NCBI GenBank assembly: GCA_026707745.1
Contig: JAPOWG010000105.1
Span: 1-64,000 of the forward strand
DNA: 64,000 nt
DNA from: Chloroflexota bacterium
Lineage (GTDB): Bacteria; Chloroflexota; Anaerolineae; Aggregatilineales; Phototrophicaceae
Reading direction: 5' to 3'
Shown here: positions 1 to 64,000 of the stretch, in pieces
How the letters are laid out: each line of letters begins with the position of its first letter
Position numbering within the stretch: position 1 is the stretch's first letter
Position numbers and translations under genes: made by a program
Notes under the pieces: model-generated
Database searches by the model: none
The model's input: the letters and a program-made list of their open reading frames with translations, nothing else
What the model was told of the DNA's origin: nothing

Positions 1-1649
1 ATGCTGAAATCATAGGTCGGCAGGTCGTCGCATTGGCGCCAGTATTCCAGCGCGGCCGAGACGAAGCTGTCCGCCGGCGCGGCCATACCGTTAAAGATGT
101 TGTCGATGATGAACTGCTGCGGGATAGTGTGCGCGATGGCCTGACGGAAGCTCACATCGTCAAAGGGCGCGTAGCGCACGTTGAAGGCGAAGTAGTTCAT
201 CCCGATGCTGATCGCCGAGAACAGATCGAGGTGTTCGTTTTCGTCCACGATATCTTGCAGTACGCCCGGGTCGCCCGGCCACTCCCAAAGGAAGTTCATT
301 TCGCCGGACTGAATCTGCCCCAGCGTCGCTTCCTGGTTCGGCAGCACGTTCATGATCCAGGCGTCGATCTTGGGACGCGCCCAGTGGTCATCGAATGCCT
401 CGAGGAAGACGAACTCGTTGACGTCAAAAGCGACGTACTTGAAGGGACCGGAGCCAATCGGGATTTCCTCTTGGATCGAGTCGGCATCGGCGTCATCTCT
501 CGTCAGCAGATCATCGATGATCGGTTCCCAGATATGCTTGGGGATCAAGTTCAGTTTGGCCAGGGAACTGGTCTCGAAAGCCGCCGACGGGTTGTGCAGC
601 GTGAAGCGAAGCGACAGGTCGTCGATGATCTCGATGTTGGCGACATTGCGGGCGAAGGGATGATAATCGGGCGCTTCCGGACGGAACTCTTCCTTGCCAT
701 CCTCGTCGGTCTGCGTCGTGCCAGCCAGAGCTGCTTCAAAGGAGTAGGCGGCATCATCGGACTGCACCGGCTCGCCGTCGTGCCAGGTCATGCCCGCGCG
801 CAAGGTAACCACGACGTTGTGCGAGTCTTCCCAGACGACGCTCTCGGCCGCCCAGGGCTCCGGTACACCAATCGGGTTGATGCGCATCAGGCGGTCCCAG
901 GTCATCTCGGTGACGCGGCTGGGCGCGTCGCCAGCGATCTCCAGCGGATTGAAGGAATTCAGGAATGACGTGGTTGAGGTGATCAGCGTTTTGTCGTCGG
1001 TAGTCGGCTCGATGCCGATCCAGGTCCAGAAGTTATGCACGCCAATGCCGGCCTGGGTCGTGATGCTATCGGGATTGAATATGGCTGTATTGACGACCTG
1101 CGGTGTGAGCGGGTGAATGAAGTAAGCGTTCACCATATCGTTGCGGATAACTTGCTGCGCCTCGCAGATGATATCCAGACGCGCTTCCTTGTCGGCTACT
1201 TCCACGCGCTGCGCTTCGGCAAGGGCGTCATACTCGGGGTTGTTGTAACCGATGAAGTTGTAACCGCCGTCACGCACGCTCGAGTGGAAGAGGTTGTAGG
1301 TGAACTCGTCCGGATCGGAGCGCTCGGGGCGGCCCACCATGCGCCAGTGCGTCATTTGGAAGGGACGATCGGCGACGGCGCTTTCTTCCGTGCGGCTGTA
1401 CCAGATTTCATCGATCAACTGAGCCCAGGGGATGGCGCGGTGTTCGACTTCTAGCCCCAGTTCGCGCATGTTCTCGACGACCAGACGGGTGGTCTCGTAT
1501 TCGATTGGGCGCTCAGCCTGCGTGACAGAATGAACGATAATCGACGGCACGATTTCGCCCATGCTTTGCGACGATACCGGTACAACCGCTACCATCACCA
1601 AGGCGAGTAAGGCAGCAATCACTGAAATTCTTGCCAGTTTTCTGCTCAT
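1..1649 (-). CDS. ABC transporter substrate-binding protein, family 5 (partial, runs off window start)
   Basis: This reading frame is open from the ATG at 1649 to position 1 (about 549 codons) and is absent from the ORF track because its stop lies outside the window. SD GGAGAAG precedes the ATG. The N-terminus is a Sec signal peptide (MSRKLARISVIAALLALVMV, cleavage near VSSQS). Residues about 185-549 contain the usual family-5 (DppA/OppA) features: TLITSTTSFLNSFNP, PEPWAAESVVW, LRAGMTWHDGEPV, IGSGPFKYV and VSFRQAIAHTI. Residues about 45-170 (RELGLEVEHRAIPW, YNNPEYDALAEAQRVE, EAQQVIRNDMV) resemble the segment normally found at the C-terminus of the family, so the order looks permuted or duplicated. 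Family function is extracytoplasmic binding of peptides or related solutes for an ABC importer; the substrate cannot be read. Confidence 0.88.
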   Translation of the reverse strand, partial: MSRKLARISVIAALLALVMVAVVPVSSQSMGEIVPSIIVHSVTQAERPIEYETTRLVVENMRELGLEVEHRAIPWAQLIDEIWYSRTEESAVADRPFQMTHWRMVGRPERSDPDEFTYNLFHSSVRDGGYNFIGYNNPEYDALAEAQRVEVADKEARLDIICEAQQVIRNDMVNAYFIHPLTPQVVNTAIFNPDSITTQAGIGVHNFWTWIGIEPTTDDKTLITSTTSFLNSFNPLEIAGDAPSRVTEMTWDRLMRINPIGVPEPWAAESVVWEDSHNVVVTLRAGMTWHDGEPVQSDDAAYSFEAALAGTTQTDEDGKEEFRPEAPDYHPFARNVANIEIIDDLSLRFTLHNPSAAFETSSLAKLNLIPKHIWEPIIDDLLTRDDADADSIQEEIPIGSGPFKYVAFDVNEFVFLEAFDDHWARPKIDAWIMNVLPNQEATLGQIQSGEMNFLWEWPGDPGVLQDIVDENEHLDLFSAISIGMNYFAFNVRYAPFDDVSFRQAIAHTIPQQFIIDNIFNGMAAPADSFVSAALEYWRQCDDLPTYDFS

Positions 1650-1777
1650 GACTTATTCTTCTCCATTTCTTCTTCCACTTGACGATTTGGGGTCAATTCA
1701 TTTTGGCTGTATCGGCGGCACCTCCTTCAATTGCAATTCAATTCCTCAAAACTGAAAACGGGCAATTCGTTCCTCTG

Positions 1778-2869
1778 TTAAGCTACTGACAAATGCCCGA
1801 TTCCGTCAACATGCGTTATTGTCGCATTTGGCGACATGGCGTCCAACCGTTCGATCAGGGCCGCCGCCGCCTCGCCTTTTAGCAGCGCCGGATTGCCGAG
1901 CTCGTCCAGCAGGACAGGAATCAGACGATAAGCGATTTCGTCCTCGTCGTCCAGTTCCGCGACGACGATGAGCGACTCCGACCAATTGCGATCTCGGCGC
2001 GCGCTGGTTAAACCATAAGGCGCGTTGCGGCTGACGGGTGTCTCTTTGACCGGCCCCGTGCTGTGATGAAAGACGAAGTTGCCCAAACTATAAAAGATGG
2101 GTTTGCCTTTGTAGATCTCGACTTCCTGCAACGAATGCGGATGATGCCCGACGATGACATCCGCGCCGGCGTCGATCAGCGCGTGGCCGACCTCGATCTG
2201 ATAGTCCGCCAATCCGTCTTGAAAGCGCGGACGCCAGAAGGGCGGCACACCCCAGTGCATCGCCACGACGATCAGATCCACGTCGTACAGAACACGCTCG
2301 ATAGCGACAACCGCGCGGTCGATATCTTCCTGCCAGGCGCGCGTATGGACATATGGCGCGCTGCCCGGCTGTTCCATACTGGCTGGCGGATCAATGGCGT
2401 AGGATTCCGACACGTGGATCGGCGCCACGCCCGGGCGGTTGGGTCCCGCCGCGGAGAGCGGACCGAGCGTCGACGCCGCGCCCAGAAAAGCCACATCGAC
2501 ATCGCCTTTGCGCAGGATCTTGGCTTCCCAAGCCAAATCAATATCCAGTCCCGCGCCGACATAGGTCAGCTTGCGATGGTAGAAATGCGTCAAGGTGTCC
2601 ACGAAGCCGTATTCGCCGAAATCCATCATGTGATTGTTGGCCAGCGTCAAGACTTGAAAACCCATAGCCATCACATCATCGAGCAGATCAGGGTGCATGC
2701 GCATGTTAATCCATTTTTCAATTGGCTCTCCGCCTGTGGATACCGGGGTTTCCAGATTGCCAAAAGCGAAGTCAGCCGATTTGAGCACATGCGCAACTTC
2801 CGCCAGCGCACTGCTGTCGGGCAGGGGCTGCTGCAAGAATATGTCGCCCACCATCGCTACTGAAGCCAT
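1778..2869 (-). CDS. CapA-family metallophosphatase-like protein
   Basis: This 363-residue protein belongs to the PGA_cap/CapA family, a calcineurin-like fold named after a poly-gamma-glutamate synthesis protein. Visible motifs are MVGDIF (D9), GNLETPV (N38, E40), ANNHMMDFG (NNH 78-80), AMHWGVP (205-207) and GHHPHSLQ (241-245), followed by the typical IFYSLGNFVFH. No signal peptide is seen, so it is probably cytoplasmic. It starts 14 bp after the stop of the amidohydrolase and lies in a minus-strand run with racemase and peptidase genes. Many CapA-like proteins occur without capsule genes and have no known role; a phosphatase or hydrolase acting on a peptide or polyglutamate product would fit the neighbours but is inference. 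Confidence 0.88.
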   Translation of the reverse strand: MASVAMVGDIFLQQPLPDSSALAEVAHVLKSADFAFGNLETPVSTGGEPIEKWINMRMHPDLLDDVMAMGFQVLTLANNHMMDFGEYGFVDTLTHFYHRKLTYVGAGLDIDLAWEAKILRKGDVDVAFLGAASTLGPLSAAGPNRPGVAPIHVSESYAIDPPASMEQPGSAPYVHTRAWQEDIDRAVVAIERVLYDVDLIVVAMHWGVPPFWRPRFQDGLADYQIEVGHALIDAGADVIVGHHPHSLQEVEIYKGKPIFYSLGNFVFHHSTGPVKETPVSRNAPYGLTSARRDRNWSESLIVVAELDDEDEIAYRLIPVLLDELGNPALLKGEAAAALIERLDAMSPNATITHVDGIGHLSVA

Positions 2870-2883
2870 TGTCTCACCGAGCC

Positions 2884-4083
2884 CTAAACTCTCTCGCCGC
2901 CTTTGTAAACAGCGGCGATATCGCGCAGGTTGCTGATGTTGACCAGCGGATCGTCATTGAGCAGCAGCAGATCGGCGTATTTGCCCGCTTCTACCGTGCC
3001 AATCTCATCGTCCCAACGCAAGACCTTGGCGTTGTTGCGCGTCCCGATGCAGATCGCTTCCATGGCAGTCAGGTCATTTTCAACCAGCAGTTCAAGCTCG
3101 CGCGCCATGCTGAAGCGATGCGGCGCCAGGGGATTGCCGCCGGCGTCGGTGCCGCAGCCCAGGAAGACGCCCTTGGCGCGCGCCAGAGCGATGGTCTGAC
3201 GGATCTGCTTAACGCCCTGTTCGATCATGGGCTTGCGTCGCTCGGCATCGGCCATTTGCACGGGGGTCAGCGGGTAACTCTCCAAGTCGGGATTGCCCAC
3301 ACCGACGGTCAGCACCAGTTCAGCGCCATTTGCCACCATCATGTCGGCTGTCTCCTCATCGAGGTAGGTGCCGTGTTCGATCGAGTCGACGCCCCCCAAC
3401 ATGCAATTTCTGATGCCGCCGGTACCGTGACAATGCGCCGCCACCGTGCGCCCCATCATGTGCGCCACTTCGGTCACCGCGCTGATTTCCTCGACGGTGA
3501 GCTGACTGGCATGGATATCCTGCCCGGGCGTGGCGCTGCCGCCGGTCGCCATCAATTTGACGATATCGGCGCCGGCTTTGATTTGTTCGCGCGCGGCTTT
3601 GCGCATCTCGTCCGGTCCATCGGCTTCGCGGGCGATGAAGTGGGCGTGGCCGCCGGTCATGGAAATGACGCGGCCGGACAGCTTCATGCGCGGTCCCTCA
3701 ATGAATCCGGCGTTAATCGCCTTGCGCAGCGCCATCTCGATGTATTGTTCGCCCCCGACATCGCGAATCGTGGTCACGCCGTGAGAGAGTACCCGCTTGC
3801 AGATATCCACCGCTTCCAGCACCAGTTCGTCGCGATGCTTTTCCAACAGGGCAAAGACGCTCTCTTCGCCGTTGTAGCAGATGTGAATGTGGGCGTCGAT
3901 CAAGCCGGGCAGCAGCCATTTGCCGGTTACATCTACTTGCTCGACTTCCCCCCATTGCGTCGGCAAATCTGTCGCGGGCCCGGCCCAAGCGATACGCTCG
4001 CCCTCGACGCAGACGGCGGCATCCGCCAGCGGCTCGCCCCCGTTCCCGTCTATCAGGGTTGCTCCGGTCAATACAAATCCCAT
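2884..4083 (-). CDS. Amidohydrolase family protein (imidazolonepropionase/prolidase-like)
   Basis: This is a 399-residue metal-dependent hydrolase of the amidohydrolase superfamily. The order is a small N-terminal beta-sandwich (LTGATLIDGNG), the metal site PGLIDAHIH (H65, H67), the likely bridging lysine in GADIVKLMATGG (K176), H217/H219 in AAHCHGTGG, H237 in SIEHGTY, and the catalytic aspartate in GTDAGG (D313). This pattern is shared with Xaa-Pro dipeptidase-like and imidazolonepropionase-like members. SD AAAGGA precedes the ATG. It lies between the racemase and CapA genes on the same strand and probably shares their transcript. The exact substrate, perhaps an acyl-amino acid, cyclic amide or dipeptide, is not determined by sequence. 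Confidence 0.93.
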   Translation of the reverse strand: MGFVLTGATLIDGNGGEPLADAAVCVEGERIAWAGPATDLPTQWGEVEQVDVTGKWLLPGLIDAHIHICYNGEESVFALLEKHRDELVLEAVDICKRVLSHGVTTIRDVGGEQYIEMALRKAINAGFIEGPRMKLSGRVISMTGGHAHFIAREADGPDEMRKAAREQIKAGADIVKLMATGGSATPGQDIHASQLTVEEISAVTEVAHMMGRTVAAHCHGTGGIRNCMLGGVDSIEHGTYLDEETADMMVANGAELVLTVGVGNPDLESYPLTPVQMADAERRKPMIEQGVKQIRQTIALARAKGVFLGCGTDAGGNPLAPHRFSMARELELLVENDLTAMEAICIGTRNNAKVLRWDDEIGTVEAGKYADLLLLNDDPLVNISNLRDIAAVYKGGERV

Positions 4084-4118
4084 TCCTTTATCCTTTCCTG
4101 CTCACCTAATCTTCGAGC

Positions 4119-4139
4119 GGGCGACCAGGTTGGTCGCCC
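4119..4139. repeat. REP-like palindrome (unit 1)
   Basis: GGGCGACCA and TGGTCGCCC form a perfect 9-bp inverted repeat with a 3-nt loop between the racemase and amidohydrolase genes. It belongs to a family of similar intergenic palindromes in this window (see findings). Confidence 0.75.
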
Positions 4140-4158
4140 CTGCGGTTCCAGTATTATC

Positions 4159-4926
4159 TTAATTCTTGCTGTGGTAGAGATCAGCCGGCGACGAGGCCAG
4201 GCCAGACTCGATCTTTGGCGGCGTCATGTAGGCGCGTTTGGAATGGCTCAGGCCGCTGCCGAGCATCGCTTCCAGGAATTTCAATTGCACGCGCGCCGGA
4301 TTCAAGAAGGGCACCCCAAGTTCTGCCTGGCAAGCTTCGGGAATCTCCAGGAAACCCATGCTCATGCAGCCCACGATAAGGGTATCGGCGCGGTCTTCTT
4401 GGATCGCCTTGCGTCCCTCTTCAATTGTGACCTCGATGGCTTGTTCGCGATCGCGGTGCAATTCCAGCACCGGGATGTTCACCGCGCGCACACTCGCCAG
4501 CTTGTCTCCGCCGCCGCTGTTGCGCATCGTTTCTTCCAGCGGGCCGATGACGCTGTCGGTCACCGTGATGACCGAGTAACGACGTCCCAGCGCCGATGCC
4601 ATGAGCGCGGTCGCTTGCCCTGCGCCCACCACCGGAATATCGACCATTTCTCGTAGCGCGCCCAAGCCGGGATCGCCATAGCAGCCGAGCAAGATGCCGT
4701 CCCAACCGTCGGCTTGCAGCTCATGCGCCTTTTTGACTGTCTCGGGTATGGACAAGTATTCCTCATACATGCTTTCAATCGAGCCGGGACCGGCCGGGAT
4801 GTCGGTGATATCGACTTCGGTGTCCGGCGCGGCGAAACGCTGCAAATACTCGCGCCGCCTGCCGAGCTCGGCCTGACCTTCGGGACTGCGCCCCATCGGT
4901 CCGGATACCAGGTAGATTAGTTTCAT
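4159..4926 (-). CDS. Aspartate/glutamate/hydantoin racemase family protein
   Basis: This 255-residue protein shows the two-cysteine architecture of the Asp/Glu/hydantoin racemase superfamily: C82 in ILLGCYGDPGLGA and C187 in LIVGCMSMGF, each following a hydrophobic beta strand. These enzymes use the cysteine pair for cofactor-independent inversion at the alpha carbon. Its size and the spacing of the cysteines favour a hydantoin racemase-like member over MurI. The downstream amidohydrolase could process a cyclic or acylated amino acid that the racemase epimerises, but this pairing is inferred from proximity only. A REP-like palindrome separates the two genes, so co-transcription is likely but not certain. 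Confidence 0.88.
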   Translation of the reverse strand: MKLIYLVSGPMGRSPEGQAELGRRREYLQRFAAPDTEVDITDIPAGPGSIESMYEEYLSIPETVKKAHELQADGWDGILLGCYGDPGLGALREMVDIPVVGAGQATALMASALGRRYSVITVTDSVIGPLEETMRNSGGGDKLASVRAVNIPVLELHRDREQAIEVTIEEGRKAIQEDRADTLIVGCMSMGFLEIPEACQAELGVPFLNPARVQLKFLEAMLGSGLSHSKRAYMTPPKIESGLASSPADLYHSKN

Positions 4927-4957
4927 CTTGTCTTCTCCTAATTTGCTACAGTTCAGC

Positions 4958-5009
4958 GGGCGACTCGCAGGGTCAAGTAGGTCGTGTAGACGCTGACCGT
5001 CAGTCGCCC
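4958..5009. repeat. REP-like palindrome with internal insert (unit 2)
   Basis: Terminal arms GGGCGACT and AGTCGCCC enclose 36 nt containing GTGTAGACGCTGACCGTC. A similar insert, in the opposite orientation, is present in unit 4 near 22380, which supports a longer variant of the same element. A degenerate CTCTGTG-type repeat follows at about 5101-5136. Confidence 0.6.
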
Positions 5010-5100
5010 CTACATTTTAAGCGGTTTGACGATCAATTTCAGTTGCGAGTCTTTCCCAAGGCCACCCGCGCGCTACTATTGCGCCAGGCAGGAAATAGAA

Positions 5101-5136
5101 TCTCTGTGCCCTCTCTGCCTCTGCGGTGAATTACCC
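5101..5136. repeat. CTCTGTG-type intergenic repeat
   Basis: The stretch TCTCTGTGCCCTCTCTGCCT followed by CTGCGGTGAA matches a second, weaker dispersed motif also seen at about 26834-26868, 42724-42756 and, inverted, 36990-37010. It ends directly at the 3' end of the M28 peptidase gene. Confidence 0.5.
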
Positions 5137-6915
5137 TTACCCGTTGAATGTCTTCAGCGCAGCGCGCGCGATATTCGCCGATGTCTCAAAAGCCCAAGCC
5201 ACGCGATTGACGCCACGCAGCAGATGCGTGCGCGTCACGCGGCGCATGTGATGATCGGCCTCCGCCAGGTCCATCGCCGGCGCCAGATCGGGCAGTTCCG
5301 GCACGCGCACCGCCGGCTCGTTACGAAAGCGCCCTTTGCGCGTGTAATTGATCAGCACCAGTTCCCGCGCCATGCCCAGCAGGGCGTCGTTATATGCGCG
5401 GACGCGCGGGTCATCAACGGCGGCATCGGCCAATCCGGCTGATTCGACGTAGAGCGCGTCCAGAGCATCGTTCAAGTCGTTTAACGCGCAATAGGCTGGA
5501 CCAAAATCGGCATCATCGCCAGCCGCGGCCGCGTATTTGTCCAGGGTCGCTTTGAACTCGGCGGCCAGATCGCGGAAGTCGTAGGGATGCAACGGGTTGT
5601 TGAGCAGGCGCTGCAGCGCCGTGGCATAGACCCGCAGGTCGCGCATCAAGTTGTCCTTGTCGGCGATCTCCAGTTGATCGTTTTCCGTATGCCAGGCGAT
5701 ATTGGCGCCACAGCCGCCGACCGGGTAGTAGCCCATCTCTTCCGCTTTGGACAGCGGCATGGACGAGAGCAGCATAAACAAGCTCGAGATGCCGATGTTG
5801 TTGAAAGAATAGTCGCCGGCTTGATGCGGTCGCTCGCCGCTGAAGCCCTTGCCGGTGGAGTCTTTGACGGAGGTCGCCGCGAATTCCTCGACTTCGCTCA
5901 TAACCGTCACGCCGCGATATTCGGTCGCCCAACGGCAACCGGGCGAATCAATGTTCATCTGCGCCACGCAATTGCGCGCCAGGTCGAGCCCGAAGGCGTC
6001 GGCGTACCAGGTCGAGGCGCCGTAGCGACCGGTGGAATGCCCGGACCACCAGGCCACGCGCAGGCTGCGCGCCATGCCATCGCGATTGTCCTGGAAGATG
6101 CGCGCCAGTTCCAGCAAGGTGGCGTCGCCGACCGCATTGTCGCCGATGCCGACATCCCAGGAATCGAGATGGCCATGCACCAGCACGAACCGCTCCGGCT
6201 CGATGACGCCCTTGATCTCGGCGACCAGGCAAGGGCACTCGAACCAGCCCTCTTTCAGTTCCGTGTGCAGTGTGACGTTGAGCGCGCCATTTTCCATCTG
6301 TTTCAACAGGTCTTCGCCATCTGGCCGATTGATCGAAACGACGGGAATCGTCGGCTGCCGATGATAATTGTCCAGGTCGGGCGCCCCCCAGATCGTCGTG
6401 CAAATGCCCCAATGGATGTCGACGCCGGGGTTGATAAAGATCGCTCCCTTCGCGCCTTTATTCTGGAAATACCAGACCGGCGGCGGACCGCCAAAGCCAT
6501 CGACCACCACGATCTTGCCCTCAACATCCACATCGGTCGTCGGCGAGAAGTCGAAGAAGTCGACGCTGCGTCCCGCGGCAAAACCCTCGATACGGATGGC
6601 CTCCCCGCTGATGCCGCCGGCCGGCGTGCTGATCGAAAAGCCGGGCGTTTTGGAGCGATAGGACTTCTCACCTGCGATCAACGACGCGCTGACCGGCACG
6701 CTCAAGAAAAGCTCCGGCATGTGCATGGTATGGGGAACGCCCAGCGCCGACAGGCGCTCCGCAATGTAGTTGAAGGCGGTTCGCTCGTCCTCGGACGACG
6801 ATTCTCGCACCAGGCTGGTGAAACGTTCGATCAATGACCAAGGCTCTCGCGAGTCCAGCGAATCGAGCAAGGCGTTTTCCAGATCAGCATGCTTGGTTTC
6901 GTAAAGTGCTTGCAT
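5137..6915 (-). CDS. M28-family peptidase-like protein with PA-like insert
   Basis: This 592-residue protein has the M28 fold. A protease-associated-like segment lies at about 90-235 (KGAKGAIFINPGVDIHW). The metal-site residues follow: H249 and D251 in HGHLDSWD, D259 in IGDNAVGD, D323 in MNIDSPG and H409 in IAWHTENDQ. Where canonical M28 aminopeptidases have the Glu-Glu pair (catalytic base and ligand, as in GGEEQG), this protein has SGHSTGRYG (H293-S294), so catalysis must differ or be lost. Later residues (about 430-592) form a helical C-terminal extension. No signal peptide is visible, suggesting a cytoplasmic location. It heads a minus-strand run with racemase and amidohydrolase genes, consistent with peptide breakdown. 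Confidence 0.88.
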   Translation of the reverse strand: MQALYETKHADLENALLDSLDSREPWSLIERFTSLVRESSSEDERTAFNYIAERLSALGVPHTMHMPELFLSVPVSASLIAGEKSYRSKTPGFSISTPAGGISGEAIRIEGFAAGRSVDFFDFSPTTDVDVEGKIVVVDGFGGPPPVWYFQNKGAKGAIFINPGVDIHWGICTTIWGAPDLDNYHRQPTIPVVSINRPDGEDLLKQMENGALNVTLHTELKEGWFECPCLVAEIKGVIEPERFVLVHGHLDSWDVGIGDNAVGDATLLELARIFQDNRDGMARSLRVAWWSGHSTGRYGASTWYADAFGLDLARNCVAQMNIDSPGCRWATEYRGVTVMSEVEEFAATSVKDSTGKGFSGERPHQAGDYSFNNIGISSLFMLLSSMPLSKAEEMGYYPVGGCGANIAWHTENDQLEIADKDNLMRDLRVYATALQRLLNNPLHPYDFRDLAAEFKATLDKYAAAAGDDADFGPAYCALNDLNDALDALYVESAGLADAAVDDPRVRAYNDALLGMARELVLINYTRKGRFRNEPAVRVPELPDLAPAMDLAEADHHMRRVTRTHLLRGVNRVAWAFETSANIARAALKTFNG

Positions 6916-7105
6916 ATTCGGTGATTCCTCCGTTCATAAGCTCGGCTCGCGCCTGACGTAGCCCATGGCTTGCAAAGATGACAAGGTCGAGCGAACTAAG
7001 TTATAGTCAGTGAGCGCTATTGTAACAAGGGCAGGGAGTCTGTCAAAACGAATGTTTCTGCTAGACGGCCAATGGGCTAATCGCAACTATGTTTGAACTA
7101 CGACT

Positions 7106-8515
7106 ATGAATCAAAGCGTCATCTCATCCGCAATTGAGCGCGCTCGCCGCGCTCGAGATGCCAATCTCGCGGGATTCAAAGAGTTGCTGCGCTTCCCGTC
7201 GATCAGCCAGGATCCGGCGTATCAGCCGCAACTGCTGGCCTGTGTGGACTGGCTCGTCGCCGAGATGAGGCGCGTCGGAATAGAAAATTGCCGGGCGATT
7301 GCAACGGCGGGCAATCCAGTCCTCTATGGCGACTGGCTGCGCGCCGGTGATGACAAGCCCACCATCCTCCTCTACGCGCACTATGATGTACAACCGGTTG
7401 GCGCTGCTTCGCTTTGGCGGACGCAACCGTTCGAGCCGACAATTGTCGGAGATCGCCTGGTCGCGCGTGGCGCTCTGGACGACAAATGCGGCATCTGGGT
7501 CAATCTCAAGGCTGTTGAGTCCGTTCTTTCTGTATTCCGGAAGCTGCCAGTCAACATAAAGTTCATTTTCGAAGGTGAAGAAGAACTCGGCTCGCGAAAC
7601 ACGGCAGCATTCGTCAGTCACCACAAGGCGCTGCTGGCGGCGGATGCGCTGATCATTTGCGACGGTCCTTTTTCGCCAGAGCAACCGGTAATCGGGACTG
7701 CGGTTCGCGGCGCGGTCATGGGCGAGGTGAGGTTCAAGGGACCGCCGCACGATTTGCATTCCGGCCGCTATGGCGGGGCGGTGAAGAATCCCCTGCATTA
7801 CGCGGCCCGCGTCATCGCCTCCTTCCACGATGAAGGCGGCCGCGTTCAGATCAAAGGCTTCTACGACGATGCCATCCCACTGTCGGACCGGCAAGTGCGG
7901 CATATGAATCAACTTTGGAAGACGATCGGGCCAGGCCTGCAGCGCGCGGCGGGGGTCGATGCTTTCTTTGGCGACACCCTCGGTGTCTTCGCTGAACGTA
8001 CCACATCGCAGCCGACGCTGGATGTCAACGGAATCAGCGGTGGCTATCAAGGTGAAGGAACGCGCGCCATCATCCCGTCGGAAGCGGGCTTCAAGGTCAC
8101 GATTCGCACAGTAGCCGGACAAGATGGCGACGCGATGTGGGGGCGCTTCGTCGAGCATGTAATGTCATTCGTCGAACCCGGCATAGAAATCGACGTCGAG
8201 CTCCTCAGCATCGCCCATCCGTTCACGATGGGGGACGATGGGCGAGAGGTCCAAGCGATTCAGCGAGCGCTCAGGGCAGTTTTAGGCAAGGAGGCCTTGC
8301 ACATGCGGCATGGCGGATCGCTGCCGATTGGCGGCATTCTGGCACATGAACTGGATGTGCCGGTCGCAATGTTGGGTTACGGCTCGGGCGACAACTCTCA
8401 CGCGCCGAACGAGTTCATCGTCATTGAGGATTTATATGCCGCGATCGAGGTGGCGATCAACCTGCTCTTCGAGTTGGCCGGGGACGAACAGCCCGACGGG
8501 CAGGTCACATCTTGA
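7106..8515 (+). CDS. M20-family metallopeptidase (dipeptidase-like)
   Basis: This is a 469-residue di-zinc hydrolase of the M20 family. Metal and catalytic residues are visible at H92/D94 (YAHYDVQP), D125 (RGALDDKCG), E158-E159 (FEGEEELGS) and a late histidine in GSGDNSHAPNE. A dimerisation-domain insertion is marked by GPPHDLHSGRYGG. The length and the YAHYDVQP motif match the M20 dipeptidase subgroup (carnosinase/ArgE/DapE relatives) that cleaves dipeptides or N-acyl amino acids. Its 3' end overlaps the 3' end of the convergent permease gene by 11 bp. It lies next to other peptidase genes but on the opposite strand. Confidence 0.94.
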   Translation: MNQSVISSAIERARRARDANLAGFKELLRFPSISQDPAYQPQLLACVDWLVAEMRRVGIENCRAIATAGNPVLYGDWLRAGDDKPTILLYAHYDVQPVGAASLWRTQPFEPTIVGDRLVARGALDDKCGIWVNLKAVESVLSVFRKLPVNIKFIFEGEEELGSRNTAAFVSHHKALLAADALIICDGPFSPEQPVIGTAVRGAVMGEVRFKGPPHDLHSGRYGGAVKNPLHYAARVIASFHDEGGRVQIKGFYDDAIPLSDRQVRHMNQLWKTIGPGLQRAAGVDAFFGDTLGVFAERTTSQPTLDVNGISGGYQGEGTRAIIPSEAGFKVTIRTVAGQDGDAMWGRFVEHVMSFVEPGIEIDVELLSIAHPFTMGDDGREVQAIQRALRAVLGKEALHMRHGGSLPIGGILAHELDVPVAMLGYGSGDNSHAPNEFIVIEDLYAAIEVAINLLFELAGDEQPDGQVTS

Positions 8516-9332
8516 TCGCCCCGGCTGTGAGCCCACTTTGTATGCCGCGATTGAATATCAGATAGAAGATCAGCGGCGGCAAGATAGAGAAGACTAAACC
8601 AGCGCTGCGTTTGGACCAATCGATGGTGAATTCGTCCTGGTAGCGCAGCACGCCTTGCACAAGCGTGAACCATTCCGGCTGCTGAATGAGGATGAGTGGC
8701 CAAAGCAAGTCGTTCCAACTAAAGAAGAAGGCGAATATCGACACGGTGACCATGGCCGGCGCCGCCAAGGGCACATAAATGCGGAAGAAGACGCCGAACT
8801 CCGAGCAACCGTCAATCAGCGCGGCTTCCCGCAGCTCGGTCGGCACCGACAGGAAATAGGTCCTCATCAGGACGATGCCGAAGGACGTGCCCGCCATATA
8901 GACGAGAATCACGCCGCCGAGCGTATTGCGCAGGCCGAGCGAGGCAATAATTCGGAAGACCGGCACGATCACCACTTCGCGCGGCACCATGAGGCCAAAA
9001 AGAAAAAGCAGAAACAAGAATTTATACGCGCCAGTTGCACGCTGCGAGAAGACGTAGCCCGCCATCGTCGACATCGTCACGACGCCGATCACGGTCACCA
9101 GGCTGATAATCAAGGTGTTGCGGAAGTAGCGGATGAAGTCGCCTTCCACCCACAATTCGACGATATTGTCGATCTGCGGTTCGCGCGGAATGCTGAAGGG
9201 ATTGGCCACCAATTCCGCATTGGTCTTGACCGACGACATGATGCTCCAAAATATCGGATAGGCCATGATCACTAACAGACAGATGAAGATGGCGAACCGA
9301 CTGATGCGCAATACTGGCGTTTCGTCGTTCAA
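8505..9332 (-). CDS. Carbohydrate ABC transporter permease (MalG-type)
   Basis: This 275-residue membrane protein has about six transmembrane segments (the first is FAIFICLLVIMAYPIFWSIM). The cytoplasmic EAA loop, which contacts the ATPase, is visible as LREAALIDGCSEFGVFFRIYVPLAAPA. It is typical of MalG/UgpE-type inner-membrane subunits of CUT1 sugar importers. The frame starts with TTG at 9332, only 11 bp after the stop of the upstream permease gene, and no better ATG exists near the expected N-terminus. It forms an operon with the next two upstream genes (permease and binding protein). No ATPase gene is present, as is common where one MsmK-like ATPase serves several importers. Confidence 0.94.
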   Translation of the reverse strand: MNDETPVLRISRFAIFICLLVIMAYPIFWSIMSSVKTNAELVANPFSIPREPQIDNIVELWVEGDFIRYFRNTLIISLVTVIGVVTMSTMAGYVFSQRATGAYKFLFLLFLFGLMVPREVVIVPVFRIIASLGLRNTLGGVILVYMAGTSFGIVLMRTYFLSVPTELREAALIDGCSEFGVFFRIYVPLAAPAMVTVSIFAFFFSWNDLLWPLILIQQPEWFTLVQGVLRYQDEFTIDWSKRSAGLVFSILPPLIFYLIFNRGIQSGLTAGAIKM

Positions 9333-9343
9333 GGGAACTCTCG

Positions 9344-10288
9344 CTAATAGTACCTGGTTGTGCCGGCGCGGGTGAGGCGTATCTTGAACAAAGTGATGGT
9401 GGCGATGATCAGAAACAGAATGACGGCGATGGCCGAGCCATAAGACATGCGGAAGGAGACAAAAGCCTGCTTGTACATGAAGAAGGACAAGACTTCAGTG
9501 GCGCGGTAGGGTCCGCCGCGCGTCATCGTATAGATGAGACCGAAGGATCGAAAGGCGCCGATAAAGATCAGGATGAGATTGACAATGGTTGTCTCGCGCA
9601 ACAGGGGGATGGTGACCCGTCTAAAGCGCGCCATCAGTCCGGCGCCGTCGATTTTGGCCGCCTCATAAAGTTCTTCGGGAATCGCCTGCAACCCAGCCAG
9701 AAAAATGAAGGTGGTGAAGCCGATACCGCCCCATACATGCGCGATGCTGACGCCAAGCAAAGCGCCATTCGGCTCGGCAAAGAGATCCACCGGCTCGTTC
9801 GAAATCAGAGCCGGTATGCCAATCTGCGGGCTGAACAGAAAAGTCGCCAGGATGCCGATCGCCACTGCGGACATGGCGATCGGCGTCAGAATAGCAACTT
9901 TGACGCCAGCGGAAAGCATGCCCTTGCCGCTGTTGATGGTCGCCGCCAACAGCAGGCCGATCAGCAATTGCGACGGGACCACCATAGCCGCGTATCTCAA
10001 GGTGATGCCGAGCGAAGACCAGAACTTGCGGTCGCCCGCCAACTCGACATAATTCTCCGCCCCGATCCATTCCATGTCGAGCGCGCCGGCGACACCGGAC
10101 CAGTCGCCGAAACTGACGGCGAGACCCAACAAGATTGGCACCACAAACAGTGGGATGTAAAAGACCAGCGCCGGCAAGACCATCAGGCCGTGCACGACAT
10201 CCTTGGCTGAGATTTTGGGACGGACCGTACGAAGGAGGCGAGGCAAGCGGAATAAGCCCGCCGATTGCGACATTTGCGCCTGTTTCAT
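9344..10288 (-). CDS. Carbohydrate ABC transporter permease (MalF-type)
   Basis: This 314-residue protein is the MalF/UgpA-type partner. It has a cytoplasmic N-terminus of about 30 residues, then the first transmembrane helix (VHGLMVLPALVFYIPLFVVPI) and five more. The EAA loop is ELYEAAKIDGAGLMARFRRV (near residue 210). With the downstream MalG-type protein it should form the heterodimeric channel of a CUT1-type importer. It is separated from the binding protein gene by 65 bp. Confidence 0.94.
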   Translation of the reverse strand: MKQAQMSQSAGLFRLPRLLRTVRPKISAKDVVHGLMVLPALVFYIPLFVVPILLGLAVSFGDWSGVAGALDMEWIGAENYVELAGDRKFWSSLGITLRYAAMVVPSQLLIGLLLAATINSGKGMLSAGVKVAILTPIAMSAVAIGILATFLFSPQIGIPALISNEPVDLFAEPNGALLGVSIAHVWGGIGFTTFIFLAGLQAIPEELYEAAKIDGAGLMARFRRVTIPLLRETTIVNLILIFIGAFRSFGLIYTMTRGGPYRATEVLSFFMYKQAFVSFRMSYGSAIAVILFLIIATITLFKIRLTRAGTTRYY

Positions 10289-10353
10289 ATCATCTCGCGG
10301 TATTGCAAACAGAGAGTTGCGCCCCGCGAGTGAGCAGGGCGCAAACTCAAGAA

Positions 10354-11685
10354 TTATTCGGGACGGAAGCGGTCGATAGCGTCCGCGATTTCGTTTAGCG
10401 CGTCCTCAACAGAGACGTGTCCCAAGAGCATACCCTGGAATTCCTCGTACATCGTGGCGGTGGCTTGCGTGGGAATCGCCACATCCGGGATGGGCAGCAA
10501 GGCCGTCGCGTTCTCATAGAGCTCGTAGTATTTCGCCGTCGGTCCCGCGATTTCGACGCCGGAAGCTGCAACAGCGCCCCGCGCCGCGTAGGAATCTTGG
10601 CGAACCTGGAAACTCAAACCCTGCATGGCGGCGGAGCCCACCGCATCCAGGACCTTCAGACGCGCTTGTATCGCGGCGTTATCATCGCTGGCCGATGCTG
10701 CCCAAAGCGAACCCCAGAAGATCCAGTCGCTGCCCAAGCCGGGCTTGCCTACCTCAACCGGGAATTCCTTGAAGTCGCCACGGAATTCCGGATCTTCTTC
10801 CATCTTCCGCACCAGACCGCTGACTTCCCAACCGCCGGTGCCGAGCATCAAACTTTCGCCGGCCCAATAGAGTTGCGAACCGACGCCATACGACTCGTTG
10901 AGACTATTGCCGAAATAGCCGTTGTCGACAAAAGTCTTCATTCGCGTCGCGCCTTCGATGGGTTCGGCGTCGGCCCAACTGCCTTCTCTCATGCTAAATA
11001 GTGCGTTGGCGCTTTCGGCCCCCATGATGTTCTTCACAAAGTTGGAGATCCAGTGAACGGCATTCCATTGATTCTTGTTGCCAAATCCGATTGGCGTGAT
11101 GCCGGCTGCGAGACCCTTTTCGCAAACATCCATTAGACCGTCAACGGTGGCGATATCGTCCGGAGACGCGCCAATCTGGTCGAAGAGGTTGAGATTGTAG
11201 TGGATGAAGGGCGTACTGCCGACGCGCCAGGGAACCGCCCAGAATCGGCCTTCGAAGTCGTAGGTCGCTTCAATACCGGGGATATAACGATCGCGCAGGT
11301 TGGCTTCGTAATAGTCCGTGATGTCCAAGACGGCGCCCGGACGCACGAAGGCAAAGAGCCACTCAAAACCGACGCTGGCAAAAATATCCGGCGGCGCGCC
11401 ACCGGCAAAAGCCGTATTCAGGATCGTCGCCTTGTAATCTTCGTTCTGGAAACCGGTGTGCTCGACGACGATATCCGAGTTGGCTTCGTTGATGGCTGCC
11501 ACCATGGCATCGACCGCTTCCAGCGCGGATCCGGCGGAAAAGTTGGACCACATGATGAGGTTTATCGGATCGTCCTGCGCCGCTACCGGAAGTGGTACGG
11601 CCCCAGTCCCGACAGCCGCAGCCCCGGCGGCGGTTGCTTTCAAGAAATCTCGTCGAGAAAGTTTATTCGTTTGTTGCTTAATCAT
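10354..11685 (-). CDS. Sugar ABC transporter substrate-binding protein, family 1 (Tat signal)
   Basis: This is the extracytoplasmic sugar receptor of the adjacent permeases (family SBP_bac_1). The N-terminus carries a twin-arginine signal (LSRRDFLKATAAGAAAVGT, cut near VAAQD). The mature part has the family-1 hallmarks INLIMWSNFSAGSALEAVD, a central PWRVGSTPFIHYN and a C-terminal ALNEIADAIDRF. The track starts at an upstream ATG (11700), but the ATG at 11685 is preceded by AAAGG at good spacing and begins the usual short n-region, so I prefer it (443 residues). The gene is divergent from gamma-glutamyltransferase with about 220 bp between, where the promoters should lie. The sugar is not predictable. 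Confidence 0.94.
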   Translation of the reverse strand: MIKQQTNKLSRRDFLKATAAGAAAVGTGAVPLPVAAQDDPINLIMWSNFSAGSALEAVDAMVAAINEANSDIVVEHTGFQNEDYKATILNTAFAGGAPPDIFASVGFEWLFAFVRPGAVLDITDYYEANLRDRYIPGIEATYDFEGRFWAVPWRVGSTPFIHYNLNLFDQIGASPDDIATVDGLMDVCEKGLAAGITPIGFGNKNQWNAVHWISNFVKNIMGAESANALFSMREGSWADAEPIEGATRMKTFVDNGYFGNSLNESYGVGSQLYWAGESLMLGTGGWEVSGLVRKMEEDPEFRGDFKEFPVEVGKPGLGSDWIFWGSLWAASASDDNAAIQARLKVLDAVGSAAMQGLSFQVRQDSYAARGAVAASGVEIAGPTAKYYELYENATALLPIPDVAIPTQATATMYEEFQGMLLGHVSVEDALNEIADAIDRFRPE

Positions 11686-11909
11686 GGAATTGCCTTTCAT
11701 CGCAAAAATTGCGTATAGTACTAAACGTTCTTATAGATCGTAATATTGCTTGACAGACTCCTTTCTGGCTAAATCTCACAACTAGTGGTCGCAAGTTTCC
11801 TTTAGTATAGCAAGTTTCATTAGTTCCTTGCGATTTTTGCTATGGCTTGCGCGAGCAAGCGCCGATGCGCCAGAATATGTGCTGAAACCGACAATTAGGA
11901 TCCAGATCT

Positions 11910-13532
11910 ATGAAAACCATGTCATTCGACTTCAAATCCCGCCGTTCCATGATCAGCGCTCGGCGGGGCATGGTCGGCGCTAGCAGCCCGCTGGCCGCGC
12001 AAGCCGGTCTCAATATCCTGCGTCAGGGCGGCAACGCGGCTGACGCCGCGGTCGCCACTTCCGCCATGATGAACGTGATGGATCCGGGCTCCTGCGGCGT
12101 CGGCGGCGATTGTTTCGCGCTCTTCTTTGACGCGACGACCAAAGAGGTTACGGCCTTAAATGGCAGCGGACGAGCGCCACAAGCTTTGACCTTGGATGCC
12201 GCGCGCGCGCTGGGCTGGGAAAAGATGAATCCCAGCCACGCCCATTCGGTAACGGTGCCCGGCGCTGTGCGCGGATGGCACGATCTGCTGCAGCGGCACG
12301 GTTCCATGACGCTGGCTGAGGTGCTGGAAGACGCCATTCACTACGCCGACGAGGGTTTTCCGCTGGCGCCGGTTGTAGGTTACCGCTGGGAACGATCGGG
12401 CGCCTTCTTGCGTAACGCGGCGAATGCCGAAGAGTATCTGCCCAATGGAGAGACACCGAAGGCGGGGCAGGTGATTCGCTTGCCCGGGCTTGCAAACACG
12501 CTACGCATGATAGCCGAGGGCGGACCTGATGCCTTCTACAGCGGCCCCGTCGCCGATGCCATCGTGACCTCGCTGGGTGAGCAGGGCGGCCTCATGTCGC
12601 TCGACGACCTGAAAAATCACCATTCCACTTGGGACGAGCCGATCTCCACCGATTATCGTCGCGTTACGGTCTTGGAATGCCCACCCAATGGACAGGGCTT
12701 GACGGCCTTGATCGCGCTCAACATCGCCGAGCATTTCGACCTGGCATCGCTGCCCTGGTATTCACCGGAGCGCATCCATTTGATGGTCGAGTGCATGCGC
12801 CTGGCCTGGGCGGACGCCCACGAATATATCGCCGATATGAGTCAGGCGGACGTGCCGCTGGAGGGGCTGCTGAGTGTGGATTACGCGGCTGAACGAGCGG
12901 CGCGGATCCAACCCTATTATGCTATCGATCCCCCGCCGAGTCCTGGCGAATTGCCCGGCGGCTCGGACACGATCTATCTCAGCGTTGTCGATGGCGAGGG
13001 CAATGCCTGTTCTTTCATTAAGAGCTTGTATATGGGCTTTGGCGTAGGCATCGTCGCCGAAGGAACGGGCGTCTGGCTGCAGAATCGCGGGGCTGGCTTC
13101 TCGCTGATTCCTGGCCATCGCAATTGCTTGGCGCCGGGCAAACGTCCTTACCACACCATCATACCGGGTATGGCGCTCAAGGACGGCGCGCTCTGGGCCA
13201 GCTTCGGCGTCATGGGCGGCTTCATGCAGCCGCAGGGCCACTTCCAGGTCATCAGCGCCCTGGTTGATGACGATCTCAATCCGCAGGAGGCGCTCAATCG
13301 ACCGCGCTGGTATGTCGACCGAGGCGATCCGGGTGGCAATCTGCTGATCGAAGAAGGCACGCCTTTCAAGACGATGGCGGATCTCGCAGAGCGCGGTCAT
13401 CGTATTCAACCGGAATCGGGTCTGGGGCGGGGCAATTTCGGGCGTGGACAGGTCATCCGCTACGATGCGGAAACGGGCGTGATGCACGGCGGCAGCGAGC
13501 CCCGCGCCGATGGGCAGATCGCGGCCTTTTAG
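11910..13532 (+). CDS. Gamma-glutamyltransferase family protein
   Basis: This 540-residue Ntn-hydrolase precursor is of the gamma-glutamyltranspeptidase family, which cleaves gamma-glutamyl bonds as in glutathione. The large-subunit motif GGNAADAAVATSAMMNVMDPG and GVGGDCFALFF are clear. The expected autoprocessing site and nucleophile is T354 in GGSDTIYLSVVDGEGN; the usual TTH after the cut is TIY here, as in YwrD-like homologues. There is no signal peptide, so a cytoplasmic role is likelier than periplasmic glutathione salvage. It stands alone, divergent from the sugar transporter operon. An alternative start is the ATG at 11919. Confidence 0.93.
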   Translation: MKTMSFDFKSRRSMISARRGMVGASSPLAAQAGLNILRQGGNAADAAVATSAMMNVMDPGSCGVGGDCFALFFDATTKEVTALNGSGRAPQALTLDAARALGWEKMNPSHAHSVTVPGAVRGWHDLLQRHGSMTLAEVLEDAIHYADEGFPLAPVVGYRWERSGAFLRNAANAEEYLPNGETPKAGQVIRLPGLANTLRMIAEGGPDAFYSGPVADAIVTSLGEQGGLMSLDDLKNHHSTWDEPISTDYRRVTVLECPPNGQGLTALIALNIAEHFDLASLPWYSPERIHLMVECMRLAWADAHEYIADMSQADVPLEGLLSVDYAAERAARIQPYYAIDPPPSPGELPGGSDTIYLSVVDGEGNACSFIKSLYMGFGVGIVAEGTGVWLQNRGAGFSLIPGHRNCLAPGKRPYHTIIPGMALKDGALWASFGVMGGFMQPQGHFQVISALVDDDLNPQEALNRPRWYVDRGDPGGNLLIEEGTPFKTMADLAERGHRIQPESGLGRGNFGRGQVIRYDAETGVMHGGSEPRADGQIAAF

Positions 13533-13611
13533 AGTAAGTTTTCCAAGCGCTAAATAGGCCTTAAGGGACAAGACAGCGACCGCAGACGCGCCAGCAAAAC
13601 CAGGAGTTACA

Positions 13612-15375
13612 ATGAAGTTTTTTGAGGCCCTGCGCGGTCTGCCCTATCAATGGCTGTTGCCCATATGTTTCTTTTGCCTTGGTTTGATCTACATTTATGC
13701 CGCCCCGCATTTTGAAGCCTCCGACTCTATCGCGCATGTGGGCATGATTAAGTGGATCGCCGACCACGATGGCGCGCTTCCAGTCCAGTCGACCAATCAC
13801 TCTCAGCTATATCGGCAGCAGGCCAGCCAACCGCCGCTCTACTACTTCATGATGGCCGCGATCTGGACAGCGCTGGATACCAGCGATTTCGACGAGTTCT
13901 TCCGCCTAAGCCCCTTTGCCATCGTTGGCGACCCGATGCGCCTGGGCAACCGCAATCGTATCTTTTATCGACAGCCCTATCCGCCCAATTTGCATCAGGG
14001 TACGTCCCTGACGCTGTATGTCATTCGGCTGGTGACGCTGGGCATGGGGACGGTGGCGGTCGCCGCGGTCTATCAGTCCGCCCGCACTGTGATGCCGCGG
14101 CGCGTGGCTTTCGCTGCGCTGGCCTGCGCCTTGACCGCCTTCAATCCTCAATTCATCTTTATCAGCGCCTCCGTCAGCAACGACGGTCTCGTTATCATGC
14201 TGTCGGCGCTCATCACCTGGCAAACGCTCGTGATGCTGCGTGAAGGCTTTCACACGCGACGCAGCCTGGTTCTGGCGCTTCTCGTTGCGCTGGCGTCGCT
14301 AGCCAAACTGAGCGGCCTCGTATTTGCCGCCTTGGTCATCCTGGCCGGAATATGGATACTCATAAGCACCCGGGATCGACGCGGCTTTCTCGTTTTGCTG
14401 GGCGCGGCGCTGGTCATTTGGCTGGTCATTGCCGGATGGTGGTTCCTGCGAAACTTGGCGCTCTATCAGGAGCCTTTTGGCACGGCGGCGATGCTCGATT
14501 ATGTCGGGCGGCGGCGAACCACGATTCCACAACTGCTGGCGCAGGAGTTTCAGGGCTTGCGCATCAGCTTCTGGGGGCTGTTTGGCGCCTTCAGTATTCT
14601 AACGCAAGACATCCACTATCAACTGATGGATGCGCTGACCTTGGTTAGCGCTGCCGGTTTTCTCGTCTTCGTCGCAAAAAACCGTCGTGACAGGTTTATC
14701 CTTACCGCTATCTGTTTTCTCGTCATCATTCTTGCTGTCGCATGCCTGACCCTGGTCTGGTGGAGTACCCAAACGACAGCGAGCACAGGACGACTGCTCT
14801 TTCCATACATCACCGCGATCAGCCTGCTGATGGCCATGGGGCTGAGGGCCCTGCGCATTCCAGCGCTTCTGGTCGGTTTGCCCATGCTCGTCTTCAGCAT
14901 AGCCGCGCCCTTCCTATTTATCATCCCGAACTATGACCATCCGCCGCAGATTGATGAACTGCCAGCTTCCGCGGGGCAAACCTTCGCCCGTTGGGACGAG
15001 ATCACGTTGATCGGCTACGAGTTGCGACCGCCTGAGCGGGTGGCATACGGCCTGGAAATTCCTGTCACGCTCTATTGGCGGGCACAGAGGGAATCGACCG
15101 TGACCAGGGCGCTCTTCATCAGCCTGGTCGATTCGGAAGGCAGTCCTGTGACCAGGCTGGAAACTTTTCCCGGTTGGGGTACGCTGCCCACGCGCTGGTG
15201 GCAGGCGAACACGATCTATCGCGATGATTACATTCTGCAGATCCCGGATGACGCCGCCGCGCCGGCGGCACTGCACATCGGCTGGTATCCTTTCCCCGGT
15301 GGCGGCGACATGCCGCCGATACTCGAATCCGGCGAGGAAGCGGCGGTTTATTCGATTGAGCTCCAAATCCCCTAA
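13612..15375 (+). CDS. Multi-pass membrane protein, GT-C glycosyltransferase-like (GT39/DUF2142-like)
   Basis: This 587-residue protein has about eleven hydrophobic helices, starting with LPICFFCLGLIYIYAAPHF, and a soluble C-terminal beta-rich domain (about 455-587). The loop after helix 1 carries SDSIAHVGMIKWIADHDG and QQASQPPLYYFMM, the acidic-loop plus QPPLYY pattern of GT-C polyprenyl-phosphate-sugar-dependent transferases. This suggests transfer of a sugar to a lipid or protein outside the membrane. A close paralogue, 732 residues, is at 34690-36888 and extends further at the C-terminus. The gene stands between gamma-glutamyltransferase and the sugar transporter cluster with no obvious operon partner. 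Substrate unknown. Confidence 0.82.
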   Translation: MKFFEALRGLPYQWLLPICFFCLGLIYIYAAPHFEASDSIAHVGMIKWIADHDGALPVQSTNHSQLYRQQASQPPLYYFMMAAIWTALDTSDFDEFFRLSPFAIVGDPMRLGNRNRIFYRQPYPPNLHQGTSLTLYVIRLVTLGMGTVAVAAVYQSARTVMPRRVAFAALACALTAFNPQFIFISASVSNDGLVIMLSALITWQTLVMLREGFHTRRSLVLALLVALASLAKLSGLVFAALVILAGIWILISTRDRRGFLVLLGAALVIWLVIAGWWFLRNLALYQEPFGTAAMLDYVGRRRTTIPQLLAQEFQGLRISFWGLFGAFSILTQDIHYQLMDALTLVSAAGFLVFVAKNRRDRFILTAICFLVIILAVACLTLVWWSTQTTASTGRLLFPYITAISLLMAMGLRALRIPALLVGLPMLVFSIAAPFLFIIPNYDHPPQIDELPASAGQTFARWDEITLIGYELRPPERVAYGLEIPVTLYWRAQRESTVTRALFISLVDSEGSPVTRLETFPGWGTLPTRWWQANTIYRDDYILQIPDDAAAPAALHIGWYPFPGGGDMPPILESGEEAAVYSIELQIP

Positions 15376-15585
15376 TGATGGCCGAAGACCTGAGACGACA
15401 GTTATTTAGCGGTTGAACGTCTCGAATATAAATACTTGCGCAATCGGTTGCGCCTGCGGTATTATTTTCCGAAACCATTTTTTCATGTGACGACGACGAC
15501 ATGCCGCAAGTGGGTGGGTGGTTTGGAAGCAAAGCGGTGCCTGAAGGTCTTGTGACTACCATGATTGCTTCGAAAGACTCAATAT

Positions 15586-15646
15586 AAAGGAGGTATTATT
15601 GGCCAGCCTAAATCTGTTAACGACCCGATTCTATCGACTCTATTAG
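15586..15646 (+). other. Possible translated leader (15-codon uORF with strong SD)
   Basis: A perfect SD (AAAGGAGG, 15586-15593) is followed after 5 nt by TTG and a 15-codon frame (15599-15646) ending in TAG, which is also the first part of the SD (TAGGAGG) of the solute-binding protein gene at 15656. The short peptide (LASLNLLTTRFYRLY) has two CGA arginine codons. The arrangement would couple translation of the leader to that of the transporter gene. There is no experimental support, and the SD could be a remnant. Confidence 0.35.
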
Positions 15647-15655
15647 GAGGAAATA

Positions 15656-16951
15656 ATGAAAGGCATCAAGCTTCTTTTCGCGATCGCAGTTTTGGTCATG
15701 GCGTTTGCGCCCGTTGGCGCGCAAGATGTCACCACCGTCACTATGTGGTTCAGCGAGGGCTCCACGCTGGATTGCTGGGGTCCCCTCATGCTCGAGTTCA
15801 ACGACATCGATCCTTCGCTCCAATTGGAAATCGTGCCGCAGGCTGATACCTGGAATGTCACCCGCACCGCTGTCGCCGGCGGCGGCGGCCCGGACATTGT
15901 TCGTACGCCCGGACCTTCCTATGCCTACGAATTGGCGGAAGCCGGCTTGATCGCGCCCATGGACGCTTTCGCCGATGAAATGGGTTGGGGCGACTTCTTC
16001 TTCGATTGGGCGCTTGATCTGGGCTTGGTCAATGGCCAACTCTACAGCCTTGCCGACGAGTTGGAAACGCTGTTGCTCTATTACAATACGGACGTCTTCG
16101 AGGCAAATGGCTGGACGCCCCCCGACACCATGGAAGAACTCAACGCTCTGGGCGAAGAGGTGGCTGCGGCCGGTTACGTCGTGTTCTCGCATGGCAACGC
16201 CAGCTGGCGCGGCACGAACGAATGGTTCGTCGGCGAATATATGACCCAACTCGCCGGTCCTCACAACGTCTACAAGGCGCTGACCGGGCAACTCTCCTGG
16301 ACGGACGAGAGCATGGTGCAAGCCGTTGAACAGCTAGACGCGCATATGCAGGCTGGTTGGTACGGCGGCGGAATTGACCTCTACTTCACCAACGAGGGCA
16401 CGACGCGGAGGGCGATGCTGGCAGATGGCACAGCGGCCATGAATATCGAGGGCAGTTGGGCCATCCGCGGCTTGGAAGAGTATCACGGCGAGTCGGGCCA
16501 AGGTTGGGACTGGGTGCCCGTGCCCAGCCATGACGGCACCGATTACTTCACCATCGGTATGGGCAATACCAGTTCGATCAATGCTAACAGCCCCCATCCC
16601 GAAGCGGCTGCGAAATTCCTAAACTGGTACTTCTCGCCCGCAACGCAAGGCAAGATGCTAACGTCCTGCCGCAAGGGACCGGCGCCCGTCGCTATTTCAG
16701 AGGATGTCATGGGCGATCTTGACCCGCGGGTCGCCAGGGTCTATGCCGAGTTGTCGGACGCCTCTGCCAATGACCGCTACGGTTACACCACCTGGACCTT
16801 CTGGTCGCCTAGCGGCTTCAACTATATCATCGAAGAAGTTGAACGCGTCTGGGTAGGTGAAATCTCCGTAATGGAATACCTGGAGGGCTTGGATACGCTC
16901 ATGACCGCAGAGCTCGAAGCCGGGAACCTTCCACCGATTCCATCCCGGTAA
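15656..16951 (+). CDS. Sugar ABC transporter substrate-binding protein, family 1
   Basis: This 431-residue extracytoplasmic receptor has a Sec signal (MKGIKLLFAIAVLVMAFAPVGA, cut before QDV). The mature protein shows the SBP_bac_1 pattern VTMWFSEGSTLDCWGPLMLEF, GGGGPDIVRTPG, LETLLLYYNTDVFEANGW and AAAKFLNWYFSP. SD AGGAGG lies 6 nt upstream of the ATG. It begins a tight plus-strand cluster with two permeases, two ADP-ribosylglycohydrolases and a PfkB kinase, which implies that the ligand is a glycoside or nucleoside-like sugar processed by those enzymes. That ligand is inferred from context only. Confidence 0.94.
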   Translation: MKGIKLLFAIAVLVMAFAPVGAQDVTTVTMWFSEGSTLDCWGPLMLEFNDIDPSLQLEIVPQADTWNVTRTAVAGGGGPDIVRTPGPSYAYELAEAGLIAPMDAFADEMGWGDFFFDWALDLGLVNGQLYSLADELETLLLYYNTDVFEANGWTPPDTMEELNALGEEVAAAGYVVFSHGNASWRGTNEWFVGEYMTQLAGPHNVYKALTGQLSWTDESMVQAVEQLDAHMQAGWYGGGIDLYFTNEGTTRRAMLADGTAAMNIEGSWAIRGLEEYHGESGQGWDWVPVPSHDGTDYFTIGMGNTSSINANSPHPEAAAKFLNWYFSPATQGKMLTSCRKGPAPVAISEDVMGDLDPRVARVYAELSDASANDRYGYTTWTFWSPSGFNYIIEEVERVWVGEISVMEYLEGLDTLMTAELEAGNLPPIPSR

Positions 16952-17032
16952 CATGATGTGCTTTGGCGCTGGTTGTCGTCACGGCGGCCGGCGCCAGCCC
17001 GCCCCTCCCGCCGCACAGGAAAGGCGCATATT

Positions 17033-17983
17033 ATGGCCGTCTATGTACAGAAGAAACCGACGTCGATTTTCGAAAAAGTCAATGATGAGACCTGGCGTCG
17101 CAAGTTCTTGCGCAATGTCCTCATCCCCTGGATCTTCATCGCGCCGCTGCTAATCATCCACATACTTGTCGTCGCTGTACCGGCTGTGCAGGGCATCTAC
17201 ATGTCTTTGACCGATTGGACCGGGATCGGCATGAATGTGAATTTCATCGGACTGGACAATTATCATAGATTGTTTTTTGAAGACGAGACATTTGCCAAAG
17301 CGCTGGGCAACAATATCGCTTGGATGGCTTTCTTCTTGACCGTGCCCTTTATTTTGGCGCTATTCTGCGCCACTCAGTTGGCGCAAGTCAAGCGCGGCGG
17401 CATGATTTATCGCAGCATCCTCTTCATTCCCTACGTGCTGGCGAGTGTGGTCACCACGACAATCTGGAAGAATCTATTGAACCCACGGCAGGGTATCGGC
17501 GCCGCCCTGGATAATCTGCTTGGATTGGAAGACGTCTTCGGCGTCGCTTTTCTCGGGCGGCGGGAGAGCGCCTTGATGTCCATCGCTTTCATTGACAATT
17601 GGCATTTCTGGGGCTTCTTGATGATCCTGTTTCTGGCGGCGATGCAGTCCATCCCGCCCGTGCTTTACGATGCCGCCAAGATCGACGGCGCCAACCGCTG
17701 GGACGAATTCCGCCATGTCACCTTGCCCGGCATTCGGCCAGTCATGCTCTTCATGTACATGATGGTGGCTATCTGGTCATTCCTGGCTTTTGACTACATC
17801 TTCCTCTTGACGCAAGGCGGACCCGCCGGCGCTTCAGAAGTAATCGCCACACAGCTCTACAAGAACGCCTTTTTCCGCTTCCAGGCTGGTTATGGCGCCG
17901 CGCAGGGCGTCGTCATCAGCATTTTCGCCGGGTTCATCATCTTGATATTCGTCACGCTGCGGCGGAGAGGATGGGATATATGA
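17033..17983 (+). CDS. Sugar ABC transporter permease (MalF-type)
   Basis: This protein of about 316 residues has six transmembrane helices and an EAA loop (VLYDAAKIDGANRWDEFRHV). The track begins at an upstream ATA-proximal codon (16958), but the ATG at 17033 has SD AGGAAAGG and starts the natural N-terminus MAVYVQKKPTSIFEK; the upstream 25 codons are proline/arginine-rich and unlike the family. The next gene overlaps its stop by ATGA, showing translational coupling. It forms the channel with the following permease. Confidence 0.94.
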   Translation: MAVYVQKKPTSIFEKVNDETWRRKFLRNVLIPWIFIAPLLIIHILVVAVPAVQGIYMSLTDWTGIGMNVNFIGLDNYHRLFFEDETFAKALGNNIAWMAFFLTVPFILALFCATQLAQVKRGGMIYRSILFIPYVLASVVTTTIWKNLLNPRQGIGAALDNLLGLEDVFGVAFLGRRESALMSIAFIDNWHFWGFLMILFLAAMQSIPPVLYDAAKIDGANRWDEFRHVTLPGIRPVMLFMYMMVAIWSFLAFDYIFLLTQGGPAGASEVIATQLYKNAFFRFQAGYGAAQGVVISIFAGFIILIFVTLRRRGWDI

Positions 17984-18867
17984 CCGCCATCGGCAAAGTT
18001 TCGCTTCGGGACACAGTTCTACAGCGAGGGAGAAGCAAAGAACGCAGCCGGCTGCTGGTCTTCAACCATACGGTGCTGTTGCTTTTGACCGCCTTCGCCG
18101 TCATTCCGCTATTGGTGTTGGCCTTCAACTCGGTCAAGACCAATCTCGAAATCGGTCAAAACCCGCTGGGCCCGCCGGTGAATGTCGTCGCCGAAAACTT
18201 CCCAAATGCCTGGGAAAGGGGCAACTTTGCCGTTACGATGGGCAACAGCGTGATTTATGTCGTAGCCACGATCGCGGCCGAGTTGGTCTTGGGTGGACTT
18301 GCCGCCTACGCCCTGGCGCGCAAAAGACCGCCCGGCTCCGACCTGCTCATGCTCTACTTCCTGGTCGCCTCAACCATCCCGCTCTGGATGTATATCGTCC
18401 CGCTCTTCGTCCAAATCAACGCCTTGAAGCGGCTTGGCGTGGATGCCAGGATCCTGCTCATCATCGTCTATGTCGCCGGCAACGCGCCCTTGACCATCTT
18501 CTTGCTGCGCTCCTACATGATCGACTTGCCCACCGAACTTGAAGACGCCGCCCGCGTCGACGGCGCCAACGAATTCCAGGTGCTGACACGCATCGTGCTT
18601 CCCCTGACCAAACCCGGCTTCCTGACTGTTGGCTTGGTTGTGGGCTTGGGTGTCTGGAACGAGTTCTTGCTCGCGCTGACCTTCATCCACGATCCGAATC
18701 AATTCCCGGTCACCACAAGTTTCTACAAATTCGTCGACCGCTTCGACCGCGATTGGTCATTAACCAGCGCCGGCGCCATCATAATCATCTTCCCGGTGAT
18801 GGTGCTGTTTTTGGCGCTGCAACGCCAGTTCATCGAGGGTTTGGCAGAAGGCGGCATCAAAACCTAA
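17980..18867 (+). CDS. Carbohydrate ABC transporter permease (MalG-type)
   Basis: This membrane protein of about 295 residues has six helices (first: TVLLLLTAFAVIPLLVLAF) and the EAA loop LEDAARVDGANEFQVLTRIVLPL. The ATG at 17980 overlaps the stop of the upstream permease (ATGA) and is preceded by GGAGAGGA; the track start at 17971 is three codons earlier. With its partner it forms a CUT1-type sugar channel. The C-terminus FIEGLAEGGIKT is the usual MalG-type end. No ATPase gene follows; instead a REP-like palindrome and the ADP-ribosylglycohydrolase genes do. Confidence 0.94.
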   Translation: MTAIGKVSLRDTVLQRGRSKERSRLLVFNHTVLLLLTAFAVIPLLVLAFNSVKTNLEIGQNPLGPPVNVVAENFPNAWERGNFAVTMGNSVIYVVATIAAELVLGGLAAYALARKRPPGSDLLMLYFLVASTIPLWMYIVPLFVQINALKRLGVDARILLIIVYVAGNAPLTIFLLRSYMIDLPTELEDAARVDGANEFQVLTRIVLPLTKPGFLTVGLVVGLGVWNEFLLALTFIHDPNQFPVTTSFYKFVDRFDRDWSLTSAGAIIIIFPVMVLFLALQRQFIEGLAEGGIKT

Positions 18868-18941
18868 GCGGACTTCTTGTGCGGCGCCACTCAACGCGCC
18901 ATCCGGTCCGTAGATGCAAATTAATCATGCAAAAACTGTAG

Positions 18942-18962
18942 GGGCGACTCTGTGAGTCGCCC
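18942..18962. repeat. REP-like palindrome (unit 3)
   Basis: GGGCGACT and AGTCGCCC are separated by 5 nt and preceded by CTGTAG. The unit lies between the permease and the first ADP-ribosylglycohydrolase and could act as a processing or attenuation hairpin in the cluster mRNA. Confidence 0.75.
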
Positions 18963-18976
18963 AATTCAATAACCGT

Positions 18977-20125
18977 ATGGGAATACAAATGACCCCAATT
19001 GAAGACTCTCGTTTGTATGACAAAGTGTGTGGCTGTCTCTACGGCGGCGCTGTCGGCGATGCCATAGGCGCGCCGGCGGAAGGGCGCATGCCGGCGGATA
19101 TTCAGGCCCGCTACGGCTACATCACCGATTTTGTCGAAGGCTGGGACGGACCGTCCGATATTGGCAAGGGCGACGGTCGCTACACCGACGACAGTCACAT
19201 GGTGCAATTGCTCAGCCGCTGCTATATCGAAGAAGGCGATCACCTGGATGCCTATTCCTTCGCCCAACGAATTGTCCCGCTGATCGCTGACGAAGATCGC
19301 TGGATCCCGGAACGCGGCTGCAACATGAAATTGGTCGACCGCCTCTTTTACCCGGAAAAATGGCTGCTGATGCGTCTGCGACTGGCCAATGCCGAACCGC
19401 GTCGAGGAGGCATCGGCAATATGGTCAACTGCGGTGCGGCCATGTACGCGGCCCCCGTCGGCATCGTCAACGCCGGCGACCCTGAAAATGCCTATCGCGA
19501 AGCGGTTGACGTTTTCAGCGCGCACCAGCAGAGCTTCGGCCTGGAAGCCGCGGCTGTGATGGCGACGGCGGTTGCGGAGGCTTTCAAGCCGTCGGCTACG
19601 GTGGATTCGATCATTGATGCCGTATTGGGGCTGGCAAAGGAAGGCACAGGGAAAGCAATCGAATCTGTGGTCGAGACCGCGGGTAAGCATAGCGACTGGA
19701 AAGAAGCCATCCATCCCTTGCGCGACGCCATGCGCCCCTACGACACCGCCGCCGAGAATTTTAGAGAGCGAGGACGGCCCGGCACCAATCACTGGATGCC
19801 CAGCCGCGAGCACAGCATTGAAGAGGTCCCGATTGCCCTCGCTTTCCTGGTGGTCACCGGCGGAGACTTCGAAGGCAGCGTATTTGGGGGCGTCAACTAC
19901 GGACGCGACAACGATTCCATCGCTGGTATGGCGGGCGCGATCGCCGGGGCGCTGCATGGCGCCGGGGCGATCCGCGGGGACTGGATGGATCAGATCAACA
20001 GCGCCAATCGCGTCGATCTGCGGCCGATCGCGCGGGACTTGACCAACTTGACGGTCAAGCTGCAGAAGCGTCAGATGGACGAGGCGCAGTCAAGAAATGC
20101 GGATTTCAATGATTTGCTCAATTGA
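18977..20125 (+). CDS. ADP-ribosylglycohydrolase family protein (short form)
   Basis: This 382-residue protein has the all-helical ADP-ribosylglycohydrolase (ARH/DraG) fold. Metal-binding motifs are GGAVGDAIGAPAEG (about 16-29), GRYTDDSHMVQLL (near 72) and, late, NYGRDNDSIAGMAGAIAGAL, matching the two Mg-coordinating acidic clusters. Members cleave N- or O-glycosidic bonds to ADP-ribose or to simpler ribosyl groups. The adjacent sugar transporter, second family member and PfkB kinase point to a catabolic substrate and not a regulatory ADP-ribosylated protein. An ATG at 18989 is an alternative start. Confidence 0.92.
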   Translation: MGIQMTPIEDSRLYDKVCGCLYGGAVGDAIGAPAEGRMPADIQARYGYITDFVEGWDGPSDIGKGDGRYTDDSHMVQLLSRCYIEEGDHLDAYSFAQRIVPLIADEDRWIPERGCNMKLVDRLFYPEKWLLMRLRLANAEPRRGGIGNMVNCGAAMYAAPVGIVNAGDPENAYREAVDVFSAHQQSFGLEAAAVMATAVAEAFKPSATVDSIIDAVLGLAKEGTGKAIESVVETAGKHSDWKEAIHPLRDAMRPYDTAAENFRERGRPGTNHWMPSREHSIEEVPIALAFLVVTGGDFEGSVFGGVNYGRDNDSIAGMAGAIAGALHGAGAIRGDWMDQINSANRVDLRPIARDLTNLTVKLQKRQMDEAQSRNADFNDLLN

Positions 20126-20137
20126 GGAGAATAATTG

Positions 20138-22312
20138 ATGAGTTTACCAAATGACTATCTGGAACGGGTTTACGCCGGCGTACTTGGCAAGTTGATCGGC
20201 GTCTATCTGGGTCGCCCATTTGAAGGCTGGTCCTATGAAGCTATCACGGAGCACCTCGGCGAAATCAACTACTACGTGCACGACCGACTCAACGTTCCAT
20301 TGATCGTCACCGACGATGATATTTCTGGCACCTTCACTTTTGTCCGCGCGCTGGAAGATTACGCCTTCAATCGCGATCTTAGTGCCGCGCAGATCGGACA
20401 GACCTGGCTCAATTACCTGGTCGAAGAACAGACAGTGCTGTGGTGGGGCGGCATGGGCAATTCCACCGAACACACGGCCTATTTGCGGCTGAAACAAGGG
20501 TACGAACCGCCGCTCAGCGGCTCGGTGGAGCTTAACGGCAAGGTCGTCGCCGAGCAGATTGGCGCGCAGATCTTCATCGACGGCTGGGCGATGGTCGCGC
20601 CGGGGGATCCCGAATTCGCCGCCGACCTAGCTAGGCGCGCCGCTTCCGTCAGCCATGGTGGCGAAGCGATCTACGGCGCGCAGTGCCTGGCGGCGATGGA
20701 AGCGGCTGCCTTTGTCGAGTCCGATATCAACAAACTCATTGATATCGGCCTTTCCGTGATTCCGGACGATTCCATCATCTATTATATGATCAACGATATC
20801 CGCGAATGGCACGCCAAAGAACCCGATTGGCGGAAAGGTCGCGAGTTGCTGGCGGAGCGCTATGGCTACCATATCTACGGCGGCAACTGCCACATGATTC
20901 CCAATCACGGGCTGATCGTTTTCTCGATGCTCTATGGCGATGACGACTTCCAGCGCACGCTGATGATCGTCAATACCTGTGGCTGGGATACCGACTGCAA
21001 TTCGGGCAATGTCGGCTGTCTGATGGGTATCAAGGACGGCTTGGCGGGCCTGGAAACCGGACCTGATTACCGTGGGCCGGTGGCGGACCGCATGTATATT
21101 CCCACGGCCGACGGGGGCAATGCAATAACTGATGCCGCCACACAAACCGTACGCCTGGTGAATATGGGACGCGCGCTCCAGGACATGGCGCCGATCGCGC
21201 CCAAAGACGGCGCCCGTTATCACTTTGATCTACCCGGCTCGCTGCAAGGCTTCATGAATGATGAGGCCATCGACTCGCGCGATGTCTGCGCGGTCAGCAA
21301 CGTACAAGCCCCCGATCTGAGCTTAAACGGCGAGCGCCTGCTGGCGCTGGATTACGCCGGTTTGGCGCCCGGCCGCGTCGGACGCGTCGAGACGGCCACC
21401 TTTGTGCCCTCCCTTGAAGTCAATAAACACTTCGAGGGTCCAGGCTATAGCCTGATGGCCAGCCCCAGGCTCTCCCCGGGTCAGACGATCCGAGCGCGCG
21501 TCCTTGCGGCGGACGAGAATGACACTGAGGTTGAGGTCTCGCTCTATGTCCAGCATTACGACCGCGACGACAATCTCGTCGTGCTGGCCGGATCGGGAGA
21601 TAGTTTTTCCGCCGGGCAGTCGGCTGAACTCGTCTGGCAAGTGCCGGATCTGGAAGGCTATCCCATCGCCAAGGTCGGTGTTCAGATCGGCGGGCAAGGC
21701 GGCGCCAGCGGTCGAGTATATCTCGATTGGCTGACTTGGGACGGCGCGCCCAACGTACGCCTGAAACGCCCGCACGCGCGGAATTTCGCCCGCTGGGACC
21801 GCAAGCTGGGCGGCATGATGTGGAAGCGCGCCTGGGTTAACGGCCTCGACGCTGCAAAGGGTAAAATGGTATTCCTCGACTTTTATCCGGAAACCTACCG
21901 TCTGATCCAGAACGAGGGGCGCGGACTGATGATGACCGGCTGCCGCGATTGGAGCGACTATCAGGTCAGCGCCAAGTTGACGCCCCATATGTGCAAGGCC
22001 GGCGGGCTGGGCGCGCGCGTCCAGGGCATGAAGCGCCACTACGCGCTGCTCTGCAACGAAGAGACTACGCGCCTGGTTTCTACCTGCGAAGGTGTGGACA
22101 CCGTTCTTGCGCAAGCCGACGAAGGCTGGACCTTTGGAAACGAACATCAACTCACGCTCAAGGTCGAAGGCAATATCTTGGCCGGCTACGTTGACGGGAA
22201 GCTACGCGTCAAGGCCGAAGATCCGGAGGCGCGCTTCAGCGGCGGCGGCATCGCGCTCATCGCGGAAGAGGGCAGGATCGGCTGCGAAGATGTCGAAGTG
22301 CGGCCGGTTTAG
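20138..22312 (+). CDS. ADP-ribosylglycohydrolase family protein with C-terminal beta-sandwich domains
   Basis: This protein of about 724 residues is a longer relative of its neighbour. Residues about 1-330 carry the ARH fold with VTDDDISGTF near 65 and TCGWDTDCNSGNVGC near 285 as the two metal clusters. Residues about 340-560 and 570-724 look like beta-rich domains; the last (WSDYQVSAKLTPHMCKAGG to GGIALIAEEG) resembles a concanavalin/LamG-type sandwich that may bind carbohydrate. The track start is TTG at 20135; the ATG three bases later has SD GAGGAGA and is preferred. No signal peptide is seen. It follows the short ARH gene by 12 bp. Confidence 0.9.
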   Translation: MSLPNDYLERVYAGVLGKLIGVYLGRPFEGWSYEAITEHLGEINYYVHDRLNVPLIVTDDDISGTFTFVRALEDYAFNRDLSAAQIGQTWLNYLVEEQTVLWWGGMGNSTEHTAYLRLKQGYEPPLSGSVELNGKVVAEQIGAQIFIDGWAMVAPGDPEFAADLARRAASVSHGGEAIYGAQCLAAMEAAAFVESDINKLIDIGLSVIPDDSIIYYMINDIREWHAKEPDWRKGRELLAERYGYHIYGGNCHMIPNHGLIVFSMLYGDDDFQRTLMIVNTCGWDTDCNSGNVGCLMGIKDGLAGLETGPDYRGPVADRMYIPTADGGNAITDAATQTVRLVNMGRALQDMAPIAPKDGARYHFDLPGSLQGFMNDEAIDSRDVCAVSNVQAPDLSLNGERLLALDYAGLAPGRVGRVETATFVPSLEVNKHFEGPGYSLMASPRLSPGQTIRARVLAADENDTEVEVSLYVQHYDRDDNLVVLAGSGDSFSAGQSAELVWQVPDLEGYPIAKVGVQIGGQGGASGRVYLDWLTWDGAPNVRLKRPHARNFARWDRKLGGMMWKRAWVNGLDAAKGKMVFLDFYPETYRLIQNEGRGLMMTGCRDWSDYQVSAKLTPHMCKAGGLGARVQGMKRHYALLCNEETTRLVSTCEGVDTVLAQADEGWTFGNEHQLTLKVEGNILAGYVDGKLRVKAEDPEARFSGGGIALIAEEGRIGCEDVEVRPV

Positions 22313-22357
22313 TCGCGATTGCGCATAGAAATCCTGTAGAAACTAAGCACTCTGGCA

Positions 22358-22401
22358 GGGGCGACCGACCCGCTGTGTCTACGCGCGGCGCTGGGTCGCC
22401 C
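22358..22401. repeat. REP-like palindrome with insert (unit 4)
   Basis: GGGCGACC and GGTCGCCC flank an insert containing TGTCTACGCGCGGCGCTG. The reverse complement of this insert resembles that of unit 2. Confidence 0.6.
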
Positions 22402-22417
22402 TTGAAGTATCGAATCC

Positions 22418-23311
22418 ATGACACATGCACGCGTCCTTTGCTACGGCGAAATCGACCTCGATATCTATCTCAAGTTAGACCGTCTTCCGACATTGAACCG
22501 CGCCGGCAACACCCGGGACGAATTTGAAAATGTGGGCGGGGCTGCGGCGAATAGCGCCATGTGGTTGGCGAATTGGGGCATCGACACGCGGTTGTTGGGG
22601 CACGATCTCGGCGACGACCGCGCCGGCGATACGGTCCGGGGCTTGCTTGGCGCGCTGGAACATCTTGATACGACTTATGTCGCTTGCCACGCCGGTTATC
22701 GCAGTCCGCGCTGCCAATGTCTGGTCACGCCGGATGGCGAACGCAGCTTCATCATGCACTGGCTTGACGAGTTGCGCATCACCGACCTGGAATCGCAGAT
22801 GCTGCGCGGCATCGAGTGGCTCAACCTCGATATGTCGGGCCCCCCGGAACCGCGCTTGCGAGCCGCTCGACTGGCTGTCGAGCGCAACATTCCTGTGCTG
22901 ATCAATGACATTTACGCGGCGGATCACGCGCTGCTGCCCTATGTCGATGTGCTGGTCATTTCGGCGTCGATCGCACGGGGCAGGATGCCGGGCAGCGAGC
23001 CTTTGGCGCTCGCGCAGGAGCTACAGGAAACGGGCAATTGCCATGTCATCATCACTGACGCGGCGGCGCCGGTCACCCTGCTGCTGAGAGAGGGCGAAGT
23101 CCGCCAGATCCAGCCACCGGCAGTCACCGCCGTTGACACCACCGGCGCCGGCGATACATTCAAGGCGGGCTTGCTCTATGGCTTGCTGAAGGACCTGCCG
23201 CTGCCCCAAGCGGCGCGTTGGGGTTGCGCCGCCGCCAGTCTCATGTGCCAGTTCCCCGGCACCACCCGCCATCTGGCCGATCTCGATGCCGTCGCGGCAT
23301 ACCTGCCGTGA
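22418..23311 (+). CDS. PfkB-family carbohydrate kinase
   Basis: This 297-residue protein is of the ribokinase/PfkB family. The substrate-side motif GGAAANSAMWLANWG lies near 40-54 and the ATP-site/anion-hole motif DTTGAGDTFKAGLLYGLL near 240-257 (catalytic Asp in GAGD). Family members phosphorylate sugars or nucleosides at a primary hydroxyl. It ends the ABC/ARH cluster and is expected to phosphorylate the sugar released by the glycohydrolases, probably ribose or a nucleoside; that identity is inference. There is no clear SD, and unit 4 of the REP-like repeat lies just upstream. Confidence 0.92.
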   Translation: MTHARVLCYGEIDLDIYLKLDRLPTLNRAGNTRDEFENVGGAAANSAMWLANWGIDTRLLGHDLGDDRAGDTVRGLLGALEHLDTTYVACHAGYRSPRCQCLVTPDGERSFIMHWLDELRITDLESQMLRGIEWLNLDMSGPPEPRLRAARLAVERNIPVLINDIYAADHALLPYVDVLVISASIARGRMPGSEPLALAQELQETGNCHVIITDAAAPVTLLLREGEVRQIQPPAVTAVDTTGAGDTFKAGLLYGLLKDLPLPQAARWGCAAASLMCQFPGTTRHLADLDAVAAYLP

Positions 23312-23572
23312 AAAAGATATGCTTGCCGACACAAGTGATTCCAAGCTGATCATGAAAACACAACCAGCATTACAGGTTTCGACATCAATATCGAGACCTA
23401 GGGACGAGCCCGTGGCTGCCCCGCCTCTGCAATTGCACAGGCGGCTGAGCGCGACATGATAGACCAGACTTGAAAAACGCGACCATATGGTCGCCTTTTC
23501 AGACCTAAAACCTGCTAGGCTCAGGCTATGGCTAACTGCGCCCGCATCCCAATCGGTCGAAAAAACCGCCAA

Positions 23573-23600
23573 TCGGACATAAAACAGCTTTTATGTCCGA
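23573..23600. other. Perfect 12-bp stem, 4-nt loop hairpin
   Basis: TCGGACATAAAA, loop CAGC, TTTTATGTCCGA. A partial third arm (TCGGACAAATAAACGGAC) follows at about 23613. Its AT-rich upper stem is unlike the GC-rich REP units. Confidence 0.7.
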
Positions 23601-24020
23601 AAAAACTTTTGCGTCGGACAAATAAACGGACCTAAAACCGCGAATGCTCTCTATTTCACAGAATTTCATACCGGATTCTAACCTGCGATCTATGGCTCCT
23701 TTTCCGTTCAAGCTCTGCTCGACTTGCTCCTGCGGGATGCTTATCTCGGACCATAAGAGCGGGCCTGCCACTGGCTCGCCCCTCGGTCGAAACAGGTAAA
23801 TCATGCAATACTTGGCCTATGATCGGCAACTAAAGGCGACAAACGGTCGCTGTCGGCGCGTAGACACAGCCTGCCAACGCAGTCCGTCAATCGTCCTTAG
23901 GGCCGGCGCACTTTTTCGGGTTCGTGTTCTCTGCGAGCCAAGTCATGCTTTGCGAGCGACTATGATGAAAACAGTTTGATGCGATTGCCTGTTGTAAGAT
24001 CCTGAACTGTTTACGAAAAC

Positions 24021-24098
24021 CGCGTAGCTCAAGCGACGAAACGGCTTACGATTTTGCGTGAGCGAGGCAGACCATTTCGCTGCCGCCGAGCGGCTCGG
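24021..24098 (+). repeat. Two-hairpin dispersed repeat, copy A (type 1, diverged)
   Basis: This matches the consensus (GTCGCTCATGCGAC, then TTATTTTGCGTGAGCG, then TTTCGCTGCCGCCGAGCGGC). It provides the GTG at 24058 used as the track start of the acyl-CoA ligase gene. Its left hairpin is degraded. Confidence 0.65.
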
Positions 24099-24114
24099 TG
24101 TCCCCGGTGGTAGA

Positions 24115-25671
24115 ATGATTTCTGGCGCATTTGCCGGGGGAAAGGCAAAGGAAGTGTTTCTCGATACGCTTGCGCAGCATTACAGAGACCGTCCCGAAAA
24201 GACCGCTATCGAGTTGATCAGCGACTCCGGGCCGCTGCGGGTAACGTATGCGCAACTGGAAAGGCGTGTCAACCGCAGTGCGGAGTATTTGCTTTCACTA
24301 GGTGTCAAACGCGGGGACCGGGTCGCCGTGCAATTGCCCAAATCGCTGCCTTTCATCTATTTTCACCTGGCGGCAATGCAGATCGACGCGATTTTCTTGC
24401 CACTCAACCCGGCCTATCCCGAATCCGAACTGCGCTATTTTCTGGCGGATTCGGGCGCAAGCGTGTTTATCGCCGATGCCAAAGACGCGCCCCAGATCAA
24501 TGCCGTCACCGACGAATTGCCCGCTCACCGCAAAACATCCTTCATCTATCAGCCGGAACGCAGCGGCGCGGACTGGCTGGAAGACAGATCGTCCAGTCCT
24601 GGTCAGCCGCTGCCGAGCGATCCGAACCAGACTGCCATGATGCTTTATACCAGTGGCACGACCAGCCGTCCCAAAGGCGCGCGGATCACGCATGGCAACC
24701 TGACCGCCAATATCGCCGCCCTGCACCAAGCCTGGGGCTGGCGCGAAGATGATGTACTGCTGCATGTCTTGCCGATATTTCACGTGCATGGCCTGGTGGT
24801 CGCGCTGCACGGCGCGCTGCATGCGGGGGCGACGGCCGTGCTCACAACCTCGTTCGACGCGTCGTCGACCTTGGATTTGCTGACGTCCGGACGGTTCAGC
24901 GTGTTCATGGCTGTGCCGACCATGCACCGGCGCTTGTATCAATGGGCGGGCGAAGAACGCTATGACCTCAGCGATATGCGGCTCTTGACATCGGGTTCCG
25001 ACCGGCTGCCTGACGACCTGTTTTTTGGCTATCAGCGAACCTTCAATGTCACCTTGCTGGAGCGTTATGGCATGACAGAGACGGGCATGAACCTGTCCAA
25101 TCCGCTGCGCGGGGAACGGCGCGTTGGCGCGGTGGGCATGCCCTTGCCCGGCGTAGCGGCGCGTATCGTCGACCCCGGGAGCGGCGCCATCCTGTCGGAT
25201 GATCAAGTCGGAGAATTGCAAATCAAAGGCGATCACGTCTTCGCCGGCTACTGGAGGCAGCCGAAAAAGACGGCGGAGGCATTCACAGACGATGGTTGGC
25301 TGCGGACGGGCGACCTGGCGCTGCGCGAGCCGGATGGCTATTACACGCTTAAGGGACGAGCCAAGGATCTGATCATCAGCGGTGGCTTGAATATCTATCC
25401 GCCTGAAGTCGAACTGACGCTGATGGCGCATGAGGCGATAGCGGCCTGCGCAGTGATCGGCTGCCCGGACAAAGAATGGGGCGAAGAAGTGGTCGCGGTC
25501 GTCGTGCCGCACCCGGGTGAAACGATAGACAGCGCCAAAGTCATCAACTATTGCCGCAGCCAACTGGCGGGGTACAAGGCGCCGCGCCGCGTTCTGGTCC
25601 TTGATGAGTTGCCCAGCAACGCGCTGGGAAAAGTGCAGAAGGCGAAACTGCGCGAGCGCTGCTGCCCATAG
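24115..25671 (+). CDS. AMP-forming acyl-CoA ligase, malonyl-CoA synthetase-like
   Basis: This is an adenylate-forming enzyme of about 518 residues. Core motifs are the P-loop-like LYTSGTTSRPKGARITHGN, PIFHVHGLVVALHGAL (characteristic of MatB-type malonyl-CoA synthetases), ERYGMTETGMN, WLRTGDLALREPDGYY and the C-terminal lysine region LPSNALGKVQKAKL. It activates a carboxylate to an acyl-AMP and then an acyl-CoA; MatB-like identity is supported by the HVHGL motif. The track start (GTG 24058) lies inside a dispersed repeat, whereas the ATG at 24115 places the family-typical KEVFLDTLAQHY near the N-terminus, so I use it. The gene stands alone; malonate metabolism is inference. Confidence 0.9.
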   Translation: MISGAFAGGKAKEVFLDTLAQHYRDRPEKTAIELISDSGPLRVTYAQLERRVNRSAEYLLSLGVKRGDRVAVQLPKSLPFIYFHLAAMQIDAIFLPLNPAYPESELRYFLADSGASVFIADAKDAPQINAVTDELPAHRKTSFIYQPERSGADWLEDRSSSPGQPLPSDPNQTAMMLYTSGTTSRPKGARITHGNLTANIAALHQAWGWREDDVLLHVLPIFHVHGLVVALHGALHAGATAVLTTSFDASSTLDLLTSGRFSVFMAVPTMHRRLYQWAGEERYDLSDMRLLTSGSDRLPDDLFFGYQRTFNVTLLERYGMTETGMNLSNPLRGERRVGAVGMPLPGVAARIVDPGSGAILSDDQVGELQIKGDHVFAGYWRQPKKTAEAFTDDGWLRTGDLALREPDGYYTLKGRAKDLIISGGLNIYPPEVELTLMAHEAIAACAVIGCPDKEWGEEVVAVVVPHPGETIDSAKVINYCRSQLAGYKAPRRVLVLDELPSNALGKVQKAKLRERCCP

Positions 25672-25691
25672 CGAGATTTGGAGGGCGCCGC

Positions 25692-26228
25692 TTATCCCGC
25701 CCAATTGAATGTCACCCGGATCCGTCTGATGCGCGCGCGCACGGATGCGGCGTCTTCTCCCTCCGCCGCCGCGAGCAAGGATAGCGCGCGGTCGCGATAG
25801 GGCGGATGTTGATCGGCGATCACAGCCAAACCGTGATAGGACCAGGCGCGGATGAATTTGTTGACATCTTTACTCTGCTCGATGAGCGCGGGCCACAATT
25901 GCTCGACGCGCCTTGATGGAATAGTCAAATCCTCCATCATTTGCAAGACATGCAGGCGCGCTTCCCAATGGCAGACGTCCGTCAGGACAGTCAGCGCCTG
26001 CTCCGTTTGCATTTGGGACAGGATCGCTCCCGCGCCCACATAGCGTCGCAGCAGCCAGGACGAGGCGCTCTGGATACGAGCGTCTTGACTACCGACGTGG
26101 TCGCAGAGACCTTGCAAGACCGCCGTCGAAGGGTCGATCTGCGCGGCGATAGACGCCAAGCTGTCGATACCTTTGCCGTCATACTCGGCGATTGCCGCGG
26201 CGACGCGCTGGAGATCGGCGTCGCTCAT
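25692..26228 (-). CDS. Small HEAT-like helical-repeat protein
   Basis: This 178-residue protein is made almost entirely of predicted helices with repeated blocks (ARIQSASSWLLRRYVG, HWEARLHVLQMMEDL, NKFIRAWSYHGLAVIAD), each ending in a short turn, like HEAT/armadillo-type repeats. It has no catalytic motif or signal peptide. Its ATG overlaps the stop of the upstream DUF1801 gene (ATGA), so the two are translationally coupled. Similar proteins accompany DUF1801 genes; a protein-binding scaffold role is possible but unproven. Confidence 0.75.
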   Translation of the reverse strand: MSDADLQRVAAAIAEYDGKGIDSLASIAAQIDPSTAVLQGLCDHVGSQDARIQSASSWLLRRYVGAGAILSQMQTEQALTVLTDVCHWEARLHVLQMMEDLTIPSRRVEQLWPALIEQSKDVNKFIRAWSYHGLAVIADQHPPYRDRALSLLAAAEGEDAASVRARIRRIRVTFNWAG

Positions 26229-26626
26229 TTTAGCTTGGGCAGGTGACCGCTGGCTCGCTCGACGAGTTCGCGGACGGCGGGCTGCCCCAGTTCTTCGGCG
26301 CTGCGGATCTTGATATGCCGCAGATCCTTGCCCGCCCCTTCCAGCAAGTTCTGCGGATCGGGCAGGTCTGCGCCGTAGAAGAAACCCAGGTTCAGGTGCT
26401 TTTTGAAGGGCGCGAGATAACAGAAATGTTCGGACATCTTCTTGGGACCGACGCCGTAACCGGCGATCTTCTGCCGCGCCCAGGGCACCTCGGTGATGCC
26501 GGGCATAACATCGGCCAGCAGGGCGCGCGCTTCGCGGGCAAGCGCCTGAACCTCCGGCGTTGCGCTCGCGATGACTTCTTCAAAGTTGCCGTTTCCGCCG
26601 ACGGTTTTGATATTCAGTTCGGGCAT
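26225..26626 (-). CDS. DUF1801-family protein
   Basis: This 133-residue protein matches the DUF1801 (YdhG-like) pattern: ALLADVMPGITEVPWARQKIAGYGVGPKKMSEHFCYLAPFKKHLNLGFFYGADL. These small proteins fold like a ligand-binding domain and have no established enzymatic role. The track start at 26962 is 112 codons too far upstream: it runs through a dispersed repeat region. The ATG at 26626 gives the expected N-terminus (MPELNIKTVG). It is coupled to the downstream HEAT-like gene. Confidence 0.85.
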   Translation of the reverse strand: MPELNIKTVGGNGNFEEVIASATPEVQALAREARALLADVMPGITEVPWARQKIAGYGVGPKKMSEHFCYLAPFKKHLNLGFFYGADLPDPQNLLEGAGKDLRHIKIRSAEELGQPAVRELVERASGHLPKLK

Positions 26627-26785
26627 GTCTGTCCTCGCGCATAAGCTCATATCTCGCCATTTTACCTGCGCGTCGCGACTGGCGTCAATTTGTCGCTGTC
26701 GTCGGATCACCGAATGCACATCCAATGAAGTTGAGTTTCTGCCAAGAAATTTACAATATCCCTGCCAGAATAGGACGGTTTGTAA

Positions 26786-26806
26786 GGGCGTTCCAACGAA
26801 ACGCCC
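26786..26806. repeat. REP-like palindrome, degenerate (unit 5)
   Basis: GGGCGTTCCAACGAAACGCCC, followed by GCAAAACATATTCC and then the CTCTGTG-type repeat to about 26868; the same composite order is seen at 42681-42756. It lies between divergent genes. Confidence 0.6.
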
Positions 26807-26903
26807 GCAAAACATATTCCACCGCTGTTTTTCTCTGTGTTCTCTGTGCTCTCTGTGGTTAAATACCAAACTTACCAGCAACAAAAAGCAGGAAGCCGCG
26901 AAT

Positions 26904-28085
26904 ATGACCACGGACAGTTTGCTGCAATGGCGGGACGAATTCCCGATTCTCAGTCGCTGCAATTATCTCATCAGCAATTCCCTGGGCGCCATGCCGCGCG
27001 GGGTCTATAAGAGCCTCCAGTTTTACGCGGATACCTGGGCGGAGCAGGGCGTGTCGGCTTGGGGCAGCGGCTGGTTCGAGCTACCGGCGACGGTGGGGGA
27101 CAAAATCGCCCCTTTGATGGGCGCCGCGCCGGATACCGTTCTGGTACATCAGAACGCCAGCATCGCCAACAGCATTCTCTTTGGGAGTCTGGATTTTGGC
27201 GACGAAAAGCGCGATAAAGTGGTCATCACCGAACTGGACTTTCCCAGCGATGTCTATGTGCTGCGGCGTTGGTTGCCAGAGCACATGCGGCTCCACATGG
27301 TGCAATCGCCGGACGGAATTACGATCGATACGGAGGAATTGCTGGACGCCATTGACGAGCGCACCCGGCTGGTCAGCGTCTCGCATGTGCTCTTTCGCAG
27401 CGCTTACATCATGCCGGCGCGGGAGATCGTCGCCAAAGCGCACAGCGTCGGCGCGCAAGTGGTCTTCAACGGTTATCACAGTGTCGGCGTGATTCCGGTT
27501 GAGGTCCGCGAATGGGATGTCGATTTCTATATCGGCGGCGTGCTCAAGTGGCTTTGCGGCGGACCCGGCGGCGTCTTCATGTACGCTCGGCCTGATCTGC
27601 TGCCGAGCCTGCATCCCAAGGTGACGGGCTGGTTCGCGCATCGCAGCCCCTTTTCCTTTGACGTTGAGAAGCTGGAATTGCGCGAGGATGCCTACCGCCT
27701 GATGAATGGCACGCCGGGCATCGCCTCGTTGCACGCCATTCAGCCCGGCGTTGATATCATCACGCAAATCGGCGTATCCGCCATCCGCGCAAAATCGATG
27801 CGGCAAACAGCGCTGATCATCGAACTGGCGGATGAGCTGGGTTATGAGCTTGTCTCGCCGCGCGACGCCGCGCGACGGGCGGGCACGGTCACGGTCAATC
27901 CGCCCCATGCCTATGAGCTGTCCTGCGAGTTGCTGGCGCGGGATATCAAGATCGATTATCGACCCAAGGCCGGCATCCGCATCGCGCCGCATTTTTACAA
28001 TTCGGACGCGGAGATAAAGGCGGCCATGTCGGCGATCGCCGAGATCCTCGCCGATGGCAGTTGGCGGCCGCATCTGCCAGCCTAA
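26904..28085 (+). CDS. Class V aminotransferase-fold PLP enzyme (kynureninase-like)
   Basis: This PLP-dependent enzyme of about 393 residues has the class V aminotransferase fold. The PLP lysine is in DFYIGGVLKWLCGGPGGVFM, and the motif NGYHSVGVIPVEVREWDVD precedes it, a pattern shared with kynureninases and isopenicillin-N-epimerase-like proteins. The N-terminus MTTDSLLQWRDEFPILSRCNYLISNSLG supports the ATG at 26904. The track start at 26571 would add 111 codons overlapping the DUF1801 gene on the other strand and the repeat. The substrate is unknown. The 3' end lies 68 bp from the luciferase-like oxidoreductase gene; a common transcript is possible. Confidence 0.92.
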   Translation: MTTDSLLQWRDEFPILSRCNYLISNSLGAMPRGVYKSLQFYADTWAEQGVSAWGSGWFELPATVGDKIAPLMGAAPDTVLVHQNASIANSILFGSLDFGDEKRDKVVITELDFPSDVYVLRRWLPEHMRLHMVQSPDGITIDTEELLDAIDERTRLVSVSHVLFRSAYIMPAREIVAKAHSVGAQVVFNGYHSVGVIPVEVREWDVDFYIGGVLKWLCGGPGGVFMYARPDLLPSLHPKVTGWFAHRSPFSFDVEKLELREDAYRLMNGTPGIASLHAIQPGVDIITQIGVSAIRAKSMRQTALIIELADELGYELVSPRDAARRAGTVTVNPPHAYELSCELLARDIKIDYRPKAGIRIAPHFYNSDAEIKAAMSAIAEILADGSWRPHLPA

Positions 28086-28153
28086 TTCCCGGCGAATGCC
28101 GGGAATTGACTCACAGTATCGCGATTGGCAACAAGCATCATAGGAGAACAACA

Positions 28154-29209
28154 ATGACGCAGATCGGCATCATGATCGAAGGACAAGACGGCCTGAATTG
28201 GCAGCGCTGGAAGGCGCTTCTGCAAACGGCGGAAGACTGCGGCTACCAGTGCGTCTTCCGGTCCGATCACTTCAGCAATGCCTCCGGTCCCGACAAGGAC
28301 TCGCTGGAAATGTGGACCTCGCTGGCCTATGCCGCCAGCCACACAAGGACCATCGAATTCGGCCCGCTGGTTGCGCCGGTGACCTTCCGCCATCCAGCGA
28401 TGAACCTGCGTTATGCGGCTGCTATAGACGACCTGAGCGGCGGGCGCCTTGTGCTGGGCATGGGCGCCGGCTGGAACGAGTATGAGCACCGTAAGTTCGG
28501 CATTCCCTTCCACGATTTCGCGACCCGCTATCGGATGCTGGAAGAGTCGCTGCAGCTCTCGCGCTCGCTGCTGCGAAGTGACGAACCGGTCAACTTTGAT
28601 GGCGAGTTCTATCATTTGAACGACGCCATCCTGCTGCCGCGTCCCGCACGCCGGAACGGACCGCCCATTCTGATCGGCGGCAACGGACCCAAGCGGACGC
28701 TGCCGCTGGCGGCTAAATACGCCGACGAATGGAATGCGGTCTATGTCAACCTAGCGAAATACAAAGAATTGCGGGCGCTGATGGAGCAATACCTGGGCGA
28801 ACAGAACCGGGCATTTGATGATATGAAATTCTCGCTGATGACAGGCGTCGTTTATCGGCCCACGCAGGCACGCTTGGATGCCTTTCTGCACGACAGCGGC
28901 ATCAGCGAGGAAGCGCGGCGTGGGGGCGCGATGATCGTCGGCACAGCGGCTGAAGTGATCGACCAGATAGGCGCGCGCGTCGAAGCCGGGGTCGAACGCT
29001 TCATGCTGCAGTGGCCGGACATGGACGACATGGAGAACCTGGAACTGCTGGCTCGGGATGTGCTGTCGCACTTCGCCCCTAAAACGATGAAGCAGCGCGG
29101 CAAGTCCAGGACGCAAAAATCGCGCCGTCGGTCTGGCAGGCAGATAGCGCAAAGAGCGAGAAGGGCGCCAAATATGCCGCGGGCCCCCAAAGTACGACGG
29201 AAGCGCTAG
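28154..29209 (+). CDS. LLM-class flavin-dependent oxidoreductase
   Basis: This is a luciferase-like TIM-barrel protein of about 351 residues, likely F420- or FMN-dependent. The pattern begins with TQIGIMIEGQDGLNWQRWKALLQTAEDCGY and contains FRSDHF, EFGPLVAPVTFRHPAMNL, LVLGMGAGWNEYEHRKFGIPF and RNGPPILIGGNGPKRTLPLAAKYADEWN, all of the F420-dependent subfamily. The first ATG of the track lies before the SD; ATG 28154 follows TAGGAGAACAACA and is preferred. The last about 45 residues (from KTMKQRGKSRTQKSRRRSG) are strongly basic and do not belong to the fold, so the 3' end may be an acquired tail. Confidence 0.92.
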   Translation: MTQIGIMIEGQDGLNWQRWKALLQTAEDCGYQCVFRSDHFSNASGPDKDSLEMWTSLAYAASHTRTIEFGPLVAPVTFRHPAMNLRYAAAIDDLSGGRLVLGMGAGWNEYEHRKFGIPFHDFATRYRMLEESLQLSRSLLRSDEPVNFDGEFYHLNDAILLPRPARRNGPPILIGGNGPKRTLPLAAKYADEWNAVYVNLAKYKELRALMEQYLGEQNRAFDDMKFSLMTGVVYRPTQARLDAFLHDSGISEEARRGGAMIVGTAAEVIDQIGARVEAGVERFMLQWPDMDDMENLELLARDVLSHFAPKTMKQRGKSRTQKSRRRSGRQIAQRARRAPNMPRAPKVRRKR

Positions 29210-29311
29210 ATGACACAAGCCCGCAGACACGTATCCTGTCATTCCCGCGCTGTGCCGGTTTTCTCGGGCGCAGCACACTTGCTTTGATGAAGTCTGCGTC
29301 TTCGTTCGCTT

Positions 29312-29346
29312 GGCGACGATCTTGCTCGCGTCCAACGCAAGATAAG
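29312..29346 (-). pseudogene. Possible remnant of mogA 3' end
   Basis: GGCGACGATCTTGCTC and flanking bases match the 3' coding end of mogA (30502-30536) at 30 of 35 positions. Reading minus, it would encode YLALDASKIVAK against YLTTDESKIVAF in MogA. The fragment lies just past the stop of the epimerase gene, so a mogA duplication with later loss is plausible. It is short, and chance cannot be excluded. Confidence 0.4.
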
Positions 29347-29357
29347 TGCAGGCGCCC

Positions 29358-30380
29358 CTAGTTCGGAATCTGATTGATTGGCTCGCCGCGTTGATGGGCC
29401 AGCGCCGTTTCCACCATCTTGTCAAAGCTGTATTGCGGATTGTAGCCCAGCATCGCGCGCGCTTTTTCGGTCGAAGCCCCCGCTCCGCGCCAGAAGGGCA
29501 TCGTCACGTCGCGGTAGGGCCGCCCGGTCGCGTCCGCAAGGGCCCGCGCGGCATCGGTATAGGGTATTGGCGGCGGTCCGGTCATATTGAAGGCTTCACC
29601 GACGGCCGCCTCGCTTTCCAGCGCGAGTATGGTGCCAGCCACCGTATCGCGCACATCCTGCACAACCAGCAGCCAGGGCTCGCCATCCGGGTCGCTTACC
29701 CCGCAGACGGCATCCGGCGTCTCCAGCAATTCGCTCATGATCGCCTTGGTTTCCTCGATATGTTCCGCGCCGAACCAGGGGATGCGGTTCCTGGACAGCG
29801 TCATGTCGATGAAGTAGTTCAGCCAAGCCGGATGCAGCATGCCCAGCACCTCGTTGGCCGCCTTGATCGAGCTATAGCGCAGAATCGTCACCGGCAGGCC
29901 ATATTCGCGCATATAACTCAGGCAGATCTCCTCGGACAGCAGCTTGGTCAGCGCGTAGATATCGATCGGTCTCTGGGGCGTATCTTCATCAAAACTGACT
30001 TGACGGGTGATGAAGGGATTGTAGGTCTGATAAGTGCTGGCGAACAGAAAGCGTTTAAGCGGCACGCGCGATGCCAGCGCGCCTTCCAACAAACTCATGG
30101 TGGCGCGTGTATTGACATCAAGCATGCGCTCCGCGGGATCCGTCCCTTGCGGAATCTGCGCCCCTTGGTGAATGATGACATCGATGCCATCGACAGCCGC
30201 GCGCACGCTATCGGCATCGGCTAAATCCGCTTCCAGTATCTCGACGCCGAGCCTCGCCGCCTTGCCCGCTTGCGGGTCCCTTGGCATGACCAGCCCGCGG
30301 ATTTCATAGCCCCGCCGCTTCATCTCATGGGCGAGATTCGGGCCGACGCGCCCGCTGATGCCGGTAATCAGTGCCTTCAT
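29358..30380 (-). CDS. NAD-dependent epimerase/dehydratase family protein
   Basis: This 340-residue protein is an extended short-chain dehydrogenase. The cofactor-binding loop is ALITGISGRVGPNLAHE (GxxGxxG, about 3-19). The active-site YxxxK is IDIYALTKLLSEEIC (near residue 140), with the upstream serine equivalent in ASTYQTYNP. The motif DADSVRAAVDGIDVIIHQGAQ supports sugar-nucleotide or steroid-type substrates. There is no partner that reveals the substrate. It follows mogA on the same strand, separated by a copy of the two-hairpin repeat. Confidence 0.92.
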   Translation of the reverse strand: MKALITGISGRVGPNLAHEMKRRGYEIRGLVMPRDPQAGKAARLGVEILEADLADADSVRAAVDGIDVIIHQGAQIPQGTDPAERMLDVNTRATMSLLEGALASRVPLKRFLFASTYQTYNPFITRQVSFDEDTPQRPIDIYALTKLLSEEICLSYMREYGLPVTILRYSSIKAANEVLGMLHPAWLNYFIDMTLSRNRIPWFGAEHIEETKAIMSELLETPDAVCGVSDPDGEPWLLVVQDVRDTVAGTILALESEAAVGEAFNMTGPPPIPYTDAARALADATGRPYRDVTMPFWRGAGASTEKARAMLGYNPQYSFDKMVETALAHQRGEPINQIPN

Positions 30381-30416
30381 GCTGTCGCTCCCTTTTCACT
30401 CACTCTTTGAATAAAC

Positions 30417-30491
30417 CGCGTCGCTCATGCGACGAGAAGGCTTGTTATTTTGTCTGAGTGCGTCAGACTTTTTCGCTGCCGCCGAGCGGCT
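30417..30491 (+). repeat. Two-hairpin dispersed repeat, copy B (type 1)
   Basis: A full copy beginning CGCGTCGCTCATGCGACG and ending GCCGCCGAGCGGC. The last bases of mogA (minus strand, encoding PLGGSEKV) lie inside it. Confidence 0.75.
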
Positions 30492-31011
30492 TGGGACGAA
30501 AGGCGACGATCTTGCTCTCGTCCGTCGTCAGATAAGCGCCCTCGATCAGATCCAGGCAGTAGGGAATAGCTGGCATCACCGCGTCCAGGCAATCGCGGAT
30601 GGCGCTGGGTTTGCCGGGCAAGTTGACGATCAGCGCCCGGCCGCGGATCCCGGCCGTCTGCCGCGACAAGATCGCCGTGGGCACATATTGCAGCGAAACC
30701 TGCCGCATGAGCTCGCCGAAGCCGGGCATCATCTTTTCGCAGACGGCTTCGGTAGCATCGGGTGTGATGTCGCGGACGGCGGGTCCGGTACCGCCGGTGG
30801 TGACAACCAGGCTGCAACCCTCGTCATCCACCATGCGAATCAGCGCGCCCGTGATCTGGTCGAACTCATCCGGCACGATCCGCGCCACCGGCAGCCAGTC
30901 ATTCGTCAGCACCTCGCCCAGGTAGTCGCGAATAGCCGGGCCGCCAAGGTCTTCGTATACGCCGCGGTGGGCGCGGTCGGAAACGGTCAGTATGCCAATT
31001 CTCGCTGTCAT
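30463..31011 (-). CDS. mogA: Molybdopterin adenylyltransferase MogA/MoaB family
   Basis: This 182-residue protein has the MoCF_biosynth fold with TTGGTGPAVRDITPDAT and VNLPGKPSAIRDCLD, the pterin- and phosphate-binding loops of MogA/MoaB. It adenylates molybdopterin before molybdate insertion, giving molybdenum cofactor. No other cofactor genes are nearby. The C-terminus (PLGGSEKV) is encoded by one arm of a dispersed repeat, so the original C-terminus may have been altered when the repeat arrived. MoaB and MogA are not separable with certainty here. Confidence 0.87.
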   Translation of the reverse strand: MTARIGILTVSDRAHRGVYEDLGGPAIRDYLGEVLTNDWLPVARIVPDEFDQITGALIRMVDDEGCSLVVTTGGTGPAVRDITPDATEAVCEKMMPGFGELMRQVSLQYVPTAILSRQTAGIRGRALIVNLPGKPSAIRDCLDAVMPAIPYCLDLIEGAYLTTDESKIVAFRPKPLGGSEKV

Positions 31012-31088
31012 GCGGACTCCTTTGCTATGGATTCAATGCCCTAGTTTAGCTATACTCGCGGCGTTTAGACAACAGGAGCAGGGCTGCA

Positions 31089-31520
31089 ATGAGCGAACAT
31101 GGCGACTTGAAGGCGCTAATTGAAGGTGACGATGGCATCAGCGTATTGCGCGGCGGCGGACAGAACCGCAATTGGAACGGCATCCACTACAAAACCGGTC
31201 TTTCCGCCAAGAACGTGAACGCGCGTGAGCTTTCGATCAATATCGCGACCATTCCGCCGGGCGGGGTGGCTTACGCCCATATCCATGTCGACTTCGAGGT
31301 GATGCTCTACATCCTCGAGGGCGAGGTGCGGCACGAATACGGCGATGGCTGCAAGCAGATTGTGGACAATTCGGCCGGGGACTTCATCTTCATTGAGCCC
31401 GGCATCCCGCATGAGGTCTTCAACAGGAGCGATAGCGAGCCAGTGGTGGCCTTCGTGGCGCGCTCGACCGCTGACGAGTGGGATCAGATTATTCCTTACG
31501 ATCGGGATACGGCGGGCTAA
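31089..31520 (+). CDS. Cupin domain protein
   Basis: This 143-residue protein is a single-domain cupin. The first metal motif is AHIHVDFEVMLYILEGEVRHEYG (HxH, E, G) and the second is FIEPGIPHEVFNRSDSEP. SD AGGAG lies 9 nt upstream. It probably binds a divalent metal and either has dioxygenase-type activity or senses a small molecule. Divergent from mogA, so the 77 bp between contain promoters for both. Confidence 0.9.
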   Translation: MSEHGDLKALIEGDDGISVLRGGGQNRNWNGIHYKTGLSAKNVNARELSINIATIPPGGVAYAHIHVDFEVMLYILEGEVRHEYGDGCKQIVDNSAGDFIFIEPGIPHEVFNRSDSEPVVAFVARSTADEWDQIIPYDRDTAG

Positions 31521-31828
31521 GATCTTTGCCATAGCCCGGTGCAGGTCGCGATTTGGCTCACACGAAATGATGAACATGACCTTGGACCTGCGCTTGAGTC
31601 GGTCCAAGGCTTGTCCGTTAAGTCATTGCACACACGGCAATGGCTGGGGAAACGTTTCAATCAAAAATCACACCGTGTAGATTGTCGCGAAGCTGACAAA
31701 TAATCAAAGATTCTGCTATAGGAGGCTGCTTTGCTCCCCTAGTGGGAAGGCCATTCATTGTCGAAAGAATCCCCTCTGATACTTCGGGAAAGGTTTGAAG
31801 AGCTACCTAGCGCGCCTGCCTGCTTTGT
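31521..31828. other. Intergenic region between converging genes
   Basis: These about 300 bp separate two converging 3' ends. I see no frame with a family motif and no clear hairpin-plus-T-run terminator. Nothing assignable. Confidence 0.4.
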
Positions 31829-33094
31829 CTATTCCTCGTCAAGCATGGCCGACGTCCAAACGACGGGCGGGGGCCAATTCTCGCCGCGCGCCTCCGCCGC
31901 GGTGAGTTGATAAATCGCCAACGCCCTTCCAGAGGCGCAGTCGCCGGCGTATGGCGACTCGTCCTGGCAGGTCAGCGAACCAGTCAGACCAGTGTAATCC
32001 TCTACGGCGGCTAGGGCGTCTCTTAAAGCCGCGCGGCCGATCACCAGCGCGCCATCATACCGCTCCTTCGCGACCGCCTCCACCGCCTCAAACAACAGGT
32101 TGGTCGCGTCATAACTGTGAGGGGAAAAGCCAGTGGTCGGTCCCCCCTCGTCAATCTCCCGCTTCCATGTTTCCAAAAACGCCTCATAAGCCTCGCCGGT
32201 GACGTATGGTCCGCCCACGTACATGCCGATCGCCGCCTCACCCGCGCCTTGAGCTAGAGCCGTAGCGAAGGCGCCGCCCGCCGTCATCATGATTGTGTTT
32301 TCCATCTCTGGCGCATCCGCAATCTGTTCTGCGATGACAATTGCTTCGGGTACGAAAACGGGAAAATATAAAAGTTCCGCAGCGCTTTCAGCTATTGACC
32401 CAAGTATCCCGCTCACGTCAGACGCGCCCTTGCTGATGACTCCCTGGAAGACGACTTCGCCATTCAAGCCGGCGAAAGTATCAGCCATCGCGTTCGCCAA
32501 TCCTCGAGTATAAGGATCGCCATCATCAATTGTCGCGACAGAATCAACGCCCAGCGCCGATACCGCAAAGCGCGCGCTCAATACACCCTGAAAGAGATCG
32601 TTATGTGCCGTGCGAAAATAACCCGGCTGGTAAAGCCCGCCAGCGCCTCGGTCCGCGTTGGTCAAAAAAGGCGAGGAATTCGACGGCGAGATCATGAGCA
32701 AGCCCGCTTCGCTGATGATCGGCAGCGCCCCTTTTGCTGCCAGCGAGCAGTTTGTACCGATGATGCCAACGATCAACGGATTAGCGACCATACGTTTCGC
32801 TGCTTCGCGGCCGGCTTCCTCAGAGCAGGCGCTGTCCTCAAGCAAAAGCTCAATTTCGCGCCCCAGCAGCACTCCATCGCGCGCCAGGGCCGCAAGCTGA
32901 AAAGCGTTTTGCGTATCCAGGCCTGTCCATGGACGCGGTCCCGACAGACGAAGAATGCCGCCAAATACGATCTTTTCATCGGGGGCGATCTCGACACAGC
33001 CCAACTCATCCGCGCATCCATCGCTGGCCGATGTCACTGCGCCGAACCCGGGAGAAACTAGCATGAGAAACAGCAGTACGTAGAGGCTTTTCAT
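31829..33094 (-). CDS. Branched-chain amino-acid-type ABC substrate-binding protein
   Basis: This 421-residue protein has a Sec signal (MKSLYVLLFLMLVSPGFGAV) and a Peripla_BP_6 fold. Diagnostic patches are GILRLSGPRPWTGLDTQNAFQLAA, LVEDSAC-type LLLEDSACSEEAGREAAKRMV, GIIGTNCSLAAKGALPIISEAG, MISPSNSSPFLT and YLGV-like GMYVGGPYVTGEAYEAFLETW. It should bind amino acids or similar small acids outside the membrane. Permease genes of the matching HAAT type are not in the window, so it may be an orphan receptor or sensor. Confidence 0.9.
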   Translation of the reverse strand: MKSLYVLLFLMLVSPGFGAVTSASDGCADELGCVEIAPDEKIVFGGILRLSGPRPWTGLDTQNAFQLAALARDGVLLGREIELLLEDSACSEEAGREAAKRMVANPLIVGIIGTNCSLAAKGALPIISEAGLLMISPSNSSPFLTNADRGAGGLYQPGYFRTAHNDLFQGVLSARFAVSALGVDSVATIDDGDPYTRGLANAMADTFAGLNGEVVFQGVISKGASDVSGILGSIAESAAELLYFPVFVPEAIVIAEQIADAPEMENTIMMTAGGAFATALAQGAGEAAIGMYVGGPYVTGEAYEAFLETWKREIDEGGPTTGFSPHSYDATNLLFEAVEAVAKERYDGALVIGRAALRDALAAVEDYTGLTGSLTCQDESPYAGDCASGRALAIYQLTAAEARGENWPPPVVWTSAMLDEE

Positions 33095-33217
33095 GGCGTA
33101 AACTATCTGATCTCTTTGGCCAAGATTCAGATGGCCGCATTATGCCTGATGACCGTCAATGTGACCAGACGCTGTTGTCACTTGCGTGCCAAGGCGCACT
33201 TTACACACAAGCCTTAT

Positions 33218-33240
33218 AGGGCGACCTGTCAGGTCGCCCT
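33218..33240. repeat. REP-like palindrome (unit 6)
   Basis: AGGGCGACCT and AGGTCGCCCT form a perfect 10-bp inverted repeat with loop GTC, the cleanest member of the family. Confidence 0.8.
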
Positions 33241-33270
33241 CTTGACTGTAAGGATATTTTTCGTGCGACT

Positions 33271-33362
33271 GGCCGTGTCGCTCATGCGACGAGAAGGCAA
33301 CCTATTTTGCGTGACCGCCACATTCCTGCAACTTTTTCGCCGGTTGCGCGGCGAGCGGCTGT
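33271..33362 (+). repeat. Two-hairpin dispersed repeat, copy C (type 2)
   Basis: Begins GTGTCGCTCATGCGACGAGA and ends in TTTTTCGCCGGTTGCGCGGC then GAGCGGCTG. This is the type 2 right end (CGCCGGTTACGCGC..) in contrast to type 1. Confidence 0.75.
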
Positions 33363-33400
33363 GGATTGACACACAATGAAGTCGGCAGCGGGCTACTTGC

Positions 33401-34366
33401 CTAGCCCCGCCAGAAAGCCTCGCTGAGGTACTTGTAGGCATTGTCCGGGAAGAGCGTCACCACCGTAGCCGCTTCCCCGCGCTCGGCAAGACCCTCGGCG
33501 ACGCGCAGCGCGCCGACCATGGCCGCCGCCGCGCTGATGCCCACCAGATAGCCTTCTTCGCGCGCCAGGCGCAGCGCCATGGCATGCGCGTCTTCCGTGC
33601 GCACGGACAGCTTTTGATCGGCGAAGCGCGGATCAAAGATACCCGGCTGAATGGCGCTCTCCATATGTTTGAGACCCTCCAGACCATGGAAGGGAGAATC
33701 CGGCTCGACCGAAACGATTTGGATCTCGGGATTGTGATCCTTCAAGCGCCGGCCGGCGCCCATCAGGGTGCCGCTGGTGCCCAGGCCCGCCACAAAATGA
33801 CTGACCCCTCCGGCCGTCTGTCGCCAGACTTCGGCGCCGGTTCCATGATAGTGGGCTTGCCAATTGGCCGGGTTATTGTACTGATCGGCATAGAAATAAC
33901 GATCCGGCTCGCGCCTTGCCAACTCCCTCACAACGCGGATCGCGCCATCGGAACCTTCCAGGGGATCGGTGAAAACCAGGTCGACATCGTAGGCGCGCAA
34001 GATGGAGATACGCTCGCGGCTGACATTTTCCGGCAAGACGAGCTTGACGCGGTAGCCCTTGGCGGCGGCGATCATGGCGTAGGCGATGCCGGTATTGCCG
34101 CTGGTGCTGTCGAGGATCGTCTTGCCCGCGACCAGGCGCCCGTCAGCTTCGGCGCTGCGGATGATCTCGTAAGCGGCGCGGTCCTTGACGCTGCCGCCGG
34201 GATTCTGCCATTCGGCTTTGGCGAGGATCTTGACGTTGGCGGGCAGATCACCTGCCACGCGGCGGAAGTTCAAGAGCGGCGTATTGCCGATCTGTCGCTC
34301 GATATCGAGCACAGTTTCTTCCGCGTCGTCGATGGCCTCTATCGGGTAATTTGCTAGCAAAGTCAT
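33401..34366 (-). CDS. Cysteine synthase family PLP enzyme
   Basis: This protein of about 321 residues is a beta-family PLP enzyme related to CysK/CysM and cystathionine beta-synthase. The PLP lysine K61 is in NPGGSVKDRAA, the cofactor loop is TSGNTGIAYAM (about 88-98), and the phosphate-binding loop is GLGTSGTLMG (near 200). It forms cysteine from O-acetyl-serine and sulfide; a variant sulfur or amine donor cannot be excluded. The track start is a TTG at 34414; the ATG at 34366 gives the family N-terminus and has GGTGA upstream. No serine acetyltransferase gene is nearby. Confidence 0.92.
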   Translation of the reverse strand: MTLLANYPIEAIDDAEETVLDIERQIGNTPLLNFRRVAGDLPANVKILAKAEWQNPGGSVKDRAAYEIIRSAEADGRLVAGKTILDSTSGNTGIAYAMIAAAKGYRVKLVLPENVSRERISILRAYDVDLVFTDPLEGSDGAIRVVRELARREPDRYFYADQYNNPANWQAHYHGTGAEVWRQTAGGVSHFVAGLGTSGTLMGAGRRLKDHNPEIQIVSVEPDSPFHGLEGLKHMESAIQPGIFDPRFADQKLSVRTEDAHAMALRLAREEGYLVGISAAAAMVGALRVAEGLAERGEAATVVTLFPDNAYKYLSEAFWRG

Positions 34367-34689
34367 GCGTTCACCGGTTTTTCCTTGCTGAAAGCGCCTT
34401 AACAAAAAAGTCAACTTGCCAAAAAAATGCGCGGAATAGGACTCCGACGGTCGGTGCCTTTAGCGCGCATTCCTGCAAGTTGACTTGTGTTTTCAGTCTC
34501 TTTTGCTGTTCGCTGTTGCTAAAGTCACCTCATCTGACAACAACAGCAACAACAAGTCAGGTATTTCATCCGGGTCTCCGCTTTCTGCGACCACTGAGCA
34601 GAGCATAACGACTAATGTCGGGTCTGTCAACTGCTCCATACCGTTGACGTTGTTGCTGGCTTGTGTCTTACTAAGTGAGCGAAGCACAT
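34367..34689. other. Intergenic region with a long imperfect hairpin
   Basis: Apart from the hairpin at 34408-34486 and a partial repeat copy at the right end (34675-34703), I see no gene. A CAACAACAGCAACAACAAG low-complexity stretch is present at about 34539-34557. Confidence 0.4.
34408..34486. other. Long inverted repeat / hairpin
   Basis: AAGTCAACTTGC (34408-34419) and GCAAGTTGACTT (34475-34486) are perfect inverse copies. Inner arms ATGCGCG and CGCGCAT continue the stem after an A-rich bulge, and a small CCGAC..GTCGG hairpin lies in the loop. It sits upstream of the cysteine synthase gene and could be a mobile miniature element or an mRNA leader structure. Confidence 0.6.
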
Positions 34690-36888
34690 TTATTTCGCTG
34701 CGGATGCAAAATTGAAGGCGGGCAGCTTCAACATGTTTTCTGGGTGAGGAATAGCCAGACGTTCCCCAGTATCGAAATTGTACCATGCCACATAGATCGG
34801 GTACGCGTCTTCGAGATTCTCTGGAACTTCGAACCTGTGGCTTGTCCGCAGTGTTTCCCCCTCGTCAAGATAAACCAGCGGAACTTTGGGTGCGGAGTCC
34901 GCTTGCATCAGAACTTCGAATGCTTGGCCGAGTTGAAACTCTTCGGCGAACACGATTGCCAGAACGCGCCAATCGCCAGACAGCCTTTTCTGCAGTCGCC
35001 AATACAATTCCAATGTATCTCCACGCGCGAAGCGAAAGGCATCGAGGCTGATGCTGTCGCCGAACAGTGTGTCCGTCCTTGTTGCGTCCTCTGGCGCGAT
35101 TTCACTGTGAGACTCTCCCACGAAGGCGCCGACCGGGATGGTATAAGTTAGCCCCAGCGCGCCGTCTTCCAAAACAGGGCGAATGTTGCTTCCGTAGGGA
35201 AATGGGTACCAGCCAATTTGCAATTGTACGAGCGAGAACCCTTTGGCGCTTTCAGGAATCTCAAGGATATATTCATCGCGATAAATGGTATCCGGTTGCC
35301 ACCAGGTCGTCGGCAAGGTTCCCCAACCCGGGAAGGTATCGATTGTGGCGATTGCCTTGTCTCGATCAATCAAGCTGATAAACAGAGCAAGCGGCACATC
35401 GGACTGGGCGAGCGGACGCCAATAGAACGTGATCGGAATTGCGTCTCCCGCCATCCAGCGCTGTTGCGGCGGCACTTCATGGGCGATCAGCGTGATGTCT
35501 TGCCATCTTGCGAAGGTACGAACGGCGGTTTCCGGCAGGTTCTCGACGCGCGGCGGGTGATCGTAATGCGGGACAATATAGACGAAGGGAACAATCGCAG
35601 CAAAAGCGAACATGGGTAGGGCGATCAAGCCCGCCGGTATCCTCAGCGCCGTCAAACCCAAGGCCAGCAGCAGACTGATTGCGGCGCTATACGGGAAAAG
35701 CAGGCGACCTTGCGACGCCGTAGTTTGCAAAGTAAACCAAATGACCATCGCCATACCCACGCTGACAATGGCGCCAAGGACACAGCAAACCGTCAGTTCA
35801 TACGATTTCTTCCGATTCTTTAACAGATAAACAACGAGACCTGCAAGGGCGAGCGCGGTCAAGGCATCCATCGCGACATAGTGAAATTCGTTGGTCAAGT
35901 TGGTGAACCAGCCAAACAAACCCCAATAACTGCGGCGAAAGCCCTCAAATTCCTCGGCTATCAGTCGCGGTATTGTGGTGCTTCGTCCCCCAAAGTTGGC
36001 GATCATCATTTGCGTGCCAAATAACTCCTGATAAAGCATCAGGTTTCGCCAATACCACCAGCTCGCGATGACCAACCAGCACAGGAGCATAGATCCGCCA
36101 AGAATAACAAGTCCGCGAAGCGCGCGCTTGCGCAATGCCAGCCAGACGCCAGCCAGCGCGACGGTCACGACAAAAGCCATGGCGCTTAGCTTTGCCAAGG
36201 TCATTAGCGCTATGAATGCTGCGAGCAAGAGACTGCGCCTGGTCTGAAAGCCCTCGCGCAGCATCACAAGCAACTGCCAAGTGATCAGCGCGCCCAGCAT
36301 CGCCGCCAGATTGTCATTGCTCACGGAGGTGGAAATGAACAGGAATTGTGGATTGAAGGCCACAAAGCCGGTGGTCAAAACTGCGAATCCGACTGAATCT
36401 GGCCGAATCGCCCGCGCAGACTGATATACAGCGGCTATGGTCACTGTCGCCATGCCTAATGTAACCAGGCGCATGATGTAAATAGCCCGGGATGTGCCAG
36501 TGAGATCGGGCGGATGAGGTTGCTTGTAGAAGACCAGATTACGGTTGCCCAGCCTCCAGTGATGACCAAGGTTGACCAAGGGATTCCGATAATAGAATTC
36601 GTCAAAGTCCTCCGTATCAACACTCAGCCATATCGGGGTCATTAACAGGTAATATAGCGGTGGCTGGCTGGCTTCTTGCTCATAAAGATGGTCATGATCC
36701 GGCGATTGTACCGGCAAAGCGCCGTCATGTTCCGCGATCCACTTGATTACACCAAGATGGTAGATGCTGTCCGGCGATTCGAAGTTTGGGGAAGCGTATA
36801 AGTAGATCAGACCGAGGCAAAAAAATATCAATGGCAACAGCCACTGGAAGGGCAGCCCCGTAATGCCTTCGAGTCGATTCACAAACAA
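34690..36888 (-). CDS. Multi-pass membrane protein, GT-C-like, paralogue of 13612-15375
   Basis: This 732-residue protein is a close paralogue of the 587-residue protein at 13612. Shared blocks include PFQWLLPLIFFCLGLIYLYA, HDGALPVQSPDH, EASQPPLYYLLM and DNLAAMLGALITWQLLVMLR. It has about eleven membrane helices and then two soluble beta-rich modules (about 455-590 and 590-732) where the paralogue has only one. As in the paralogue, QPPLYY after an acidic loop suggests a polyprenyl-linked sugar transferase. The start is uncertain (TTG at 36888, or GTG at 36882). Its stop lies inside a partial repeat copy. Confidence 0.82.
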   Translation of the reverse strand: MFVNRLEGITGLPFQWLLPLIFFCLGLIYLYASPNFESPDSIYHLGVIKWIAEHDGALPVQSPDHDHLYEQEASQPPLYYLLMTPIWLSVDTEDFDEFYYRNPLVNLGHHWRLGNRNLVFYKQPHPPDLTGTSRAIYIMRLVTLGMATVTIAAVYQSARAIRPDSVGFAVLTTGFVAFNPQFLFISTSVSNDNLAAMLGALITWQLLVMLREGFQTRRSLLLAAFIALMTLAKLSAMAFVVTVALAGVWLALRKRALRGLVILGGSMLLCWLVIASWWYWRNLMLYQELFGTQMMIANFGGRSTTIPRLIAEEFEGFRRSYWGLFGWFTNLTNEFHYVAMDALTALALAGLVVYLLKNRKKSYELTVCCVLGAIVSVGMAMVIWFTLQTTASQGRLLFPYSAAISLLLALGLTALRIPAGLIALPMFAFAAIVPFVYIVPHYDHPPRVENLPETAVRTFARWQDITLIAHEVPPQQRWMAGDAIPITFYWRPLAQSDVPLALFISLIDRDKAIATIDTFPGWGTLPTTWWQPDTIYRDEYILEIPESAKGFSLVQLQIGWYPFPYGSNIRPVLEDGALGLTYTIPVGAFVGESHSEIAPEDATRTDTLFGDSISLDAFRFARGDTLELYWRLQKRLSGDWRVLAIVFAEEFQLGQAFEVLMQADSAPKVPLVYLDEGETLRTSHRFEVPENLEDAYPIYVAWYNFDTGERLAIPHPENMLKLPAFNFASAAK

Positions 36889-37705
36889 CGCTTAAGTTTG
36901 TCGGGTAAAATCCCCCGATATTCTAGCTTAAGGGGGCAGGAAATACACATAGGGAGATTGCCCAGGGCAATCGCATCAAATTATTTTTTACCGCCGAGGA
37001 CACCGAGGGTCGCGTAGACACTGACCGCCAGCGCCGAGTTTAGGGTCGTTTGTCGACTTTCCCTCTAATTCCGTCACCTGAATACGGCAAAGTCGCCAGC
37101 GAAATTTCACCTCTTTTAATGGACCGCGATTCGCGCTAGCCGAGCAAGAATATTACTTTCTGCGAGCGCGATAGCCCAAATCCGCTCTTACGCGCCCAGC
37201 GGCTGTGGCAAATCCCCCCAAAACGCGACCATTTAGTCGCCACCCGCGCCCCAATCTGCGCTACCCTACATAAAACGCGCCTTAACAACCGAATCAGCCC
37301 GGCTGCAGGACGGACGCCAGATTGCCAAACTGCCGAAAAAACTTTTTCCCCGGCAATTGCCGCGGCGGCAACCTTTGACTTCCGGAGCTTGACTTCTGGG
37401 GCTGTGCGGGGAAATCTTTGAAGCGCCTCGCGCCTTCACGAAACCCGCCGGCCTCAAGATCCCCGAAGACGGGCAAACCGCGCATTCACAATAGGCGTCC
37501 TCGGCGGTCAAGTGTCAGTCCAATTTCCTACCATGTCAGTCGCCGCATTTTGATGCAATTGCCCTGGGAGATTGCCTTGGCCGCTACCCCTGGAGGAGAA
37601 GATGTTTGCGTCTTGCGCCGATGAGTGATAAGTTCATATTCAGCGAAATGGCGCTTGGGACAGGGAAATGCCCAAACGGTTGGGTCTGTGAGGGAGCAGA
37701 ATCAC
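36889..37705. other. Long intergenic region bounded by inverted arms
   Basis: About 800 bp without a credible gene; several small frames (37266-37624) lack motifs. CCCAGGGCAATCGCATCAAA (36961-36980) is matched 19/20 by its inverse at 37550-37569. Between are a reversed CTCTGTG-type repeat (36990-37010), a GTAGACACTGACCGCCAG segment (37014-37031) shared with unit 2, a degenerate two-hairpin repeat (37132-37206), the palindrome GCGACCATTTAGTCGC (37225-37240) and GGCAATTGCC. This is repeat-rich, possibly decayed mobile DNA. Confidence 0.5.
37132..37206 (+). repeat. Two-hairpin dispersed repeat, degenerate copy H
   Basis: TATTACTTTCTGCGAGCGCG and TTACGCGCCCAGCGGCTG align with the type 2 copies, but the left hairpin is lost. 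Confidence 0.4.
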
Positions 37706-38569
37706 ATGCACGATCTGGAATTGCAGCAGTATCTTTTCGACGTACAGGGATATTTGGTCATCGAAGACGCCTTGAGCTCGGAAGAGGTGGCGGCTCTGAA
37801 CCGATTGATCGACGAGCAAAACTTGCCGCCGCCGGAGGCATCGCCTCGCTTTGGCAGCGCGCCGACCTTGGGATCGTCGCTCGTGGCAGTTGAGGATGTG
37901 CCGGAAAGCAAGATGAACCGAGATCGGGCAGCGCCTGTTGGTTCGGGGTTTCTCGATTGGGGGCAGCCCTTCTGCGACCTGTTGGATCATCCGGCGATCA
38001 TGCCTGTGCTGCGCTTTCGCTTGGGCGATGCCTTTCGGCTGGATCGCCTCTATGGCATGTATATGCGCAAAGGCAAAGGCTATGGCGCGCTGCATGCCGA
38101 TTATGGCGCGACATCTAAACAGTCAGAGGTAGAGCCAGGCGAATACTACGCCTTCCGCAGCAACCAGATTTATGACGGATTCATCGTGGTGGCTTGGGCG
38201 CTGTCCGACGCCGGGGGCGACCTGGGCGGTTTCTGCTGTATTCCCGGCAGCCACAAGAGCAATTACAGGTTGCCGCGGCAGATTGACGAGAATTTTGAGC
38301 AATCGCCTCATGTGATCATGCCAGAAGTGCCGGCCGGATCGGTAGTACTTTTCACAGAGGCATTAACCCACGGTACGTCTACCTGGCATGCCGAGCACGA
38401 ACGCCGGGCGCTCTTGTACAAGTACTGCGTATCGCACATGGCTTGGACTTCAAAACGAGTGGAGATGCCGAGCTCTGTCGAATTGACGCCGCGGCAAGAA
38501 ATTCTCCTCCGCGAGCCGGGTGATCCACTGCGTCATTTCCCGTCACTCTTTGAAGAGGCTGTAGTTTGA
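37706..38569 (+). CDS. Phytanoyl-CoA dioxygenase (PhyH) family protein
   Basis: This is a non-heme Fe(II)/2-oxoglutarate oxygenase of about 287 residues. Iron ligands are probably H and D in ALHADYGATS and a late histidine in FTEALTHGTSTW; R in ERRALLYKY is positioned to bind 2-oxoglutarate. The start at 37706 gives MHDLELQQYLFDVQGYLVIEDALSSEEV, the usual N-terminus, with GAGGGAG upstream; the track start (37625) adds 27 codons. Family members hydroxylate many small molecules, so the substrate is unknown. It precedes a phosphoesterase gene by 34 bp. Confidence 0.92.
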   Translation: MHDLELQQYLFDVQGYLVIEDALSSEEVAALNRLIDEQNLPPPEASPRFGSAPTLGSSLVAVEDVPESKMNRDRAAPVGSGFLDWGQPFCDLLDHPAIMPVLRFRLGDAFRLDRLYGMYMRKGKGYGALHADYGATSKQSEVEPGEYYAFRSNQIYDGFIVVAWALSDAGGDLGGFCCIPGSHKSNYRLPRQIDENFEQSPHVIMPEVPAGSVVLFTEALTHGTSTWHAEHERRALLYKYCVSHMAWTSKRVEMPSSVELTPRQEILLREPGDPLRHFPSLFEEAVV

Positions 38570-38603
38570 GACCGCGTCATCAATTGCAAGGAAGGGGCGA
38601 CTC

Positions 38604-39374
38604 ATGAGAATGGCGGTTTTCGCGGATATACATGGCAATCTACCGGCGTTTGAAGCGGCGCTGGCCGACATCGAGCGCTGCGGCGAGTTTGATCAGATCT
38701 GGTGCCTGGGCGATCTGGCGCTGATGGGCGGGCAGCCGCATGAATCTGTTCGGCGGCTGTGCGAACTTCGGGAAAACCTCGGCGATGACAAACTTCGGGT
38801 CATCGGCGGTAATACCGATCGCTATCTGGTGACCGGCGAGCGCATCAAGCTGGCTCCGCCGGGTGACGAGGCGCATTTCCCCGCCTGGCGCGACAACCTG
38901 CTGAGCATGAACAGCATCTACGGCTGGAATGCGGCGCGTTTGACCTGGGACGACTATGATTTGCTGCGGCAATTGCTGGGGGTAGAATTGCGGCTGAAGG
39001 TCGAGGGCTACGGTCAGGTAATTGGCTTCCACGCCATCCCCGGTCACGACGAGCCTACCGCTTTGCGTCCCGACAGCCCTGACGAAGAAGCGGCTGACGC
39101 TTTGCTCGATCGCGCCGGACGACTGGCGCTTTGCGGGCATACGCACCTGGCGATGGACCGCCAGATTGGCGCCTGGCGGGTGATCAATCCGGGCAGCGTC
39201 GGCTTGTCCTTCGGGGTTCCCGGTCTCGCCGAATGGGCGCTGCTGGAGTGGACGAAGGGCGAGTTGACGGTTGATTTGCGGCGCGCGCGCTACGATGTGG
39301 AGGAAACGCTGCGGACCTGGCAGACCCTGGGCTATCCGGAGATCGAGTGGATCCGCTCGCGTTTGATGGCTTGA
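38604..39374 (+). CDS. Metallophosphoesterase (YfcE/DUF2437-type)
   Basis: This 256-residue phosphodiesterase of the calcineurin superfamily carries FADIHGN (D, H ligands), GDLALMG, VIGGNTD (the usual GNHD is GNTD) and CGHTHLAMDRQIGAWRVINPGSVG. SD GGAAGGGG precedes the ATG. It is likely a soluble phosphohydrolase acting on a nucleotide or similar. It follows the PhyH gene, perhaps in one transcript. A related, truncated gene is at the end of the window. Confidence 0.9.
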   Translation: MRMAVFADIHGNLPAFEAALADIERCGEFDQIWCLGDLALMGGQPHESVRRLCELRENLGDDKLRVIGGNTDRYLVTGERIKLAPPGDEAHFPAWRDNLLSMNSIYGWNAARLTWDDYDLLRQLLGVELRLKVEGYGQVIGFHAIPGHDEPTALRPDSPDEEAADALLDRAGRLALCGHTHLAMDRQIGAWRVINPGSVGLSFGVPGLAEWALLEWTKGELTVDLRRARYDVEETLRTWQTLGYPEIEWIRSRLMA

Positions 39375-39453
39375 GTATCAGTGGTTCGATATTCCTGAGA
39401 ACGCGCCACGCGCCGCCCGTCTTCGCACAGAAAACTGGCCCGGGAGACTATCC

Positions 39454-39846
39454 GTGAATCGACGACTTTTCTTCGGCATCGGTTTCGCAATCTGGCTGCT
39501 GGCGACGGTCATCTTTCGTCTTGTCGGCCACGTCCTTTTTCTTCATGAAGAGCCCGCAATTTTGTCACTGATTTGGATCGCGACTGCCCTAGGCTTGGTC
39601 GCAATTGCTCTACTGCTGTTTCGCTGGCAGGGATTAAAGCGCGCGCAGCGCTTTGAAGCGGCTGTGCTGATGGTGATATCCGGCATGATTCTGGACGCCT
39701 TCATCACGGAGGGCTTTGCAGTTGTCTTCACCAATATGTCAGCCGACGCGGCAGGCAGCTTTGGCGCCTGGCTATTGCTGGCTTATGCCTGCGTGCTATT
39801 GACCCCGTTCTTGCCGCCCGGCCATGATCAGGGCGGATCGACTTGA
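39454..39846 (+). CDS. Small DUF5367-like membrane protein
   Basis: This 130-residue protein has about four transmembrane helices (IGFAIWLLATVIFRLVG, LIWIATALGLVAIALLLF, EAAVLMVISGMILDAFI, AWLLLAYACVLLTPF). The GTG start at 39454 has GGGAG upstream. The pattern resembles DUF5367, a small family of unknown role. Its 3' end overlaps that of the convergent membrane protein gene by 19 bp. Confidence 0.75.
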   Translation: MNRRLFFGIGFAIWLLATVIFRLVGHVLFLHEEPAILSLIWIATALGLVAIALLLFRWQGLKRAQRFEAAVLMVISGMILDAFITEGFAVVFTNMSADAAGSFGAWLLLAYACVLLTPFLPPGHDQGGST

Positions 39847-41057
39847 ATCTTCGGACGCCGCGCCCAGAAGCCCAGCGCCAAGGTCATGATGCCAATCGCC
39901 ACTGCTAGCAAGCAGATGATCCAGATCTGCGTCAGCGGCGCGGTCATCTCGAGTATTCTCGCGCCATCCAGCGCAAAACTGTCGCGCAGATAGATCTCCA
40001 CCACGCCGCGGCATCCTTGAACGATCGTCGACAATGCCACGCCAAAGGCGATCAGCCAGAGGGGCGCGTAACCCGTAACACGTCTGTTGCCGCCGCGTAA
40101 TTCAGTGGCGACGCTGTTGAGACAGGCGCAAAGGATCGCCAGCAGCGCCCAGCTCATTATCCAGTCTTGCGCGGCCTGCAATGCCGTGTTCTGCAGGGCA
40201 TTGTTGAGCATTGCTTGCAGACTAATCGCGCCCAGGAAACCGCCGGCAACCAGCCAAAAGAGCGTCGCGACGGCTGTCCAGTGAGGCGCCAGCGACATAT
40301 CATTGTTGCGCAGGCTAAGCGCGCGGTAAGCGTGACCGGCCAGGATTGTATAACAGAGGACGATCAGGGGCGTGGCGCTGATGCTGACAAGGGGCGGCAG
40401 CCCCAGTGTGGCGATGCTTATCAGGCTGCCAGACAGAAAAAGCAGGACCGCAACGATCTTGACACCATCGTTCGCCCAGTCCCGCTCAACCCTGCTGAAA
40501 CGGGTCATCAGCCAGAATGCCGCGCTCAACGCGGCGATGCTATAAGCGACATGCCATTGAAAGAGGTCCAGGACCTTGTCCCAGGGTGAACTCGCGAAGG
40601 GCTTTGCCAGGGAACTGACGCAGACCAGCAGCATGCCCGCTTGCCAGACGCGTGTAAAAGCCGAAGCCTCTTTGCCGGGGGAGGTCAATGCGAGCAGCGC
40701 CAGCAGGCCTAGGGCACTTAGCGCGTCAAGGAGACTGCCCCGGAGAAAGGGGCTGGCAATCAGCGTAACGATGATCAGGGCGATCCAGGCGCGCTGAAAA
40801 ACTTGCAGCATCCGCTCGGAAAGGGAGTCGGACGCCATGGTAGTGCCAGCCCCGACCAGCCCCGTCAGTATCACCAGCGACAAACAGCGAGCGCTAAGGC
40901 CTTTGACCGTTTCTTCGTCGAAATGGAGCGCCAGGGGATTCGCTGGAAGCTGAAACAGCGCCTCCAGCAGGAAACTCGCACTGTACAGCATCAGCAATAG
41001 AACGATCAGGCTCAAAAACTGATACTGGATCTTGCCGCGGGGAGACAGTCTGATCAT
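39828..41057 (-). CDS. Hypothetical polytopic membrane protein
   Basis: This 409-residue protein has about ten to eleven membrane helices and few polar loops. Isolated histidines in FQWHVAYSIAALSAAFW and ILAGHAYRALSL sit in or near helices, which recalls redox-type membrane proteins, but the pattern is not enough to name a family. It starts 5 bp after the stop of the upstream GT39-like gene, so they are probably one operon. Function unknown. Confidence 0.72.
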   Translation of the reverse strand: MIRLSPRGKIQYQFLSLIVLLLMLYSASFLLEALFQLPANPLALHFDEETVKGLSARCLSLVILTGLVGAGTTMASDSLSERMLQVFQRAWIALIIVTLIASPFLRGSLLDALSALGLLALLALTSPGKEASAFTRVWQAGMLLVCVSSLAKPFASSPWDKVLDLFQWHVAYSIAALSAAFWLMTRFSRVERDWANDGVKIVAVLLFLSGSLISIATLGLPPLVSISATPLIVLCYTILAGHAYRALSLRNNDMSLAPHWTAVATLFWLVAGGFLGAISLQAMLNNALQNTALQAAQDWIMSWALLAILCACLNSVATELRGGNRRVTGYAPLWLIAFGVALSTIVQGCRGVVEIYLRDSFALDGARILEMTAPLTQIWIICLLAVAIGIMTLALGFWARRPKIQVDPP

Positions 41058-41062
41058 GCGAA

Positions 41063-42484
41063 TTATGCTGGGCTTCGAAAGACCTGCGCCGGTCCGTGAC
41101 CGAAAATACCGTCAACGGTAAAGCGCAATTGATAGTCCCTTTGGACAATCGCCATCAACCGCAGGATGCCCGGCTCGCCGGCGGCGATCATATCGGGAAA
41201 GATCACAACCCAGGTCGGTGCTTGCCTTGACCATTCGTCGATCAAAGCCGGCAAAACAAAATCGGGCCGGAAGTACCAACGCCAGCCCTTGATCCAGGCG
41301 CCGGGCGGCAGCAGACCGGTACGGGCATGTAGTTGGGGCGTGCTGTCGGTTTCGGGCAAGACGAAGAGCGTTTCCTCCGGCGCGCTTTCGAGAAGCAATT
41401 GGGCGACGACCTCGTCGAACTCGTCATAGCCCAAAGTCGCGCCGGGCCCCAGGGAGGTCGGGATGTAGGTTACCGCGCCGGTCCAGAGCCAGCCGACGCC
41501 GATGCCTAGCGCCAGTCCGGCGAAGACCGTTTGCGAAACTTGCCACTGACGTGGATCCGCAAACTGGGGCAAGGTCCATGCCAAAACCATGCCGGACATC
41601 ACCGCGGCGAAGGGCAGGTGCCCCATGCCGTGGATCTCGCCGAAGCGCGGATAGAGCACGGTCAGCGTCGCCAGCCATACCAGCGCGAGCAAAAGCAGTC
41701 GACGCTTGTCCCGCCGCAGCGCGAGCAACGCGAAGGGAAAGACGAGCAAATTGCCCAGCAGCAGCTTGCGAAATAGATCGCCATCGAGCGGCACCCCATC
41801 CATGAAGCCATGCAGGTTGAATGTCCAGTTCCAGAAGATATAGCTGTCCAGCAGGCCGCTCGCCGCCAGCGCCAGCCATTGCAGCCCCGGCAATGTCAGC
41901 GCCGCCAGCGCGTAAACGAGCGAGAACCTGCGGTTTTCGGTGACTGTTAACCAGATGCCGACGAGAGCGACAGCCAGCCAGGCATGTTGCTTGAAGAGCG
42001 TCGCCGCGCCCATTAACAAACCCGTCAGCGCGATTTGCTTGTGTGTCGGACGTTCCTCCGCGTGATAATAAACGGTCAAAGCCAGCAGGACGCAGAGCGC
42101 CAGCAGGGTGTCGAAATAGAGCATGATATTGCCGTAGACGGGCTCCCACCAAACCCAGTACAGCGCGGCTAGCGCGCCGGCGGAGGGCTTGCCGCTCAGC
42201 CTTGTCGCCAGGTGATAGATCAACAGGGTCAAGGCGACAACCAGGGCGGTATTGAGGACTTTGATCAGCAGCGCTGGATCCACAGTGGGCAGCAGGGCTT
42301 GAGCGGCGGCGCCCAGCAAGGAACTGCCGGGGGCGTGCTGCTCCCAGATATCGGCGAAAAGCGTCTTGCCCCGATTCATCATCCAGGGGATGGCCAACTG
42401 GCCCGAATGCGCCGCCGGCGACAGCCAGAACAGGTGGCTCAAGACCTGAAACAGAATTAGGGCAAAGAGCAAGAGGCGCGCCAC
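41063..42484 (-). CDS. GT39-like membrane glycosyltransferase
   Basis: This protein of about 473 residues has ten or so helices and the ArnT/PMT-like layout: MNRGKTLFADIWEQHAPGSSLL in the first loop (acidic residues with a conserved QHAPG), then LYWVWWEPVYGNIMLYFDT. Family members transfer a sugar from a polyprenyl phosphate. The track start ATG (42592) lies inside a dispersed repeat. The GTG at 42484 has AGGAG six bases upstream and begins MARLLLFALILFQVLSHLFW, a normal first helix, so it is preferred. It is followed closely by the unknown membrane protein gene. Confidence 0.85.
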   Translation of the reverse strand: MARLLLFALILFQVLSHLFWLSPAAHSGQLAIPWMMNRGKTLFADIWEQHAPGSSLLGAAAQALLPTVDPALLIKVLNTALVVALTLLIYHLATRLSGKPSAGALAALYWVWWEPVYGNIMLYFDTLLALCVLLALTVYYHAEERPTHKQIALTGLLMGAATLFKQHAWLAVALVGIWLTVTENRRFSLVYALAALTLPGLQWLALAASGLLDSYIFWNWTFNLHGFMDGVPLDGDLFRKLLLGNLLVFPFALLALRRDKRRLLLLALVWLATLTVLYPRFGEIHGMGHLPFAAVMSGMVLAWTLPQFADPRQWQVSQTVFAGLALGIGVGWLWTGAVTYIPTSLGPGATLGYDEFDEVVAQLLLESAPEETLFVLPETDSTPQLHARTGLLPPGAWIKGWRWYFRPDFVLPALIDEWSRQAPTWVVIFPDMIAAGEPGILRLMAIVQRDYQLRFTVDGIFGHGPAQVFRSPA

Positions 42485-42526
42485 GACGAACTCCTGAATA
42501 GCGGCGGGAACTGCCCCACATCCTAA

Positions 42527-42602
42527 CAGCCGCTCGGCGGCAGCGAAAGAGTCCGCCGCGCTCACAGAAAATAACAAGCCTTCTTGTCGCATGAGCGACT
42601 CG
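42527..42602 (-). repeat. Two-hairpin dispersed repeat, copy D (type 1, inverted)
   Basis: A full type 1 copy on the minus strand. Its internal ATG (42590-42592) is the track start of the GT39-like gene (MRQEGLLFSVSAADSFAAAE). Confidence 0.75.
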
Positions 42603-42680
42603 GCTTATTGGAAGAGATGGGCGGGAAATCTGAGTAGTTGCAAGTAAGTAATGAGAATCAAGAACCGAGACGAACTGTAG

Positions 42681-42701
42681 GGGCGTTTCGGCGAAAGGCC
42701 C
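42681..42701. repeat. REP-like palindrome, degenerate (unit 7)
   Basis: GGGCGTTTCGGCGAAAGGCCC preceded by CTGTAG; followed by GCAAAATATATTCC and the CTCTGTG-type repeat to about 42756, in the same order as near 26786. Confidence 0.6.
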
Positions 42702-42860
42702 GCAAAATATATTCCTCTGTTGGTATTTCTCTGCGCACTCTGTGTTTTCTGTGTTCAGATTTTGTTGCACGACTTACTTGGATTTGCTTGTCTACGCACA
42801 CTGTTGTACACGGGTGGACCGACTTGCCCTTTGGCTACATGATCTTTACGGCGGGGAGAT

Positions 42861-42879
42861 TTGCGCTACAGTATATCAG
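42861..42879 (+). promoter_or_regulatory. Promoter-like motif upstream of TPR gene
   Basis: TGCGCTACAGTATATCAGA nearly matches TGCGCTATAGTATATCATA at 55331-55349, 68 bp upstream of another start codon. TACAGT may act as the -10 box with TTTACG as a weak -35. Confidence 0.35.
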
Positions 42880-42902
42880 AGTGAATCATTTGGAAGAGAA
42901 TT

Positions 42903-43523
42903 GTGAGCGCATACGAGGACAGCTATTTCGCGCATGGTCTGCGCTTGATGGATCTGGGCGACTATGAGGGCGCGGTCGCCATGTTCGACAACGCGCTCAA
43001 GCTGGGCTTGGGCGACCTCGCCGAAATCCATGTCTGTCGCGGCGAGGCGCTGGCCTATCTGGGCAAATGGACTGCGGCGGAAGACAGCGTCAACGAGGCG
43101 CTGCGACTGCAGCCCTATCTGGCGACGGCTTACAACGAGCGCGGCAATATCTATCGTTTCCAGGGCATGTTTGACAAAGCCCTTAACGATTACACCATGG
43201 CGATTCATATCGAGCCGGACTACGACGAAGCCTTCTTTAACCGCGCGCTGGCCTACGAATCGCGGCGCCGCTATGCCGATGCCGAAGCCGATCTCACCCA
43301 GGCTTTGCGGATAAACCCGAAGCTGGGCCAAGCCTACGAGGCGCGCGGACGCGCGCGCGCCAAGCAGTTCAAGTATGACCTGGCGGTCGCGGATATCAGC
43401 GCCTATTTGAAGAGCGGCGCGGCTCGCGAATTCGACAATCACAGCGAGATGCAGGGCTACTTGATTATCCTGCGCGTGCAGCGGCTCTTGTGGCGGTTGT
43501 TGCCCTGGCGGGGTAGGGGCTAG
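42903..43523 (+). CDS. Tetratricopeptide-repeat protein
   Basis: This 206-residue protein is four to five TPRs (for example GDYEGAVAMFDNALKLGLGD, GKWTAAEDSVNEALRLQPYL, GMFDKALNDYTMAIHIEPDY, RRYADAEADLTQALRINPKL). Start is GTG with GGAAGAG upstream. A soluble scaffold or chaperone-like role is typical. It precedes a two-hairpin repeat and the selC gene, which lies on the other strand. Confidence 0.92.
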   Translation: MSAYEDSYFAHGLRLMDLGDYEGAVAMFDNALKLGLGDLAEIHVCRGEALAYLGKWTAAEDSVNEALRLQPYLATAYNERGNIYRFQGMFDKALNDYTMAIHIEPDYDEAFFNRALAYESRRRYADAEADLTQALRINPKLGQAYEARGRARAKQFKYDLAVADISAYLKSGAAREFDNHSEMQGYLIILRVQRLLWRLLPWRGRG

Positions 43524-43543
43524 TCGGTATTGTATACGTAAAC

Positions 43544-43622
43544 CGCGTCGCTCATGCGACGAGAAGGCTTATTATTTGCGGGAGCGCGGTTAACCCTTTC
43601 GCCGGTTACGCGCTGAGCGGCT
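43544..43622 (+). repeat. Two-hairpin dispersed repeat, copy E (type 2)
   Basis: Begins CGCGTCGCTCATGCGACGAG and ends CGCCGGTTACGCGCTGAGCG. It lies 20 bp from the 3' end of selC. Confidence 0.75.
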
Positions 43623-43642
43623 GCTATAATTTGAAATTGCTA

Positions 43643-43738
43643 CGGGAGCGCATGGGAGTCGAACCCACCATCGCCTGCTAGGCGCAACCGATCACCGGTT
43701 TTGAAGACCGGGGCATCCACCGGGACACATCCACTCCC
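43643..43738 (-). tRNA. selC: tRNA-Sec (selenocysteine, anticodon TCA)
   Basis: The minus strand reads as a long tRNA of about 96 nt. The anticodon arm is CCGGT-CTTCAAA-ACCGG with anticodon TCA, decoding UGA. The D arm is extended (GTGTCC-CGGT-GGATGC), a long variable arm is present (CGCCT-AGC-AGGCG), and the T arm is GTGGG-TTCGACT-CCCAT. The acceptor stem starts GGGAGTG and pairs with CGCTCCC; the eighth pair is a G-G mismatch, and the discriminator is G. These are the standard bacterial tRNA-Sec features, and the length separates it from tRNA-Ser. CCA is not encoded. Its presence implies that UGA is recoded in this genome; selA, selB and selD are not in the window. Confidence 0.93.
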
Positions 43739-43749
43739 CTCGGCTCAAG

Positions 43750-43778
43750 ATTATAGCGGCGCGCCCGCCTTCGGTCTA
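43750..43778 (-). promoter_or_regulatory. Promoter of selC
   Basis: A perfect -10 (TATAAT on the minus strand) lies 11 bp before the tRNA 5' end, with TAGACC 17 bp upstream as the -35. Confidence 0.6.
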
Positions 43779-43845
43779 TATCGCGCCATTGATTGCCGGT
43801 ATTATGGCCGGATAAACTCACCTGAGTCGACGAAAGGAATAAAAC

Positions 43846-44136
43846 ATGCCCGCCTATATGATCGTGCGCGTCAATGTCACAGATCCGGACCAGTACGCCC
43901 AATACACCAAGCTGACGCCGGGCATCGTGAAAAAGTACGGCGGCAGCTTCGTCGTCCGCGGCGGGGAGAAGCACGTGCTCGAAGGACCGGAGGTTCCCGA
44001 ACGGATCGTGCTGCTCAGATTCCCCGATGTCGAGACGGCCAAGCGCATGTACAACTCCGCTGAATATCAGGCAGCGATCAAAGTTCGTGAGGGCGCGGCC
44101 GAGGCTTCCTTCATAGTGATGGAAGGCCTGGCATAG
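43846..44136 (+). CDS. DUF1330-family protein
   Basis: This 96-residue protein shows the DUF1330 (dimeric alpha-beta barrel) signature: PAYMIVRVNVTDPDQYAQYTKLTPGIVKKYGGSFVVRGG, then RIVLLRFPDVETAKRMYNSAEYQAAI. SD AAGGA precedes the start. The fold resembles small antibiotic-monooxygenase-like dimers; most members have no known activity. It is 16 bp from the HAD gene, so one operon. Confidence 0.93.
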   Translation: MPAYMIVRVNVTDPDQYAQYTKLTPGIVKKYGGSFVVRGGEKHVLEGPEVPERIVLLRFPDVETAKRMYNSAEYQAAIKVREGAAEASFIVMEGLA

Positions 44137-44152
44137 ACTCCGGGTGAGGTCG

Positions 44153-44830
44153 ATGAAACTAATCCTCTTTGATATCGACGGCACCTTGCTGATCAGCCGC
44201 GGCATCGGGCGCGAGGCGAAACGCCGCGCTATGCTGGAGTGCTTTGGCGAGGTCGGCGATCTCGACAATCATGTCTTTGGCGGCAAGACCGATTGGCAGA
44301 TCCTGGCCGACCTGCTGGCGCCCGCCGGCAAAACGTCGGCGGATATCGGTCGTGAGATTGCCAGGTACGAGCGGGTGATGGCGCGGCACATGCGGGAAAT
44401 CAAAGGCAGTTATCGCGCCGACGCGCTTCCCTATGCTATGGAACTGGTGAAGAATCTGCGGGATCGTGACGATGCGATTGTGGGTCTGGTTACCGGAAAT
44501 ACGTCAATGACTGCCGACATCAAGCTGGAAATGGCGGGATTCAAGCGCGACTGGTTTGCCGTGGGCGCCTTTGGCAACGAAGCCGCCGAACGCGACGAGC
44601 TGACGCGGCTCGCGCTGGAGCGTGCGGAAAGTAATACGGCGCGTCCCTTCGACGGCGACGATGTGATCGTGATCGGCGATACCGTTGCCGATATCGACGC
44701 CGCCCGAGCGATTGACGCGGTGGCGGTTGCCGTATGTACCGGTTATACAGAGCGCGAGCAATTGCGCGATCGCCAGCCTGATTTTCTGCTGGATGACTTG
44801 CGTTCATTCTTCGCTTCGGTCATGGTGTAA
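44153..44830 (+). CDS. HAD-superfamily phosphatase
   Basis: This is a HAD hydrolase of about 225 residues with nucleophile motif LILFDIDGTLL (D9/D11 as counted from this ATG), motif II in VGLVTGNTS, and motif IV in VIVIGDTVADIDAAR. The helical cap is of the phosphoglycolate phosphatase type. SD GAGG lies before the ATG at 44153; the track start (GTG 44144) adds three codons. It probably dephosphorylates a small metabolite. Confidence 0.92.
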   Translation: MKLILFDIDGTLLISRGIGREAKRRAMLECFGEVGDLDNHVFGGKTDWQILADLLAPAGKTSADIGREIARYERVMARHMREIKGSYRADALPYAMELVKNLRDRDDAIVGLVTGNTSMTADIKLEMAGFKRDWFAVGAFGNEAAERDELTRLALERAESNTARPFDGDDVIVIGDTVADIDAARAIDAVAVAVCTGYTEREQLRDRQPDFLLDDLRSFFASVMV

Positions 44831-44905
44831 AATGCGCATAGGCCGGGAAGGGATATATTGTTTTACCTGAACTGGCGGAAGGCAATTTGATCGAAGCGGA
44901 TTCCG

Positions 44906-46159
44906 ATGCAGATTCGTACCCCCAAGAAATACCAAGGCGTACAGCGGCGCAAGCTGATAAGCTGTCGACGGTTGCTCTTTTATCTGGTGATGCTGGCTTT
45001 GATCGGCGCGGGCATCGTTGTCTATTTGAATCGGGGGACCTTGGCGCCGATTGTGCAGGATGCGCTGTTGGATACCATCCGCGAAATGGAAGATCGCGCC
45101 GCGACGATGGCCGTGCCAGATCCAAGTCCAACTGTCGATCCGCGCAACAAGGTGGTCGAAGCCAACAATTACTGGGTTCGGGGCGCGCTGAACGAAGCGC
45201 TGGACATTTACACCGCCATCGCGGACGCCTTGCCTAATTCGGTGGAAGTGTTCCGGCGCATCGCTGTTGCGCTGATCAACTCCGCGCGGCCGGCCGAAGC
45301 GTTAGTCTTCGCCGAGCGCGCGGTAAATGCCGATCCCTTTTCTGCGGAGGCCTGGGCCATCCGCGCCTGGGCGCTCGACTGGGCGGGCAGGGATGGCGAG
45401 GCGGTATCCAGCGCCTTGCACGCCCTGGAGTTGGATCCGCAAAACAGTCGCGCCGGGGCTTATTTGGCAGAGGCCTATTTTGAACTGGGTCAGCTTGGCC
45501 GTGCCGAAGACCTGATTGAAGAGATTCTGGCGGAGGACGCCAACAGCGCGGAAGCCTGGCGCGCGCGCGGTTTGATCAAGTCGGAAGGTCGATTCGACTA
45601 TGCCGGGGCGGCCGAGGACTTTGCGACGGCATACGGCATAGCGGACAATATGAACCTGGTCGCGATTGACCTCGCGCGTACCGAAACCGTCCTCGGCAAT
45701 CTGGAGGCGGCGTTGGAAGTCTTACAAGACGTCACGGAAGCTAATCCCCGCAACACACAAGCGCTTTATCTCATGGGTTTGATTTACCGAAACAACCTGG
45801 GCAACCCGTCGCAGGCGCTGCGGCACCTGCAAGATTGTGTTGATTTTGATGCCGATCACATCAACTGCCATTATGAGTTGGGGCGCGCGCAACTGGAATT
45901 GGAATTCGGGCAGGAAGCGGCGGGAACCCTCGTGCGAGCCATAGATCTGGGCAGCGAGAATCCGCGACACTACTATTGGGCTGGCGAGGCACAGCGCAAC
46001 CTCAACAACTGCACGCGCGCCATGTACTATTTTGATCAGGGCTTGCAAAAGGCGCGCGACCAAAACTTCAGCGAGTTGATCGACGCCCTCGAGACCGTAA
46101 TCCCTTTGTGCAGACAATCTTTCCAGGTTGACGCGACTGAAGCGGCGGGCGACGGCTAG
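44906..46159 (+). CDS. Membrane-anchored TPR protein
   Basis: This 417-residue protein starts with a basic segment and one transmembrane helix (LFYLVMLALIGAGIVVYL, near 28-45), so most of the chain is outside the membrane or exposed on one side. Residues about 90-400 are eight to nine TPRs (for example GALNEALDIYTAIADALPNS, GQLGRAEDLIEEILAEDANS). It may anchor a protein complex at the membrane. Three-prime neighbour on the other strand is the isomerase gene. No partners are recognisable. Confidence 0.9.
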   Translation: MQIRTPKKYQGVQRRKLISCRRLLFYLVMLALIGAGIVVYLNRGTLAPIVQDALLDTIREMEDRAATMAVPDPSPTVDPRNKVVEANNYWVRGALNEALDIYTAIADALPNSVEVFRRIAVALINSARPAEALVFAERAVNADPFSAEAWAIRAWALDWAGRDGEAVSSALHALELDPQNSRAGAYLAEAYFELGQLGRAEDLIEEILAEDANSAEAWRARGLIKSEGRFDYAGAAEDFATAYGIADNMNLVAIDLARTETVLGNLEAALEVLQDVTEANPRNTQALYLMGLIYRNNLGNPSQALRHLQDCVDFDADHINCHYELGRAQLELEFGQEAAGTLVRAIDLGSENPRHYYWAGEAQRNLNNCTRAMYYFDQGLQKARDQNFSELIDALETVIPLCRQSFQVDATEAAGDG

Positions 46160-46194
46160 ATGGGTAGCCACGTGCGTTCACGACGTGCTAGAGG

Positions 46195-46995
46195 CTAGTC
46201 GGAAGCGGACGCGTTGAGGTCGAAGTATCGCAGGCTGTCTCTCATGTCGGCAACGCGGTCCATCTCCAGCACCATGAGCGGTTCATTGGGCAATCGACGC
46301 AGCGCTGGCAACAGGCTTTGATAGTCGAGCACACCATGGTCCCAATCGAAACCATAATGCTCGTCCATAACGCCGTTGTTGTTGTTCATGTGTAATTCGA
46401 TAACCCATGTTCCCAAGGCATCGAGCCAGTCGTTAAAGCTGTAATCTGGATCGGAGAATAGATTCGCGTGGCCGACATCGATACAGGACTTGAGATAGGG
46501 GTGATCCAGTTCACTCAGCAAGTTGCCGATGATAGAAGGGTCAAACTCCCACATATTCTCTATGGCCACCAGTACGCCGTATGCCTCGGCGTAGTCGCCC
46601 AGGGGACCCCAAAAGTCGACGTTGCGCTGATGCCAACCTTCGCGATAAGAGTCGTTGTGCAGCAAGCCAATGTAGTTGACATGGAAGACGACCTGCTGCA
46701 CGTCCAGCTCGGATGCGATGCGTATGACGTGCTCATAGCGTCCGTATGTGAGATCGTTGATGCGTTGGTCGGGACTGCCAGAAGCCAGGTCCATGAACGG
46801 TCCGTGCATGGTCAAGGGACCCGGCAGACCGCCCAGTTCTTTACGATAGCGCTTCGTCAGATCGCGCCAATCGCCATCGAGGACAGCGGGCACAGAAAAT
46901 GCCGTGAGTTCTATGCCCAGCGCGTATTCGCGCGCGAGCGCAAGGCACTCGTCGAAATTGTCTAGCCCGGCGCTGAGCAAAACATTGTCACGCAT
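46195..46995 (-). CDS. Sugar phosphate isomerase/epimerase-like TIM barrel
   Basis: This protein of about 266 residues has the xylose-isomerase-like fold. Metal ligand candidates are E in VAIENMWEF, D and H in SCIDVGHANLF, H in ELHMNNNNG, and E in LMVLEMDRV. Members isomerise sugars or process related polyols, but substrate cannot be read. The ATG at 46995 has AGGA upstream and begins MRDNVLLSAGL; the track start (GTG 47055) adds 20 codons. Divergent from the GT2 gene. Confidence 0.88.
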   Translation of the reverse strand: MRDNVLLSAGLDNFDECLALAREYALGIELTAFSVPAVLDGDWRDLTKRYRKELGGLPGPLTMHGPFMDLASGSPDQRINDLTYGRYEHVIRIASELDVQQVVFHVNYIGLLHNDSYREGWHQRNVDFWGPLGDYAEAYGVLVAIENMWEFDPSIIGNLLSELDHPYLKSCIDVGHANLFSDPDYSFNDWLDALGTWVIELHMNNNNGVMDEHYGFDWDHGVLDYQSLLPALRRLPNEPLMVLEMDRVADMRDSLRYFDLNASASD

Positions 46996-47231
46996 GCTTG
47001 GTCCTGATTGCTCGCCTGTTTGATAAAGCCAGTAGTACCGGTGCTCAGGGTACACCTAGATAAATATTACAGCGATAATAGCGCGCCTGCAAGCGATGTG
47101 GGCAATCGAGCGGGCGCATACCAAGAGCCGCTCGGCGCCTGACCTGTCGCGAAATGCCGCTAGTAGGCGTTTGCAGCCTGTAAAAGGCGAAGATTCTCTA
47201 TTACCATCGTCGCCTAGGGAGTTTTTCTCAG

Positions 47232-47951
47232 ATGAGTTCCGAGCGCATCCTCGTTATATTGCCTGCGTTGAATGAGAGCCGCAATATCGCTCGCGTTGTC
47301 GATGGCGTGCGCGCTCATCTCCCGGGGGCGGATGTATTGGTGATCGACGACGGTTCTTTTGACGGCACGGGATACGAAGCGGGTGGCGCGGGCGCGATGG
47401 TTCTGACCATGCCCTACAATGTCGGCATCGGGGCGGCGGTCCAGGCCGGCTTTCAGTTTGCGGCAAGCCGTGACTATGACATCGTGATACGCAATGACGG
47501 AGACGGTCAACACGCGCCGGAGGCCAACCTTGATTTGATCGAAAAGTTGCGCGCGGAAAATGCCGACCTGGTGGTCGGTTCGCGGTTCCTGGGCGACGCG
47601 GGCGATTATGGCACACCTTTGTTGCGCCGGCTGGGCAGCGGCATCCTGGCGCGCTTGCTTTCCATCATCACAGGACAGCGCGTCACCGACCCGACATCGG
47701 GCTGCGCCGTCTTCAACCGCCGCGCGATTCAACTCTTCGCCCAGGCCTACCCGCACGACTATCCGGAGCCGGAAGCGATCGTCATCGCGCATCGCAGCGG
47801 TCTGCGCCAGACGGAAATCCCGGTCAAGATGATCCCGCGCGCGCATGGCGCCTCGTCGATCACGCCGCTGCGTTCAGTCTATTACATGATCAAGGTGATC
47901 CTGGCGATTCTGATCAACCTGTTGCGGCGGCCGCCTCAAGTGAAGCTATAA
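47232..47951 (+). CDS. Glycosyltransferase family 2 (dolichyl-phosphate mannose synthase-like)
   Basis: This 239-residue protein has the GT-A fold: RILVILPALNESRNIARVV, then the nucleotide-binding LVIDDGSFDGT and the metal motif IRNDGDGQHAPE, and a C-terminal amphipathic or membrane helix (YYMIKVILAILINLL). The pattern is that of polyprenyl-phosphate sugar transferases. It could supply the lipid-linked sugar used by the GT-C proteins elsewhere in the window, but that link is inference. SD AGGGAG is 13 bp upstream. Confidence 0.92.
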   Translation: MSSERILVILPALNESRNIARVVDGVRAHLPGADVLVIDDGSFDGTGYEAGGAGAMVLTMPYNVGIGAAVQAGFQFAASRDYDIVIRNDGDGQHAPEANLDLIEKLRAENADLVVGSRFLGDAGDYGTPLLRRLGSGILARLLSIITGQRVTDPTSGCAVFNRRAIQLFAQAYPHDYPEPEAIVIAHRSGLRQTEIPVKMIPRAHGASSITPLRSVYYMIKVILAILINLLRRPPQVKL

Positions 47952-48083
47952 CAGCATAAGATAGGTTTTCTGAACGGGGGCATTCCACCTCGCGCCCCGG
48001 TTGGAATCGAGGACCGCAATTTCAGCACTTAGGCTCATAAACATTCCTTGACGCTGGTTCGGGAAATCGAACGGAGATTAGAT

Positions 48084-48113
48084 TTGTATTCTTGTGCATC
48101 CGTCGGGTATAAT
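48084..48113 (+). promoter_or_regulatory. Promoter of first peptide-binding protein gene
   Basis: TTGTAT, an 18-bp spacer, then TATAAT, about 50 bp upstream of the ATG at 48165. Confidence 0.65.
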
Positions 48114-48164
48114 GTCTGCGCCAAATTCCAAACATTGGTAGTTCGATAATAGAAAGGAAGCAAA

Positions 48165-49880
48165 ATGCGTTTCAAGCTAATGATCGTCTTGGCCATGTTT
48201 ATCCTCAGCACCTTGTTTGGTGGCGTAGGAATGGCACAGGACAGCAGTGAAGTCACGATCTTGTATTGGCAGGCATCGTCCATACTGAATCCGTACCTCT
48301 CTGGCGGCACCAAGGATATCGATGCCTCGGCTATCGTCCTTGAACCGCTGGCAAACTGGGCGCCTGATGGCTCCTTGAATCTTCTATTGGCAACCGAGGT
48401 TCCCACGCTGGAAAACGGCGGCATCAGTGAAGACCTGACTTCCATCACCTGGAACCTGCGCGATGACATCGTATGGTCGGATGGCAGTCCCTTCACCGCC
48501 GATGATGTCGTCTTCACCTGGGAATACTGCACCCATCCCGAAGCTGGCTGCGTACAAGGCGATGAGTTCGTCGGCGTCGTCAGTGTGGAAGCGATGGGCA
48601 TGCACCAGGTCACAGTCACCTTTGACGCGCCAAAGCCGAATCCATTCCGCCCCTTCGTTTCGCATATCCAGCCCATCTTGCAAAAAGCGCAATTTGGCGA
48701 TTGCCTGGGCGCGGAGATGTCGGCATGCAGCGAGCAGAACTTCGCTCCCATCGGCACGGGACCCTTCGTTGTAGAGGACTTCCGCCCCAACGATGTCGTC
48801 ACCTACGTCCGCAATGACAATTACCGCGATGCCGATATGGGCAAACCCCACTTCGACCGCGTGATCTTCAAAGGCGGCGGCGATGCCGAATCGGCAGCCC
48901 GCGCTGTGCTGGAGACGGGCGAAGCCGATTACGCCTGGAACTTGCAGATTTCGCCGGTGGTGCTGGACTCGATGGAAGCGGCTGGCAATGGCCAGGTAGT
49001 CGTGGCCTACGGTCAAGCGATAGAAACCATCTGGATCAACGGCACCGATCCCAGCCCGGATAGTCCCAATCGGTCGGTCTGGATGGAGGATGGCTCAAAT
49101 CCGCATCCCTTCCTCAAGAACAAAACCATCCGCCAGGCGATGTCCATGGCCATCGACCGCAACATCATCGCCACGCAGCTCTATGGCCGTTCGGGGAAAG
49201 CGACTTGCAATTTCATCAATTCACCCGCCTCCAATGTCTCACCGAACAACACTTGCGACCAGGACATCGCCGGCGCCAACGCCCTGCTGGACGAAGCGGG
49301 AGTCGTTGACAGTGATGGCGATGGCATTCGCGAGTACGATGGTCATGCCCTGCGCGTCCAGTATCAGACCAGTACCAATGCCGTGCGCCAGAACACGCAG
49401 GCGCTGATCAAGCAATGGTGGGGCGAAATCGGCATCGAGACCGAGTTGAGAAATATCGATGCTGGCGTCTTTTTCGGCGGCGACCCGGCCAGCCCCGATA
49501 CCTACCAGAAGTTCTTCTCCGATGTGGAGATGTACACCACAGGTTCGTCATCCCCGGATATGGAGAGCCTGCTTTCGAACAATCGCTGTGGGCAAGCGCC
49601 AAGACCGGACAACAACTGGACCGGCTCCAACATCATTCGTTTGTGCAATGATGACTACGATACCGCGCTTGACGAATTGAGCCGCACCGCCGGGCAAGAC
49701 GCGCGCGCTGCGATCATCATTCGCCTGAACGACATCCTGGTCCAGGAATTCGCGCTGATTCCGCTGGTGTACCGTTCCTCGGCTTCGTCCGCTTTCGCCA
49801 ATTCACTCGGTGGCGTGGACATCAACGGCTGGGATTCGGAGATGTGGAATATCGAAGACTGGCACCGCGCCGATATGTAA
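48165..49880 (+). CDS. Peptide ABC transporter substrate-binding protein, family 5
   Basis: This 571-residue extracytoplasmic receptor has a Sec signal (MRFKLMIVLAMFILSTLFGGVGMA). Core family-5 motifs are LRDDIVWSDGSPFTADDVVFTWEY, IGTGPFVVEDFRPNDVVTY, KTIRQAMSMAIDRNIIATQLYG and LIKQWWGEIGIETELRNID. Upstream TTGTAT..TATAAT and downstream a perfect terminator give it its own transcription unit. A close paralogue follows; the permeases lie after that. It probably binds peptides, opines or oligosaccharide-like solutes. Confidence 0.95.
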   Translation: MRFKLMIVLAMFILSTLFGGVGMAQDSSEVTILYWQASSILNPYLSGGTKDIDASAIVLEPLANWAPDGSLNLLLATEVPTLENGGISEDLTSITWNLRDDIVWSDGSPFTADDVVFTWEYCTHPEAGCVQGDEFVGVVSVEAMGMHQVTVTFDAPKPNPFRPFVSHIQPILQKAQFGDCLGAEMSACSEQNFAPIGTGPFVVEDFRPNDVVTYVRNDNYRDADMGKPHFDRVIFKGGGDAESAARAVLETGEADYAWNLQISPVVLDSMEAAGNGQVVVAYGQAIETIWINGTDPSPDSPNRSVWMEDGSNPHPFLKNKTIRQAMSMAIDRNIIATQLYGRSGKATCNFINSPASNVSPNNTCDQDIAGANALLDEAGVVDSDGDGIREYDGHALRVQYQTSTNAVRQNTQALIKQWWGEIGIETELRNIDAGVFFGGDPASPDTYQKFFSDVEMYTTGSSSPDMESLLSNNRCGQAPRPDNNWTGSNIIRLCNDDYDTALDELSRTAGQDARAAIIIRLNDILVQEFALIPLVYRSSASSAFANSLGGVDINGWDSEMWNIEDWHRADM

Positions 49881-49906
49881 TCGGATCCGACAATTGAGTT
49901 CGCTTA

Positions 49907-49935
49907 AGGGGCGCGCGCTGGCGCGTCCCTTTTTT
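49907..49935 (+). terminator. Intrinsic terminator
   Basis: AGGGGCGCGC and GCGCGTCCCT form a 10-bp stem (one G-T pair) with a 4-nt loop followed by a run of six T. It ends the first binding protein unit. Confidence 0.85.
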
Positions 49936-49976
49936 GTTTGGCGACAGCGGCATAAGCGGCTCAAGGCAATTTGGAT

Positions 49977-50006
49977 TTGCTTAAAGGCTGGTTTTATCGG
50001 TATAAT
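49977..50006 (+). promoter_or_regulatory. Promoter of second peptide-binding protein gene
   Basis: TTGCTT, 18-bp spacer, TATAAT, 48 bp upstream of the start codon. Confidence 0.65.
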
Positions 50007-50054
50007 CGCCCTGCTTTGCTTTTGTAATGTGTACATTCTATGAGCGAGGAGACT

Positions 50055-51767
50055 ATGAAGACCAAACTTACGCTATTGTTGATAGTAGTTATGGCGCTGT
50101 CGTCCTTTGGCGGCATGTCCATAGCGCAAAGTGAAGATACCGTGAACATCCTGTTCTGGCAGGCGGCTTCGCAGATGAACCCGTACCTCGGCACAGGTAC
50201 GAAAGAGTTCGAGGCGGCCGCGTCCGTTTTGGAACCCCTGGCTCGCTACAACCCGGCGGGAGAAATGGTGCCCTGGCTGGTTGACGAGATTCCGACCGTT
50301 GAAAACGGGGGCGTATCCGAAGATTTGACCACCATCACCTGGACGCTCTCGGAGGGCATCCTCTGGTCCGATGGTTCGCCTTTGACCGCCCATGATGTCG
50401 TGTTCAGTGGCGAATTCTGCCTGCATCCGGAAACGGGCTGCACGGTATTGAGCCAGTTCGACGGCGTCGAATCCATTGAAGCGCTTGACGACATGACGGT
50501 GAAGATCACCTTCAGCGGTCCCAAGCCATTCCCTTATGGTCCCTTTGTTGGTTTCTTGACCCCGATCATTCAGAAGGCGCAATTTGAAGATTGCATCGGC
50601 GCCGCCTCCCTCGAATGCTCGGAAGAGAACTTCGGTCCCATCGGCACCGGGCCCTATGTCGTGGAAGACTTCCGCGTCAACGATGTCGTAACCTATACCG
50701 CCAATCCGAACTTCCGCGAAGAAGGCAAACCCTATTTCAGCCGTCAGGTCTTCAAGGGCGGCGGCGATGCCGAATCGGCGGCTCGCGCCGTTCTGGAAAC
50801 GGGCGAAGCGGATTACGCCTGGAACCTGCAGATTTCTCCCGCGGTCCTTACCGCGATGGAAGCGGCGGGTAACGGCACGGTCATCGCGGGCTACGCCAAC
50901 AATGTGGAACGGCTGATGGTGAACCAGACCAATCCGGATCCCATGCTGGATGCCGATACGCGCTCGGTCTGGATGGAAGACAATGGCAACCCGCACCCCT
51001 TCCTGCATGTGCCGGCGATCTGGCAAGCCATGTCCATGGCGATTGACCGCAATACGATCGCCACGCAGCTCTATGGCGCGGGCGGCGTCGCTACCTGCAA
51101 CGTTATCTCCGGTCCGCCCTCGGTCGCCTCGCCCAACAACGATGCCTGCCTGGTGCAAGACATAGACGGCGCCAACGCGCTGCTTGATGAAGCCGGGATC
51201 ATGGACAGCGATGGCGATGGCATTCGCGAGTACATGGGCATTCCGCTGATGGTTTCCTACCAGACCTCGACCAACGCCGTGCGCCAGAACACGCAGGCAT
51301 TGATCAAACAGTGGTGGAGTGAAATCGGCATCGAGACCGAGTTGCGCAATATCAGCGCTTCGGTCTTCTTCGGCGGCGATGTCGCCAGCCCCGATACCTA
51401 CGCCAAGTTCTACACCGATATCGAGATGTACACCAACGGCTCCAATGGCACCGATATGGAACCTTATCTGGGCAACTGGCGTACAACCGAGATTCCGGGA
51501 CCATGGAACAAGTGGGGCGGCTCCAACGTGCCGCGCTGGTATAGCGAGGAATTTGACGCGCTGCTGGACGAAATGGCGGCCACCGCCTCGGCAGAGGGTC
51601 GCATCGCGCTGACGATTCAGATGAACGATATGCTGGTTCAAAACGGCGTCATGATTCCGCTTGTGTTCCGCGCCAGCGTCTCTGCACATGCCAACTCGAT
51701 CAGCGGCGTTGATATGAACGCCTGGGATTCCGAACTTTGGAATATCGCCGATTGGACGCGCATGTAG
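50055..51767 (+). CDS. Peptide ABC transporter substrate-binding protein, family 5 (tandem paralogue)
   Basis: This protein of about 570 residues is a tandem copy of the preceding one, with the same order of motifs (LSEGILWSDGSPLTAHDVVFSGEFC, IGTGPYVVEDFRVNDVVTY, AIWQAMSMAIDRNTIATQLYG, LIKQWWSEIGIETELRNIS). Sec signal MKTKLTLLLIVVMALSSFGGMSIAQ. The ATG at 50055 has GAGGAG just upstream and matches the signal-peptide start; the track ATG 15 bases earlier is less likely. It has its own promoter and terminator, so the two receptors may be expressed under different conditions. Confidence 0.95.
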   Translation: MKTKLTLLLIVVMALSSFGGMSIAQSEDTVNILFWQAASQMNPYLGTGTKEFEAAASVLEPLARYNPAGEMVPWLVDEIPTVENGGVSEDLTTITWTLSEGILWSDGSPLTAHDVVFSGEFCLHPETGCTVLSQFDGVESIEALDDMTVKITFSGPKPFPYGPFVGFLTPIIQKAQFEDCIGAASLECSEENFGPIGTGPYVVEDFRVNDVVTYTANPNFREEGKPYFSRQVFKGGGDAESAARAVLETGEADYAWNLQISPAVLTAMEAAGNGTVIAGYANNVERLMVNQTNPDPMLDADTRSVWMEDNGNPHPFLHVPAIWQAMSMAIDRNTIATQLYGAGGVATCNVISGPPSVASPNNDACLVQDIDGANALLDEAGIMDSDGDGIREYMGIPLMVSYQTSTNAVRQNTQALIKQWWSEIGIETELRNISASVFFGGDVASPDTYAKFYTDIEMYTNGSNGTDMEPYLGNWRTTEIPGPWNKWGGSNVPRWYSEEFDALLDEMAATASAEGRIALTIQMNDMLVQNGVMIPLVFRASVSAHANSISGVDMNAWDSELWNIADWTRM

Positions 51768-51782
51768 CGCCGTCTATTCTTT

Positions 51783-51816
51783 GCCCTTCCCTCCTTGCGA
51801 GGGAGGGGCTTTTTTT
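51783..51816 (+). terminator. Intrinsic terminator
   Basis: GCCCTTCCCTC and GAGGGAGGGGC pair in an 11-bp stem with loop CTTGC and are followed by seven T. Confidence 0.88.
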
Positions 51817-51836
51817 GAAACACTGTAGCAAATTTT

Positions 51837-52388
51837 ATGCGAACACGCCGGTCATTGCGTTTGAGCGGGTACGATTATAGCCAGAATGGAATCTACTATG
51901 TTACCGTATGCGCGTATCGTCATGCCAACCTGTTCGGAGCAATTGACGCTAGGGCGATGATTCCAAACGCCATCGGCAGGATAATAGACGAGGAGTGGCA
52001 AAGGACTGCGAAGTTGGGCCCTAATGTCGGTTTGGATGTGTTTGTCGTGATGCCCAATCATATACATGGAATTATTGCGATTGTTGGTGAGGACAGGTGC
52101 ACGAATCAGCGAAGCGCGCCGGCCGAATCGGTTATACGGAAGACCGGGAAACTGCAAGCAGGATCACTGGGCGCAATCGTCGGTCGGTTTAAGGGCAGCG
52201 TAACCAAGCGTGTTCGTGAAATGTCAAAACGTCGCGACTTTCCGGTCTGGCAGCGCAACTATTTTGACCATGTCGTCCGAAACGAAAAGTCCCTGCAAGC
52301 CATACGAGAATACATACTGATGAATCCAGCGCGCTGGTCAGAAGATCCGTTCTATTTCGAGAATGATTCGGGTCGTTTGAGGCGTTGA
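51837..52388 (+). mobile_element. REP-associated tyrosine transposase (RAYT, Y1/IS200-like)
   Basis: This 183-residue protein is a Y1 transposase of the RAYT group: the HUH motif is MPNHIHGI (H75, H77) and the catalytic tyrosine is in AIREYILMNPARW (Y159), with WQRNYFDHVVR between. Such proteins cut single-stranded DNA at REP palindromes. A REP unit starts 12 bp after the stop, and CTGTAG before the start mirrors CTACAG after that REP. It lies between the second binding protein and the permease genes, so it probably entered the transporter operon. Confidence 0.9.
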
Positions 52389-52399
52389 GATCGGAGAGC

Positions 52400-52420
52400 G
52401 GGCGTTTCGGCGAAACGCCC
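52400..52420. repeat. REP-like palindrome next to RAYT (unit 8)
   Basis: GGGCGTTTCG and CGAAACGCCC are perfect inverse arms around one base, followed by CTACAG. This copy directly adjoins the RAYT gene, as expected for the REP that it mobilises. Confidence 0.85.
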
Positions 52421-52468
52421 CTACAGAATCCTGTGTGGTTAATCTGTTAAAGTTCTAGGGAGTGTATC

Positions 52469-53482
52469 GTGGGAAAATATGTTATTCGACGCCTCTTGAC
52501 CGCCGTACCAACGATACTTGTTATCAGTTTCATTATTTTTGCGATTCTGGAATTATCCCCCAGCGACCCTACGGGCAATCTCCCCTTGACCATCCCACCC
52601 GAGGTGCGGGCGAAGATCCGCGAAGCATTGGGCGCGGACGATCCCTTCGCCGTCAAGTACGTCAAATGGCTCAATCAGTTTTTCATTGCCGAACCACTAA
52701 ACTTGTTCGAGAAGTCCTTTGGCGTTACCTTGCCGGGTTCAGAGGATCGCACGCGCGTCATCTCCTGGGCCACGCGCGGACCGGTGATCGATATCATCGC
52801 CGAGCGCCTGCCACAGACACTTTGGGTTGTTGGATCATCGTATGTTCTTGGTGTCCTGATCGCGATCCCCGTCGGCGTATTTTCCGCCTACCGGCAATAT
52901 TCCATTTTCGACCAAGTCGGCACCTTCCTGATGATGGTGGGCTTTTCCGTGCCGACATTCTTCACCGGCTTGATGTTCATCATCATTTTCAGCGTCAATT
53001 TGAAGTGGTTCCCATCGGTGTATGACACCACCCTTGTGGTGACGGATATCGAGACGCTGCAGTTGCAGTTGCGGCAGATGTTCATGCCGGTGACGGTTCT
53101 CACGCTGTACACCACGGCGCAGATGAGCCGCTACACGCGCGCCTCGACCTTGGAAAACTTGCAACAAGACTATATCCGAACCGCTCGTTCCAAGGGCTTG
53201 AACGAACGGGTGGTCGTGAGTCGCCATGCCGTGCGCAACAGCTTGATACCGGTGGTCACGCTGATCGCGCTGGGCATCCCGGGCATCTTCGCCGGCGCGC
53301 TGATTACCGAGCAGATTTTCCGCGTCAACGGCATCGGCCAGTATTTGATCATCGCCATTCAAGGCGGCGATTTGCCCACTGTGCAAACCGTGACCTTCAT
53401 CTTCGCGGTTCTGGTGGTGCTCTTTAATATCGTCGCCGATGTGCTTTACGGGATTCTCGACCCCCGCGTGACTTATTCGTAG
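52469..53482 (+). CDS. Peptide ABC transporter permease (DppB-type)
   Basis: This 337-residue membrane protein has six helices and the DppB pattern: RRLLTAVPTILVISFIIFAI at the N-terminus and the EAA loop QDYIRTARSKGLNERVVVSRHAVRNSLIPVVTLIAL. The GTG start has AGGGAG upstream. It is the channel subunit for the tandem binding proteins. The DppC gene follows after 22 bp. Confidence 0.95.
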   Translation: MGKYVIRRLLTAVPTILVISFIIFAILELSPSDPTGNLPLTIPPEVRAKIREALGADDPFAVKYVKWLNQFFIAEPLNLFEKSFGVTLPGSEDRTRVISWATRGPVIDIIAERLPQTLWVVGSSYVLGVLIAIPVGVFSAYRQYSIFDQVGTFLMMVGFSVPTFFTGLMFIIIFSVNLKWFPSVYDTTLVVTDIETLQLQLRQMFMPVTVLTLYTTAQMSRYTRASTLENLQQDYIRTARSKGLNERVVVSRHAVRNSLIPVVTLIALGIPGIFAGALITEQIFRVNGIGQYLIIAIQGGDLPTVQTVTFIFAVLVVLFNIVADVLYGILDPRVTYS

Positions 53483-53504
53483 ATCTTATTGATTGGCTGA
53501 AACC

Positions 53505-54431
53505 ATGACAGCAGTGGCAAAGGCGAAACCCAAGAACCTGGAAGATACCGAATTACAAGCGCGGACCTTCGTCGGCGACGCCTGGCGGCAGTTTCGCCGG
53601 CATCGCCTGGCGATGATCGCGATCGGCGTCTTGGCGGTCATCATCATCGGCGTGGCGATTGGCCCGCTGTTTTGGACGCTGGATCCGGAGTACATTGACA
53701 TCGTCGCCGCCTATCAACTGTCGTCGCCGGAACATCCCTGGGGCACGGACAGCCTGGGCCGCGATACGCTGGCGCGCGCCCTGCAGGGCGGGCGCGTCTC
53801 ACTGATGATCGGCATTTCCGCCATGCTGGTATCGATCACCATCGGCACGGTCGTCGGTTTGATGGCGGGTTATTTCCGACGCCTCGACAACCCACTGATG
53901 CGCCTGACGGATATCTTTATCGCTCTGCCGCAATTGCCCCTGCTGCTGGTGCTGATGATGCTCTTCCGCGAACCCTTGAAAGCGGCATTTGGCGTCGAGG
54001 GAGGCGTCTTCCTGCTGATGGTATCGGTCATCGGCGGCTTGCAATGGATGCCCACGGCGCGGCTGGTGCGCGGCGAGGTGCTGACCGTGAAGTCGCGCGA
54101 ATTCATCACCGCCGCGGACGCCCTGGGCTCGCAAGACGGACGCATATTGCGCTGGCATATCTTGCCCAACGTGATGAGCCCGGTCATCGTGGCGGCGACC
54201 TTCAGCATCGCCAGCGCGATCATCACAGAATCGGCGCTGTCCTTCCTTGGTTTGGGCTTCCCGCCGGATTTCCCCACCTGGGGGCGCCTGCTATTCGATG
54301 GCAAAGACTATCTGACGATCACCTGGACGCTGGTATTCTGGCCCGGCATGTTGATCTCGATGACGGTGCTTTGTGTGAACTTCATCGGCGACGGACTGCG
54401 GGACGCGCTGGATCCGCGGTTGCGGAAGTAA
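53505..54431 (+). CDS. Peptide ABC transporter permease (DppC-type)
   Basis: This protein of about 308 residues has the DppC arrangement: helix 1 (HRLAMIAIGVLAVIIIGVAIG), HPWGTDSLGRDTLARALQGGRVSLMIG, and the EAA loop REFITAADALGSQDGRILRWHILPNVMSPVIVAATFSIA. The ATG at 53505 is preferred over the TTG at 53493. It pairs with DppB; ATPase genes are not here. A strong terminator follows. Confidence 0.95.
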   Translation: MTAVAKAKPKNLEDTELQARTFVGDAWRQFRRHRLAMIAIGVLAVIIIGVAIGPLFWTLDPEYIDIVAAYQLSSPEHPWGTDSLGRDTLARALQGGRVSLMIGISAMLVSITIGTVVGLMAGYFRRLDNPLMRLTDIFIALPQLPLLLVLMMLFREPLKAAFGVEGGVFLLMVSVIGGLQWMPTARLVRGEVLTVKSREFITAADALGSQDGRILRWHILPNVMSPVIVAATFSIASAIITESALSFLGLGFPPDFPTWGRLLFDGKDYLTITWTLVFWPGMLISMTVLCVNFIGDGLRDALDPRLRK

Positions 54432-54455
54432 GCCAGCGATATTGAGAAAACTGCA

Positions 54456-54483
54456 AGAGCGGGTAGGCACCCCGCTCTTTTTT
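54456..54483 (+). terminator. Intrinsic terminator of the permease unit
   Basis: AGAGCGGG and CCCGCTCT pair perfectly (8 bp) around a 7-nt loop and are followed by a run of T. Confidence 0.88.
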
Positions 54484-54555
54484 GTTTGGGATCATATCTT
54501 GATATAATGCCCTTTGAATCATCCAAGCGCCGACCTGTTCTAGCGAGGTGTGACC

Positions 54556-55134
54556 ATGCCCTACATCAAGCAAATCACCCTAGACCACGCCACCGGCCTG
54601 GTGAAAAAAGAACTGGAAAAGGCGGTCAAGCGCGCCGGACGCGTCTGGAACATCGTGGCTATCATGTCGCTGAACGGGCGCGTCATGAAAGCCTCCATGG
54701 AGATGTACGGCGCGACCATGTTCGCCGAATCGCCCCTGTCGCGGCAACAGCGGGAGATGCTGGCGGTGGTCGTCAGTGTAGCCAACGGCTGCGTCTACTG
54801 AATTCAGTCACACGCGCATGACCTCCGTGCCGAGGTCAAGGGATTCGAAAGCGAAGCTGAAGCCGATGCCTTTGTACACGCAATCGCTCGCGATTGGCGG
54901 ACGGCGCGGCTGAACGCCATGGATAGCGCGCTATGCGCCTATGCGGAAAAACTGACCTCTCATCCAACTGAGATGACAGTGGCGGACGTGGGCGCCCTGC
55001 GCCAAGCCGGTTTGGACGATGTCGCCATTCACGATGCCACGCAAATAGTCGCTTATTTCAATTACATCAACCGCGTTGCCGACGCATTGGGGGTCGAACG
55101 GGAAGACTTCATTCAACCCTGGGGCGTGCTCTAA
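54556..55134 (+). CDS. AhpD-like peroxidase-related selenoprotein (in-frame UGA as Sec at codon 82)
   Basis: This gene encodes a protein of about 192 residues if the UGA at 54799-54801 is read as selenocysteine. The track shows it as two ORFs (to 54801, and 54919-55134), which are in the same frame with no other stop between. The first part is RVWNIVAIMSLNGRVMKAS and LSRQQREMLAVVVSVANGC, typical of peroxidase-related CMD/AhpD-like enzymes. The motif C79-V-Y-U82-I-Q-S-H86 matches the AhpD C-x-x-C-x-x-x-H signature with Sec in place of the second Cys. After UGA the frame gives SEAEADAFVHAIARDW, MTVADVGALRQAGLDDVAIHDATQIVAYFNYINRVADALGVE, the usual C-terminal half. Together with selC in the same window, Sec decoding is much likelier than a nonsense mutation. 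ATG 54556 has GAGG upstream; GTG 54550 is an alternative. Confidence 0.88.
54819..54838 (+). promoter_or_regulatory. Candidate bacterial SECIS element
   Basis: TGACCTC and GAGGTCA form a perfect 7-bp stem with loop CGTGCC starting 17 nt after the UGA. The UGA-to-loop distance (24 nt) and a G in the second loop position agree with the known bacterial SECIS pattern for SelB recruitment. Confidence 0.75.
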
Positions 55135-55330
55135 ACGCGGGCTACCGTTACCGAAAACGATACACTTGTATACTTTGATTCCGAGATATTCCGGCGACCG
55201 AGACCCGCCTTGCCCAGCTACGGTTGATAACTGTGCTGCCAACCGCCTCTCCCTTGTCTTGGGTATTTTGTAACAACAAGATGAGTAGAAGTAGAGAAAC
55301 CGTAGCAATACTTGCGCGGATAGGGATTTA

Positions 55331-55349
55331 TGCGCTATAGTATATCATA
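55331..55349 (+). promoter_or_regulatory. Promoter-like motif upstream of small STAS-like gene
   Basis: TGCGCTATAGTATATCATA. TATAGT may be a -10 box and TTGCGC 18 bp upstream a -35. The motif is shared with 42861-42879. Confidence 0.4.
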
Positions 55350-55416
55350 TTTTGCATAATGTCTGGCCGTCGTGGAAGTGACTCAAGTGGCGAATGCCTG
55401 ATTGGTGAGATCAGCT

Positions 55417-55770
55417 ATGGCAATTACTGTGCGCTGGAAAGACCAAGAACGGACTTGCATCGAGACTCACTTTGATGATCCATGGACCTTGGAAGACTTC
55501 ATCGAGGCGCGCAAAAGATGGTACCGTATGATTAAATCCGTTGATTACCGGGTGCCGATCTTGTTGGATATGAACGAGACCTTCCAACCGCCTAAAGGGA
55601 TCTTGCGACACTTTTCGGCCATTCACCGCGCGCCGCATCCCCGACAAGGCCACATTTACATTTGTGGCATGAATCCCGAGTACAATAAACTGCGCGATCA
55701 TATGGTCGAGGGGGTTGTCGACCCGGTAAAGGCGGTAAAATTCGTCGAATCTTCCGAAATCCCGGTCTGA
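55417..55770 (+). CDS. Small protein, possibly STAS/SpoIIAA-like
   Basis: This 117-residue protein begins MAITVRWKDQERTCIETHF and has an alpha/beta pattern (VDYRVPILLDMNETFQPP, HIYICGMNPEYNKLRDHMV) like STAS or SpoIIAA-like domains. The ATG at 55417 is preferred to TTG 55402. No enzyme motifs are visible. Such proteins often regulate or bind other proteins. Assignment is tentative. Confidence 0.7.
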   Translation: MAITVRWKDQERTCIETHFDDPWTLEDFIEARKRWYRMIKSVDYRVPILLDMNETFQPPKGILRHFSAIHRAPHPRQGHIYICGMNPEYNKLRDHMVEGVVDPVKAVKFVESSEIPV

Positions 55771-55953
55771 TACATCGGGGACCTCGATAGACCACCACGC
55801 TAAGCACAACTGACGACGTGAAGAAGATCCCTGGCGCAATGCTGCATATCGCCGGCTTGCGTGCTGCCTGCGGTTTTGCGCAAGAATCAGAGTGTTTTGC
55901 CACTTCATCTCGACTATGATGTGTTCATCAACGCCGAGCAGGGGGACACGAAG

Positions 55954-56844
55954 ATGAAACGTGAGCGAGACATGGCAAATGATACGGACTTGGTGGCGCG
56001 GGTCTGCGCGTATTTGCAAGAGGCTCATCCTCAATCACTGCGACTGCAGGATTTGGGCCGCCAGTTCCACATCAGCCCTTATCATCTGCAGCGGCTATTC
56101 AAAGCGGCGACCGGCGTATCGCCCCGCGAGTTTGCCGCCAGCCTGCGGCTGGAAGATTTCAAAACGCGGGTACAAGGTGGCGAAAGCATTACAGATGCCA
56201 TTTACTCGGTCGGATACAGTTCTTCCAGCCGGCTCTATGAAAACAGCGACGAAAAACTAGGTATGGCGCCTTCCACATACCGCAAGCGCGGGCAGGGCAT
56301 GACCATTTTCTTCAGCGTGGTGCCATGCCCCTTGGGTCAATTGCTGGTAGCCGTGACTGAGCGCGGCATCTGCAAGCTCAGTCTGGGTGATCAATCCGAC
56401 GAACTGGTCGCCGACCTGTCGAGTGAATTCGAGCGCGCCGAGCGCGTTCGCGATGACGAAGGCGTCGGGTACTGGGTAGAAAAGATCATCGCCTATCTCG
56501 AAGGCTGGCAACCACATCTTGATCTGCCGCTCGACTTGCGCGCGACCGCCTTTCAATTGAGAGTCTGGCAACAGCTACAAGCCATCCCCGTCGGCGAAAC
56601 CCGCACTTATAGCGATATTGCCGCCGCCATCGGTCAACCGACCGCAAGTCGAGCAGTTGCCAATGCCTGCGCCGGCAATCCGGTAGCCCTGGTCATCCCT
56701 TGTCACCGCATCATTCGCAAGGACAAGAGCTTGGGCGGCTATCGCTGGGGTATTGAACGCAAGCACATGCTGCTGCAAAACGAGAAGCGCTACGCGGAGT
56801 CCAGGTCCGGGGACCAGGTTAGGCCTGCGAAAAACCGCCTGTAG
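55954..56844 (+). CDS. Ada-like AraC/methylated-DNA-cysteine methyltransferase fusion
   Basis: This protein of about 296 residues joins an AraC-type helix-turn-helix domain (about 1-110: LRLQDLGRQFHISPYHLQRLFKAATGVSPREF) to an O6-alkylguanine-DNA methyltransferase domain (about 115-280) with the active-site motif ALVIPCHRII (C250). It removes alkyl groups from guanine or thymine onto itself and may activate transcription. The N-terminal Ada zinc domain with Cys38 is missing. ATG 55954 has AGGGGGA upstream; the track start adds 31 codons. Confidence 0.93.
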   Translation: MKRERDMANDTDLVARVCAYLQEAHPQSLRLQDLGRQFHISPYHLQRLFKAATGVSPREFAASLRLEDFKTRVQGGESITDAIYSVGYSSSSRLYENSDEKLGMAPSTYRKRGQGMTIFFSVVPCPLGQLLVAVTERGICKLSLGDQSDELVADLSSEFERAERVRDDEGVGYWVEKIIAYLEGWQPHLDLPLDLRATAFQLRVWQQLQAIPVGETRTYSDIAAAIGQPTASRAVANACAGNPVALVIPCHRIIRKDKSLGGYRWGIERKHMLLQNEKRYAESRSGDQVRPAKNRL

Positions 56845-56962
56845 CGCCACGTTTTCCGCAAAGCCGATGCGATGGCCCGCGACCGAGGCATTCGCACCCT
56901 CGCGCGGAATCAGAGAAATTGTTGTACTATTACTGGTGTATTAAGGATCTCCGGGAGGTAGC

Positions 56963-57643
56963 ATGTCCATCCGAAATCTCCATATTCTAATACTCGTCAG
57001 CGTCGCCTATGTCGCCGCGCAGATGGTCGCCGATATTTCCAATATGCGGGACCTGACGCTCTTCGGTTTGAGCGTCAGCGCTTTTTCCATCGCTTATCCG
57101 CTGACTTTCACCTTGCGCGATATGGCGCACAAGCTTGCCGGTCCCTATGTGGCGCGAACGCTTATCATCGCCGCCGCCGTCATCTACCTGGTAGTGCAAG
57201 CCTTTTTCACTATTGTTTCCAATTTGCCGCCTGAAATGACGCCTGACGAACAAATCGCGCTGGGTCAGTTGCTGACACCGGAATGGCGCTTCCTGATGGC
57301 GGCGGTTTTGGCGTCGGTATTGTCGCAATTGGTCGACACCGAAGTTTATACGCGCTGGATTGATCGCTTCGGTCGAGAGCATCAGTGGGGCCGCGTCCTC
57401 GTCAGCAACGCGATCGGCATCCCGCTCGATCGAATTCTTTTTTTGGTACTGGCCTTTGCCGGCACGATGTCGACCGAGGGCATGGTGGAAGCCTTCATTG
57501 GCACGACCATCGTTCGCCTCGTTTTTGGCGTGATATCGATACCGGGCATCTATCTGGTCGAGGAACACTCCGAGGACTGGATCCACATCACCGAAATCCG
57601 CCATACCGATCCGCCTTCATTCGCGCGATCAAAGGGCGAATAG
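56963..57643 (+). CDS. VUT-family / queuosine precursor transporter-like membrane protein
   Basis: This 226-residue protein has five to six helices and the YhhQ/VUT pattern (AYVAAQMVADISNMRDLTLFGLSVSAFSIAYPLTFTLRDMA, SQLVDTEVYTRWIDRFG, SNAIGIPLDRILFLVLAF). Members import queuine or a related base. SD GGAGG is 7 nt upstream. No preQ1 riboswitch was recognised before it. Confidence 0.88.
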   Translation: MSIRNLHILILVSVAYVAAQMVADISNMRDLTLFGLSVSAFSIAYPLTFTLRDMAHKLAGPYVARTLIIAAAVIYLVVQAFFTIVSNLPPEMTPDEQIALGQLLTPEWRFLMAAVLASVLSQLVDTEVYTRWIDRFGREHQWGRVLVSNAIGIPLDRILFLVLAFAGTMSTEGMVEAFIGTTIVRLVFGVISIPGIYLVEEHSEDWIHITEIRHTDPPSFARSKGE

Positions 57644-57790
57644 ACCTGCGGCTCACGGAGATAGCGAACTGACGTCTCCGAGAGATGCGAACCTGGCGTG
57701 ATGATCGCGTCGATGCCGGGCCTATACCTGGTCAAGGAGCGGCCCTAAGGACGACCAAGCAGGGGTAGCGGCACCTAGGCGTCATTTCTG

Positions 57791-58669
57791 TCACCGCCAC
57801 CAGCTGAGCGAATCGGCGTCCGGCTCGCCCAAATGCAGCCGTGTCAATTCACCCGTCTCCACATCAACCCGCATGATACGCGAGACCCCGTCCACCGAGC
57901 GCGCGAAGGTCACGACGCGCCCGTCCGGCGCCCACTTGGGCAAGCTGTCGTAGCGAAATTCCACCACCAGCGGTGTCACCTGCCCCGTCTCTAGCGAATA
58001 CAGATAGATCGCCGAAGCGCCATCGCGCCGCGAGGCGAAGACGATATTTTTCCCATCGGGCGACCAATCCGGCGAGTTATCGGGATTGGGATGCGTCGTC
58101 AGTTGCGTCAGGGATGCGCTGGGCAGGTGGTAAGTATAAATATCCCAGCCATCGCCGCGGTTGGAGGCGAAAGCGATTGACTCCCCGTCTGGCGACCAGG
58201 CCGGTTGTCTTTCGCTGGCTTCCGAAGCTGTGATGCGGCGCAAATCACTGCCGTCCGGACGGATGACATAAATATTGTTATCGCCCTCCCGGTTGCTGTG
58301 GAAGGCGATCCACTCGCCATCGGGAGACCAGGCGGGGGATTCGGCGATGGACTTCGATCCTGTAAGCCGACGGGAACCCGCGCTGGCGATATCGTAGACC
58401 ATGATATCGCTGCCGTAGGGCAGCAATTGCGTCAGGGCCAGGCGCGTGCCATCGGGCGAAATCGCCGGCTCGACATAGTCATAGTGGTCCAGGCGCAGCT
58501 TAAGATTGTGCGTCAGATCGTGCACGACGATCTCGGGCAAGCCATCTGGAAGGGTCATATAGGCGACCATCGCCGAGGGGAAAAGCGCGGCCATCAAGAA
58601 GCGCAGCGCGATCAATGCGCCGAAGATCAGGCTCAATATGATTGTAAGGATGAAGAATGCGCGGCGCAT
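57791..58669 (-). CDS. TolB-like beta-propeller protein, membrane-anchored
   Basis: This 292-residue protein starts with a signal or anchor helix (FILTIILSLIFGALIALRFLM) and continues as repeated PD40-type blades: ISPDGTRLALTQ, AWSPDGEWIAFHSN, AWSPDGESIAFASN, DWSPDGKNIVFASR, KWAPDGRVVTFARS. It is thus probably exposed outside the membrane. Such propellers bind proteins or ligands; no enzymatic part is present. A two-hairpin repeat follows upstream of its start region. Confidence 0.92.
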   Translation of the reverse strand: MRRAFFILTIILSLIFGALIALRFLMAALFPSAMVAYMTLPDGLPEIVVHDLTHNLKLRLDHYDYVEPAISPDGTRLALTQLLPYGSDIMVYDIASAGSRRLTGSKSIAESPAWSPDGEWIAFHSNREGDNNIYVIRPDGSDLRRITASEASERQPAWSPDGESIAFASNRGDGWDIYTYHLPSASLTQLTTHPNPDNSPDWSPDGKNIVFASRRDGASAIYLYSLETGQVTPLVVEFRYDSLPKWAPDGRVVTFARSVDGVSRIMRVDVETGELTRLHLGEPDADSLSWWR

Positions 58670-58695
58670 GAGACTCTTATTTGATAAACCACCAT

Positions 58696-58775
58696 CCGCG
58701 CGAGCGGAACGTGTTTGTTATTTTGCGTGAGCGCGACATTCCTGGGTCCTTTCCGCCGGTTACGCGCTGAGCGGA
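58696..58775 (+). repeat. Two-hairpin dispersed repeat, copy F (type 2)
   Basis: The left hairpin is diverged, but TTGTTATTTTGCGTGAGCGC and CGCCGGTTACGCGCTGAGCG match the consensus. It touches the stop of the monooxygenase gene. Confidence 0.65.
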
Positions 58776-59987
58776 TCACGTGGCGACCGCTGAATAGAGC
58801 CGTTGCGAAAGATGCGTCTTGATCTGTTCGGCAGCGATGGCGGCTTCCACGCCCATGTTATAAAAGGCGCCGCGTCCTTTGTAGAAGACCCCCACCAGGT
58901 AGAGGCCCGGATAGCCGACGATCTGTCGCCCGTTGGGATGCTCGCTGACATCGCGCAGGGGCCAGCCGCGGACGCCGTTTGGCCCGATTTCCCAGTCACA
59001 TCCGGTTTCCGGATAATAGGTCTCGCGGCTGAATTGCATTTCGATATCGAGGTATTGATGCAGCACGGGGAAGAAGCCGGTGGCCATGATCACGGTGTCG
59101 AGTTCGAGATAGCGACCATCCGCCAATGTCGCCCCCGTGTCGTCGAAGCGAATCGGATGTTGCACAGGTTGGACCTGGCCTTCGCGCAGAGCGTTGAGCA
59201 ACTCCGGACCGCGATAGCCGACAGCGGTGCTGGTATTGGGCGGCGACTCCCAGACGCCGAAATCCTCAAGGTTGTATTTGATGGCGCCGGTGCTCGTTTG
59301 CAGCCAGACGCAGAGCGGCTCTGGCAGGTATTCGCCGAGTATCATCCAGGCATGGCGCGGTACGCCGTAGGGGTAACGCGGGCGCAGATCGACGCCGGTA
59401 CGGATCGCCAGATAGACAGATCCCCCGGCCGCTTCCGGGCTGGCGGCCACGGCGATATCGGTGCCGCTGGGACCGTTGCCCACCACCATAGCTCGCTTGC
59501 CGCGCACCTGAGCGGGATGACGAAAATCGCGCGAGTGCAGAATCTCGCCGTTGAAGCGCGCCATGCCGTCGATCTCGGGCAGGATGGGATTATCGAAGAC
59601 ACCCGTCGCCGGAATCACCGCGCGGTAAGATTCGATGCCTTCACTGCTCTCGACTTGCCACAGACCATCGTCGCGCGGGGCCACGCGGTCAACCTCGATA
59701 CCGTATTCGATGTCATAGTTCTGTTCCGCCACCCAACTGACCAGATGCTGATGGTACTGTTTGGCGGTGGGAAAGATACCCCAATGCCAGGGAAACTTGC
59801 GCCCGGGCAAGTGGCTGTAAAAGCGCGAGGTATTCAAGCGCAACGAGGGGTAGAGGCTGCTCCAGGTAGGCGCCAATTTGTATGTGCGCTCGATGATGCG
59901 GTACTCGATGCCGGCTCGCTCCAGGGCGTAGGCGGCGTTGATGCCGGCGGGTCCCGCCCCGATGATCAGTACATCCGCGCGCGGCAT
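58776..59987 (-). CDS. Flavin-containing monooxygenase-like protein
   Basis: This 403-residue protein is a class B type FAD/NADPH oxidoreductase (CzcO-like). The FAD motif is VLIIGAGPAGINAAYALERAG (about 6-26); PTWSSLYPSLRLNTSRFYSHL is characteristic of the FMO/BVMO-related group; the NADPH loop is VVGNGPSGTDIA (near 165). It probably oxidises a lipophilic or amine/sulfide substrate. The start overlaps the stop of the TIR-like gene (TAATG), so they are co-translated. Confidence 0.9.
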   Translation of the reverse strand: MPRADVLIIGAGPAGINAAYALERAGIEYRIIERTYKLAPTWSSLYPSLRLNTSRFYSHLPGRKFPWHWGIFPTAKQYHQHLVSWVAEQNYDIEYGIEVDRVAPRDDGLWQVESSEGIESYRAVIPATGVFDNPILPEIDGMARFNGEILHSRDFRHPAQVRGKRAMVVGNGPSGTDIAVAASPEAAGGSVYLAIRTGVDLRPRYPYGVPRHAWMILGEYLPEPLCVWLQTSTGAIKYNLEDFGVWESPPNTSTAVGYRGPELLNALREGQVQPVQHPIRFDDTGATLADGRYLELDTVIMATGFFPVLHQYLDIEMQFSRETYYPETGCDWEIGPNGVRGWPLRDVSEHPNGRQIVGYPGLYLVGVFYKGRGAFYNMGVEAAIAAEQIKTHLSQRLYSAVAT

Positions 59988-60601
59988 TATTCCCCCTGCG
60001 TTCGCGGCAGCGCGGTCGCGGTCCCGCGCACATAGTAGTACAATCGCGTTGGCGCCGCCTCCAGCGTCGCCGCGAAGTTGAGCGCATCATCAGTGCTCCG
60101 CGGCCGCGCGTATTCCAGCGTCTCGCGAATCAAGCCATCGATCCATAGCGACTGAAAAGTAGCTTCTTCGTTGTATTCCGCTACGGGAAAGGCCACCAGC
60201 CCGGACAATATGCCGATAATCGCCAAGCCGAACATCAGGGCGGCGATCGCGCCGATCACCAGCAGCGCGCGCCGATTCGCTCGCCGGACTTCCCCCCTTG
60301 TCATCGTCGATTGCGAGAGTCGCCGCAGCAAACTGGCGCGCCGATAGCCGGCGGCGAAGTTGAGCGGTTTTTCGTACACTAACGGTTCCGGCAGAGCTAC
60401 GTTTTCTGTCAAAATTGGCAGTAGCTGTACGTCGCTTTGGCGGGCGCGCGCGATTTCCGCAGCGACGATCGGATCCTGATTGGATGCCGCCGAAACCAAT
60501 ACGATCAGCAGCGGTGGAGACGATTCGAACAAACCCGCCAGATCGTCGCGAATCTGCCGGGCCAGTTGCGCTTGGTCCGCCGTAAAGGTGATGTGGATCA
60601 T
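59987..60601 (-). CDS. TIR-like domain protein with membrane helix
   Basis: This protein of about 204 residues has an N-terminal alpha/beta part (ITFTADQAQLARQIRDDLAGLF, LLIVLVSAASNQDPIVAAEIARARQ, VQLLPILTENVALPEPL) that resembles a shortened TIR domain, without the usual BB-loop or catalytic glutamate visible. One transmembrane helix follows (ALLVIGAIAALMFGLAIIGIL), then an extracytoplasmic tail. The ATG at 60601 is preferred to the TTG at 60613. It is coupled to the monooxygenase gene. Function is unknown; a signalling or effector role is speculative. Confidence 0.7.
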   Translation of the reverse strand: MIHITFTADQAQLARQIRDDLAGLFESSPPLLIVLVSAASNQDPIVAAEIARARQSDVQLLPILTENVALPEPLVYEKPLNFAAGYRRASLLRRLSQSTMTRGEVRRANRRALLVIGAIAALMFGLAIIGILSGLVAFPVAEYNEEATFQSLWIDGLIRETLEYARPRSTDDALNFAATLEAAPTRLYYYVRGTATALPRTQGE

Positions 60602-60730
60602 AGCTGCGGGCAATCCCTCGACATTGTGAAAAATGGTACAACCTATTGTGGCATAAGTACGCTCGCCTTCCTAGACCGGCGTGATTGGGTAGCGCGCTTC
60701 GATTCTTATGGGAGATGATGCGTCGAGCGA

Positions 60731-61444
60731 TTATCCCAAGGGCGACGCTATCCAGCGCTTGATATCGACCTGTTGCGCCGCATCCAGCGCGGCGGGGTCG
60801 CCAATCGGCAGCCAAAAAGGAGAAGCGACCACATTGACAGCGTGGTCTTTTGCTGCCAGACCGACGTAATCGCTGATTTCGTATTCGCCGCGTTCCGAGA
60901 TCGGCAAGTCATAATCGAAGACCCAAGCCTTGAACTTGTAAGCGCCGATGTTGCAGGGGGCCGGCGCCCGATAGCGGCTGCGCGGCGGTTTCTCGTCAAT
61001 ACGCAAGAAGCGCCCAGCCTCGTCGTGGACGACCACGCCGTATTGGTCAAAATCATCCCGCAACATGGACAAGATGCCGAATTCTTGACTCGCCAACTGT
61101 CCCAGCGCCTCGCGGCTATAGAGGTCATCGCCGTTAATGACTAGAAAGTCGTCGCTGCGCAGGCGCTTTCGGCAAGTTTGCAACGCGTGCCCTGTGCCCA
61201 TCGGCTCGGGTAGCTGTTCGACGAGGGTGTAGGTCTGGATCAAGTCCTGGCCCGCCATGAAGCGCTCGATCTGCTCCTTCAGGTAGCTGACAACAATCAG
61301 CACATGGTCGACAATGTCTTGCAAGCTCAACAGGGACCAAGCCAGGATCGGCTGTCCTTGCAATTCCAATAGTGGTTTCGGTCTGTCGAGGGTGAGGGGG
61401 CGCATGCGCGTGCCTTTGCCCCCAGCCAGGATGACGCCGTCCAT
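60731..61444 (-). CDS. Sugar-phosphate nucleotidyltransferase-like protein
   Basis: This 237-residue protein has the NTP_transferase pattern GVILAGGKGTRMRPLTLDRPKPLLELQGQP (about 3-32) and LVINGDDLYS (near 97), as in RmlA/GlmU-N relatives. It should couple a sugar phosphate to an NTP. Upstream, 15 bp away, is the acidic protein gene on the same strand, so they may form an operon. Downstream TIR-like gene is separated by 129 bp. Confidence 0.9.
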   Translation of the reverse strand: MDGVILAGGKGTRMRPLTLDRPKPLLELQGQPILAWSLLSLQDIVDHVLIVVSYLKEQIERFMAGQDLIQTYTLVEQLPEPMGTGHALQTCRKRLRSDDFLVINGDDLYSREALGQLASQEFGILSMLRDDFDQYGVVVHDEAGRFLRIDEKPPRSRYRAPAPCNIGAYKFKAWVFDYDLPISERGEYEISDYVGLAAKDHAVNVVASPFWLPIGDPAALDAAQQVDIKRWIASPLG

Positions 61445-61459
61445 CAGCGCCGCCCGCGC

Positions 61460-61990
61460 TCAGCGCAGGTCATCGTAGTAGGCGATGTCGCTTTCGTCCT
61501 CGTCATCCGTTTCGCCCTCGCGGAAAGAGGGTATGATATCGCCGTCCTCGCCATAGAGATCCTGATAATGATCGATATCGTCGTCGTCCAGGTCGTAGCC
61601 CTCGTCTTCGAGCTCGTCGTCGTCCAGGTCGAGATCAGCATAGTTATCCAGCAGGCCATCCAGGAGATCGTCCTCTTCCAGCAAGTCTTCTTCGGTAGTC
61701 TCGATATCGTCGGCATCGTCGAGACCTTCCAACGAGACCATTTCCGGTTCTTCTGGGGTATTCGGCAGTGACAGCGGGGGCTTTATCGCCTCGGGCAGTT
61801 CGTAGGGCTCGTCTTCCGCTTCTATTTCGTCCAGAGCGGCCAATTCGGCGGCGGAAGGCTCTTCAATATCATCCAGATCTGCCAGGGCATCCCCCATCAT
61901 CAAGTCCAATAGCGTAGAGACGATGTTGTCCTCTTCCCCGCGTTTGTCTGGCACTTCAATTTTTTGGCGAACGTCGCGACCGGCTGACAT
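61460..61990 (-). CDS. Strongly acidic low-complexity protein
   Basis: This 176-residue protein is dominated by Asp and Glu (for example DDIETTEEDLLEEDDLLDG, LDLDDDELEDEGYDLDDDD) with few hydrophobic blocks, so it is probably disordered. SD GGAGG is 8 bp before the ATG. No family is recognised. It may act as a chaperone-like or charged scaffold for a neighbour, but that is speculation. The stop is 15 bp before the nucleotidyltransferase start. Confidence 0.75.
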   Translation of the reverse strand: MSAGRDVRQKIEVPDKRGEEDNIVSTLLDLMMGDALADLDDIEEPSAAELAALDEIEAEDEPYELPEAIKPPLSLPNTPEEPEMVSLEGLDDADDIETTEEDLLEEDDLLDGLLDNYADLDLDDDELEDEGYDLDDDDIDHYQDLYGEDGDIIPSFREGETDDEDESDIAYYDDLR

Positions 61991-62042
61991 GATCGCACCT
62001 CCACTTGGTTCAAAAGCCGCTGGGTCCCCTTGTCCAGTAAAT

Positions 62043-62130
62043 CGCGTCGCTCATGCGACGAGAAGGCTTGTTATTTTGCCTGAGCGCGCTATTTTTGGGT
62101 CCTTTTCGCCGGCTACGCGCCGAGCGGCTG
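62043..62130 (+). repeat. Two-hairpin dispersed repeat, copy G (type 2)
   Basis: A full copy close to the consensus: CGCGTCGCTCATGCGACGAG, then GCTTGTTATTTTGCCTGAGC, then CGCCGGCTACGCGCCGAGCG. Confidence 0.75.
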
Positions 62131-62184
62131 GCATTGTCGCCGTCAAGGTCAAGCCAACATTGGTATTTGGTCGGTGTGCCAGCG

Positions 62185-62763
62185 TCAAGTGTAGCCCACT
62201 TTCACTATAGCGCAAAAGTATGAATGTAGCCGCAAATCGTTGGTTAATTCCGGGTGAAATGAGGTCGCCAGCAAGTGGTCTTGCCGCACCGCGACAATGC
62301 GGCCGTCATCCAGGCGTGAAAGCACATTAACATGTGGTTCGACGGCGATGACGATGGGCGCGCGGATGAAGACGGCATGGAAGAGCTCGTCACCCAGGCC
62401 TTGAATCTTCAAGTCGGTCTCGAAGCTGTCGACTTGACGGCCGAAGGCGTTGCGATTGACCTGAATATCCATAGCAGCCAGGATGGGCTGTTCTTTGATG
62501 CCGATATCCTTGGCCAGGAAGATCATACCGGCACAGGTACCCCAGGTTGGTTTACTGATGGCAAAGTCGCGCAGGGGTTTAACCAGGCCGTAACTCGTGG
62601 CCAGCTTGCCGATGGTCGTGCTTTCGCCGCCCGGGATGATCAAACCGTCCAAGCCTTCAAGTTGTTGGGGCAGCCGCACTTCGACCGCGTCAACATCCAG
62701 TTGACGCAGCATCTTGACATGCTCAATGAAAGCGCCCTGCAGCGCCAATACGCCGATTTTCAC
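62185..62763 (-). CDS. pdxT: Pyridoxal 5'-phosphate synthase glutaminase subunit PdxT
   Basis: This protein of about 192 residues is a class I glutamine amidotransferase: GVLALQGAFIEH, IIPGGESTTIGKLA, catalytic Cys in WGTCAGM (C77 from the preferred start), and the His-Glu of SFHPELTND. It supplies ammonia to PdxS, which forms PLP from ribose-5-P, glyceraldehyde-3-P and glutamine. The GTG at 62763 gives the normal N-terminus (MKIGVLALQG); the track TTG adds five codons. PdxS is not next to it, unlike in many genomes. Confidence 0.93.
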   Translation of the reverse strand: MKIGVLALQGAFIEHVKMLRQLDVDAVEVRLPQQLEGLDGLIIPGGESTTIGKLATSYGLVKPLRDFAISKPTWGTCAGMIFLAKDIGIKEQPILAAMDIQVNRNAFGRQVDSFETDLKIQGLGDELFHAVFIRAPIVIAVEPHVNVLSRLDDGRIVAVRQDHLLATSFHPELTNDLRLHSYFCAIVKVGYT

Positions 62764-62842
62764 GGTTGTTCCCGCCAAGTTGCATTTCTATGGATAATCA
62801 CCGCTATTGTGAAAGTCTTGCGCGCAGGACGCAAGGGACCAT

Positions 62843-63550
62843 TCAGTCCAATCGCTCCACGCGGATGAGGCGCGCCAGACTGTCGCCAATGATGCGATAT
62901 TCGCGATTGAGCCGCAGTTGCATGGGTCCGTTGAAAGGCGCTACGTGGATGACCTCACAGACTTGATCCGGCACTAGGCCCAGCGCCTCGATGTATTGCA
63001 GGCGGTCGAATTCGCGCGTGATCAAACGGCTGATGCGGACGCGGCTGCCGGCTCCCACGCCAAAGAGGAATTCGTCCGCGACAGACGGGATGCGGCCTCG
63101 GGCGTCGGGGATCGGCTCGCCATGCGGGCATACGGCGGGTTTGCCTGCCATCTGGTACATGCGCTGGGTGACGGTCTCGCTGAGCCCCCTGCTCAGGCGC
63201 TGTGCTTCGTCATAAACGTGCAGCCAACTTATTTCCATGATATTGACCAGGAAAGCTTCGGCAATACGCTGGTGGCGGATATGCTTCAGCGCTACGGTTT
63301 TGCCTTTTTCCGTGATGGCGATACCCTGATAGGGTTCGTGATGCAGCAGCCCTAATTCAGCGAGTTTGTTGACCATGCGATTAACCGCGGGTGGACTGAC
63401 AAAGAGCAGATCGGCGAGTTGAGAAGTGCTGGTGTAAGCGGCGCTCTCCGGCTGGCGGTCGACCAGGCGATAGATTTCGGCCATGTAAGACCGCATCTTG
63501 TTGCTCAAGTCATCGGTCGTGCCGTGGCGTGCTGATTGGCGGGTGGACAT
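62843..63550 (-). CDS. DtxR/MntR-type metal-dependent transcriptional regulator
   Basis: This protein of about 235 residues has a winged-helix domain (about 15-75: MRSYMAEIYRLVDRQP, TSTSQLADLLFVSPPAVNRMVNKLAELGLL), a dimerisation and metal-binding domain (QRIAEAFLVNIMEISW, EAQRLSRGLSETVTQRM, VCPHGEPIP), and a C-terminal FeoA-like SH3 domain (RVRISRLITREFDRLQYIEALGL). It should repress metal-transport genes when Mn or Fe is bound. ATG 63550 with AAGGT upstream is preferred to TTG 63574. It follows the truncated phosphoesterase gene by 7 bp. Confidence 0.93.
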   Translation of the reverse strand: MSTRQSARHGTTDDLSNKMRSYMAEIYRLVDRQPESAAYTSTSQLADLLFVSPPAVNRMVNKLAELGLLHHEPYQGIAITEKGKTVALKHIRHQRIAEAFLVNIMEISWLHVYDEAQRLSRGLSETVTQRMYQMAGKPAVCPHGEPIPDARGRIPSVADEFLFGVGAGSRVRISRLITREFDRLQYIEALGLVPDQVCEVIHVAPFNGPMQLRLNREYRIIGDSLARLIRVERLD

Positions 63551-63557
63551 CGATACC

Positions 63558-64000
63558 TTACAAACCGTGCTCAAGGCGTGTTATCAGGCGTTCGGGCAAG
63601 TTGTGGTCATACATGCGGCGCTGTACCGCGGGTATATCGTAGTCGACGCGTCGATGCTCGAAGATGCCGTCGGTCATATCGAGAATACCGTAGGCCGCTG
63701 CCGGATTTTGATCGCGCGGCTGCCCGATGCTGCCGGGATTGATGATCTGTCGCTGACCGTTGAGGGCATAGGGTTCGTTATAGTTTGGCGCGGCGGATTC
63801 GGCATTGCCGTCTTCCGATTCCATCGTATAGATCACTGGCTGATGCGTATGCCCGACAAAGCAATAGGGCGTTTCGAAATGCGGGAAGTTCAAGGCGGCG
63901 ATCATCGGCTCCAGAATATATTCCCAGATCGGTTCACGCGGGCTGGCGTGTACCAAGGTATATTCGCCGATGACAAATGTCACCGGCAGAGCTTCCAACC
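63558..64000 (-). CDS. Metallophosphoesterase family protein (5' end outside window)
   Basis: This is the C-terminal part of a phosphoesterase; the frame is open to the window edge, and the first visible codon (TTG, 63998) is internal. Motifs are HASPREPIWEYI, CFVGHTHQPVIYT and IINPGSIGQPRDQNPAAAYGILD, like YfcE-type enzymes and the protein at 38604. N-terminal metal motifs (D.H, GD, GN) lie outside. It is upstream of the DtxR gene in one probable operon. Confidence 0.9.
   Translation of the reverse strand, partial: LEALPVTFVIGEYTLVHASPREPIWEYILEPMIAALNFPHFETPYCFVGHTHQPVIYTMESEDGNAESAAPNYNEPYALNGQRQIINPGSIGQPRDQNPAAAYGILDMTDGIFEHRRVDYDIPAVQRRMYDHNLPERLITRLEHGL

Follow-up and report, generated by a model that had tools for sequence, protein, structure and literature searches.

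What is an ADP-ribosylglycohydrolase (ARH) doing in a sugar-import operon? Proteins of this kind are almost automatically labelled as enzymes that remove ADP-ribose. In the window (the whole stretch of 64,000 nucleotides that was analysed, from a Chloroflexota bacterium), genes for two such proteins stand between those of an ABC importer and that of a PfkB-family kinase. A sequence-only reading had proposed that this operon imports a ribosylated compound, cleaves it inside the cell and phosphorylates the product. Here we ask how far gene order, domain structure and motifs bear out that scheme, and what kind of compound they point to.

Organization of the operon

Open reading frames and family profiles confirm six genes on the forward (+) strand, of the families first assigned to them, in the order SBP, MalF, MalG, ARH-S, ARH-L, PfkB. 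The first, preceded by AGGAGG, encodes the binding protein (SBP) of a CUT1 ABC importer (15656..16951; 431 aa; PF13416/PF01547). A MalF/UgpA-type permease follows (17033..17983; PF00528, UgpA-like), for which ATG 17033 is a likelier start than the alternative GTG 16958; the gene for the MalG/UgpE-type permease (17971/17980-18867; PF00528, GlcU/MalG/UgpE-like) overlaps it. The remaining three genes encode a short ARH-fold protein, ARH-S (18977..20125; 382 aa; PF03747 and model fold), a longer one, ARH-L (20135/20138-22312; 725 aa from TTG 20135; PF03747 and model), and a PfkB (ribokinase-family) sugar kinase (22418..23311; 297 aa).

The genes are less tightly packed than was supposed. ATGA coupling occurs between the permeases only (17980-17983) and at none of the other junctions; short spacing holds for ARH-S and ARH-L, which are separated by 9–12 bp with GAGGAG upstream, but not for MalG/ARH-S (109 bp) or ARH-L/PfkB (105 bp). 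Both long gaps contain a palindrome, GGGGCGAC...GTCGCCC (18940..18962 and 22357..22401, unstranded), which is a repeat dispersed genome-wide: there are 163 exact matches in the genome, compared with 0 for a reversed-pattern control. Predicted promoters and terminators within the operon showed no clear excess over shuffled sequences. None of the six proteins matched a defence system in PADLOC, and a 587-aa protein encoded upstream of the operon had no match in Pfam, NCBIfam or PDB.

With one SBP_bac family protein and two BPD_transp_1 permeases the transporter is of the CUT1 type; such transporters serve di- and oligosaccharides or glycosides. The SBP carries a signal peptide (judged by eye) and its closest solved relatives are sugar-binding proteins. 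No ATP-binding subunit is encoded within the six-gene cluster; a MalK-type ATPase is available in the genome, with three OB_MalK candidates, all on other contigs.

Domain structure and motifs of the ARH proteins

Membership of the ARH superfamily is clear for both proteins (PF03747, 152.7 and 182.4 bits; cut-off 26.2), and Foldseek matches of the predicted models (pLDDT 86 for ARH-S, 94 for ARH-L) to MJ1187, ARH3 and DraG support the fold. By eye, neither has a signal peptide. They share with ARH3, DraG and ARH1 the fold, the metal aspartates and the glutamate of the Glu-flap, but are only 14–21% identical to these enzymes in structural alignment. In ARH-S the metal motifs are complete (TDD, residues 70-72; DxDS, residues 311-314). 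In ARH-L the metal aspartates and Glu-flap glutamate are conserved in 51 of 51 homologs, while the metal ligand at the [ST] of DxD[ST] (the Thr317-type position) is Cys in every one. The canonical NGAAMR segment, as found in YegU and which we take to be phosphate-contacting, reads CGAAMY in ARH-S and IGAQIF in ARH-L, and all 51 ARH-L homologs have rewritten motifs at the ADP-ribose site. No NCBIfam model matched ARH-L; ARH-S falls below the equivalog cut-offs for DraG (49.8 vs 337.05) and for ADP-ribosylarginine hydrolase (Tri1; 54.6 vs 490).

ARH-L was thought to end in a C-terminal sandwich. There are two such domains rather than one, and the last is CBM66-like. Behind the ARH domain (residues 15-307; 20177..21055, +) lies a first beta-sandwich of uncertain identity (approximately residues 385-545; 21287..21769, +), delimited by the secondary structure of the model; Foldseek matches to galectin or tandem CBM22 were discarded because of large rmsd. 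The second beta-sandwich (approximately residues 575-725; 21857..22309, +) matches CBM66 both by profile (E 1e-6, 51-row profile) and by predicted fold (Foldseek target TM 0.73–0.77, rmsd 1.6–1.9; 1.7 over 151 columns); the ARH-L sequence taken singly gave no match among solved structures. The domain is 18–19% identical to the CBM66 of Bacillus subtilis levanase (4azz, 4b1l, 4b1m) and differs from it in being joined to an ARH enzyme that is probably cytoplasmic. Since the reported ligands of CBM66-type folds are different sugars in different members, the module by itself does not identify what is bound.

Conservation of gene order and other ARH loci

If the operon is a functional unit, its gene order should be conserved in related genomes – a prediction on which the sequence-only reading had staked itself, and which it survives. 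The order SBP-MalF-MalG-(ARH-S)-ARH-L-PfkB was found throughout the genus, with ARH-S as an optional member (7 of 28 relatives). LacI-SBP-MalF-MalG-ARH-L occurs in other genera as well, and in one Trueperaceae MAG; this arrangement is typical of operons for sugar uptake. Recurrence in about 30 other genomes puts the gene order beyond chance. At two loci (L053 and L057) the transporter is divergent despite an ARH-L that is 81–82% identical, and relatives of ARH-L in many other phyla have no adjoining transporter. The operon shares with CUT1 operons of the MalEFG/UgpBAE type the SBP, the MalF/MalG pair, LacI (in relatives) and a MalK-type ATPase encoded elsewhere; it differs in that the hydrolase is ARH-fold rather than a classical glycoside hydrolase.

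The window genome has ten 'ADP-ribosylglycohydrolase' genes. One paralog of ARH-L adjoins ABC permeases and a GH32 gene. Another ARH gene belongs to a separate nucleoside-type cluster on contig C45, together with genes for PfkB, an IU nucleoside hydrolase and BPD_transp_2 permeases. Its product is YegU-like (32% identity over the full length); between YegU and ARH-S the identity is 26%, and ARH-L matches YegU only marginally (E 0.005). The claim that no described pathway combines these genes holds only in part. No literature was found on ARH with an ABC transporter and PfkB, but the yegTUV operon of Escherichia coli (regulator YegW/GgaR), of unknown function, parallels the gene set in that it unites a transporter with an ARH and a PfkB kinase. 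It differs in having an MFS symporter where the present operon has a CUT1 ABC importer, and a single ARH without extra domains; the YegU-type ARH of this genome sits in the C45 cluster instead. The ribose locus of Bacteroides thetaiotaomicron was dropped as a parallel, the literature searches having documented no ARH there.

Function of the operon

Taken together we favour, tentatively and at slightly less than an even chance, a cytoplasmic glycoside-utilisation system in which ARH-L acts as an intracellular metal-dependent glycosidase on an imported small glycoside. The SBP and MalF/MalG, powered by a MalK-type ATPase encoded elsewhere, would take up an oligosaccharide or other small glycoside; ARH-L, as a binuclear-metal enzyme, would hydrolyse a glycosidic bond, probably beside a cis-diol sugar; ARH-S, where present, may cleave a second or modified linkage; and PfkB, in the genus, would phosphorylate the released ribose- or fructose-like monosaccharide. 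The general scheme of import, internal cleavage and phosphorylation fits the signal peptide of the SBP, the lack of one in the ARH proteins and the conserved order, except that the kinase is a lineage-specific addition. The 'ribosylated compound', by contrast, finds no backing in a CUT1 transporter, a CBM66-like module, the loss of NGAAMR and DxD[ST] letters in ARH-L, or a nucleoside-type cluster encoded elsewhere.

A glycosidase is favoured because of the CBM66-like module, the rewritten ADP-ribose-site motifs and that separate cluster; the family profiles, the conserved order, the LacI linkage, the metal aspartates kept while NGAAMR is rewritten, the paralog near ABC permeases and GH32, and the MalK-type ATPases also argue for glycoside use. 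Several observations pull the other way: folds of the CBM66 type bind a variety of sugars, and such a module on a cytoplasmic enzyme is a puzzle; the transporter diverges at L053 and L057 and is missing beside ARH-L relatives in many other phyla; and simple glycoside use does not account for the ATP-citrate-lyase-like pair of a sister operon (below).

We consider it rather unlikely that the operon serves riboside salvage, in which the compound imported would be nucleoside-like or ribosylated, the ARH proteins would free ribose and PfkB would act as ribokinase. The cis 2'',3''-diol of ribose is indeed required by the ARH enzymes characterised to date, which favour alpha-1'' linkages, and yegTUV offers a parallel gene set. 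The kinase (PF00294, 121.5 bits, cut-off 25.8; DTTGAGD motif) reaches the cut-off of no NCBIfam equivalog model; its top scores are for ribose-1-phosphate kinase and ribokinase, both far below cut-off (ribokinase 71.1 vs 299.65 bits), and its nearest solved relatives are ribokinase (the closest), sulfofructose kinase and ketohexokinase. However, the genome already encodes a YegU-like ARH within a nucleoside-type cluster, whose permeases are of the BPD_transp_2 type rather than CUT1; ARH-L has its CBM66-like module and rewritten motifs; and outside the genus it has no PfkB neighbour.

That last observation bears on a further possibility, which we put at about one chance in four: that PfkB is a neighbour of unrelated role and the functional unit comprises only the transporter and ARH protein(s). 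No PfkB adjoins ARH-L outside the genus, a 105-bp gap with a repeat lies between the two genes, and one genome (G058) retains gGT-PfkB-acyl-CoA ligase without the ABC/ARH block. Yet 28 of the 30 genus genomes with both orthologs retain adjacency and strand, at kinase identities down to 54–67% (in the other two, the linkage of ARH-L and PfkB breaks at contig ends). PfkB is a lineage-specific addition, with its linkage confined to the genus; an unrelated role for it is compatible with glycoside utilisation in all but the last step. Downstream of PfkB, many genus members have genes of 447 and 377 aa that resemble hisD/hisC (by eye).

Very improbable is action of one or both ARH proteins on ADP-ribosylated protein, or a non-catalytic structural or regulatory role: characterised ARH proteins do strip ADP-ribose from proteins, ARH-like subunits unrelated to catalysis occur in solved complexes (8xks, 6sga) and ARH-L has Cys at the Thr317-type position, but the genes are linked to a sugar importer and LacI, the metal aspartates are invariant in ARH-L, the DraG and Tri1 scores of ARH-S are far below cut-off, ARH-L matches no NCBIfam model, and none of the neighbours examined was recognisable as an ADP-ribosyltransferase.

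A possible wider family and a sister operon

With its transporter and ARH genes conserved together, its CBM66-like module and a nucleoside-type cluster standing separately in the same genome, the operon suggests that a carbohydrate-active branch of the ARH fold has been overlooked. More speculatively – we think it possible, with the balance against – ARH-L would found a family of intracellular, metal-dependent ARH-fold glycosidases that carry a CBM66-like domain and work in CUT1 import operons, LacI-linked in several lineages; in a sister operon, a relative of the enzyme would be coupled to an ATP-citrate-lyase-like complex. The proposed family would range over Chloroflexota plus single MAGs of Deinococcota and Pseudomonadota. 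Confirmation would mean that many 'ADP-ribosylglycohydrolase' genes of environmental bacteria, such as the ten in this genome, need re-annotation, and would make compound uptake by Chloroflexota testable.

The sister operon, if its coupling to the lyase-like complex is true, implies an undescribed catabolic pathway; we found no paper on ARH with ATP-citrate lyase. In the window genome, a search for ATP-citrate lyase yielded nothing beyond an SCS-alpha-like protein and, separately, a weak match to a citrate-synthase region. The sister operon (L143-L160) is organized as LacI / ARH-S / SBP-MalF-MalG / ARH-L / ATP-citrate-lyase-like pair. Transporter type is the same, as is the pairing of a short ARH with a long ARH of two-sandwich length, but its ARH-L is only 33–37% identical and forms a separate clade, and the lyase-like pair replaces PfkB. 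The arrangement extends over 11 genera, with the lyase visible in nine.

Gene content and spacing of the operon

Profile searches bear out the families and strand given by the sequence-only reading for six + strand ORFs (15656-23311): a solute-binding protein (SBP; SBP_bac_8/1), the permease pair MalF and MalG of a CUT1 ABC importer (both BPD_transp_1; UgpA and archaeal GlcU are their top-scoring NCBIfam models), a short and a long ARH-fold protein (ARH-S, 18977-20125; ARH-L, 20135/20138-22312; both PF03747) and a PfkB kinase. By eye, SBP carries a signal peptide, whereas ARH-S and ARH-L do not. The cluster itself lacks an ATPase gene; the genome has three OB_MalK proteins at other sites. The short spacing and ATGA coupling also described in that reading needed correction: MalF and MalG overlap (ATGA at 17980) and ARH-S is followed by ARH-L after ~12 bp, but 109 bp separate MalG from ARH-S and 105 bp separate ARH-L from PfkB. 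The SBP-MalF junction is ~81 bp, given an ATG start at 17033.

GGGGCGAC...GTCGCCC palindromes occur in each of the two long gaps. The palindrome AGGGGCGAC...GTCGCCC is a dispersed repeat, with 163 exact matches genome-wide compared to 0 for the reversed pattern; copies in the window lie at 4119-4141, 18940-18962 and 22357-22401, the last two within the operon. Because both gaps hold this repeat, they look like insertions into a formerly tighter operon.

Elsewhere in the window, ARAGORN calls a tRNA-Sec (43643-43738, anticodon tca), and selenocysteine use by the organism is thus worth a look.

Conservation of gene order

ARH-L relatives were sought in 151 genomes of the order and in GTDB species genomes. 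Many were found, the nearest in Chloroflexota MAGs (94-96%). The genus-wide order is SBP-MalF-MalG-(ARH-S)-ARH-L-PfkB. By-hand comparison of match coordinates places ARH-L next to the orthologous PfkB in 28 of the 30 genomes having both (gaps up to ~1.1 kb); in G079 and G101, the remaining pair, each gene lies at a contig end. Of the 28 relatives where the interval from MalG to ARH-L is visible, 7 have ARH-S in it. Two loci (L053, L057) carry a divergent transporter (SBP 37-38%, permeases 48-50%) despite ARH-L at 81-82%, and one genome (G058) has gamma-glutamyltransferase-PfkB-acyl-CoA ligase, the SBP/permease/ARH block being absent at that site.

Outside the genus (ARH-L identity 60-65%) the arrangement is LacI-SBP-MalF-MalG-ARH-L, with PfkB absent (L163-L167, L080 and L072, the last from a Trueperaceae MAG); an alphaproteobacterial MAG (L097) has SBP-MalF-MalG-ARH-L-aldo/keto reductase. 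In a tree of 51 ARH-L proteins the three PfkB-linked representatives form one clade (support 100/100).

The SBP gene, single in the window, is doubled in tandem before the permeases at six loci (L039, L041, L043, L047, L058, L060). Upstream, a gamma-glutamyltransferase gene (11910-13532) is kept in many genus members, in most of which an extra CUT1 permease set intervenes before the block. A 587-aa protein (13612-15375), without a match in Pfam, NCBIfam or PDB, precedes SBP directly and is shared in that place by only the five nearest relatives (87-92% conserved).

Architecture and active sites

The AlphaFold2 model of ARH-L (51-row alignment; pLDDT 94.1, pTM 0.94) predicts an all-helical ARH domain followed by two beta-sandwiches, while that of ARH-S (pLDDT 86) has the ARH fold only. 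In Foldseek, ARH3, MJ1187 and DraG align with the first domain of ARH-L; its last sandwich aligns with the B. subtilis levanase CBM66 (rmsd 1.7, 151 columns), a module that the ARH-L sequence profile matched independently. Since CBM66 members differ in what they bind (fructan ends, and xanthan for one of them; PMC11002231), the ligand of ARH-L does not follow from this domain.

In ARH3, Thr76, Asp77, Asp78, Asp314, Asp316 and Thr317 bind the two Mg ions (PMC8141533); the enzyme depends on the ribose cis 2'',3''-diol and shows selectivity for alpha-1'' links (PMC7050489). ARH-S has the complete metal-ligand set, with Ser at the Thr317 position; ARH-L retains the metal aspartates and the Glu-flap Glu (E30), but its counterpart of Thr317 is invariably Cys (C288), which paralogs on contigs C69 and C12 have there too. 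The GAAMR-type segment, present in E. coli YegU and in the ARH of contig C45, reads QIGAQIF in ARH-L and NCGAAMY in the window-type ARH-S subclade. Given that the metal aspartates are kept and this segment is altered, the catalytic centre is probably alive, and the part holding the rest of the substrate has probably changed.

A sister operon with ATP-citrate-lyase-like genes

A related operon occurs at 17 loci in 11 genera and four families of the order (L143-L153, L156-L160, L162): LacI and ARH-S come first, followed by SBP, MalF and MalG in an order that differs between loci, at some loci one or two extra ARH genes, and ARH-L. These loci were chosen by short and long ARH matches lying close together, so the independent evidence is the transporter, regulator and lyase genes, not ARH co-occurrence. 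The lead ARH-S of most keeps GAAMR, and their ARH-L clade is deeply separated in the tree. In each of the 14 loci (nine genera) that have contig sequence left beyond ARH-L, the next gene encodes an ATP-grasp protein, its citrate-binding match being weak; where the contig continues, a CoA-binding/CoA-ligase/citryl-CoA-lyase fusion is also present. The pair amounts to a two-subunit ATP-citrate-lyase-like enzyme, a kind absent from the window genome.

Probable nature of the imported compound

The claim that no described pathway combines these genes stands in part. The general idea has a precedent in yegTUV of E. coli (transporter, ARH, PfkB), whose own function is also unknown; a literature search covering few subscription journals found no description of the ARH-L architecture, its CUT1/LacI setting or the lyase-bearing sister operon.

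For this genus, import, cleavage and phosphorylation is a reasonable reading. The sequence-only reading took the imported compound to be ribosylated. Ten PF03747 loci are present in the genome, and a riboside is better matched to the one on C45 (L111:3150-11636), where a nucleoside-type cluster groups a YegU-like ARH with PfkB, BPD_transp_2 permeases and an IU nucleoside hydrolase. Two ARH paralogs of this genome adjoin or lie near GH32 (fructan/sucrose-type) genes (L108:4746-8342, L112:2069-6938): on C43 the neighbours of an ARH-L paralog (56%) are ABC permeases, a GH32 and genes of xylose-isomerase-like and Gfo/Idh type, and on C12 an ARH gene lies near another GH32. ARH-L copies thus keep carbohydrate company. 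A broader glycoside is somewhat more likely as the imported compound than a ribosylated one. Four further ARH-family genes (434-482 aa) stand in tandem on C69 (L109:7861-13708), near Gfo/Idh oxidoreductase genes.
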